NCBI GenBank assembly: GCA_016223045.1
Contig: JACRPT010000150.1
Location: 1 to 38,327 of the forward strand
Direction: 5' to 3'
Length of the DNA: 38,327 nucleotides
Source of the DNA: Candidatus Eiseniibacteriota bacterium
GTDB taxonomy: Bacteria; Eisenbacteria; RBG-16-71-46
Shown here: positions 1 through 38,327 of the stretch, piece by piece
How the letters are laid out: the number at the start of each line of letters is the position of its first letter
How positions within the stretch are numbered: position 1 is the first letter of the stretch
Notes under the pieces: model-generated
What the model was told of the DNA's origin: nothing
What the model saw: only the letters and a program-made list of their open reading frames with translations
Database searches by the model: none
Made by a program: the position numbers and the translations under genes

Positions 1-20
1 GATGCAGCCGTGGAACCATC

Positions 21-87
21 GTGAGACCTCCCTGTCTCCTGGCGTTGTTGATGCGACCCAAACCAAGAGATACAGGGCAGGTCTCAC
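21..87. repeat. Imperfect inverted repeat (long hairpin)
   Basis: The left arm (21-42, starting GTGAGACCT) pairs with the right arm (63-87, ending AGGTCTCAC) over about 20 base pairs, with a one-base and a two-base bulge and a loop of about 20 bases. It lies about 50 bases past the stop of the minus-strand propeller gene, so it could act as its transcription terminator, but no T-run follows on either strand. A repeat element or the end of a small mobile element is the alternative. Confidence 0.55.
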
Positions 88-135
88 GACTTTCAAGTCA
101 GCCTGGTCGGACTTCTCCGATTCATGCGAAATGAT

Positions 136-2280
136 TTAGTGAAGGAGGACGAGTCGGGTGGTCCGGGTCAACCCCTCCGCGTTCAGTCGCACGAAGTACA
201 CTCCGCTGGGCGCAAGTTGCCCATCGTCACCGCGGGCGTCCCAGCGCGCGGTAGTCCGGCCGGCCGGCAGCACTCCCCGCACCAGCGTTCGGACGCTCCG
301 ACCCTGGACATCCAGCACCGTCACGCTGGCATGTGCGGCGGTGGGCAAGTCCACCGCGACGTGCGCCCCGTTCACGACGGGCTGCCGCCCGAGCAGCAGC
401 AGGCGGGCTCCATCGTGACCCTCGCCAGTGCCGGGGTCGACGGCAGCGAGCGATGGGTATGCGAGCGTGAAGTCGGCGTAGTACGGCGCCGGCGGGTTCG
501 CGTCCCAGAGGATCTCGTTGATGTCGATGGCCCACGTGCTGTCGTCGTACGCTGCCAAGAACTCGTGCGTCGTCGCGTAGCCGCCGATCCTCGCCGGGAC
601 TGGCAGGTACTCCGTCGCGTGCCAGTAGTAGACGGTCGAGTCCCCGTCAAGGTACGTGAAGAGGTCGGTGGTCGGCAGCCAGGGCGCGGCCAGCGTGTCG
701 CTTGGCGAACCGAGCGTCCGTTGGAAGTGCATTTCCTGCGCCTGATTGGTGTTCGTCGTCAGGAACAGCCAACGCGACATCGTGCCTGACGTGACGTCGT
801 AGTGCTGGAGCAGGTTCGGCGATTCGACGATGTCGTTCGTGCTCCCGGTGTACTGCTGCTCCGTGCCATGCATCGGCCCGTAGTTCCGCCACGCCGAGAG
901 ATCGCCCGACGAGCGCGCCAAGCCGACCACCATCTTCGCCGTCTCATCCTTGTGAATGGTGACGTAGTACATCAGGTAGCGGCCGACGGAGTCCGAGTCG
1001 GCCATGACGAACGGATCGCGGAACTGCTGCCCCTCGTACACCGAGGTGTTCTTGTTCGCCCACGGCACCATGCCGCAGTGGAAGACCGCCGAGTCGCGGC
1101 GCGTCCAGGTCTTCAGGCTGTCGTGCGGCAACGTGGCGTCGGCAGTCGCCAGTCCGATCTGCTGGATCTGGCGCCCGAGTGGGTCGCGATGCACGCCCGT
1201 GTAGAACAGCTTGAACTGCAGGTCCTTCTGCACGATGGTCGGCGCCCAGATGTGGGCGTTGTCCCACTTGTCGCTGCGGATTGTGAGCACGCTGTCCATC
1301 GAGGTCCAGTGCTCGAGGTCGGTGGACCACGCGTGGCCGATGCACTTCTCGGTGGAATCCGCGCCGTAACCAGGCGTGCTGAGGATCACCCGGTTGCTGA
1401 CGATGTAGAAGACGTGGAAGATGCCGAGTTGCTGCTGGTAGTAGAAGGCGAAGTCCTTCGGCTGGACGATGCCGTATGCGGGCACGAACTTGGCGGAGGA
1501 CCCCACGGGCGCCATCGGTTCCGTCGGTGCCTCCGTTTCCGCGCTCACCGCCGTCGTGGCGAGCCCCTCGGAGGACCCGGCGACATCGAGATTGCAGTCG
1601 GGGACCGGGATACCGAGGTAGCCGGTCGCGACCGCGCGATTCGCGCTGCGCTGGGTAATGGTCAGCGGCATGCGCCACGACGTGTCCGGTGCCGACAGGG
1701 CCATCGCGCTGGCATCGGCGAGCCCTGTCCCGATGGCCGTCACGGAGAGATCGCCGCCTGAGTGGGTGAACGAAGCACTGAGGAGGGCTGGCGCGAAGTC
1801 CCCGCTGACCCCTCCGTTGAACGTCACCTCGTTCGATTCGAGGACCGACGAGGAGTCCGCCGGGTCGAGCGCCACCACCTTGCACTTGCCCCGGCCCCAC
1901 GCCGGCAAGTCGAGCTGGTAGCTGGCCTGCTCTGCCGCGCTGCTCCCGCCCGAGCAGAAGCGCGCCGTCACTCGGTGCGCAGTGCTGTCCTCGGGCGTCA
2001 CCGGCCCCTCCACGCCGTACACCTGCGCCGTGTCCCCCGCGCAGACCGCCAGCGAATCCAGCGCCACGACCTCCACCTCAGTGCTATCGCCCACCCACAT
2101 GAGCCGCCATTCCGGCGGCAGCGTCACCTCCGCCGAGTCGGCCCGCAGCACAAGTATCGCACGGGTCGCCTCGGTGAAGGTCAGCGTATCGGCGCCCGAA
2201 CTCCAGTGGAGCTGGAGCGCGTGCGAAACTCCGGGGACAAGCAGCAGGGCGATGACGAGCAGCCAGCGAGCGCGGCGCAT
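136..2280 (-). CDS. Secreted GH43/GH32-clan beta-propeller protein with C-terminal sorting domain
   Basis: Predicted exported protein of 714 residues. A signal peptide spans residues 1-21 (Arg-rich start, hydrophobic core, cut near SHA). Residues about 22-250 look like Ig-type beta domains. Residues about 265-620 resemble the five-bladed propeller of the GH32/43/62/68 clan: an 'IWAPTIV' segment near 344-350, an 'FRDPFV' motif at 420-425 (the RDP Asp stabilises the transition state in this clan) and 'VESPNL' at 485-490, where the acid/base Glu would sit. Residues about 633-714 are a FlgD/Por-secretion-like tail with 'LDVQGR' and 'SGVYFVRL', implying export and surface attachment or release. 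The start has a strong AGGAGG site 8 bases upstream. Substrate is unknown; family assignment rests on motifs only, and it may be a non-catalytic propeller. Confidence 0.75.
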   Translation of the reverse strand: MRRARWLLVIALLLVPGVSHALQLHWSSGADTLTFTEATRAILVLRADSAEVTLPPEWRLMWVGDSTEVEVVALDSLAVCAGDTAQVYGVEGPVTPEDSTAHRVTARFCSGGSSAAEQASYQLDLPAWGRGKCKVVALDPADSSSVLESNEVTFNGGVSGDFAPALLSASFTHSGGDLSVTAIGTGLADASAMALSAPDTSWRMPLTITQRSANRAVATGYLGIPVPDCNLDVAGSSEGLATTAVSAETEAPTEPMAPVGSSAKFVPAYGIVQPKDFAFYYQQQLGIFHVFYIVSNRVILSTPGYGADSTEKCIGHAWSTDLEHWTSMDSVLTIRSDKWDNAHIWAPTIVQKDLQFKLFYTGVHRDPLGRQIQQIGLATADATLPHDSLKTWTRRDSAVFHCGMVPWANKNTSVYEGQQFRDPFVMADSDSVGRYLMYYVTIHKDETAKMVVGLARSSGDLSAWRNYGPMHGTEQQYTGSTNDIVESPNLLQHYDVTSGTMSRWLFLTTNTNQAQEMHFQRTLGSPSDTLAAPWLPTTDLFTYLDGDSTVYYWHATEYLPVPARIGGYATTHEFLAAYDDSTWAIDINEILWDANPPAPYYADFTLAYPSLAAVDPGTGEGHDGARLLLLGRQPVVNGAHVAVDLPTAAHASVTVLDVQGRSVRTLVRGVLPAGRTTARWDARGDDGQLAPSGVYFVRLNAEGLTRTTRLVLLH

Positions 2281-2406
2281 CGGCGGCCTCCTCTCGAACC
2301 TGGGCGCGGAGTCGGTTCGCGCCAGTGACTGGCAGGGGCCTGCGGCGGCTTCGAGAGGTGGCGACCACGCTGCGGCCGAGGGGGAGCCTCTGCCCGAAAG
2401 GTGTGA

Positions 2407-2422
2407 TCCGGCTGACGCCGGA
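2407..2422. repeat. Short perfect hairpin
   Basis: TCCGGC-TGAC-GCCGGA forms a perfect 6-bp stem with a 4-base loop. It lies downstream of the HTH gene stop and upstream of the propeller gene, both on the minus strand. It could end the HTH transcript, although no T-run follows. Confidence 0.3.
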
Positions 2423-2449
2423 CCTGCTTCCGGCGCAAGTAGATACCCA

Positions 2450-2460
2450 GGGGGGGGGGG
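2450..2460. repeat. Homopolymer of 11 G
   Basis: An uninterrupted run of 11 G in the 243-base gap between the start of the propeller gene and the end of the HTH gene. It is about 170 bases upstream of the propeller gene start. Such tracts slip during replication and can phase-vary promoters; they also cause sequencing errors. Confidence 0.8.
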
Positions 2461-2523
2461 TAGGAAGCAAGCGAAATCTGACGCGCGGGGACCGGGCCCT
2501 TGGCTGTCTCCGAGCCAAGCCCG

Positions 2524-2946
2524 TCAGACGGGTCCAAGGACCCTGGCCAGGCGGCCCAAGGTCCTGCGGCTCGGCCGGTGCCGCCCCGTCTCGACGGTCT
2601 GGACGGTCCGGACATCGAGTCCCGCCCGGGCAGCCAGCTCGGTTTGGGTCAGCCCGAGGCGGCGACGGATTGCGTTGAGGCGACTGGGCAGCCCATCCCC
2701 GACCGGCCGGGGGTCGTAGCCCAGGAAGCGGACGATCGCCCCGTAGTGCCGCGCCAGGGGCTTCGCCTGGCCCCGCTCCCAGGTCGCCAGCGTCTCCAAC
2801 CGGACCCCGAGCCGGGCAGCGAGGTCGCGTTGCCTGAGGCCCAGGTCGAGCCGGCGACGCCGTACGTGGTCGCCGATGGTCCAGACCTCCCGCGGGTAAC
2901 CCCTTGGCAGAGCACGAGGTCTGGGACCACGCAGCCGAAGTGGCAG
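2524..2946 (-). pseudogene. Double XRE-type HTH regulator with damaged 5' end
   Basis: The reading frame encodes two helix-turn-helix domains in a layout I recognise from a common bacterial family: 'TIGDHVRRRRLDLGLRQ' opening the first, then 'WERG', 'RFLGYDP', and a second HTH with 'LGLTQTELAARAGL'. The first domain is fully readable upstream of the only standard start (TTG at 2799), so a start there would cut it off. The frame stays open to about 3010, but no ATG, GTG or TTG lies upstream of 2799; a CTG at 2946 is the only near-standard choice. The family's usual N-terminus (MPFCHF-like) appears in the neighbouring frame from a TTG at 2954. A frameshift near the start codon, a CTG start or a sequencing error would each explain this. 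DNA-binding role is inferred; target unknown. Confidence 0.6.
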
Positions 2947-3068
2947 AAAGGCAACGCAACGGTGAGGATGCGTCGCCCATCGTGATCCGCACGGGCGACT
3001 CCTTGTGCTTCACGCGCACCGACCCTGTTGCTTGTCTCTGCTACCGCACCACCGGCTCCTTGCCCCGC

Positions 3069-4127
3069 TCACCGGCTGCCCGAGTCGGCTTTCGCCGCGA
3101 TCATCTCCCGCTTCTCCCCCTCCTCCAGGAACGCGATCGCGACCGCGTTCCTCTGCGCCTGGCGGATCCGCTCCGGCGTGAGCCCCGCCGCGGGCGCCGC
3201 CACCTCGTACTCGTGCGCCAGGTTGATGCCGCTGATGCCGGGGTCGTCGGTGTTGATGGTGGCGAGGAGTCCCTGCTCGAGCCAGCGCTTGAGCGGGTGG
3301 CTCGCGTAGTCGCGCACTGTGCTGGTCTGCACGTTGCTCGTGAGGTTGGCCTCGATGCCAATCCCGTGCTCGGCCATGTAGTCGAGCAGCGCGGGGTCCT
3401 CGCTGGCGCGCACCGCGTGCCCGATGCGCGTGGCGCCGAGGTCGCGGATGGCCGACCACACGTTCTGCGGCCCGGCCGCCTCGCCGGCGTGCACGGTCAC
3501 GCGCCAGCCGGCGGCGCGCGCCCTGCGGAAGTGCCCGGTGAACAGCGCGCACGGGAAGTGCTCCTCGTCGCCCGCCAGATCGAGCGCCACAATGCGCTCG
3601 CGGCGCCGCAGCAGCGCTTCCAGCTCGCGCGCCGCGACCGCCGGGCCGTAGGTGCGGCTGAGGATGCCGATGACGTTGACGCGCAGCCCGAAGTCGCGCG
3701 CGCCGGCCTCGACGCCGTCCAGCACCGCGTCCACCACGGCCGCGGGGTCCAGCCGGTGCGGCTCGGCCATGAACCACGGGCTGAAGCGCAGCTCGACGTA
3801 GTCGAGCCGTTCGCGCTTCGCATCCTCGACGTTCTCGTGCGCGATGCGGCGCACGGCGTCTTCGTCCACCATCACGCCGGTCGCCCACTTGAACTTCGCG
3901 ATGAACGCCATCACGCCGGGCTGCGGCTCCGTCACCTGCGCGTGCGGACGCAGTCCCTCGACGTCCCGCGCCGGGAGCGGGATGCCGTGCCTGCGACCGA
4001 GGTCGAGGATGGTCTCGAGGCGCACGCTGCCGTCGAGATGGCGGTGCAGGTCGGCGAGCGGGAGGCTGCGATCAATCATGCCGTGGGAGCCTGCGACGAG
4101 GGCGGCCGCTGTACGAAGCTGAGGCAT
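3069..4127 (-). CDS. add: Adenosine deaminase
   Basis: Cytosolic zinc enzyme that converts adenosine (and usually deoxyadenosine) to inosine in purine salvage. The metal and catalytic residues of the amidohydrolase fold are all visible: 'DLHRHLDGS' (H28, H30), 'HAGEA' (H213 ligand, E216 proton donor), 'IGHAVR' (H237) and 'NTDDP' (D294, D295). Length (352 residues) is normal. The start at 4127 gives a 16-residue extension before the conserved core; ATG at 4079 (MIDRSLPL) is an equally plausible start because the family normally begins just before the HxH strand. It follows the zinc-ribbon gene by 51 bases on the same strand and may be the last gene of a long minus-strand operon. Some members act on other adenine compounds, so substrate is inferred. 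Confidence 0.9.
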   Translation of the reverse strand: MPQLRTAAALVAGSHGMIDRSLPLADLHRHLDGSVRLETILDLGRRHGIPLPARDVEGLRPHAQVTEPQPGVMAFIAKFKWATGVMVDEDAVRRIAHENVEDAKRERLDYVELRFSPWFMAEPHRLDPAAVVDAVLDGVEAGARDFGLRVNVIGILSRTYGPAVAARELEALLRRRERIVALDLAGDEEHFPCALFTGHFRRARAAGWRVTVHAGEAAGPQNVWSAIRDLGATRIGHAVRASEDPALLDYMAEHGIGIEANLTSNVQTSTVRDYASHPLKRWLEQGLLATINTDDPGISGINLAHEYEVAAPAAGLTPERIRQAQRNAVAIAFLEEGEKREMIAAKADSGSR

Positions 4128-4178
4128 ACGTCGGCGCGGAGTTCCCCGCGGCGAGGCCCGCTCGGGCGCGGCATCGGT

Positions 4179-4541
4179 TCAGGCCTCGTCGTCCTCCACC
4201 GGCTCGTCGGGTCCGGTGAAGAGCAGGTCCTTCGCCGCCAGCAACTCTCGCGCGGACTCGGCGTCCTGCGGCCGCACCTGGACCTGCACGCCGAGGCGCC
4301 CCACGGGCAGCGTCTCCTCGGCCACCTCGCCCTGGACGTAGCAGGGGATCCCCTCGGCCTCGAGCAGTGACCTCACGACCTTGAGCTGCGACTCTTCGTC
4401 GGTCGTGAGGACGGTGATGAGGTCCACCCACTCGGCCTCGTCGTGCGCGGGCGTGGGTCGCTTCTCGACCAGCGCCACGCGGCAGTCCGCGCAGGACTCG
4501 ATGCCTTCGTGGTACTCCGCGCCGCATCGAGGACAGTACAT
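4179..4541 (-). CDS. Zinc-ribbon DUF2007 protein
   Basis: Small cytosolic protein of 120 residues. The N-terminus holds a zinc ribbon (C3-x2-C6 and C17-x2-C20). The rest matches the DUF2007 pattern, a small alpha/beta domain annotated as a putative signal-transducing protein: 'LKVVRSLLEAEGIPCYV' followed by 'VQVRPQDAESARELL'. The C-terminus is acidic. The start was set at ATG 4541, because GGAGAGGAG lies just upstream and the ribbon begins there; longer readings of this frame run into the leuD region and have no support. It sits 104 bases after the LeuD-type gene on the same strand. Its actual function is not known. Confidence 0.85.
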   Translation of the reverse strand: MYCPRCGAEYHEGIESCADCRVALVEKRPTPAHDEAEWVDLITVLTTDEESQLKVVRSLLEAEGIPCYVQGEVAEETLPVGRLGVQVQVRPQDAESARELLAAKDLLFTGPDEPVEDDEA

Positions 4542-4645
4542 GGGGTCTCCTCTCCGGTCGCGCGCCGGCGTGCCCGCCGCGACTTTGCGCGTCGAGGCCG
4601 AACGGGGCGCTCGGCGGGAACCGGGCGCCCCTCCGTCGCGCCGCT

Positions 4646-5152
4646 CTACTTCGCCGCCTCCCGCTCCATCAGCAACCGCCGCGTGTAGGGGATCAGACCG
4701 CCCGCATCCATGATGGCCTGCCGCGCCTTCGGCAGCGGCACGATCGGGAACCTCTTCCCCGAGGCGCGGTTCACGATCGCGCCCTCCGCGATCTCCAACT
4801 CGTCGCCCTCCGCGGCTTCGATGGTCGGGCAGATGACCATGGCGAGCCCGAGGTTGATGGCGTTCTGCAGGAAGATGCGCGCGAAGTCGCGCGCCACCAC
4901 GGTGAGCGCGTGCCCCTTGATGCACGAGGCCGCCTGCTCGCGCGAGGAGCCGCAGCCGAAGTTCTTCCCGGCCACGATGAAGCTCCCGGCCGCGATCTCC
5001 TTCGCCTTGAGCTTCCTGTTGAACTGCGCGTCGTCGGCGAAGGCGAACTGCGGCGTCTCGGTGGGGAGCACGGTCGCCATGAAGCGGCCCGGGTAGATGA
5101 TGTCGGTCGAGATGTCGTCGCCGACCTTGAGCACGACCTTGCCGCTGGCCAT
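4646..5152 (-). CDS. leuD: LeuD-type hydro-lyase small subunit
   Basis: Small (swivel-domain) subunit of a 3-isopropylmalate dehydratase/homoaconitase-type enzyme, 168 residues. Visible family motifs are 'DDISTDIIYPGR' near 12-23 and 'GKNFGCGSSREQA', the substrate-binding Arg loop. It pairs with the upstream LeuC-type subunit, whose TGA stop shares one base with this ATG (TGATG), implying translational coupling. The loop after the conserved GR, which from memory reads YLRT in isopropylmalate enzymes and YLVY in homoaconitase, reads FMAT here (residues 24-27). This leaves the substrate open: citrate/isocitrate, citramalate/methylmalate and isopropylmalate are all possible. No LeuA or LeuB gene is in the window apart from the related dehydrogenase at 8637-9758. 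Confidence 0.88.
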   Translation of the reverse strand: MASGKVVLKVGDDISTDIIYPGRFMATVLPTETPQFAFADDAQFNRKLKAKEIAAGSFIVAGKNFGCGSSREQAASCIKGHALTVVARDFARIFLQNAINLGLAMVICPTIEAAEGDELEIAEGAIVNRASGKRFPIVPLPKARQAIMDAGGLIPYTRRLLMEREAAK

Positions 5153-6441
5153 CACTTCACCCCCCTCGGGTCGGAGATCACGCCGGTGATCGCGCTGGCG
5201 GCGGCGACCGCCGACGAGCACAGGTAGACCTCGGCGGTGGGGTTGCCCATCCGCCCCTTGAAGTTCCGGTTGGTGGTCGCGAGCGCGGTCTCGCCGTCGC
5301 CGAGCGCTCCCTGGTGGATGCCCAGGCACGGGCCGCAGCCGGGATTGCACACCACCGCGCCGGCGTCCACCAGATCGCTCAGGTAGCCGAGCCGCATCGC
5401 GTCGGAGTAGATGCGCCACGACGCGGGGAACACCAGCATGCGCGTGCCTTCCGCGACGCGCCGGCCCTTGAGGATGCGCGCCGCCACCTCCAGATCGTCG
5501 AGCCGCCCGTTGGTGCACGAGCCCACCACGATCTGGTGGACCTTCTTCCCCGCCACCGCGCCCAGCGGCTTCACGTTGTCCACGGTGTGCGGGCAGGCGA
5601 TCTGCGGCTCCAGCTTCGCGGCGTCGAGGTCCACGACCCGGTCGTAGATGGCGTCGGCGTCGGAGGCGGGCAGATCGACCGGGTCCTTGACGCCGGCGAC
5701 CTCGCGCAGGTAGCGCAGCGTCTCGCGGTCCGGTGGCACGATACCCGCGGTGGCCCCGGCCTCGACCGACATGTTGCAGAGCGTGAGCCGGCCCGAGGTG
5801 CACATGCCGCGGATCGCCTCGCCGTGGAACTCGATCACCTTGTAGTTGGCGCCCTCGGCGGTCAAGAGGCCGATCAGGTGCAGGATCAGGTCCTTGGGAT
5901 AGACGTGCGGCGGGAACTCGCCGTCCACGTTGACGCGGATGGTGCCGGGGACCTCGACGTTCAGGATGTTGCCGAGCGTCCACACCGAGGCCATCTCGGT
6001 GGCGCCGATGCCGAAGGCGAACGCGCCGAGCGCGCCGTGCGTGGTGGTGTGACTGTCGGTGCCGACCACCACCGCACCCGGCCGCACGTAGCCGTTCTCG
6101 GGCAGGATCTGGTGGCAGATGCCGCCGACGTCGCCGCGGATGTCGTGGAACTTGCCGATGCCCTGGCTGGCGATGAACTCGCGCACCTTCTTCTGGTTGC
6201 TCGCGGTCTTGGACGACTCCGCCGGCACGCGGTGATCGAAGATGATGGCGATCCTGTCCGGGTCCCAGACCCGCGCCTCCTTGCCGGTCCCCTGGAAGAT
6301 CTCCTGGAACTGGTTCAGGACCAGCGCGGCGTTCTCGTGCGACATCGCCAGGTCCACGCGCGGCTCGACGACGTCGCCCACCTGGACCGCGGTCTTGCCG
6401 CTCGCCCGCGCCAGGATCTTCTGCACGATGGTCATGCCCAT
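5152..6441 (-). CDS. leuC: LeuC-type hydro-lyase large subunit (4Fe-4S)
   Basis: Large subunit (429 residues) of a dehydratase of the aconitase superfamily, of the short 'type II LeuC/homoaconitase' form. The three iron-sulfur cysteines are in place: C309 in 'GSCTNGR' and C369/C372 in 'CNPGCGPCLG'. 'GTDSHTTTHGALG' is the usual substrate-loop signature. It would move a hydroxyl group between neighbouring carbons of a 2- or 3-hydroxy di- or tricarboxylate. A GGAGAG site precedes the ATG, which lies 15 bases after the CoA-transferase stop. Its position between a CoA-transferase and an LeuD-type partner, with no isopropylmalate synthase, argues against assuming leucine synthesis. Annotation as aconitase/homoaconitase-like or methylmalate-type isomerase is equally defensible. 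Confidence 0.88.
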   Translation of the reverse strand: MGMTIVQKILARASGKTAVQVGDVVEPRVDLAMSHENAALVLNQFQEIFQGTGKEARVWDPDRIAIIFDHRVPAESSKTASNQKKVREFIASQGIGKFHDIRGDVGGICHQILPENGYVRPGAVVVGTDSHTTTHGALGAFAFGIGATEMASVWTLGNILNVEVPGTIRVNVDGEFPPHVYPKDLILHLIGLLTAEGANYKVIEFHGEAIRGMCTSGRLTLCNMSVEAGATAGIVPPDRETLRYLREVAGVKDPVDLPASDADAIYDRVVDLDAAKLEPQIACPHTVDNVKPLGAVAGKKVHQIVVGSCTNGRLDDLEVAARILKGRRVAEGTRMLVFPASWRIYSDAMRLGYLSDLVDAGAVVCNPGCGPCLGIHQGALGDGETALATTNRNFKGRMGNPTAEVYLCSSAVAAASAITGVISDPRGVK

Positions 6442-6456
6442 GGTTCTCTCCTCAGG

Positions 6457-7656
6457 TCACACCACGCCCTTCGCCTTGAGCGCGACCACCTCATCGCGCC
6501 CGATGCCGATCCCCGCGAGCACCTCCTCGGTGTGCGCCGAGAGGCGCGGCGGCGGCGCGGTGATCGCTCCCGGGGTCTTCTCGAACAGCGCGGTGAGCCC
6601 GAACAGCGGCAGCGCGCCGATGCCCTCGACCGGCACCTCCTCGAGCGTCGCGCGGTGCCGGATCTGCCGCTGCCTGAGCGCGTCCTCCAGGGAGAGGATC
6701 GCGCCACTCGGCACGTCCTTCGCGTTCAGCAGCTCCACCCACTCGGCGGTGGAGCGCCCCGTCAGCTTCGCCTCGATGAGCGGCGTCAGCTCCTTGCGGT
6801 TCTGCTTGCGGATGTCGCGCTTCTGGAAGCGCGGGTCGGTCTTCAGCTCGGGCACGCCGACCACGTCGCACAGCGACTCCCACTGCTCCTGCTTGTTGGC
6901 CGCGATGTTGATGTAGCCGTCCTTCGTCCGGAACGTGCCCGAGGGCGCGGCGGTGAAATTGTCGTTGCCCATCAGCACCGGCTGCTGGTGGCCGATGAGC
7001 AGGTTCGCCGCCACCCACCCCATCAGCGGCATGATGGAATCGAGCAGCGCGACGTCTATGAACTGCCCCTCGCCGGTGCGCTCGCGGTGGTAGAGCGCCG
7101 CCATGATGGCGAAGGCCGCGTTCAGGCCGCCGACCGTGTCGCACACCGGGAAGCCGGCCCGCAGCGGGTTCAGCCGCTCGTCGCCGTTCACCGCCATCAC
7201 TCCGCTCAGGCCCTGGATGATCTGGTCGTAGGCGGGCTTCAGCGCGTCCGGGCCGGTGTGCCCGAAGCCCGAGATCGCGCAGTAGACGAGCCGCGGGTTG
7301 ATCCCCTTGAGCGCGTCGTAGCCGAGGCCCAGGCGGTCCATCACGTCGGGACGGAAGTTCTCGACCAGCACGTCCGCGGTCTTCGCGAGCTTCCGGAAGA
7401 TCTCCTTGCCCTCGGGGCTCTTGGTGTTGAGCGTCAGCGACTTCTTGTTCGAGTTCTGCGCCAGGAAGCTGGTGCCCATCAACTGCTCGTTCAGCCCGGG
7501 CAGGATGCCGAGCTTGCGCGCGAGGTCGCCGTCCTTCGGGTTCTCGACCTTGATGACCTCGGCGCCGAGCAGCGCGAGATGCAGCGTGGCGAACGGCCCC
7601 GCCAGCACGTTGGTGAGGTCCAAGACGCGGACGCCTTCGAGGATCGGTCTGCTCAT
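6457..7656 (-). CDS. Class III (CaiB/BaiF-type) CoA-transferase
   Basis: Cytosolic enzyme of 399 residues that swaps coenzyme A between carboxylic acids through an enzyme-bound Asp. The N-terminus 'LEGVRVLDLTNVLAGPFAT', 'LGAEVIKVE' and 'NKKSLTLN' are hallmarks of the family. 'DVALLDS' places the catalytic Asp near residue 206. The start is ATG 7656, which overlaps the stop of the lyase gene by four bases (ATGA), so the two are translationally coupled. Tight coupling to an HMG-CoA-lyase-type enzyme suggests that it makes, or unloads, the acyl-CoA used by that lyase. Candidates are citrate, citramalate, hydroxymethylglutarate or itaconate-type acids with succinyl-CoA or acetyl-CoA as partner; the sequence does not decide between them. 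Confidence 0.9.
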   Translation of the reverse strand: MSRPILEGVRVLDLTNVLAGPFATLHLALLGAEVIKVENPKDGDLARKLGILPGLNEQLMGTSFLAQNSNKKSLTLNTKSPEGKEIFRKLAKTADVLVENFRPDVMDRLGLGYDALKGINPRLVYCAISGFGHTGPDALKPAYDQIIQGLSGVMAVNGDERLNPLRAGFPVCDTVGGLNAAFAIMAALYHRERTGEGQFIDVALLDSIMPLMGWVAANLLIGHQQPVLMGNDNFTAAPSGTFRTKDGYINIAANKQEQWESLCDVVGVPELKTDPRFQKRDIRKQNRKELTPLIEAKLTGRSTAEWVELLNAKDVPSGAILSLEDALRQRQIRHRATLEEVPVEGIGALPLFGLTALFEKTPGAITAPPPRLSAHTEEVLAGIGIGRDEVVALKAKGVV

Positions 7657-8564
7657 GCGTGCTCCCTGGCCGCCAGCGGTCCGGTCTTCATGACGCGCCC
7701 CGGCAGCTCGCGCCCGAAATGCGCGGCCACGTCGCGGGCCAGCGCGATCAGCCGCTCGAGGTCCACCTCTTCGCGCAGGCCCTCGCGCTGCAGGGCGTGG
7801 ACGAAATCCTCGGTCGCCACGTTGCCGGCCGCCACCCTGGTGAACGGGCAGCCGCCCAGCCCGGCGAAGGAGGTCTCGAACGAGGTGACGCCCGAGCGCA
7901 TCGCGGCGAAGATGTTGGCCATGCCGAGGCCGTAGGTGTCGTGGAAGTGGCAGGTGAGCTGGAGCGAGGGTTCGAGCGCGCGCAGCGCGCCGAACAGCCG
8001 CTCGACCTGCGCCGGATGCGCGTGGCCCGCGGTGTCGGCCAGGCTGATGCTGCGCAACCCCGCCGCCACATACGCGCGCACCATGCCGAGCACGCGCTCC
8101 TCGGGGATGGCGCCCTCGAAGCCGCAGCCGAACGCGGACTGCACCGAGACCTGCACCGGCTTCCCTGCCGCCACCGCCTGCTGCGCCGCGCCGATGATGC
8201 GCCGCGTCGCCTCCTCGGTCCCCATGCCGGCGTTCTTCAGGCTGTGGGTCTCGCTCGCCGAGGCGCCCATGCAGAACATCTCGACCCCGCACGCGAGCCC
8301 GCGCTCGAGACCTTTCTTGTTGAGCACCAGCCCCGAGAGCACGGTGGACGAGGTCTTGCCGGCAGTGAGGCGGCGGAACAGCTCGTCGGTGTCGGCCATC
8401 TGCGGGACCTTCTCCGGGTGGACGAACGAGCCCACCTGGACGATGTCCACGCCCGATCCCATGAGGCCGCGGATCCAGGCCTCCTTCTTCTCGAGCGGGA
8501 CCACCTGCTTCTCCATCTGGAGCCCGTCCCGCGGGCCGACCTCGTGGATCACGATGCGTGTCAT
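7653..8564 (-). CDS. HMG-CoA lyase-type acyl-CoA lyase
   Basis: DRE-TIM metallolyase of 303 residues. Residues known to matter in HMG-CoA lyase are all kept with family spacing: R12/D13 in 'VGPRDGLQ', the metal ligands H206 and H208 in 'HFHDTYG', catalytic C239 in 'GLGGCPF', and N248 in 'GNVATED' nine residues later. It should cleave a 3-hydroxyacyl-CoA with a 3-methyl or 3-carboxy substituent into acetyl-CoA and a keto acid. Human-type substrate is HMG-CoA (leucine and ketone-body metabolism). In this operon a citryl-CoA- or citramalyl-CoA-like substrate would connect it to the hydro-lyase and dehydrogenase genes. AAGGAGGG precedes the ATG. It starts 72 bases after the dehydrogenase gene and overlaps the CoA-transferase. 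Confidence 0.88.
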   Translation of the reverse strand: MTRIVIHEVGPRDGLQMEKQVVPLEKKEAWIRGLMGSGVDIVQVGSFVHPEKVPQMADTDELFRRLTAGKTSSTVLSGLVLNKKGLERGLACGVEMFCMGASASETHSLKNAGMGTEEATRRIIGAAQQAVAAGKPVQVSVQSAFGCGFEGAIPEERVLGMVRAYVAAGLRSISLADTAGHAHPAQVERLFGALRALEPSLQLTCHFHDTYGLGMANIFAAMRSGVTSFETSFAGLGGCPFTRVAAGNVATEDFVHALQREGLREEVDLERLIALARDVAAHFGRELPGRVMKTGPLAAREHA

Positions 8565-8636
8565 GTGCGGCTTCGTCCCTCCTTGTGCACGGGCCAGCGG
8601 CTCCGATGACGGCGGACCGCGCGGCGACCGCCCCGG

Positions 8637-9758
8637 CTACACCTTGGCCGCGATGGCCTCGGCCATCTGGAGCGTCGTGGCCGCGCCGCCCATGTCGTAG
8701 GTGCGCACCTTCCCTTCGCGCACCACCTCGGCGACCGCGCCCTCGACGCGCTGCGCCCGGTCGGCTTCGCCCAGCCAGTCGAGCATCATCTTCGCGGCGA
8801 GGATGGTGGCGATCGGGTTCACCTTGTACTGGCCCGCGTACTTGGGCGCCGAGCCGTGCGTCGGCTCGAACACCGCCAGCTTGTCGCCGATGTTGCCCGA
8901 GCAGCCGAAGCCGAGCCCGCCCACCATCTGCGCGCACAGGTCCGAGACGATGTCGCCGTAGAGGTTCGGCGCGACCAGCACATCGTAGTTGAACGGGTTC
9001 TTCAGGAGCCACATCGTCATCGCATCGATGTTGGCGTCGTCCATGGTGATGCCCGGGTAGTCCTTCGCCACCCGGCGCGCCGCCTCGAGGAACAGGCCGT
9101 CGGTGGCGCGCACCACGTTGGCCTTGTGGACCACCGTGACTTTCTTCCGCCCGAACTTCTTCGCGAACTCGAACGCCGCGCGGATGATGCGCTCCGAGCC
9201 CTTCTTCGTGTTGATCTTGCAGGAGAGCGCGTACTGGTCGCCGGGCAGATCCTTGAAGGCCTTGAAGGGCGGCGACAGCTCGGCGAGCGTGTCGCGCAGC
9301 CGGTCCGGCACGGTGTTGAACTCGACGCCGGCGTAGAGGTCTTCGGTGTTCTCGCGGAACACCACGAGGTCTATCCCCTCCCGGTAGTTGAGCGGGTTCT
9401 GCGCGTAGGCCTTGCACGGACGCAGGCAGACGTAGAGGTCGAAGAGCTGCCGCATCCGCACGATCGGCGAGCGGTAGACCAGGCTCTTGCCCTGGAGCGC
9501 GGGCGCCAGCTCCTTCTCGGCCTCCTTCACCGGCTTCGAGGTGATGGCGCCGAACATCGCGGCGTCCACGTTCTTCAGCAGCTCGACGGTGCGCGGCGGG
9601 AAGGCGTCGCCTTCGGCGCACCAGAAGTCCCAGCCGATGTCGCCGTGCAGGTACTCGGCGTCGAGGCCCAGGCGGTCGAGCACGATCTTCGCGGCTTCCA
9701 TGACGTCGTTGCCGACGCCGTCGCCTGGCAGCCAGGCGATCCGGTATTTCCTGCCCAT
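8637..9758 (-). CDS. Isocitrate/isopropylmalate-type beta-decarboxylating dehydrogenase
   Basis: NAD(P)-dependent decarboxylating dehydrogenase of 373 residues. 'LPGDGVGNDVMEAA' opens the protein. 'RSPIVRMRQLFDLYVCLRP' is the substrate loop, and it keeps the Ser of isocitrate dehydrogenases (RSLN in E. coli Icd) rather than the Leu-rich isopropylmalate form. 'FRENTEDLYAG' carries the catalytic Tyr and 'HKANV' the catalytic Lys. 'DIVSDLCAQMVGGLG' and 'EPTHGSAPKYAG' are the metal- and nucleotide-binding segments. The start at 9758 is fixed by AGGAGG eleven bases upstream; longer readings have no family homology. It is the first gene of the operon with the lyase, CoA-transferase and hydro-lyase. 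Isocitrate, homoisocitrate or 3-methylmalate are possible substrates; isocitrate looks closest by the loop. Confidence 0.87.
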   Translation of the reverse strand: MGRKYRIAWLPGDGVGNDVMEAAKIVLDRLGLDAEYLHGDIGWDFWCAEGDAFPPRTVELLKNVDAAMFGAITSKPVKEAEKELAPALQGKSLVYRSPIVRMRQLFDLYVCLRPCKAYAQNPLNYREGIDLVVFRENTEDLYAGVEFNTVPDRLRDTLAELSPPFKAFKDLPGDQYALSCKINTKKGSERIIRAAFEFAKKFGRKKVTVVHKANVVRATDGLFLEAARRVAKDYPGITMDDANIDAMTMWLLKNPFNYDVLVAPNLYGDIVSDLCAQMVGGLGFGCSGNIGDKLAVFEPTHGSAPKYAGQYKVNPIATILAAKMMLDWLGEADRAQRVEGAVAEVVREGKVRTYDMGGAATTLQMAEAIAAKV

Positions 9759-10166
9759 GTCGGGGAACCTCCTCGATGGTTCGGCGATGCGGACTCGTGA
9801 GTGCGTCGTCGCGCGGCGGTGGCCGCGCCCCTGCGGTTGCCGCCGGCCCGGGCGGCGCGCCTGGGGCCGCGCTTCCGCCCGCACGACGTCCAGCAGGGCA
9901 AGCAAGACTCGTGCGCCCTCCTCCCACCGCCCTGCCTCCGGCCGGGTTCCCCGCGGCCCGACGCACGAAGGACTCTAACTCGTTGGCGAAAGCGGGAGGC
10001 TCGGTCGGCAGACTACCTCATCGCGCTGCCCGCGGGGGCCGTGATGTGGGCGCGCAGGCCGCCGCGGCGGGCCCGGCCTGTCACGCGCGGCGCGCCCCGC
10101 GGCGCTTGTCAGTCTCGCGCGATTCGGGCAGGCTGCCGGCTTCCGCTCCACACTCGGAGAGAGCCC
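9759..10166. promoter_or_regulatory. Divergent intergenic region
   Basis: This 408-base gap separates the dehydrogenase operon (minus) from the POT transporter (plus) and must hold both promoters. A TTGTCA hexamer at 10106-10111 followed after 17 bases by CAGGCT at 10129-10134 is a weak sigma-70-like candidate for the transporter, 33 bases before its start. No gene, repeat family or clear operator is visible in the rest. Confidence 0.3.
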
Positions 10167-11516
10167 ATGACCGACGGCACGCCCACCTGGCGCTTCCCGC
10201 GCACCTTCTGGACCGCGAACGCGGTGGAGCTGTTCGAGCGCGCCGCCTACTACGGCACCTTCATCGCGCTGCGCACCTACCTGCTGCGCGTGGTGGGGCT
10301 CGACGACGTGCAGGCCGGCTTCGTGGCCGGGCTGTTCGGCGCGCTCATCTACCTGTTCCCGTTCTTCACCGGGGCCGCGTCCGACCGGCTCGGCTTTCGC
10401 AACTCGCTGGTCCTCGCCTTCGCGCTGCTGGCCGTGGGCTACGGCTCGCTCGGCGTCTTCCACGGGCTCGGCCCGGTGCTGGTCGGGTTGTTCCTGATCG
10501 TCGTGGGCGGCGCGTTCGTCAAGCCGGTCATCACCGGGACCGCCGCGAAGTACTCGAGCGAGGTCAACCGCGCGCGCGCCTTCAGCCTGTTCTACATGGT
10601 GGTCAACATCGGCTCGTTCACCGGCAAGACCATCGTCGCGCCCATCCGCATCCAGATGGGCGTGCATAACGTGCCGTTCTTCTCCTCGGCCGCCGCGCTG
10701 GTGGCGCTGGTCATCGTGCTGCTGTTCTACCGGCCGATGGAGAACGGCGAGGCCCGCCCGCGCAGCGTGCGCGAGACCCTGCGCGGCATGGTGACCGTTA
10801 TGAGCAACTTCCGCTTCTTCGCGCTCATCCTCATCACCGCCGGGTTCTGGGCCATCCAGGGCCAGCTCTACGCCTCGATGCCCGACTACGTCATGCGCAT
10901 GGCCGGCGAGACCTACAAGCCCGAGTGGTACGCCAACGTCAACCCGCTGGTGGTGGTGCTGTGCGTGGTGCTGGTGACGCAGCTCGTGCGCAGGTGGCCG
11001 CCGGAGCTCTCGATGGCGGTGGCGATGATGCTGATTCCGCTCTCGTCGCTCGCCATGGCCTCGTCGCGCCTGTTCCACCACGACCTGGACGTGTTCGGCC
11101 TCGCGGTGCATCCCATCACCGCGATGATGGTGCTGGGCATCGCCATCCAGGGCTTTGCCGAGTGCTTCCTGTCGCCCAAGTACCTGGAATTCGCCTCGAA
11201 GCAGGCGCCGCGGGGGCGCGAAGGTCTCTACCTGGGCTTCGCCCACATGAACACGTTCTTCGCGTGGCTGTTCGGGTTCATCTTCGCGGGCTACCTGCTC
11301 AAGGCCTACGTCCCCGACCCGAAGACCCTGCCCGCGGCGGTGCAGCAGCAGCACGCGCTGGCGCTCGCCGGCCAGGCGCCGATGCCCGGGGTGTACGCGC
11401 ACGCGTACTACCTCTGGTACGCCTTCGCCGTGGTGGGCGCGGTCTCGTTCGCGGCGATGCTGGTGTACATCGTGGTGACGCGCACGATTGACGCGCGGAA
11501 GGCAGCGGCGAAGTAG
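10167..11516 (+). CDS. POT/PTR-family peptide:proton symporter
   Basis: Polytopic inner-membrane transporter of the major facilitator superfamily, 449 residues, with about 12 hydrophobic segments. The proton-coupled oligopeptide transporter signature ExxER lies in the first helix ('ELFERAAYYG', E21/E24/R25). The second signature region is 'ARAFSLFYMVVNIGSFTG' near 143-160. The expected job is uptake of di- and tripeptides driven by the proton gradient. The start was set at ATG 10167 with GGAGAGAG upstream; the frame is open further 5' but that part is not hydrophobic or conserved. It is divergent from the dehydrogenase operon. Bacterial members vary in substrate, so peptides are inferred. Confidence 0.88.
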   Translation: MTDGTPTWRFPRTFWTANAVELFERAAYYGTFIALRTYLLRVVGLDDVQAGFVAGLFGALIYLFPFFTGAASDRLGFRNSLVLAFALLAVGYGSLGVFHGLGPVLVGLFLIVVGGAFVKPVITGTAAKYSSEVNRARAFSLFYMVVNIGSFTGKTIVAPIRIQMGVHNVPFFSSAAALVALVIVLLFYRPMENGEARPRSVRETLRGMVTVMSNFRFFALILITAGFWAIQGQLYASMPDYVMRMAGETYKPEWYANVNPLVVVLCVVLVTQLVRRWPPELSMAVAMMLIPLSSLAMASSRLFHHDLDVFGLAVHPITAMMVLGIAIQGFAECFLSPKYLEFASKQAPRGREGLYLGFAHMNTFFAWLFGFIFAGYLLKAYVPDPKTLPAAVQQQHALALAGQAPMPGVYAHAYYLWYAFAVVGAVSFAAMLVYIVVTRTIDARKAAAK

Positions 11517-11585
11517 GGGGCGCGCCGGCCACAGCGGGACCCATCGCGGCGAAGCCCCGGTCCGCGACCGGATGGGGAGACTGGC

Positions 11586-11660
11586 TTGAAGCGAGATCGT
11601 TCACCGGAGAGCCGCCCGCGGCGCGGAGTCGAGCGCGACCTGGAGGAGAAGCCGGCGTGA
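11586..11660 (+). CDS. Possible 24-codon leader ORF coupled to the GT-C gene
   Basis: A TTG start six bases after a GGGGAG site opens a 24-codon frame rich in Arg and Glu. Its TGA stop overlaps the GTG start of the next gene (GTGA at 11657-11660). Its first six residues, MKRDRS, are the same as those of the next protein, so it may be a short local duplication of that gene's start. It could serve as a translational-coupling leader. No homology is recognisable and chance is possible in this base composition. Confidence 0.3.
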   Translation: MKRDRSPESRPRRGVERDLEEKPA

Positions 11661-13804
11661 AGCGCGATCGCTCGCATGCTGGCCGCTCGAGCCGCGGCGA
11701 TCGCGATCGTCCCGCGCGCGGGCGCGACCGCGCCGCCCCGCGCGCGCCCGGCCGCCCGCCGGCGCAGGCGCCGTCCGGCCCCGCGGCGGTCCTGCCGCTC
11801 CGTCACCCGGCGGTCCTGGTCGCGATCCTCGTCGCCGCCGTCCTCGTCGTGGTCTCGGTCACCTACCTCATCTACGACACCGACGTCTGGCAGCACCTGA
11901 CCGTGGGCCGCGCGGTGTGGACGCTGCATCGCATCCCCACCACCCAGGTCTGGACCTGGCCCACGTACGGCGGGCCCGACGTCAACTACGCGTGGGGCTT
12001 CGAGACGCTGCTGTGGCCGGTGTGGAAGCTGGGTGGGGTCAACGGGCTCTTCGCCTGGCGCTGGATCACGACGCTCGCCGCCTTCGGCCTGCTGTTGGTC
12101 GCCGCGCGGCGCATGGGGGCGCGCGGCCTCACGCCGCTGGTGGTCGCCGTGCTGTGCGCGCTCGTCTACCGGCAGCGCTCGCAGGTGCGGCCCGAGACGC
12201 TCGCGGCGGTGCTCTTCGCCGTCGAGATCTGGATCCTCGAGACGCGGCGGCACGGCGGGCGGGACCACACCTGGTGGCTGGTGCCCTGCGCGCTGATCTG
12301 GGTCAACGTGCACATCACGTACTACCAGGGCTTCGTGCTGCTCGGCGCCCACCTGGCCGACGCCCTGCTGGCGGCACGGCGGGCGCGCGGCCGCGACGAC
12401 GCGGCGCGGCAGGAAGCCGGCGCGCGCGCGCGGCGCCTGTGGCGCGTGGGGCTCGCGGCGCTCGCCGTCTCGTTCCTCAATCCCTTCGGCTGGCGGGCGC
12501 TGGCGCAGCCCTTCGAGTATTTCCTCTTCTGGAGGCACGAGCAGCTCTACCGCCTGGTCAGCGAGCTGGGTCCGGTGGACTGGAGCCGCAACCTCCTCGA
12601 CGGGCTGATCCTCCTGCTCGCGCTGTGGCCGGTCCTCCTCGTGTGGCGCACGCGGACCCGCGGCTTCGATGTGGTGGAAGTGGCGCTGGCCGCGCTCTTC
12701 ATCCCGATGGCGCTCACCTCCCAGCGTTTCCTCGGCAGCCTCGCGCTCGCGGCGTTCCCCTACCTGGCGCGCGACCTGAACGCGTGGATCGGGGCGCGCC
12801 GCTGGCCGCGCTGGACCGCGGCGGCGCCGGCGCGCGCCGCGCTCGCGTCCACGGCCTGCGTGGCGCTGGCCTGGCCCGAGCTCTCGCACTCCGACCCGCC
12901 GCTCGGCGTCGGCATGGAGTGGAAGGCCTACCCGGTCGCGGCCTGCGACTTCATCGCCGCGCATGACGTGCGCGGGCGCGCGTTCAACCACCTGCGCACC
13001 GGCGGCTACCTGCTGTGGCGCTTCTGGCCCGACCGCGGGCGGCTGCCCTTCATGGACGTGCACTTCGCCGGGACTCCCGAGCTGCGCGCCCGCTACATCG
13101 CCGCGATGACGACGACCGGGGCGTGGGGCGCGCTCGACCTGCAACACCGGTTCGACTACGCGCTGCTCGCGCGCCCGCAGGCCCCGGGCGACCATCTGCC
13201 GGACCTGCTGGACGCCGACAGCACCTGGGCGCCGGTCTTCGTGGACGACGCCGCGGCGCTCTACGTGCGGCGCGAGGGGCGCCTCGCCACGCTGGCGGAC
13301 AGCTTCGGCTATCGCGTGCTGGGCGCCGGGCGCGAGCGGCTGCTCGCCGTCACCGGCGCCGCGAGCACCGACTCCGTGCTGCGCGCACGCGCCGCGGCGG
13401 AGCTGCGCCGCCAGGTCCGGGCCTCGCCCACCACCGCGCTGTCACTCAGCTTCCTCGCCAACATCGCCCTGCTCGAGGGCCGGCTGGACGAGGCGCGCGA
13501 CGCGCTCGAGCACGCGCTCGCAAGCGACCCGCGGATCCCCGAGCTGCATCTGCGGCTGGGCCGGGTCGCGCTCCGCGCCGGGCGGACGGCCGAGGCGATC
13601 GCCGAGCTCCACGAGGAACTCGCGGCCCGACCGGGCGCGCGCGACGCGGAGTTGGCGCTGGGACTCGCCTACCGGGCGGCCGGCGACAACGAGCGGGCGC
13701 GCGCGGCCTACCTGCGCGTGCTCAAGCGCGATCCCCACGACGAGGTGGCGAGCGCGCTGCTGCGCATGCTCGCCGAGGGTGGAGGCGGGGAACGCCCGCG
13801 CTAG
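11657..13804 (+). CDS. GT-C-like polytopic membrane protein with C-terminal TPRs
   Basis: 715-residue membrane protein. Residues 1-50 are a basic, disordered N-terminus. The first membrane helix (about 52-73) is followed at once by 'DTDVWQHLTVGR', the Asp-rich motif seen in the first extracytoplasmic loop of GT-C-fold glycosyltransferases and their relatives that use polyprenyl-linked sugars. About ten further hydrophobic segments extend to residue 415. A soluble region follows, then two to three tetratricopeptide repeats (about 590-705, e.g. 'LEGRLDEARDALEHALASDP'). The GTG start has GGAGGAG upstream and overlaps a possible leader ORF. The role may be transfer of sugars to lipids or proteins in the envelope; donor and acceptor are unknown, and enzymatic activity is inferred only from the motif. 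Confidence 0.7.
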   Translation: MKRDRSHAGRSSRGDRDRPARGRDRAAPRAPGRPPAQAPSGPAAVLPLRHPAVLVAILVAAVLVVVSVTYLIYDTDVWQHLTVGRAVWTLHRIPTTQVWTWPTYGGPDVNYAWGFETLLWPVWKLGGVNGLFAWRWITTLAAFGLLLVAARRMGARGLTPLVVAVLCALVYRQRSQVRPETLAAVLFAVEIWILETRRHGGRDHTWWLVPCALIWVNVHITYYQGFVLLGAHLADALLAARRARGRDDAARQEAGARARRLWRVGLAALAVSFLNPFGWRALAQPFEYFLFWRHEQLYRLVSELGPVDWSRNLLDGLILLLALWPVLLVWRTRTRGFDVVEVALAALFIPMALTSQRFLGSLALAAFPYLARDLNAWIGARRWPRWTAAAPARAALASTACVALAWPELSHSDPPLGVGMEWKAYPVAACDFIAAHDVRGRAFNHLRTGGYLLWRFWPDRGRLPFMDVHFAGTPELRARYIAAMTTTGAWGALDLQHRFDYALLARPQAPGDHLPDLLDADSTWAPVFVDDAAALYVRREGRLATLADSFGYRVLGAGRERLLAVTGAASTDSVLRARAAAELRRQVRASPTTALSLSFLANIALLEGRLDEARDALEHALASDPRIPELHLRLGRVALRAGRTAEAIAELHEELAARPGARDAELALGLAYRAAGDNERARAAYLRVLKRDPHDEVASALLRMLAEGGGGERPR

Positions 13805-13836
13805 ATCCGTCGCGCACGTCGCGATGCCGGGCCCGG

Positions 13837-13853
13837 ACCCGCCACCGGCGGGT
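13837..13853 (+). terminator. GC-rich hairpin after GT-C gene
   Basis: ACCCGCC-ACC-GGCGGGT is a perfect 7-bp stem with a 3-base loop, 32 bases after the stop codon. There is no T-run behind it, as is common in very G+C-rich genomes, so its role as a terminator is a guess. Confidence 0.4.
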
Positions 13854-14027
13854 GCCCTGGACTGCGATCCGCGCAGGTCAATCTACCAAGTCGGGTCCGA
13901 ATGCTCCGGTCTCACGCTTCGCTCATCGCGCGGGCGCCCCGGCGCCCGGTTCCGCCGGGATCGCATTCGCGGCAACGACTCGTGTATGGTCCCGTCCAGC
14001 CATGCAGACCCGTGAAGGAGATCGAAG

Positions 14028-15203
14028 ATGAACCGCTTGCCTCTGGTCCTGTCCATGCTCGCGACCGCGGGCGTCCCGCCCGCGCTCGCGCAGGCCGTCC
14101 TCCAGCCACCCGCGGCGGCGGCTCCCACGCTCGATGAGGTCCGGCGCGACATGGGCATCCCGTCGCGCTCGCTGGCGCTGCGCGGGCAGCGCGACTCGAT
14201 CGGGTTCGCGTGGAACGGGGAGCAGATGGCGAAGGTCTGGGAGCTTTCGGCCTCGCCGCCGGCGCCCGACTCGTTCGGGCCGCTCCCCGCACCGGGCGTG
14301 GCCGCGGTCATCTGCCCGCACGACGACTACCTCTACGCCGCGCGCGTCTACCGGCGCGTGCTGCCGCTGATCACCGCGAAGACCATCGTGCTCGTGGGCG
14401 TGTTCCACCGCTCCCGCCGCTTCGGCGCGCACGACCGGCTGGTGTTCGACCCCTACCGGTCGTGGCGCGCGCCGGACGGGCCGGTCAAAGTCTCGGGCCT
14501 GCGCGAGGACCTGCTCGCCCGGCTGCCGCGCGAGGACTTCGTGCAGGACGCGGCGATGCACGACTCGGAGCACTCGCTCGAGGCGCTGGCCTACTGGCTC
14601 AGGCATATCCGCCCCGACGTGGAGATCGTGCCGGTCATCGTGCCGGCGGCGAAGTTCGAGCGGTTCGAGCTGCTCGCCGACCACCTCGGCGCGGCGCTCG
14701 CCGGCGCGATGAGCGGACGCGGCTGGCAGCTCGGCCGCGACGTGGCGATCGCCATCTCCACCGACGGCGTGCACTATGGCCCCGACTTCAAGCACACGCC
14801 CTTCGGCGAGGGCGGCATCGAGGCGTACGCGAAGGCGACGGCGAACGACCGCGCGCTGCTGCGCGGGCCGCTCCTGGGGCCGCTCACCACGGCGCACGTG
14901 CGCGAGCTGTACACGACCTTCGTGGACCCGGAGCAACCCGACACCTACCGCCTCACCTGGTGCGGGCGCTTCGCGGTGCCGTTCGGGCTGCTGCTGCTCC
15001 AGCGCGTCGCGCAGGGACACGGGCAACCGGTGGGCCATCCTGTGGCCTACGCCACGTCGGTCGGCTGGCCCGAGCTGCCGGTGCGCGAGCTCGGCGTCGG
15101 CGCCACCGCGCCGGCCAGCCTCTACCACTTCGTCGGCTACCCGTCGGTCGCGTTCACGCTCGACCGCACGATGGACCCGGAGGTCGGGCGGCCGCGGCGA
15201 TAG
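14028..15203 (+). CDS. Exported MEMO1-like protein (AmmeMemoRadiSam system B family)
   Basis: 391-residue protein of the MEMO1 family, distantly related to extradiol-type dioxygenases. Metal-ligand motifs match: 'PHDDYLYAARVY' (H98), 'GVFHRSRRF' (H127), 'EHSLE' (H182), 'ISTDGVHYG' (H249) and 'TWCGR' (C312). Residues 1-21 form a signal peptide ending in an ALA-Q-type site, which is unusual, because most family members are cytosolic and about 270-300 residues long. AAGGAG precedes the ATG. The usual partner genes (AMMECR1 and a radical SAM enzyme) are absent here. A methyltransferase gene starts 13 bases downstream and probably shares the transcript. The reaction is not known; a copper/iron-binding or redox role outside the cytoplasm is inference. 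Confidence 0.82.
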   Translation: MNRLPLVLSMLATAGVPPALAQAVLQPPAAAAPTLDEVRRDMGIPSRSLALRGQRDSIGFAWNGEQMAKVWELSASPPAPDSFGPLPAPGVAAVICPHDDYLYAARVYRRVLPLITAKTIVLVGVFHRSRRFGAHDRLVFDPYRSWRAPDGPVKVSGLREDLLARLPREDFVQDAAMHDSEHSLEALAYWLRHIRPDVEIVPVIVPAAKFERFELLADHLGAALAGAMSGRGWQLGRDVAIAISTDGVHYGPDFKHTPFGEGGIEAYAKATANDRALLRGPLLGPLTTAHVRELYTTFVDPEQPDTYRLTWCGRFAVPFGLLLLQRVAQGHGQPVGHPVAYATSVGWPELPVRELGVGATAPASLYHFVGYPSVAFTLDRTMDPEVGRPRR

Positions 15204-15216
15204 CGGCGCCTTCGCC

Positions 15217-15807
15217 ATGATGGACTGGGACGCGCGTTACAGCGAGCCGGGCTACGCCTACGGGACCGAGCCCAACGACTTCCTGCGCGAGGTCGCGGGT
15301 CGCATCCCGCCGGGACCGGTGCTGTGCGTGGCCGAGGGCGAGGGCCGCAACGCGGTCTGGCTCGCCGGGCGCGGGCACGACGTGGTGGCCGTGGACAACT
15401 CCGGCGTCGGGCTCGCCAAGGCCGCCCGCCTCGCCGCCAGCCGCGGCGTCACGGTCAGGACCATCGTGGCCGACCTCGCCGAGTTCGCGATCGAGCCCGG
15501 CGCCTGGGCCGGGATCGTCGCGATCTTCGCGCACCTGCCGCCGCCGGTGCGGGCGCGCCTGCACCGCGCCGCGGTCGCGGGGCTGCGGCCGGGCGGCGCG
15601 TTCGTGCTCGAAGCCTACACGCCGCGCCAGCTCGAGTTCGGGACCGGCGGCCCGCCGGCGCTCGAGCTGCTGATGTCGCTGACCGATCTGCGCGCCGAGC
15701 TCGCCGGGCTCGAGCTGGTCATCGCGCGCGAGGTCGAGCGGGACGTGGTCGAGGGCCGCTACCACACCGGCCGCGCGGCCGTGGTGCAGGTGCTGGGGAA
15801 GCGCTGA
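15217..15807 (+). CDS. SAM-dependent methyltransferase (class I)
   Basis: Soluble Rossmann-fold methyltransferase of 196 residues. 'WDARYSEPGYAYGTEPNDFL' is the opening shared with many small TehB/thiol-methyltransferase-like proteins. Motif I is 'VLCVAEGEGRNAVWLA' (35-50), with AEG in place of the usual GCG. 'VVAVDNSGVGLAKA' is the Asp that binds the SAM ribose. It starts 13 bases after the MEMO-like gene, with ATGATG offering two possible starts (15217 or 15220). Small metabolites are typical substrates for this group; none can be assigned. Confidence 0.85.
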   Translation: MMDWDARYSEPGYAYGTEPNDFLREVAGRIPPGPVLCVAEGEGRNAVWLAGRGHDVVAVDNSGVGLAKAARLAASRGVTVRTIVADLAEFAIEPGAWAGIVAIFAHLPPPVRARLHRAAVAGLRPGGAFVLEAYTPRQLEFGTGGPPALELLMSLTDLRAELAGLELVIAREVERDVVEGRYHTGRAAVVQVLGKR

Positions 15808-15923
15808 GGCAACCGAGGAGGGTCTCACAGCCATCGCCGGCAGGCGCTCACTGCGACGGCGCGTGCATCCGCCGCAATCAGGCCGCATCGTCTGCGCCGT
15901 TCGATCATGCTTCCACGACGGAA

Positions 15924-17255
15924 ATGAGGGCCATCATGTCTCCGGCCAGCCCACCACGATTCGCCCATCCGACTTCGTCCTGTAGGTACTCGCGCATCTC
16001 GGGCTGGTCACCCGGCGGGTTCTTCGCTTGTCGGCTCACGCGGCGCAATTCCTCGCTCATCGCCACCATCACACTGATACTCCTCACAGGAGACGTAGTC
16101 GCCTGCGAGGACAGCTCGATCACCGTGGCCCAGCCGATGTGGAGTTCCGTGACCGCATCCTACGAGACCCATTTGGTCACACCGCACATGTGCTCGTCTT
16201 CGCCAGAACGGCACGCGATCTTCTTCACCTGCCAGCCCACCGCCATCACCTCTCCCGAATGGTCCAAGACGATCTTCAGCAACGGGAACGCCGCGAGCAT
16301 CTTCCGGGCGTGGCAAGGACCTCTCCCGCAGGGCATGGACTACGGGGAGCCGTTCGTGGACACGATCTGGGTGGACCTGGACGTCACGATCGCGACCGGC
16401 CGCCTCGAGGAGTCTTATCGTCCTGGCGCTCCGACGTCGGCTCTCGGCGAGAGTCTCTGGGTGGGTCTCAAGCCTTCGGAGCAAAAGTCGTTGCACAAAC
16501 AGGGTGCGTACGCCTCCAGGAATCGCATGCGGGAGTTGATCGCGGCGACCGTGGAGTGTCTCAGGATCAATGCGTCGCAGGCGCTCCCGGCCGGGCGCCA
16601 CGTCTCCGTGCGAATCGAGGGCCCAGCCGAATACCAGGACCTCGGAGGAACGTTCGAGGCGAATGCACTGCCGGAGGACGTCAACGCTTCCTTGCGACGC
16701 CTCGATGGCGCACGTGGCCCCTTCGAAGTCCTGGTCACCGTGGCTCGCCCGAACTTCAATGGCGGCGGGCTGGAGTACTCTCCCGCGCAAATGACGTTCA
16801 TGGTTCAGGCCGCCAGTACGGTCGCCCTGCCCCTCCTCTGCACCTGGCCGGCGCGGGACGTGGCGGGTACCAGGGTCACGATGGCACTTGGAGGCTCACC
16901 CCCCTGGCGCCGAGACTGGCATCCATCACGCGGCGCGCGCGCGCCATCCACTGCGGACACTGTAGACGTGATCGTTGACATCCGGCGGGGGATCGAGGAT
17001 GCCGACAGGCGAATCCGGCGGCTTCTCCTCGACCTCCGAAGGCGTGGGCAGTCGCCCGACAGCGGCTTCTATGCGAGTAGTGATCGCCGGATCAGGGAAT
17101 CGTTCCTCGCCGCGCTCGTGGAATGTCTGAGGCTGAACGCAAGGGGTTCCCATCCGGCCATTCGCGCGCTGGAGGTCGCGATCGAGGGCCCGCCCGAGTA
17201 CCGAGGCTACGGGGGCGTGTTGACGGTGGAGGCGGATTCGGTCCGGCATCGCTGA
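15924..17255 (+). CDS. Orphan exported protein with internally duplicated domain
   Basis: I do not recognise this family. The 443-residue product has one hydrophobic segment (about 44-58) ending in 'GDVVAC', a lipoprotein-like box with Cys61; the N-terminal region before it is unusually long (43 residues), so the true start may be wrong or non-standard. ATG 15936 has a better site (GAGGG) than ATG 15924. Two halves are related: residues about 144-246 and 342-436 each contain a beta-strand stretch, 'YAS....R.RE', 'VECLR.N' and 'IEGP.EY...GG...EA'. Codon use and base composition are less G+C-rich than in the neighbours, suggesting transfer. It follows the methyltransferase by 116 bases on the same strand. 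Role unknown; a surface or periplasmic binding protein is a guess. Confidence 0.65.
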   Translation: MRAIMSPASPPRFAHPTSSCRYSRISGWSPGGFFACRLTRRNSSLIATITLILLTGDVVACEDSSITVAQPMWSSVTASYETHLVTPHMCSSSPERHAIFFTCQPTAITSPEWSKTIFSNGNAASIFRAWQGPLPQGMDYGEPFVDTIWVDLDVTIATGRLEESYRPGAPTSALGESLWVGLKPSEQKSLHKQGAYASRNRMRELIAATVECLRINASQALPAGRHVSVRIEGPAEYQDLGGTFEANALPEDVNASLRRLDGARGPFEVLVTVARPNFNGGGLEYSPAQMTFMVQAASTVALPLLCTWPARDVAGTRVTMALGGSPPWRRDWHPSRGARAPSTADTVDVIVDIRRGIEDADRRIRRLLLDLRRRGQSPDSGFYASSDRRIRESFLAALVECLRLNARGSHPAIRALEVAIEGPPEYRGYGGVLTVEADSVRHR

Positions 17256-17432
17256 CCCGCGATGCGCCGGGCGGTGAGCCAGACGGTCCTCGGAAGACCG
17301 CAGCGGGTCGGACTTCCAGCCGCACTCGGGCAGTGTGTCCTGGGGCGAACTCGCCTACCTGCGCAATCTCTCCGACTCCCCTCCGCGGCACGTCACGCGC
17401 TCGATCCGCGCTCGAGGGAAGTCCCTACTGAA

Positions 17433-17777
17433 CTACCCCGGCGGCCAGCGCATGGGCCGGCCGCCCAGCAGGTGGAAATGCAGGTGGTGGACCGACTGTC
17501 CCGCCTCGGGCCCCACGTTCGTCACCAGCCGCCAGCCGCGCGTGAGGCCTTCCTCGTGCGCGATCCTCGCGGCCAGCGCGAACAGTTCGGCCAGCATGAC
17601 GGCGTGATCGTCACGGACGTGCGCGGCGGATTCCGCGACGCGCCGCTTCGGGATCAGCAGCACGTGGGTCGGCGCCTGCGGCGCGATGTCGCGGAACGCG
17701 AGGACGTGCTCGGTCTCCGCCACCCTCTTCGCCGGGGCCTTCCCCTCGACGACCCTGCAGAAGATGCAATCGGTCAC
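17433..17777 (-). CDS. HIT-family nucleotide hydrolase
   Basis: Small cytosolic protein (114 residues) of the histidine triad family, HINT branch. The catalytic triad motif is 'HHLHFHLLGG' (H98, H100, H102), preceded by 'RLVTNVGPEAGQSV', typical of phosphoramidate/AMP-lysine hydrolases. 'CIFC' near the N-terminus (C4, C7) with an H in 'THVLLIPKRR' fits the zinc-binding form. The start is GTG 17777, chosen because GGAGGA lies nine bases upstream and the protein begins exactly like family members (DCIFC). It is the last gene of the minus-strand group and stands alone. Likely hydrolyses adenosine phosphoramidates; physiological substrate not known. Confidence 0.92.
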   Translation of the reverse strand: MTDCIFCRVVEGKAPAKRVAETEHVLAFRDIAPQAPTHVLLIPKRRVAESAAHVRDDHAVMLAELFALAARIAHEEGLTRGWRLVTNVGPEAGQSVHHLHFHLLGGRPMRWPPG

Positions 17778-17893
17778 GGGTCTTCCTCCGGGCGACGCGC
17801 GCGGGACCGGGCGGTCGAGTTCGTCCCTTCGCCTGTTCCATCGCCGTCACAGCGCCTCGTGCGCGCCACCAGCGGGGTGGTTGTCGCGAACGC

Positions 17894-18058
17894 TCAGGCT
17901 TTGCGGCTGGTGATGGCGAAGAAGGAGCTGATCCGCTGCTTCACCACTCGCGACCCGCACTTCGGGCAGGCCACCTTCTTCGCGTCGTGCTGCTTGAGCG
18001 ACAGGACGACGGAGAAGGACTTGTGGCACTTCTCGCAGCGGTAGTCGTAGCTGGGCAT
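17894..18058 (-). CDS. FmdB-type zinc ribbon protein
   Basis: A 54-residue protein with 'MPSYDYRCEKC' at the start and 'ACPKCGS' in the middle: two CxxC knuckles (C8, C11 and C31, C34) that bind one zinc ion. This is the FmdB/CxxC putative regulatory family, whose members begin MPxYxYxCxxC. The ATG at 18058 has TTGGAG upstream. It lies 116 bases upstream of the HIT gene on the same strand. Function is not established for the family; a link to regulation or to handling of metal is only inherited annotation. Confidence 0.88.
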   Translation of the reverse strand: MPSYDYRCEKCHKSFSVVLSLKQHDAKKVACPKCGSRVVKQRISSFFAITSRKA

Positions 18059-18138
18059 GTCTGGTCACACTCCAAGCGTCCTGCCCGCGCTGTTCCCCGC
18101 GGGCGGCGCCATCCGGAGACAGTTTGTCGCGACCGATC

Positions 18139-18327
18139 CTACCCGGGCGTGCCGCTTCCGCGCTGGAGCTTCCAGGCCACGCGGAACAGGAGCAGCACGG
18201 CGGTGACCAGCATCACGCCGTCGCCGGTGTTCGAGTAGCACGTGCGCGCCGTGGCGTCCGTGTTGGCGAGCGCCAGGGCGTAGAAGACGAGGCCGACCAC
18301 GAACAGCAGGTAATAGAGGTACATCAT
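18139..18327 (-). CDS. Small two-helix membrane protein
   Basis: A 62-residue product with two hydrophobic segments (residues about 4-21 and 37-51) joined by a polar loop containing Cys30 and ending in a basic tail. AAAGGAG sits ten bases upstream of ATGATG. No family is recognised. It lies about 80 bases upstream of the zinc-ribbon gene on the same strand. The good ribosome binding site and two-helix layout support a real gene. Confidence 0.6.
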   Translation of the reverse strand: MMYLYYLLFVVGLVFYALALANTDATARTCYSNTGDGVMLVTAVLLLFRVAWKLQRGSGTPG

Positions 18328-18544
18328 GGCTCGCGCTCCTTTCCCCGAGGAGCAAGGCTTGCTGTCCTCCGTGGGCGCGTGGAGGTGACAGGACGTTCGC
18401 GCACCTGCCCGTCGAGCGCAAGGGGCTTCCGGTCCCCTTCCCGGCCCGGCCCTGGTGTCACGAGTCAGAGGTTCGCCGTCGCACCGCGGGCGCAACGGCG
18501 CCCGAATGCAGCCGACCTTCTGACCCCGGGCCTCCGCCTCTTCC

Positions 18545-19216
18545 CTACACCGTGATCTCGCAGAAGACGCTCGAGCCGCCGACCGTCTCGACCACGACGT
18601 CGGAGCCAAGGCCGCGGGCCGACGCCCGCAGCTCGGCCGGGCTCAGGGTCGTGGCGGTGAAGCCGTCCCGACACACGATGACGCCGTTCCCGGTGGCCCG
18701 CTCGTCGAGCTCGCCCACCAGGCCGTGCGCCGCCTGGATCCGGAACCACGCCAGGCGGTCCTCCCAGAACTCCGCGGCGTAGCTCGAGAACAGCACCTTA
18801 CCGCCGCGCCGCGCGACGCCGACTGCGTTCTCGAACAGCGCGCACGGATCCACGTGGAACGCGGAGACGCCGTTCTGGATGCAGAAGACCAGGTCGAAGC
18901 TCTCGCGGGCGAACGCGAGTCGAACGGCGTCCATCGCGGCCAACACGACGCCGGTCGCTCCGGCGAGATACGACCTCGCCATGCGCAGGCTGTCCATGGA
19001 CGTGTCGATGCCGACCAGGGAGCCGCGGGTCGGCGCCAGCTCCTTCAACGCGCGTCCGTACCCGCAGCCCAGCTCCAGCACGCGGCTGCCCGCGGGGATC
19101 CTCCGCCGCACGTGCTCGATCTCCGCGGCCAGGTAGCTCTGGACCGCGGGCGGCGCCAGGTCGTAACAGAGCTTCAGCCGCCCGGCGGACAGCTTCTCGG
19201 TGTAGTAGGAGGACAT
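18545..19216 (-). CDS. SAM-dependent methyltransferase (class I)
   Basis: Soluble methyltransferase of 223 residues with the full Rossmann signature: motif I 'VLELGCGYGRAL' (46-57), 'LVGIDTSMDSL' for the ribose-binding Asp, and 'ESFDLVFCIQNGVSAF' for motif IV. The start is ATG 19216 (MSSYYTEKL), favoured by GGGAGAGGG just upstream; an earlier ATG at 19255 would add a Gly-rich stretch that looks non-coding. It is unrelated in sequence to the methyltransferase at 15217. Substrate unknown. It lies 90 bases downstream of the HepT gene on the same strand but probably is a separate unit. Confidence 0.87.
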   Translation of the reverse strand: MSSYYTEKLSAGRLKLCYDLAPPAVQSYLAAEIEHVRRRIPAGSRVLELGCGYGRALKELAPTRGSLVGIDTSMDSLRMARSYLAGATGVVLAAMDAVRLAFARESFDLVFCIQNGVSAFHVDPCALFENAVGVARRGGKVLFSSYAAEFWEDRLAWFRIQAAHGLVGELDERATGNGVIVCRDGFTATTLSPAELRASARGLGSDVVVETVGGSSVFCEITV

Positions 19217-19306
19217 CGTGCGGCCCTCTCCCGTCCGCCCACCCCCACCCGACACCTCCGCTCGCGATGCGCGTGCGTCTGAGCTCGCAGGCTGGGCGGG
19301 GGCGGC

Positions 19307-19654
19307 TCAGTCACGCTTGCCGCCCGCGAGAATGCGTTCGAGCTGGCTGATGAGCGGCGGCACTTCCTGGCTCAGGACGTCCCAGACGATATCGAGGTTG
19401 ATGTCCGCGTACCCGTGCGCCAGCCGGTTCCGCATGTCCGCGATGTCCAGCCAGCGGACCTCAGGGTGCCGTTTGTGGGTCTCCGGGCTCACCTGTCGGG
19501 CCGCTTCGCCGATGATCTCGAGGAGGCGAACGAGCGCAAGGTTGAGGAGCCGGTCACGATCGAGGTCCGCTCGCGTGCGGTCCTGCACGAAGCCGCGCGC
19601 CTCGCGGGCGGCATCCAGCATGTGCCGCAAGCGCACGGCATCACTCTTGGGCAT
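19307..19654 (-). CDS. hepT: HepT-like HEPN ribonuclease toxin
   Basis: 115-residue all-helical protein of the DUF86/HepT family. The active-site motif RX4HXY is intact: R75, N76, H80, Y82 in 'RNRLAHGY'. In characterised pairs this domain cleaves RNA, and the partner MntA silences it by adding AMP to the Tyr of the motif. The start at ATG 19654 lies inside the end of the MntA gene (14-base overlap), so antitoxin is made first and the two are translationally coupled. All key residues are present, so an active toxin is expected. It is the second gene of the two-gene unit. Confidence 0.92.
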   Translation of the reverse strand: MPKSDAVRLRHMLDAAREARGFVQDRTRADLDRDRLLNLALVRLLEIIGEAARQVSPETHKRHPEVRWLDIADMRNRLAHGYADINLDIVWDVLSQEVPPLISQLERILAGGKRD

Positions 19655-19943
19655 AGATGGGTCTCGCCTGCGCGAGCACCTCGTCGCGGTAGTAGCGGCT
19701 GAGATCCTGCGGCGTGTTGAGATCAACCGGGCGGCCGATCAGCTCGGACAGCTCTCTCTGGATGCTGAAGAACCCGAGGCCGGGAGTCCTCCCCGGCTCG
19801 AACTCCACCAGCATGTCCACGTCGCTCTCGGGACGGAACTCGTCGGTCAGGATCGAGCCGAACACCGCGAGCCGCCGGATGTGGTGATGCCGGCACAGCA
19901 GGGCGATCCGTCCCAGCGGCAGCTCGATACCGTGATAGACCAT
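19641..19943 (-). CDS. mntA: MntA-like nucleotidyltransferase antitoxin
   Basis: 100-residue minimal nucleotidyltransferase. The defining motif GSX10DXD is complete: G29, S30, D41, D43 ('FGSILTDEFRPESDVD'), with a third acidic residue at D74 ('PVDLN'). It is expected to transfer AMP from ATP to the HepT tyrosine and so neutralise the toxin (type VII toxin-antitoxin logic). ATG 19943 was chosen because GGAGGTC lies six bases upstream; a longer start at 19979 has no such site. It overlaps hepT by 14 bases. Confidence 0.92.
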   Translation of the reverse strand: MVYHGIELPLGRIALLCRHHHIRRLAVFGSILTDEFRPESDVDMLVEFEPGRTPGLGFFSIQRELSELIGRPVDLNTPQDLSRYYRDEVLAQARPIYAQE

Positions 19944-20115
19944 TGCGACCTCCAGCCGCCCCTCGCCACGCTCATCCACATCCCTGGGAAGGCGCCCCTT
20001 CCATCCGGGGCGTGCCTGACCTCGGTGGGAGCCTACCGTCCGGGGGCTTGCCGCTACAAGAGACAGGGTGCCGCGACCGGCGCGCCGCGCCCCACCGGTA
20101 CCCCCTCCCCCGGCC

Positions 20116-22068
<1,953 letters not shown>

Positions 22069-22141
22069 GGCGTCCTCCGGAAGGCCTCTGGGATGTGCTG
22101 GGAAGAGCCGGAGTCTACCGCCTCCCGCGCCGCGCGGACCA

Positions 22142-22190
22142 CGGGGAAATCGGGGAGATTGGCCGCGGGGAGATCGGCCGGGAAGGTCGG
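22142..22190. repeat. Short tandem repeats between acs and DUF2911 genes
   Basis: Two 15-base units (22151-22165 and 22166-22180) differ at one position; the unit begins CGGGGAGAT and ends GGCCG. A partial copy precedes them and a degraded copy follows. The block is about 80 bases upstream of acs and about 150 bases upstream of the plus-strand gene, a good place for an operator. Confidence 0.5.
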
Positions 22191-22323
22191 GTGGGCCGGA
22201 CGTTGCTCCCTGCCGGGAGGCGTTCTGCTAGTCTGCGCGCGCCGCGCGCCTGGACGGCCGACGCCGGGCGCTCCGCTGGTACGCAGTCGTCCCCGCTGTC
22301 TCAACACTGAAGGAGACCCGCAG

Positions 22324-23193
22324 ATGAACCTGCGACGCGTTGCTCTCTTCCTTCTCGCGCCGGCCCTGCTCCTCCCGGCGGTCCCCCGCGGAACTCGCGC
22401 CGAGCTGGTGCTGCCCCGCGTGAGCCCCAGGGCGGGCATGACGCAGACCGTCGGGACCACGGACCTGGCGGTGTCCTGCAGCCGGCCCGGCGTGAAGGGC
22501 CGTGCGATCTGGGGTGGGCTGGTGCCTTTCGACAAGCCGTGGCGCACCGGCGCGAACGAGGCCACCACCTTCGCGACGACCACCGACATCCTGGTAGCGG
22601 GCCAGAAGCTCGCGGCCGGGACGTACAGCTTCTTCACCATCCCCGCCGCGAACGAGTGGACGGTGATCTTCAGCAGGCAGAAGGACCTCTGGGGCGCGTT
22701 CGACTACGACCCCGGGCAGGACGCGCTGCGCGTCACCGCCACGCCGGACACGACGCAGCCGCACCAGGAGTGGATGTGGCTCGGGTTCGACGATCTGACC
22801 CCGGGCTCCTGCAACCTGGTGCTGCGCTGGCAGCGCCTGCGACTCGCGGTCCCCATCACCGTGGACGTCAACGCGAACGTGCTGGCGAGTTGCCGGGCGG
22901 AGGTGGCCGCGGCCAAGTCCGACGACTGGCGCACGCCCTACCGCGCGGCGGGCTGGTGCTTCGACAACTCCGCGGGCCTCGACGAGGGGGCGGCGTGGCT
23001 CGAGAAGTCGCTGGCCGTCCAGCCGGTCCACGCCAACCTCGCGCTCAAGGCGCGCTGGCAGTGGAAGGATGGGAAGAAGGCCGAGGCGATCGCCACCGCG
23101 AAGAAGGCGGTCGAGGCGGGCAAGGCGAGCAAGGACAAGGTGGACACCTCGGCCACCGAGAAGCTGCTGGCCGACTGGAGCGCGCAGAAGTAG
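22324..23193 (+). CDS. Secreted DUF2911 protein
   Basis: 289-residue protein with a signal peptide (residues 1-26, cut near TRA-E). Residues about 30-175 match the DUF2911 domain: 'SPRAGMTQTVGTTDLAVSCSRPGVKGRAIWG', 'PWRTGANEATTF', 'LAAGTYSFFTIP' and 'WTVIFSRQKDLWGAFDYD'. The remainder (about 180-289) is helical and Lys/Ala-rich, like a small TPR-type repeat. AAGGAG precedes the ATG. Such proteins are common in Bacteroidetes-related lineages, are predicted to be periplasmic or secreted, and have no known function. It ends 94 bases before the end of the symporter gene on the other strand. Confidence 0.88.
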   Translation: MNLRRVALFLLAPALLLPAVPRGTRAELVLPRVSPRAGMTQTVGTTDLAVSCSRPGVKGRAIWGGLVPFDKPWRTGANEATTFATTTDILVAGQKLAAGTYSFFTIPAANEWTVIFSRQKDLWGAFDYDPGQDALRVTATPDTTQPHQEWMWLGFDDLTPGSCNLVLRWQRLRLAVPITVDVNANVLASCRAEVAAAKSDDWRTPYRAAGWCFDNSAGLDEGAAWLEKSLAVQPVHANLALKARWQWKDGKKAEAIATAKKAVEAGKASKDKVDTSATEKLLADWSAQK

Positions 23194-23217
23194 CGGGGCG
23201 CAGCCCGCGGCGCTGGT

Positions 23218-23254
23218 GCGAGGCGCCCTCCCCGCGCAGGGACGGGCGCCTCGC
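23218..23254. terminator. Bidirectional hairpin between convergent genes
   Basis: GCGAGGCGCCC (23218-23228) pairs perfectly with GGGCGCCTCGC (23244-23254); TCCC/GGGA extends the stem inside. It sits 24 bases after the DUF2911 stop and 33 bases from the symporter stop, the expected place for a shared terminator. No T-run is present. Confidence 0.6.
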
Positions 23255-23287
23255 CGCGTTCCTGCAGCCGCGACGAGCACCCGCGGC

Positions 23288-24988
23288 TCAGATGGCCGCC
23301 GCGCGCCGCCGGCCCAGGAACGGCTCGAGCGCCAGCGCCACCAGCACGACCAGCGCGCAGCCGATCAGGTTGTACCAGAGGAACGAGAGCCCGGAGAGCC
23401 GGAAGCACGCGATCACCGCGGCCTCTGCGACCAGCGCGGCGGTGAACACGGCGCTGCCGCCAACGCGCGGCAGGTAGAACGCGGTGAGGAAGATCCCGAG
23501 GATGGTGCCGTAGAAGAGCGAGCCCAGGATGTTGACCGCCTCGATCAGCGACCCCAGCCGGCTGCACGTCTCGGCGAAGCCCACGGCGACGGCCGCCCAG
23601 CCCAGGGTCGCGAGCCGCGACACCCACACGTCGCGCCGGCCGCCGGCGTCCCGCTTCCACAGCCGCTTCACCACGTCCACCACCGTCGTCGAGGCCAGCG
23701 CGTTGAGCTCGGCCGAGGTGGAGTTCATGGACGCGGCGAACACCGCGGCGAACACGAGCCCGATCAGCCCGACCGGCAGGTGGCCGAGCACGAAGACCAG
23801 GAACACGTAGTTGGTGTCGCTGGTCTGTCCTCCCGGATCGTGCGCGCGGATGAGCTGCGCCGCGCCCTGCCTTGCCTCGCCCAGCGCGCGCTGGTCCTCC
23901 CGCAGCGCCCGCGCCGCGGTCTCCTCCGCAGCCGCGGCGCCGCGATGCCGCGCGGCCAGGAGCTCGCGCGCGTGGGCGGCGCGCGAGACGGCGGCCGCGT
24001 GGTGGCGGTCCTCGAGCGTCCGCCAGGCCGCCGCGCCTTCTCCCGAGGCGAGCCGCGCCGACTCGGCCGGGTTGAAGAACAGCGGCGGCGCGACGAACAG
24101 GTAGAACACGAACACCAGCACGCCCAGCGAGAGGATGCCGAGCTGCATCGGGACCTTCACGAGCCCGTTGAAGACCAGGCCGAGCCGGCTCTGGGCCACC
24201 GAGCGTCCGGTGAGATAGCGCCCCACCTGCGACTGGTCGGTGCCGAAGTAGGAGAGCTGCAGGAAGAAACCGCCGATGAGCCCCGACCACAGGTTGTAGC
24301 GGTCGTCGGGATCGAAATGGAGCTGGAGGGCGTTCATGCGCCCCAGGCGCGCGGCGAGCCAGGCGGCGTCCCCCACGCCGACGCCCGCGGGCAGCGAGGC
24401 CAGGATCATCGCGAACGCCACGACCATCGTGGCCATGATGATCGAGAACTGGAGGACGTGGGAGTGTCCGACCGCCTTGCTCCCACCCGAGGTGGTGTAG
24501 AGCACCACCAGCCCCCCGAGCAGCACGCAGGTCCAGCGCACGTCCCAGCCCAGGATCACCGACAGCACCAGCGCCGGCGCGTAGATGGTGAGACCGGCCG
24601 CCAGGCCGCGCTGGATCAGGAACAGCGTCGCCGCCAGCGTGCGCGTGCCGGGACCGAAACGCCGCTCCAGGAACTCGTAGGCGGTGAAGACGCGCAGGCG
24701 GTGGTAGAGCGGGATCGCGGTGATGCACAGCACCACCATCGCCAGCGGCAGACCGAAGTAGAACTGCACGAAGCGCAACCCGTCGGCGTAGCCCTGCCCC
24801 GGGGTGGAGAGGAAGGTGATCGCGCTGGCCTGCGTGGCCATCACCGAGAGCGCGACCATCGGCCAGCGCATGGAGCGGCCCGCGAGCAGAAAGTCGGTGA
24901 GGTCGCGCTCGCCGCGCCCGCGCCACACGCCGTAGGCCACGAAGCAGGCCAGCGCCCCGAACAGCACGGTCCAGTCGAGCGCGCTCAC
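23288..24988 (-). CDS. Sodium:solute symporter (SSS family)
   Basis: 566-residue polytopic transporter with about 13 hydrophobic segments. Family marks are 'FLLAGRSMRWPMVALSVMATQASAITFLSTPG' in the first helices and 'YFGTDQSQVGRYLTG' (about 247-261). A hydrophilic, Ala/Glu/Arg-rich stretch (residues about 305-392) interrupts the membrane core, is probably helical or coiled-coil, and is not part of a typical family member. The GTG start overlaps the stop of the upstream small gene (GTGA), so the two are coupled. The operon also encodes a PIG-L deacetylase, which suggests uptake of a deacetylated amino sugar or related solute; sodium coupling is inferred from the family. Confidence 0.88.
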   Translation of the reverse strand: MSALDWTVLFGALACFVAYGVWRGRGERDLTDFLLAGRSMRWPMVALSVMATQASAITFLSTPGQGYADGLRFVQFYFGLPLAMVVLCITAIPLYHRLRVFTAYEFLERRFGPGTRTLAATLFLIQRGLAAGLTIYAPALVLSVILGWDVRWTCVLLGGLVVLYTTSGGSKAVGHSHVLQFSIIMATMVVAFAMILASLPAGVGVGDAAWLAARLGRMNALQLHFDPDDRYNLWSGLIGGFFLQLSYFGTDQSQVGRYLTGRSVAQSRLGLVFNGLVKVPMQLGILSLGVLVFVFYLFVAPPLFFNPAESARLASGEGAAAWRTLEDRHHAAAVSRAAHARELLAARHRGAAAAEETAARALREDQRALGEARQGAAQLIRAHDPGGQTSDTNYVFLVFVLGHLPVGLIGLVFAAVFAASMNSTSAELNALASTTVVDVVKRLWKRDAGGRRDVWVSRLATLGWAAVAVGFAETCSRLGSLIEAVNILGSLFYGTILGIFLTAFYLPRVGGSAVFTAALVAEAAVIACFRLSGLSFLWYNLIGCALVVLVALALEPFLGRRRAAAI

Positions 24989-25242
24989 GACCCGAGCCGG
25001 CTGAGCCAGAAGCAGAAGGCGATCACGAGAACGAGGACCGCGAGCACCAGGGCGTAAACGCGCGGCCAGGTGCCGAGGAGCGGAGGCGGCTCGTCCGCGT
25101 CCGGCGCGGCCAGGCCGGAGGAAGGCGGCTCGATGCGATTCGCCGGGATCGGGTGGAGCGGCTGCGGCACGCCGGCGTTCGCGGCGGCAGCGTCCTCCGG
25201 CCGCTCAGCGGCGCGCTCCCCCTCAGCCGGATCCCGCGTCAT
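24985..25242 (-). CDS. Small single-pass membrane protein
   Basis: 85-residue protein with a Pro/Ala-rich N-terminal half and one membrane helix near the C-terminus ('YALVLAVLVLVIAFCFWL'). It begins one base after the stop of the PIG-L gene and its stop overlaps the symporter start, so it is the middle gene of a coupled three-gene operon. An accessory subunit of the symporter is the most natural guess. The alternative ATG at 25257 would overlap the PIG-L stop. No family recognised. Confidence 0.7.
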   Translation of the reverse strand: MTRDPAEGERAAERPEDAAAANAGVPQPLHPIPANRIEPPSSGLAAPDADEPPPLLGTWPRVYALVLAVLVLVIAFCFWLSRLGS

Positions 25243-25243
25243 C

Positions 25244-27757
25244 TCAGCGCGCCGCACTCACCAGGTTGGCGAACAGCCGCCACGCCCCGGGCACGCCCGC
25301 CGGGAGCTGTCGGAAGAACGCGTAGCCGGTGTAGATGAACACGCCCCTGCCGTGGCGCGCGTAGAGCAGGCCGCCGTCGCGCGCCGGCTCGCCCGGGTCG
25401 TTGCACGAGATCACGGTCTCGTACTTCGCGTCCCGCGGGTTCGCGAAGTAGAGCCCGCGCTCCTGGACCCAGCCGGCGAAGTCCTCCGCGCCGATCCGGT
25501 TGGGTGCGGTGAGCAGCGGGTGGCCGGGAGCGAGGAAGCGCACCAGCGCCTCCTCGACCGTCACGCGGTCGCGGGAGATCCTGAACGGGTACGGGCCGAG
25601 CCGGTCCTGCAGCGCGTTCTCGGCGGTGTTGTACTGCACCACCAGCCTGCCCCCGGCCGCGACGTAGTCGAGCAGCCGCCGCTGATGCCCGAGCAGGCGA
25701 GGCCGCGTGTTGTAGGCGCGCACCCCCACCACGATGGCGTCGTAGCGCGAGAGGTCGCCCTCCTCGATGTCCTCGTCGCCCAGCAGCGTGACGTGGAAGC
25801 CCATCTGCCGCAGCGCCTCGGGAACCTCATCGCCGGCGCCGGTCACGTAGCCGATCTCGCGGCCCGCGGCCGCGAGTTCCACGCGCACCAGCTTCGCCTC
25901 CGCGGGCGGCAGCATGATCTGGACCGGGATGTGACGATGGGCGATCTGCACCAGCCCCGCGCCGTGGCGCTCGCCTCCCATCTCGAAGACGGCGCCCGCC
26001 GCCCCCACCGCGGGGCCGCCGGCCGGAGTCACCGTGAAGCGGACGGTGGTATCCGCTTCGCCCGCCGGGAGCACGACCGGCGCGGCGGGCGGCACGGCCT
26101 GCCATCCCTCCGGCAGCGCGAGCCGCAGCGTGCCCGACACCGGGACGTCGGCGCTCCGCACCGTCACGCGGATCTCCCGCGATCGCACGTCGGGGAACAG
26201 GTACGCGCCGTGGTCGAAGCGCAGCGTGACCGGCGGCACCACGTCGAAGGCGCGATAGCGCTCGCCCTCGACCGGGTCGGTCCAGCGGTACACGACCGGC
26301 GCCTCGCAGACCAGACTCTCTCCTGCCGCGGCCAGCACGAAGCGCGCGACCAGCGCCGGGGCGTTCTCCGCGTCGCCGATCAGGCGCTGGTCCGCGACCT
26401 CGAACGAGCCGGCGAGCGGGCGCGCGCGCAGCCAGTAGGGCGGCGTGGTCGCCAGCTCCCGCGGCAGGCTCACCTGGAACGTGTCGGTCGCCGCCGTGTT
26501 GAACGCCAGCGCCCGCGCGCCGTCGCGCTGCGCGAGCGCAGGGCGGTCATCGCCGATCAGCTCCACCCGCTCCAGCCGGAGCGCCGCGTCGCTGCGCAGG
26601 ATCGCGGCGGTCACCACCCGGAGCGGACTTCCCGGGGAGGCGCTCGGCGCGGCGGCGACCGCCTCGAGCCACAGCCCGGCGCAGGAGCGGATCAGCTCGA
26701 GCAGCTCGGTGCGCTTCCGCTCGACCATCGGCTCCGCGGGCAACGCCGCCAGGATCGCGTGCGCGCGCAGCAGCAGTGGCAGGATCGCCTGCGGGCGCTC
26801 GGGTCTGAACTCGCGCAGGGCCTGCTCGAAGAGCGGCGTGAGCTTCGCTCCCCCCGCGATGCGCGACCAGCCGAGGTTCACGCCGTCGAACAGGTCGCGC
26901 TCGGCGCGCTCGCCGCCGCGGTGCTCGAAGCTGTTGCTCCACGCGCCGCGGCGCTCGGCCGAGCCGAATCCCTGGCTCTTGTGCATGGTGCGCGCCTCGC
27001 CCGCGATCTCGGTGTACGAGCGCCCGAGCAGCGCGTTGTACGCCCCGACGTCCACCTGGATCCGCCCGGGCACGGTGTCCGGTCCGGCCCCGCCGAAGCG
27101 GAAGACGTTCCACACGATCCGCTTCGCCTGCCACGGCCGCACCCGGCGGAGCTGCTCGGGGAACCGAGTCGAGTCGCCCGCCGCCCGGAAGGCCTCCTCC
27201 GCGAGGATCGCCGAGGCCGTGTGGTGCCCGTGCCCGCCGCTTCCGTCGGTGGGGAACCGGGTGAGGATGACGTCCGGGCGGAAGCGGCGGATCACCCACA
27301 CCACGTCGGCCAGGATCCGCTCGCGGCCCCAGATCGCGAGGGTCTCGTCGGGGTCCTTGGAGTAGCCGAAGTCCACCGCCCGGCTGAAGAACTGCTCCGC
27401 GCCGTCCACCCGCCGCGCGCCCAGCAACTCCTGGGTGCGGATCACGCCCAGCGGCGCGCCGATCTCCGTGCCGATCAGGTTCTGCCCGCCGTCGCCACGG
27501 GTGAGCGACAGGTAGCCGGTGCGCACCAGCCGGCCCTTCGAGAGCCAGGCCAGCACCGCAGTGTTCTCGTCGTCCGGGTGCGCGCCGACGTAGAGCGCGC
27601 TCCCCACCACATTGATCTTCTGCAACGCCAGCCGGATCGCGGCGGCGTCCATCGCCTCGGGCGGCCGCGGGTCGGCCGCGGCGGGCATCAACGCAGATGC
27701 GGCCGTGAGGGCGAGGATGAACGTGACGAGCAGGCGGCGGGACACGGATGCGGACAT
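25244..27757 (-). CDS. Secreted PIG-L-family deacetylase with large C-terminal region
   Basis: 837-residue exported protein with a signal peptide (1-28, ending AAA-D). The PIG-L/LmbE zinc deacetylase domain follows: 'GAHPDDENT' (AHPDDE, residues 59-64) and 'GHGHHTASA' (176-183) supply the metal ligands and catalytic Asp. This fold removes acetyl groups from N-acetylglucosaminyl compounds. Residues about 400-600 are beta-rich; about 600-837 resemble a glutamine-amidotransferase-like fold ('YDAIVVGVRAYNTRPRLL', 'VAAGGRLVVQYNTAE', 'FIYTGYAFFRQLPAG'). GAGGAG precedes ATG 27757. It heads an operon with the small membrane protein and the symporter. Export means the substrate is outside the cytoplasm, unlike bacillithiol or mycothiol enzymes. 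Substrate unknown. Confidence 0.85.
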   Translation of the reverse strand: MSASVSRRLLVTFILALTAASALMPAAADPRPPEAMDAAAIRLALQKINVVGSALYVGAHPDDENTAVLAWLSKGRLVRTGYLSLTRGDGGQNLIGTEIGAPLGVIRTQELLGARRVDGAEQFFSRAVDFGYSKDPDETLAIWGRERILADVVWVIRRFRPDVILTRFPTDGSGGHGHHTASAILAEEAFRAAGDSTRFPEQLRRVRPWQAKRIVWNVFRFGGAGPDTVPGRIQVDVGAYNALLGRSYTEIAGEARTMHKSQGFGSAERRGAWSNSFEHRGGERAERDLFDGVNLGWSRIAGGAKLTPLFEQALREFRPERPQAILPLLLRAHAILAALPAEPMVERKRTELLELIRSCAGLWLEAVAAAPSASPGSPLRVVTAAILRSDAALRLERVELIGDDRPALAQRDGARALAFNTAATDTFQVSLPRELATTPPYWLRARPLAGSFEVADQRLIGDAENAPALVARFVLAAAGESLVCEAPVVYRWTDPVEGERYRAFDVVPPVTLRFDHGAYLFPDVRSREIRVTVRSADVPVSGTLRLALPEGWQAVPPAAPVVLPAGEADTTVRFTVTPAGGPAVGAAGAVFEMGGERHGAGLVQIAHRHIPVQIMLPPAEAKLVRVELAAAGREIGYVTGAGDEVPEALRQMGFHVTLLGDEDIEEGDLSRYDAIVVGVRAYNTRPRLLGHQRRLLDYVAAGGRLVVQYNTAENALQDRLGPYPFRISRDRVTVEEALVRFLAPGHPLLTAPNRIGAEDFAGWVQERGLYFANPRDAKYETVISCNDPGEPARDGGLLYARHGRGVFIYTGYAFFRQLPAGVPGAWRLFANLVSAAR

Positions 27758-27852
27758 GCGCGGGGTCTCCTCGGGCTGGGCGTGGCGCGGCCTCGCGCAG
27801 GCGCGGCGTGCGGTCGCAGCGCCGGGGACGATGGAATCGCCGCGCGATGCTA

Positions 27853-28989
27853 TCACGAAGCCGGCGACGAAGCGGCGCCCGCACCCGTCGCTCGCGAGGG
27901 CCGCCCCCGGCGCCGGGCGGAGGCCACGGCGGCAAGCGTGCTGGCGAGGAACATCAGGATGGCGGCGACGTTCGCGAGCCCGCCCCACTGGCGGAGCGTC
28001 GCCGCACCGGCGAGGTCGCCCGCGATCCTCACGATCAATCCGGCGTGCAGCAGCGCGACGTGACCGTAGAAGCGCGGGTGGAACGCGACCTGCGCGCCGG
28101 TCAGCGCGGGCAGGATGATGGGGGCGTGGCCGAAGATCATCGAGAACACGAAGCCCACGAGCACGGCGTGGAGCATCGCGTCGTAGAGCGGGCCGGCGTC
28201 GAAGCGTGCGGGGAACGCCAGCCACAGCGCGCCGGCGAAGACCAGCCAGGCGTAGCCGGGCAGCAGGCAGGCCGCGATGTAGCGCGTGACGCCGCGCGCG
28301 CGGATGGTGCGGCGCGCGAGGTCGTGGCGCAGCAGCCACAGGCCCAGCGCCACCGCGCCCGCGCCGGCCACGCGCAGCCCTGGCGCGAACGCCACCAGCG
28401 AGAGCGCGAGCCCGGCGAGGAGGACCGCGACCACGATGGTGAAGCTGCGCTGCGGCCCCGGCGCCTGCACCACCAGCCGCGCCAGCTCCAGCCGCTCGCC
28501 CGCGATCGTCAGGACCAGGAAGCCGACCCACCATGCCGCGGCGTGCGCGAGCGGCGCGCCGGCGAACCAGAGCAGGTTGCCGGCCAGCCACGCCAGCGCG
28601 CCCAGGCCCATCACGACATGCGCGCGGTCGGGGCGGGTGCGGACCACCACCGCGAATACGACTGCGAGCCCGGCGCTGCCGAGCGCGATCAGCACCCGCC
28701 CGGAGGAGAGCGCGCCGAAGAGCAGCGCCAGGCCGCCGAGCCCGCACGACGCCGGCACGACGTAGGCCCAGCGCCGGCGCGTCATCGCGGTCAGCGCCAC
28801 CGCGCGCTCGAGGCCGATCACCGTGCCGAGGAAGCCGCCGATCATGAGCGGCCCGTGCAGGCCGGGCGCGACCGCCAGCGGCGGCAGGTCCCAGCCCAGG
28901 CGCGCGAGCCCGCTCCACAACCCGGCGAGCAGCGCGAGCGCGCCGGGAACGAGCAGCAGGACGGGCGAGCGGCCGGCCGGACGCGACAT
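27853..28989 (-). CDS. NnrS-like polytopic membrane protein
   Basis: 378-residue integral membrane protein with about 12 hydrophobic segments. 'GLHGPLMIGGFLGTVIGLERAVAL' near the start and 'YDAMLHAVLVGFVFSMIFGHAPIILPAL' near 270-297, both with conserved His residues in helices, recall the NnrS/heme-copper-like membrane protein group linked to nitric-oxide metabolism. The similarity is by pattern only and the function is not established. The start is ATG 28989, eight bases after the AbgT-type gene stop, so both genes are likely co-transcribed. Confidence 0.6.
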   Translation of the reverse strand: MSRPAGRSPVLLLVPGALALLAGLWSGLARLGWDLPPLAVAPGLHGPLMIGGFLGTVIGLERAVALTAMTRRRWAYVVPASCGLGGLALLFGALSSGRVLIALGSAGLAVVFAVVVRTRPDRAHVVMGLGALAWLAGNLLWFAGAPLAHAAAWWVGFLVLTIAGERLELARLVVQAPGPQRSFTIVVAVLLAGLALSLVAFAPGLRVAGAGAVALGLWLLRHDLARRTIRARGVTRYIAACLLPGYAWLVFAGALWLAFPARFDAGPLYDAMLHAVLVGFVFSMIFGHAPIILPALTGAQVAFHPRFYGHVALLHAGLIVRIAGDLAGAATLRQWGGLANVAAILMFLASTLAAVASARRRGRPSRATGAGAASSPAS

Positions 28990-28997
28990 CGCCCCGC

Positions 28998-30584
28998 CTA
29001 CCCCGGGAGCCGCATCGGGACCCCGGGCCCGATCGGCCAGCCGAGCGCGTAGAACAGGAACAGGAGCGCCGTCCAGAAGATGAGGAAGGCGATCGAGTAC
29101 GGCAGCATCATCGCGATGAGCGTGCCGGTGCCGGCCTTCGGGTCGTAGCGCCGCACCGCCGCGATCAGGATGGGCAGGTAGGGGAAGCAGGGCGTGATGA
29201 TGTTCACCACCGAGGCGCCGATGCGGAACACCACCTGCGTGCACTCCGGCGTGAAACCGAGCATGGCGAACATCGGCACGAACACCGGGGCCATCATCGC
29301 CCACTTGGCCGAGGCCGAGGTGATGAAGAAGTCGAGCGACGCGGAAAACGCGAGCAGGCCCAGCAGCAGCGGCCCGCCCTGCAGGCCGAGGTGCTTGAGG
29401 AACGACGCCCCCGAGATCGCCACGATCGCCCCCAGGTTCGACCAGTTGAAGTACGAGACGAACTGGGCGGCGGCGAAGGCCAGCACGATGTAGGTGCCCA
29501 TGGTCCCGAGCGACTCGCCGGCCATCTTCGCCACGTCGCGATCGCTGCGGACCTGCCCCGTGGCCAGGCCGTAGGCCAGCCCCGGGATGAAGAACAGGAT
29601 CATGATGAGCACCACGATGCTGTCGAAGAACGGCTTGAGCTGCGCCACCGCGGTCGCGCCGGTGTTGCGGAGCGGCGCCCAGGAGGGCAGCACCAGCAGC
29701 AGGAACAGCACGAGCGTGGGCACGGTCGCGAGCCCCGCGGCGCGCAGCCCGCGGCGCTCCACCGGGGTGATCTCCGCGAGCCGGTGCTCCTCCGGCGGCC
29801 GGCCGTCCGCCGCGGGCTTCCAGGGCCCCAGCCGCGGCTCGACGACGCGATGCGTGACCCAGGTCCCCACGACGGTCAGCACCGGGGCGGTCACCGCGAG
29901 GAAGAAGTAGTTGCCCAGCACCTGCGGCTCGTAGCCGGGCAGCAGCTTCGACGCCGTGGTCGCCTCCTGCGTGAAGCCGATGAGGAGCACGTCGAGCGGG
30001 GACGGCAGCACGTTCGCGCTGAAGGCGCCGGCGACCCCAGCGAAGGCGGCGGCCAGCCCGGCCAGCGGGTGCCGCCCCGCGGCGGCGAAGAGCAGCGCCC
30101 CGATGGGCGGCAGGATGATGACGCCCGCGTCGGCCGCGAGGTGGGCGAGCATCCCGGCGAAGACCACGGTGGCGGTGAGCAGGGTGCGCGGCATGCTCGC
30201 CATGAAGGCGCGCAGCGAGAGCGCGATGAGACCCGTGCGCTCGGCCACGCCCACGCCGATCATCGCCACCAGCACGATGCCGAGGGGCGCGAAGCCGGTG
30301 AAGTTGCGCACCGCCTCGGTGAACATGCGCCGGATGCCCTCGCGGTCCAGCAGGTTCACCGCGGTGATGAGCGAACCGTCCTTCGGGTGGATGGCCGTGA
30401 CGTGGAGCCGCGCGGCGAGCCACGAGATCACGAGGACCAGGGCCGCCATGATCAGGAAGATCGAGATCGGGTCGGGCAGCCGGTTCCCGATGCGCTCGAT
30501 CGCGTCGAGCAGGCCCGTCAGCCCGCGCGCGGGGCGGCGCGGCTTTCCCCCTGCCGCTGCGGGCGGTGCTCGTCTGGCGCTCAT
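28998..30584 (-). CDS. AbgT-family transporter
   Basis: 528-residue inner-membrane protein of the AbgT family (p-aminobenzoyl-glutamate importer or sulfonamide/antimetabolite exporter). Family signatures include 'IERIGNRLPDPISIFLIMAALVLVISWL' at the start, 'GVAERTGLI', 'HLAADAGVIILPPIGALLF', and the hairpin regions 'GAFSANVLPSPLDVLL' and 'NIITPCFPYLPILIAA'. GGGAGG precedes ATG 30584, which fixes the start (an upstream ATG at 30833 gives a non-hydrophobic leader). It is first in a unit with the NnrS-like gene. A palindrome lies about 105 bases upstream. Direction of transport cannot be read from sequence. Confidence 0.92.
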   Translation of the reverse strand: MSARRAPPAAAGGKPRRPARGLTGLLDAIERIGNRLPDPISIFLIMAALVLVISWLAARLHVTAIHPKDGSLITAVNLLDREGIRRMFTEAVRNFTGFAPLGIVLVAMIGVGVAERTGLIALSLRAFMASMPRTLLTATVVFAGMLAHLAADAGVIILPPIGALLFAAAGRHPLAGLAAAFAGVAGAFSANVLPSPLDVLLIGFTQEATTASKLLPGYEPQVLGNYFFLAVTAPVLTVVGTWVTHRVVEPRLGPWKPAADGRPPEEHRLAEITPVERRGLRAAGLATVPTLVLFLLLVLPSWAPLRNTGATAVAQLKPFFDSIVVLIMILFFIPGLAYGLATGQVRSDRDVAKMAGESLGTMGTYIVLAFAAAQFVSYFNWSNLGAIVAISGASFLKHLGLQGGPLLLGLLAFSASLDFFITSASAKWAMMAPVFVPMFAMLGFTPECTQVVFRIGASVVNIITPCFPYLPILIAAVRRYDPKAGTGTLIAMMLPYSIAFLIFWTALLFLFYALGWPIGPGVPMRLPG

Positions 30585-30689
30585 CGGTGCGACCTCCCCT
30601 CGCGGCCGGGCCGGGAAACCGGCGTGAGCGGGCCAGCCTATCCGCGGCCCGGGCAGAGGTCCAGAGAAGTCGTCTGCGGTGTTTCGAGT

Positions 30690-30717
30690 GTCACCCCCGA
30701 GTGTGTAGTCGGGTGAC
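30690..30717. promoter_or_regulatory. Candidate operator palindrome
   Basis: GTCACCC (30690-30696) and GGGTGAC (30711-30717) are perfect inverted repeats, extended inside by GA/TC after a two-base bulge, with an 8-base loop. It lies about 105 bases upstream of the AbgT-type gene start. It could be a dimeric repressor site or an RNA hairpin. Confidence 0.4.
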
Positions 30718-30796
30718 AACGGAACGGCCGCGGCGGGCGCTGGCACGCGGAAAACCGCGGAATCCCCGGTGTACGCCGGGGGCACGTCCCTTGCAA

Positions 30797-30810
30797 TGTG
30801 AATCGTCACA
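30797..30810. promoter_or_regulatory. TGTGA-N4-TCACA palindrome
   Basis: TGTGA (30797-30801) and TCACA (30806-30810) are separated by ATCG. Half sites look like those of the CRP/FNR group, but CRP sites have six bases between the halves. It lies about 90 bases upstream of the secreted protein gene. Confidence 0.25.
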
Positions 30811-30901
30811 CATCCGCATATCGGCTCCAGCAATCCCCGCCGGGCGTTGCGGTCGCGACCCTCCGGGAAGAAGCCGCCTCCCCTGCGGCTCGGGAGCCGT
30901 C

Positions 30902-31909
30902 ATGAGACAGCTTCGATACTCCATCTCGACCGCCGCCCTGCTGGCGCTCCTGGCGCGCGGGGCTCACGCGGGCGACTGCCCCCCCTGTGGTTGCGCCAGG
31001 GTCGTCCATCCCATCGAGTCCAGCGCCTCGCTCCCGCTCGTGGCGATCGGCCGGCTGGCGCAGCCGGCCTCGACGCTCGACCGGCTCCCGGCCACGGACA
31101 GCCCGTTCGGGGCCGTGACCGGGCTGGGTGTCGCCTACGGGGGACGGTGGCTCACCGCCTACTCCGCGCTCCTTGCCGCAGACTTCAGGTTCCAGTTCGC
31201 TGACTCCGCGCTCCAGGCCCGGCATCCGGAAGGCTTCTCGCGCGCGGACGAGATCGCGTCCGCCGCGCATCTGTTCTTCGGCTTCGTGGATGCCGGCGGA
31301 ACTCGCCGTGCGGGCGCACGGCACATCGAGCTGGAGCCGGGCGAACTGCAGCTCGGGTCCGACCCGGCGAAGCCCGAGTCCACCGAGCACTACCGCGTGG
31401 TGACCGCCCCGGCGGTCCGGCTGCGCGTGACCCTGGCGGACGGCATGGTCTTCGAGCCGCCGCCGACGTCTCACGCATTTCACGTCGTGCGCGGCGATGC
31501 GGCGGCGCTCACGCCCGGGCAGGAGGCCGACCCCGATCACTGGTACATGCGCCGGTGGGTCGAGGGAGCCGGGCGCGCGGCGACGCCCGCGCGCGTGGCC
31601 CTGCCGGCACCGCCGAAGCCGCCGCGCGAGGACGGCGGGAGACCCGCGCTCGCGCTCCCCATCCTGCGCCATCCGAACCCCGCGACGACGCCGCTCGCGG
31701 TCGAGCTCTCGCTTCCCGCGCGCGCCCCGGCACGGCTCGACGTGGTGGACGTCGCGGGACGGATGGCGTACCGGCGCGATCTCCGCGGGCTCGAGCCGGG
31801 CGTGCATCGCATCGCGCTGGGTGGCGCCGCGCTGGCGCCGGGCATCTACTGGCTGCGTCTCACGCAGGGCGAGCGCGTCGCGCGGTCGAAGGTCGTGGTG
31901 ATTCGCTAG
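30902..31909 (+). CDS. Secreted protein with C-terminal sorting domain
   Basis: 335-residue exported protein. The signal peptide spans 1-23 (ends AHA-G) and is followed by 'DCPPCGCARV', three clustered cysteines that could bind metal or form disulfides. The middle (about 40-230) is beta-rich and not recognised. Residues about 255-335 are a sorting tail with 'RHPNPATTPLAVEL', 'VDVAGRMAY', 'APGIYWLRLTQG' and a final 'RSKVVVIR', as in Por-type secretion cargo. The ATG follows CGGGAG. It faces the EamA gene, with a hairpin between the two stops. Role unknown; expected to be surface-exposed or released. Confidence 0.75.
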   Translation: MRQLRYSISTAALLALLARGAHAGDCPPCGCARVVHPIESSASLPLVAIGRLAQPASTLDRLPATDSPFGAVTGLGVAYGGRWLTAYSALLAADFRFQFADSALQARHPEGFSRADEIASAAHLFFGFVDAGGTRRAGARHIELEPGELQLGSDPAKPESTEHYRVVTAPAVRLRVTLADGMVFEPPPTSHAFHVVRGDAAALTPGQEADPDHWYMRRWVEGAGRAATPARVALPAPPKPPREDGGRPALALPILRHPNPATTPLAVELSLPARAPARLDVVDVAGRMAYRRDLRGLEPGVHRIALGGAALAPGIYWLRLTQGERVARSKVVVIR

Positions 31910-31954
31910 GCTCGCGGTCCGGGCCGGGGATGCGGGCGCAGCGTGTCTGCCCGC

Positions 31955-31980
31955 GGGGCGGCACCTCGGGTAGCCGCCCC
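31955..31980. terminator. Hairpin between convergent genes
   Basis: GGGGCGGC (31955-31962) pairs perfectly with GCCGCCCC (31973-31980) around a 10-base loop, just before the end of the minus-strand EamA gene and 46 bases after the plus-strand stop. A second weaker stem lies immediately before it. Probably a shared terminator. Confidence 0.5.
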
Positions 31981-31985
31981 CGCCA

Positions 31986-32882
31986 CTACCTGAGGAACAG
32001 CACCACCACGCCCCCCACCGCCACCAGCGCGCCGGTCAGGGTGCGGAACGTGAGCTTCTCGCCGTGGAAGCGCGCGGAAAGCACCAGCGTGAGCACCGGG
32101 TAGATCGCGGTGATCGAGGCGGCGACCGCGGCCTCGATGAACTGGAGCGCGGCCAGCGAGAGCGTGACTCCCAGGAACGGGCCGCAGAACGCGCCCGCCA
32201 CCATGAACGCGCTGGCGCGCCGGTCGCGCAGCGCCTCGAACGACCTCGCCGCTGAGCCCTGCGCCAGCGCGATCACCCACACCCCGACCGCCGCGGCGCC
32301 GATGCGGATCACCGTGGCCGAGAGCGGATCGAGCCAGGTGCGCAGCGCGAGCTTCGAGAGGACGTAACCGGCGGCCTGCCCGAGCGCGGCCAGCACGCCG
32401 GCGACCACGCCCACCAGCACCGAGCCCTCGACGTGTGCGTGCTGCTTCTGCTCGCGCTCCCACAGCACCCACGCGATCCCGCCCACCGTGAGCGCCATGC
32501 CGACGAGCGCGAGCGGTCCCAGCGTCTCGTGCAGCACCGGCCAGCCGATCACCGCGGTGAACACCGGCGCCAGCGAAGCGATCAGCGCCGCCCGGCCGGG
32601 TCCGAGGATCACCAGCGCGCGGAAGTAGTAGGTGTCGCCGAAGGCGAAGCCGACGAGGCCGCTCAGCGCCAGCAGCCCGACCTGCGGCGCGCTCGCCCAC
32701 GTCGGCCAGGGTGAGCCGCGCGCCACCGTCAGCGCGACGCCCAGGAACACGCACGCCACGGTGATGCGCAGCCGGTTCAGCACCACCGAGCCCATGCTGC
32801 GGCCGGCGGCGGCAAAGAAGTTGGAGCCGGCCGCCCAGCACACCGCGGTGCCCAGCGCGGCGAACTCGCCCGCGAACCTCAT
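31986..32882 (-). CDS. EamA/DMT-superfamily permease
   Basis: 298-residue inner-membrane protein with ten hydrophobic segments arranged as two five-helix EamA repeats (about 1-140 and 150-298). 'FGDTYYFRALVILGPGRAALIASLAPVFTAVIGWPVLHE' is the typical end of the first repeat and 'SITAIYPVLTLVLSARFHGEKLT' that of the second. It begins directly after the TAG stop of the aminopeptidase gene, with no gap, so the two are co-translated. Family members export or import metabolites such as amino acids; with a peptidase partner, amino-acid efflux is plausible but not shown. Confidence 0.9.
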   Translation of the reverse strand: MRFAGEFAALGTAVCWAAGSNFFAAAGRSMGSVVLNRLRITVACVFLGVALTVARGSPWPTWASAPQVGLLALSGLVGFAFGDTYYFRALVILGPGRAALIASLAPVFTAVIGWPVLHETLGPLALVGMALTVGGIAWVLWEREQKQHAHVEGSVLVGVVAGVLAALGQAAGYVLSKLALRTWLDPLSATVIRIGAAAVGVWVIALAQGSAARSFEALRDRRASAFMVAGAFCGPFLGVTLSLAALQFIEAAVAASITAIYPVLTLVLSARFHGEKLTFRTLTGALVAVGGVVVLFLR

Positions 32883-34145
32883 CTACTTGGGGATGGCGCG
32901 CGTCAGGACTTCGGGACCGTCCTTCGTGACCAGCACATTGTCCTCGATCCGGATGCCGCCGGCGTCGAGCAGCCGGTCCGCCATCTCCCAGTTCACCGCG
33001 TCCTTGTAGCGGGCGCGGCGCCCGGGGTCCTGGAGCAGCGGCGGGATGAAGTAGATGCCCGGCTCGATGGTCATCACGTAGCCCGGCTCGAGCGGCACGT
33101 CGGTCCTGAGCGTCGAGAGCATGGGCGGCATGGGGTCCTTCGCGCCCGGCAGCCGGCCGCTCGCGTCGCGTACGCCGAGCCCCACCATGTGGCCGAGCCC
33201 GTGCGGGAAGAAAAGCGTGTGCGCCTCGCTCTCGACCAGCGCGTCGGGCCTGCCGCGCATGAGCCCCATGCCGACCAGCCCCTCCATCATGTCGCGCGCC
33301 GCCTGCAGGTGGACGTCGCGGAACGGGCGCCCGACGACGCAGTTCCGAATCCCGTTCTCCTCGGCGCGCAGCACCACCTGGTAGAGGTCGCGCTGGAACG
33401 GCGTGAACGCTCCGTCCACCGCGTAGGTGCGGGTGACGTCGCAGGCGTAGCGCTCCACCTCGGCGCCGGCATCCACCAGGATCAGTTCGCCCTTGCCGAG
33501 CCTGCGCTGGGTGGCGGGCGCGTGCAGCACCGCCGAGCGCGGGCCCGACGCCACGATGGACTCGTACGAGGTGCGGTCGCCGCCGTGGCGGAAGAACTCG
33601 GCCTCCAGCTCGACCTGGAGCGAGCGTTCGGTGACGCCCGCCTTGATCAGCCCCCTTAGCCGCGCGTAGCCCGGCGCGGTCGCCGCCGCGGCGCGCTTCA
33701 GGCGCTCGATCTCCGCGGCGTCCTTGGCGCGCCGCGCGTGCGTCAGCAGCTCGCGCAGCTCGAGCGCGCGCGCAGGCTCGGAGCGCACGCCCGGCAGGTC
33801 GCAGCCGAGCACCACCATCACGCGCCCGCGCCGCGCGCCGAGCCAGCCCGCCAGCTCGCCGATCGAGCGGCCCGCGGCCTGCTCCTTGCCCTCCCACACG
33901 CGCTCGCGCTCGGTGACGTCGGGCACGAAGTCGGTCCAGCCCTCCTTCGGGTCGAAGGCGACGACCGCGCCCGGGGTCTCGCGGTCGGCGAGCCAGATGT
34001 ACTCGCTGTGCGCGAGGAACGGGTAGGTCTGGTCGGCCCCGCCGGGGATGGAGATCGGCTCGCCCGCCGCGACGAGCACCACCTCGTCGCGCAGGTCCCA
34101 GGCCGCGGCGGCCCGCGCCCGGCGTGCGTTCAGGACGTCATTCAT
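32883..34145 (-). CDS. pepP: Xaa-Pro aminopeptidase (M24B, aminopeptidase P type)
   Basis: 420-residue cytosolic metallopeptidase that removes N-terminal residues before proline. An N-terminal creatinase-like domain (1-about 140) has 'PFLAHSEYIWLADRETPGAVVAFDP'. The pita-bread catalytic domain has all five metal ligands: D225 and D236 ('ILVDAGAEVERYACDVTRTY'), H319 ('HGLGHMVGL'), E361 ('TIEPGIYF') and E401 ('RIEDNVLV'). GAGGAGG precedes the ATG. It is followed without a gap by the EamA permease gene. It fits the peptide-using lifestyle suggested by the POT transporter. Confidence 0.93.
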   Translation of the reverse strand: MNDVLNARRARAAAAWDLRDEVVLVAAGEPISIPGGADQTYPFLAHSEYIWLADRETPGAVVAFDPKEGWTDFVPDVTERERVWEGKEQAAGRSIGELAGWLGARRGRVMVVLGCDLPGVRSEPARALELRELLTHARRAKDAAEIERLKRAAAATAPGYARLRGLIKAGVTERSLQVELEAEFFRHGGDRTSYESIVASGPRSAVLHAPATQRRLGKGELILVDAGAEVERYACDVTRTYAVDGAFTPFQRDLYQVVLRAEENGIRNCVVGRPFRDVHLQAARDMMEGLVGMGLMRGRPDALVESEAHTLFFPHGLGHMVGLGVRDASGRLPGAKDPMPPMLSTLRTDVPLEPGYVMTIEPGIYFIPPLLQDPGRRARYKDAVNWEMADRLLDAGGIRIEDNVLVTKDGPEVLTRAIPK

Positions 34146-34271
34146 CGCTGCACCTCCTCGGGAGCTTCGGATGATGGCGGACGGAGTGCTGCGCCGCGCG
34201 GACGCTGCCCGGCGGGCTCGCCCCGCAGTGCATAGTCCACGCGGGCGCCGCGCGCAAGTGCCGGGTCACGA

Positions 34272-34315
34272 GCGCGGGCCTCGCGCCGCCGGGCGGGCGC
34301 GGGCCTCGCGCGCCC
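34272..34315 (-). repeat. 15-bp direct repeat with hairpin after ACT gene
   Basis: GCGCGGGCCTCGCGC occurs at 34272-34286 and again at 34297-34311. The second copy overlaps a stem of 7 bp (34295-34301 with 34309-34315). It is about 22 bases past the stop of the double-ACT gene and could act as its terminator. No T-run. Confidence 0.4.
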
Positions 34316-34336
34316 GGGCCGGCACGCGCGCCTCGC

Positions 34337-34750
34337 TCAGATCTCGAGCGCCTTCGCGGCCCGCTCGAAGTGCTCGGGCCTCACGTAGAGGATGTAGCCG
34401 TAGCTGCCGCGCCCGTCGGTGACGCAGGTCGAGGCGTAGACCTCGACGTCGGCGCGATGGAGCTTCGCATGAATCCCGGCCAGCGCGCCCAGCTCGTCGT
34501 CGCCCTGCACCAGCAGCGCCTTGTGCGGTCCACCCAGCGCAAGGCCGGCGTGTCGCGCCGCCTCCACCAGCTTCCCCCTGTCCTCGGGGAACAGCGTGAG
34601 CTGCGTGCGCAGGGGCCCCACCGGCACGGCGGTCAGGGCGAGCAGGTTCACGCCCTGGCCCGCGAGCTGCGTGAGCAGCTCGTAGGCTTCTCCCGGCTCG
34701 TCCTCGACCGTGGCATAGAAGTAGTCCACGCGACGGATGTTGAACGCCAT
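34337..34750 (-). CDS. Tandem ACT-domain protein
   Basis: 137-residue cytosolic protein composed of two ACT domains (about 3-68 and 75-135) and nothing else. The first shows 'YFYATVEDEPGEAYELLTQLAGQGVNLLAL', the usual ligand-binding loop and helix; the second shows 'ALLVQGDDELGALAGIHAKLHRADVEVYA'. ACT domains bind amino acids or other small ligands and act as sensors. There is no catalytic partner in the gene or next to it, so it probably regulates another protein. The ATG at 34750 has a purine-rich GGGAGGAG upstream. It is divergent from the nuclease gene. Confidence 0.85.
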   Translation of the reverse strand: MAFNIRRVDYFYATVEDEPGEAYELLTQLAGQGVNLLALTAVPVGPLRTQLTLFPEDRGKLVEAARHAGLALGGPHKALLVQGDDELGALAGIHAKLHRADVEVYASTCVTDGRGSYGYILYVRPEHFERAAKALEI

Positions 34751-35096
34751 GACTCCTCCTCCCGGCGGGGGATTCCCGCCCGTCTTCGTCCGGCCTCCGC
34801 ATCCCGCCTCACCCGAGCGCGGCCACGATGCGGCGTGGCGGGCGCTGCTCGCGGGGGGAGGGCTTCCGGGCCCAGTCTAAGCCGTGTCCGAAGGCCCGTC
34901 GAGGACAGGTCGTCACGCCGTCGCCCCGCTTGTGCCGGCAGCCTGCGCGATGACCGGACGGGAGCGTACGCGACTCGGCTCGCCCCGTGCACGCGGGCGA
35001 GGGGCACGCGCCCGAGGCCGTGGTTCACCCTGTTCGCGGCCCACCCCGTGCACGCGAGCCAGCGATGTCCGATAATGCCGGCCACGGAGGCCGCGC
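34751..35096. promoter_or_regulatory. Divergent intergenic region with direct repeat
   Basis: This 346-base gap lies between the ACT gene (minus) and the nuclease gene (plus). CCCCGTGCACGCG is repeated at 34983-34995 and 35044-35056, 61 bases apart and each centred on the palindrome GTGCAC. GATAAT at 35071-35076 is a good -10-like hexamer close to the nuclease start, but its -35 region is poor. No gene is visible. Confidence 0.3.
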
Positions 35097-36335
35097 GTGA
35101 GCCCATACTCCCACAGCAGGCTCGAGACCTACCGGCAGTGTCCCCGGAAGTTCCACTACCGCTACGTCGCGCGCGTGGAGCTTCCCGAGGAGCCGGAGCA
35201 GATCGCGGCCTTCCTCGGCTCGCGCGTGCACGAGGCGCTCGAGCACCTCTACACGCAGGTGCGCAAGGGGCCCGTCGTGGCCCTCCGCGACCTCCTCGAC
35301 CACTACCGGCGGATCTGGAACGAAGAGTGGACCGACCAGGTCGTCATCCACGACCAGGGGATGACCCCCGACGCGTACCGCGAGATCGGTGAGCGCTGCC
35401 TCGCCGGCTACTACCGGCGCCACCACCCGTTCGACCAGGCGATCACCGTGGACGTGGAGATGCGCCTGCGCTTCCCGCTCGATGAGAGCGCCGGCCACGT
35501 GATGACCGGTTTCATCGACCGGCTCGCCCGCACGCCCGACGGCACCTGGCAGATCCACGACTACAAGACCGCGAACCGGCTGCCCACGCAGGCCGCGCAG
35601 GACCGCGACACCCAGCTCGCGCTCTACCAGATCGGGCTGGCAACCATGTGGAAGGAGGTCGAGCGGGTCGAGCTGGTGTGGCACTTCCTCCGCTTCGACA
35701 CGTCCATCGTCTCGACGCGCACCCCCGGGCAGCTCGAGCAGGTGAGAGCCGGGACGCTCGCGACCATCGCCGACATCGAGTCGCGCGGGAAGTCGGAGGC
35801 CGGCTTCCCGCCGCGGGAGTCGGGCCTGTGCGACTACTGTGAGTTCCAGGCGCTCTGCCCGGTGCGCAGGCACCTGGTGCGGGTGCGGGCGCTCCCGCCC
35901 AACGAGTACCTGGGCGAACCGGGCGTGAGGCTCGTGGACCGATGGGACGAGCTGAGGCAGGAGCTGGACGCGCTTGCCGGGCGGGGCGCGGAGCTGAAGG
36001 AGCAGGTCGCGAAGGCCAAGGAGGCGCTGGCCGCCTACGCCGGCGAGAACGGAGCCGCGGCGGTGACCGGCACGGAGCGCGAGGCCACGGTGCGGGAGAT
36101 CGAGGCGGTGCTGTTCCCGCGCAAGACCGTGGAGACGGAAGAGGCCGACGCGCTGGAGGAGCGGCTGCGGCGCTCGCCGTGGTGGGACCTGGTGAGCGCG
36201 CTCGATCGCCGCCGGCTCGCGCGGTTGTGGAAGGAAGGTGAAGACGTGGACGGGGAACTGCGCAGGCTGCTCGCCGGGTACGTGAGGACGGAGAAGAGCG
36301 TGGACGTCCGGCTGCGGACGCGAAAGACGAAGTGA
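35097..36335 (+). CDS. RecB/Cas4-like PD-(D/E)XK nuclease with Fe-S cluster
   Basis: 412-residue protein of the PDDEXK_1 family. In order: 'YSHSRLETYRQCPRKFHYRYV' (first Cys at C15), 'LGSRVHEALEHLY' (His/Glu of the fold), 'GFIDRLARTPDGTWQIHDYKTA' (D141, D155, K157 of the nuclease site), 'QLALYQIGL' (QxxxY), and 'GLCDYCEFQALCPVR' (C245, C248, C254). The four cysteines C15...C245-x2-C248-x5-C254 are the 4Fe-4S clasp of AddB, RecB-like and Cas4 nucleases. A charged helical C-terminus (about 280-412) has coiled-coil character. The start is GTG 35097 with ACGGAGG upstream. It is not next to a helicase, CRISPR array or cas gene. DNA repair is the likely setting. Confidence 0.9.
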   Translation: MSPYSHSRLETYRQCPRKFHYRYVARVELPEEPEQIAAFLGSRVHEALEHLYTQVRKGPVVALRDLLDHYRRIWNEEWTDQVVIHDQGMTPDAYREIGERCLAGYYRRHHPFDQAITVDVEMRLRFPLDESAGHVMTGFIDRLARTPDGTWQIHDYKTANRLPTQAAQDRDTQLALYQIGLATMWKEVERVELVWHFLRFDTSIVSTRTPGQLEQVRAGTLATIADIESRGKSEAGFPPRESGLCDYCEFQALCPVRRHLVRVRALPPNEYLGEPGVRLVDRWDELRQELDALAGRGAELKEQVAKAKEALAAYAGENGAAAVTGTEREATVREIEAVLFPRKTVETEEADALEERLRRSPWWDLVSALDRRRLARLWKEGEDVDGELRRLLAGYVRTEKSVDVRLRTRKTK

Positions 36336-36367
36336 ACCCCGGCGGCGCTTCCGTCGTGGAGGGACGC

Positions 36368-36913
36368 ATGCGAATCGAACCCAGGTGCCTCGTGGTGCTG
36401 GTGACTCTCCTCGCGGCGGCGTGGCTCGCGCCGGATGCAGGCGCGGCTCCGGCCGCGCCCGCGCGCCCGATCCTGCGACCGGTGACCCCGGACGCGCGGC
36501 CCGCGCCCCGGGCGGCGCCGGGCGTGACGCCGCAGGCGCCGGTCGCCTACCGGCTGTCGCTCTCGGACTTCGTGATGGACGAGGTCGCCCCGGGCGAGCG
36601 CTTCCACCTGAAGTTCAAGGTCCAGGAGAACGGCACCTGCACGATCTACGTGGTGTTCCCCGTGGTGATCCTGGAGGCGGCGGGCGGTCGCCGGGACACG
36701 ATCCAGGACATCAACTACGAGGGAGCGCTCGGGTACCGTCTGGCGTGCGACGAGCTGCGCGGAGCCTGGGGCACCGCCGAATTCGAGGGCAGGTTCGGAG
36801 ACCCGGGGCCGGCGTGGCAGCGCCTGGGCATCTGGTTCGACCGGGCGGAGGTGAGGGAGTGCCACTGGTACCCGCTGGCGGCCCGGCTGAACTACCGGAT
36901 CAAGCCCGAATGA
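36368..36913 (+). CDS. Small exported protein of unknown function
   Basis: 181-residue protein with a signal peptide (1-26, ending AGA-A), then a Pro/Ala-rich linker (27-60) and a compact beta-rich domain (about 60-181) with Cys at positions in 'ENGTCTIYV', 'LACDELRG' and 'VRECHWYP'. The ATG is preceded by GGAGGGA. It follows the nuclease gene by 32 bases on the same strand. No family recognised. Confidence 0.7.
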   Translation: MRIEPRCLVVLVTLLAAAWLAPDAGAAPAAPARPILRPVTPDARPAPRAAPGVTPQAPVAYRLSLSDFVMDEVAPGERFHLKFKVQENGTCTIYVVFPVVILEAAGGRRDTIQDINYEGALGYRLACDELRGAWGTAEFEGRFGDPGPAWQRLGIWFDRAEVRECHWYPLAARLNYRIKPE

Positions 36914-36916
36914 CGG

Positions 36917-36949
36917 CGCGCGCCGGAGAGCGTGACTCTCCGGCGCGCG
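36917..36949. terminator. Strong bidirectional terminator hairpin
   Basis: A perfect 14-bp stem: CGCGCGCCGGAGAG (36917-36930) and CTCTCCGGCGCGCG (36936-36949) around a 5-base loop. It starts four bases after the stop of the plus-strand gene and lies 38 bases before the end of the minus-strand surface protein gene. Confidence 0.7.
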
Positions 36950-36986
36950 ATCCTCTACGCCCGCGGCCCGCGCCGCCCGCGCGGCG

Positions 36987-38327
36987 TCACCTGGTCATCA
37001 CGACCCGGCGCACCAGCACGCGCCCCGGCACGCGCAGCCTGACGAAGTAGAGTCCCGGCCGCGCGCCGCCGCGCGCGGCGGCGTCCCACTCCGCCTGGTG
37101 GCGCCCGGGCGCGTACGCGCCGTCGGCCAGCACCGCCACCTCGCGGCCCTGGATGTCCAGCACGCTCAGGCGCAGGCCGCACGCCCGCGGGACCGCGAAG
37201 CCGATGCGGGCGCTGCCGCGCAGCGGGTTGGGCCACACCGGCGCCAGCTCGAAGTCGGTGACCGCTCCCGATTCCACGCCCACGCCACTGGTGATGGTGA
37301 ATGCGGCGTCACTCAGGTCGAAGCGCGCGTTGCCCGCCGCGTCGCGGGCGATGACCTTGAGGAACGCGTCGGTCGTCGCCGGACCGGTGACCGTCCAGCC
37401 GTAGCTGCCGCTGTTCCCGAGGCCGGTCGCGAGCGAGTCGTACGGGCCCGCGGCCCCGGCGCGGGAGAGGAACAGGTCCACCGCCGTCACCGCCACGTTG
37501 TCCGTCGCGGTCCAGCTCAGGGTGGCCGTCGAGCCGATGCCCAGCAGCTCGCCGCCATTCGGGGCCACCACGAGCAGCGCAGGGCCAGCGGTGTCGGCGA
37601 AGGTGGCGGTCACCGCCTTGTCCGCGGTCATCACCAGCGTGACCGGGTTGGCGACGCCGCTGGTGTCTCCGCTCCAGCCCGTGAACGCCCAGCCCGAGTC
37701 GGGCGCCGCCGTGAGCTGGACGCTGGCTCCGTGGTCGTAGGACGCCTGGCTGGGGTTCTTCGTGACCGAGCCCCCGCCCACCACGGTCACCGTGAGCGTG
37801 TGGGTGTCGATCGCGAAGCTCGCGGCGATGGTGTGGTTCGCCGTCACGTTCGGGAAGTTGTAGCCGGTCACCGCGCCGACCGATCCGCCGTCCACCAGCA
37901 CGTCGGCCACGTGGTAGCCGGGGTCGGGCGCGATGGTGAACGCCTGGCTCGCACCGCAGAGCACCGGCACCGCCCCGCCCGGCGTGATGCTGCCGTTCGC
38001 CCCCGCGCTCGCCGCGATCGTGAACGTGTCGCGCGCGAAGCTCGCCGCGATGGTGTGGTTCGCCGTCACGTTCGGGAAGTTGTAGCTGGTCACCGCGCCG
38101 ACCGACCCACCGTCCACCAGCACGTCGGCCACGTGGTAGCAGGTGTCCGGGGTGATGGTGAACGCCTGGCTCGCACCGTGGCTCACCGGCACCGCGCCGC
38201 TCGGAGCGATCGCGCCGTTGGCGCCGGCGCTCGCCGTGATGGTGTGGATGTCGATCGCGAAGCTCGCGGCGATGGTGTGGTTCGCCGTCACGTTCGGGAA
38301 GTTGTAGCTGGTCACCGCGCCGACCGA
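36987..38327 (-). CDS. Large repeat-containing surface protein, C-terminal part (5' end beyond window)
   Basis: The visible 447 residues are the C-terminus of a longer exported protein whose start lies past 38327. Residues 1-about 175 are copies of a 74-residue repeat with 'YNFPNVTANHTIAASFA' and 'GYHVADVLVDGGSVGAVT', like the bacterial beta-repeats that follow InlB/BACON-type patterns. A related 'GGGSVTKNPSQASYDHGASVQLTAAPDSGWAFTGWSGD' repeat and an Ig-like domain ('APNGGELLGIGSTATLSWTATDN') follow. The last about 85 residues are a sorting tail ('VWPNPLRGSARIGFAVP', 'LDIQGREVAVL', 'PGLYFVRL', 'RRVVMTR'). It is expected on the cell surface, for adhesion or binding. Only the C-terminal end is certain. 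Confidence 0.85.
   Translation of the reverse strand, partial: SVGAVTSYNFPNVTANHTIAASFAIDIHTITASAGANGAIAPSGAVPVSHGASQAFTITPDTCYHVADVLVDGGSVGAVTSYNFPNVTANHTIAASFARDTFTIAASAGANGSITPGGAVPVLCGASQAFTIAPDPGYHVADVLVDGGSVGAVTGYNFPNVTANHTIAASFAIDTHTLTVTVVGGGSVTKNPSQASYDHGASVQLTAAPDSGWAFTGWSGDTSGVANPVTLVMTADKAVTATFADTAGPALLVVAPNGGELLGIGSTATLSWTATDNVAVTAVDLFLSRAGAAGPYDSLATGLGNSGSYGWTVTGPATTDAFLKVIARDAAGNARFDLSDAAFTITSGVGVESGAVTDFELAPVWPNPLRGSARIGFAVPRACGLRLSVLDIQGREVAVLADGAYAPGRHQAEWDAAARGGARPGLYFVRLRVPGRVLVRRVVMTR
37800..38327 (-). repeat. Tandem 222-bp repeats inside surface protein gene
   Basis: The same sequence recurs exactly 222 bases apart: the segment starting GTGTGGTTCGCCGTCACG is at 37831, 38053 and 38275. 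At least 2.4 copies are in the window and the array continues past its end. The unit is 74 codons, so copy changes keep the frame. Confidence 0.9.

Follow-up and report, generated by a model that had tools for sequence, protein, structure and literature searches.

A conserved PIG-L and symporter gene set suggests an uptake module with a two-part sodium symporter

Four neighboring genes in an Eisenbacteria draft genome seem, on balance, likely to form a conserved uptake module made up of an envelope PIG-L hydrolase, a two-part sodium/solute symporter of the SSF family and a DUF2911 helper protein. In the mechanism that we propose, an exported zinc-dependent PIG-L enzyme would cleave an N-acyl compound, perhaps an N-acetylated amino-sugar-like one, outside the inner membrane, and the sodium symporter would import a product of this cleavage. 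A translationally coupled single-helix protein would work as a dedicated subunit of the symporter, and the DUF2911 protein, likewise exported and ending in a TPR-like tail, may assist, perhaps in substrate binding or docking. We infer that the PIG-L protein and the symporter share a substrate.

The window, by which we mean the whole stretch of 38,327 nucleotides that was analyzed, is one contig of a 3.88-Mb draft genome. A preliminary description of this DNA had proposed a coupled operon of three genes, and the coordinates, frames, single-base spacing and GTGA overlap that it gave were all reproduced (Table 1). The PIG-L stop codon (25244-25246) is followed by one base (25243) and then by the ATG of the small gene (25240-25242), whose own stop codon (24985-24987) is overlapped by the GTG start of the symporter (24986-24988). 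A search of the open-licence literature found no paper on this gene set, which does not prove that none exists. Upstream of the PIG-L gene on the same strand lies an AbgT-family transporter gene (PF03806, 622.9 bits; 28998-30725, reverse strand), and a seven-helix protein is encoded between the two; neither neighbor was matched in the 100 homologous loci. The reverse-strand gene at 36987-38315 codes for a protein that has InlB-type B repeats and weakly matches FlgD-like Ig.

Table 1. Positions in the window of the four genes, the small gene-symporter junction and the protein regions discussed in the text
Feature	Coordinates	Strand	Remarks
DUF2911 protein, 289 aa	22324..23193	+	Signal-like N-terminus; convergent with the symporter gene; PF11138, 163.4 bits
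SSF-family sodium/solute symporter, 566 aa	23288..24988	-	GTG start
Charged insert of about 80 residues (residues ~303-391)	23816..24082	-	Symporter loop between hydrophobic segments
GTGA stop/start overlap	24985..24988	-	Small gene and symporter gene
Small single-helix membrane protein, 85 aa	24985..25242	-	Conserved core DEPPPLLGTWPRVYALV...; proposed symporter subunit
PIG-L family protein, 837 aa	25244..27757	-	N-terminal hydrophobic (signal-like) stretch, PIG-L domain, helical linker, beta domains, GATase1/ThuA-like domain
GATase1/ThuA-like domain (residues 631-837)	25247..25867	-	Fold match
Beta-sandwich domains (residues ~362-630)	25868..26674	-	Model secondary structure; pLDDT mostly >90
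PIG-L catalytic domain (residues 50-296)	26870..27610	-	MshB fold; AHPDD motif

The PIG-L protein matches PF02585 with 55.4 bits against a cut-off of 28.2, and its structure was modeled with a pLDDT of 91.1 and a pTM of 0.89. Structure comparison of the model matched residues 50-296 to MshB (4ewl; Z 22.5, r.m.s.d. 2.9 over 228 residues). A sequence search against the PDB returned no match for the protein whereas a profile search did, and in the profile comparison its zinc-site residues align with those of MshB, for which a published account lists His13, Asp16 and His147 as zinc ligands (PMC4101496). The AHPDD motif (H60, D62 and D63) and H179 are invariant in all 70 aligned sequences, comprising the window protein and those of 69 of 98 homologous loci after partial sequences and close repeats were left out. 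With this motif, a zinc-binding histidine and, in the model, a Rossmann-like LmbE fold, the protein falls within the PIG-L/LmbE-like superfamily, and we predict that it is a zinc-dependent amide hydrolase acting in de-N-acylation. A hydrophobic stretch at residues 8-28, read from the sequence, suggests export to the envelope. Because its scores lie far below the NCBIfam equivalog cut-offs for MshB (25.9 against 224.35 bits), Mca (40.2 against 277.15) and BshB1 (23.8 against 182.5), we file it under none of these enzymes.

The large C-terminal region noted in the preliminary description is present, and structure prediction now resolves it into beta-sandwich folds followed by a GATase1/ThuA-like domain. 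In the model the latter matches 2gk3 (Z 17.4), 3rht (16.6) and 1t0b (16.1). It lacks the cysteine nucleophile of an active class I glutamine amidotransferase: C785 is the sole cysteine in residues 631-837, and Q708-Y709 follow the strand in 70 of 70 sequences, a position at which we would place the nucleophile elbow. Along with these two residues, W763, Q765, E766 and R816 are invariant across the same alignment.

To ask whether the gene order is shared, as the preliminary description had suggested checking, we compared 98 distinct loci, which are 100 loci minus two duplicates (L055 and L056, of L036 and L039). The named loci were the best 80 of at least 586 confirmed PIG-L relatives in a collection of named species; as the best-scoring loci were chosen, our counts apply to proteins closely related to that of the window. 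An SSF gene lies downstream on the same strand in 72 loci and is missing in 21 that have room for it, and the remaining five end too early. The order is thus kept in 72 of 93 testable loci, which is more than a chance arrangement, and the genes form a conserved unit as claimed. The symporter starts within 520 bp in 66 of the 72, and the exact 4-nt overlap with the small gene recurs in 54. This arrangement is found in Eisenbacteria, Acidobacteria, Ignavibacteria, many Bacteroidota and, with a gap of 3.5 kb, Aminicenantes. The loci also include single drafts labeled Myxococcales and Rickettsiales, although these labels may be wrong.

Among 59 related genomes, PIG-L relatives occur in 21, host genome included. 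An SSF ortholog was found in 19 of these 21 and in none of the other 38 (Fisher 1.5e-13, ignoring relatedness), and the two exceptions both break off at contig edges. In 20 genomes the PIG-L gene has no adjacent SSF gene; 13 of them carry an intact SSF gene elsewhere, one a broken one and six yield no match at 1e-40. These six, together with the 21 loci without a downstream symporter, indicate that PIG-L can manage without this SSF protein, and since DUF2911 also occurs without PIG-L, the module is not indivisible. Clustering of neighboring genes revealed no conserved neighbor of the module that would serve in the catabolism of a named product, and the neighbors of symporters lying away from PIG-L pointed to no common pathway beyond DUF2911 (4 of 72 proteins). 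At one of the 21 loci (L051) the PIG-L and SSF genes adjoin head to head on divergent strands; their proteins are about 32% and 42% identical to those of the window, and that genome has no DUF2911 match. SSF orthologs are fragmented by in-frame stops at L148/L149 and L147/L153, perhaps as pseudogenes or through assembly errors.

We examined the small gene with one fixed test, which required an ORF to stop close to where the next gene starts and to encode a tryptophan followed by an aromatic residue, and a hydrophobic tail. Such an ORF precedes 67 of the 72 symporter genes compared to 6 of 875 other genes in the same loci. Of the five symporters without one at their start, two (L034 and L035) leave no space for it, and at L057 a small gene lies 173 bp upstream. 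The family consists of a conserved single helix of about 40 residues. Counting from the tryptophan in 68 sequences, the conserved columns are V+7 (57 sequences), L+11 (62), I+15 (55), T+22 (54) and F/Y+25 (63), which form one face of the helix; the W and +4 columns are partly imposed by the search pattern, which demands W and an aromatic residue or histidine at +4, and the other conserved columns are not. When 69 small proteins were compared with Pfam and NCBIfam at E up to 0.1, no family was common to more than three members, and the families listed, 20 from Pfam and 4 from NCBIfam, did not include the models for DUF485/YjcH, YhdT, DUF4212 or MetS, which we take to be the known small-subunit families of SSF and NSS transporters. 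Between PIG-L and the small gene, a further small ORF, whose product has two hydrophobic stretches, occurs in Chitinophaga and relatives (L083, L084, L088, L107, L114, L131 and L132) and also at L081, L108 and L118.

The split genomes show which partner the small gene follows. It precedes the symporter in 10 of the 13 cases in which an intact SSF gene lies away from PIG-L and is missing in three; it follows a lone PIG-L gene in just one of the 20 genomes, whose symporter is without one (the loci concerned, both in this genome, are L082 and L136). Four more distant SSF paralogs all lack it. Because the small gene stays with the symporter when PIG-L is elsewhere, it belongs with the symporter and is probably its subunit, a physical role that we propose. 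The E. coli genes acs-yjcH-actP are described as pairing a small protein with an SSF acetate permease (PMC6498577). The preliminary description had placed the small protein in the operon; its tie is to the symporter, and the DUF2911 member had been overlooked.

The symporter itself matches PF00474 with 95.4 bits (cut-off 22.8) and TIGR00813 with 192.9 bits (cut-off 184), which identifies it as an SSF protein. A transporter of proline only had been named in advance as an outcome that would speak against the operon reading. This is not indicated, given a PutP score of 57.4 bits that lies far below the cut-off of 515.5; the PanF score of 31.1 bits likewise stays under its cut-off of 328.05. Among 86 orthologs, T52-Q53-A54-S55-A56 is invariant in 85 of 85 sequences and R127 in 84 of 84. 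A buried glutamate, E427, was invariant in the first 15 sequences, but once more sequences were included just 57 of 81 keep it, and we dropped an argument for amine binding that was based on it. By SSF topology, the loop holding the charged insert faces outward; we would guess that the insert could meet PIG-L or the DUF2911 protein there.

The fourth protein is a member of DUF2911, scoring 163.4 bits against a gathering score of 27. Its model (pLDDT 92.7) comprises a beta domain (residues 36-179) and TPR-like helices (182-287). A Foldseek search of the beta domain against the PDB and a viral library returned nothing at E <=0.001, which does not show a new fold, and a second structure search covered mainly the TPR part. 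Of the 21 relatives that carry this PIG-L, 19 also have DUF2911, compared to none of the 38 that lack it (p 1.5e-13, ignoring relatedness); within the host's own class alone the figures are 19 of 21 and 0 of 26, and within one family it accompanies PIG-L in 15 of 16 genomes and is missing from all four without PIG-L. COX1 is carried by 21 of 21 PIG-L genomes compared to 21 of 38 others, which makes an aerobic lifestyle a partial confounder of this co-occurrence. Restricting the comparison to COX1-bearing genomes left the association in place (19 of 21 with PIG-L, 0 of 21 without). In a second sample, 118 genomes from the Pontibacter roseus phylum, DUF2911 occurs in 34 of 34 genomes with PIG-L and in 43 of 84 without, and it lies within 6 kb of PIG-L in at least 21 of the 34. 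A convergent DUF2911 gene no more than 5.5 kb from the end of the SSF gene was found in 43 of 72 loci compared to 3 of 13 split loci, and 21 of the 72 have the space yet no DUF2911 nearby. A published table of secretome proteins also lists a DUF2911 member (PMC4666044). The frames of this family are either long (about 280-350 aa) or short (about 170-210 aa), often with several in one genome; next to PIG-L they are mainly of the long kind, though some short ones occur there too.

We weighed the uptake module against other readings of the same genes. PIG-L might instead deacetylate one of the cell's own envelope glycans or lipids while the symporter imports something unrelated, with only regulation shared. 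The loci and genomes in which PIG-L does without an adjacent or any matched symporter are consistent with this, and the large beta and GATase1/ThuA-like domains would suit binding of a big target. Since no SSF ortholog was found without PIG-L in the 59 relatives and the gene order is kept across phyla, we consider this reading unlikely. The full proposal of the preliminary description, scavenging of N-acetyl sugars with the acetate recovered by a neighboring acs gene, we hold to be very improbable. The solved PIG-L relatives do include diacetylchitobiose deacetylases, and the window does contain acs (20116-22068, reverse strand), but an opposite-strand DUF2911 gene separates it from the symporter, and acs was found in 0 of the 100 homologous loci (98 distinct, some short), so we rejected the acs link as a conserved feature. 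PF01182, tried as a marker for a glucosamine pathway, proved unusable because the family is not specific.

A further reading connects the module to bacillithiol: PIG-L would be an Mca-like envelope amidase acting on exported bacillithiol conjugates, and the symporter would take back the sugar-malate part. Mca is the best, if weak, NCBIfam match of the protein and MshB its closest fold, bshC adjoins another PIG-L gene in the host genome, and the phyla reported to have bacillithiol genes overlap those of the module (PMC6282198). Co-occurrence at first looked strong: 20 of the 21 relatives carrying this PIG-L have bshC, as do 49 of 50 further PIG-L genomes. This argument carries no weight, because bshC is present in 196 of the 198 genomes of a background phylum sample. 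Within the class, bshC occurs in 20 of 21 genomes with PIG-L and 21 of 26 without (p 0.20), and in one genome (86% complete) the module is found without any bshC match. We judge this reading quite improbable. Its most elaborate form, in which a two-subunit symporter with an obligate helix of a new family is fed by such an amidase while DUF2911 serves in docking or binding, appears very improbable; if true, it would amount to a recycling route for thiol detoxification outside the cytoplasm. The host's other PIG-L gene beside bshC (contig C103, ~460-2273) fits bacillithiol synthesis, and a third lies at C142:27516-27884.

The uptake module that we favor gives a functional context to DUF2911, a family without known function, and its small protein suggests that tiny symporter subunits include a new family, one left unnamed by automatic annotation. 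If that protein is needed for transport, it would provide a clear added case of a two-part sodium/solute symporter. As the module occurs in cultured Bacteroidota (Pontibacter, Chitinophaga, Hymenobacter, Mucilaginibacter and Roseivirga), its substrate should be findable by ordinary genetics.

Compared with known systems, the window PIG-L shares the MshB fold and zinc-site residues of the LmbE-like enzymes MshB, Mca, BshB and diacetylchitobiose deacetylase, and differs from them in its apparent export, its length of 837 aa and its extra beta and GATase1/ThuA-like domains. The DUF2911 protein is a PF11138 member with a TPR-like tail that we place in the module. By profile, the nearest solved relatives of the symporter are SiaT, SMCT1, SMVT and NIS, from which its family is set apart by the invariant TQASA, R127 and the small partner gene; SiaT has 13 residues in the loop where the window protein carries the charged insert. 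PanF-YhdT and MetP-MetS are further small-protein/symporter pairs, and in these, as in acs-yjcH-actP, the gene for a small membrane protein directly precedes that for a LeuT-fold symporter. Unlike YjcH, YhdT and MetS, the small proteins described here have one helix of about 40 residues and, among the matches listed, none to the Pfam families of those subunits.
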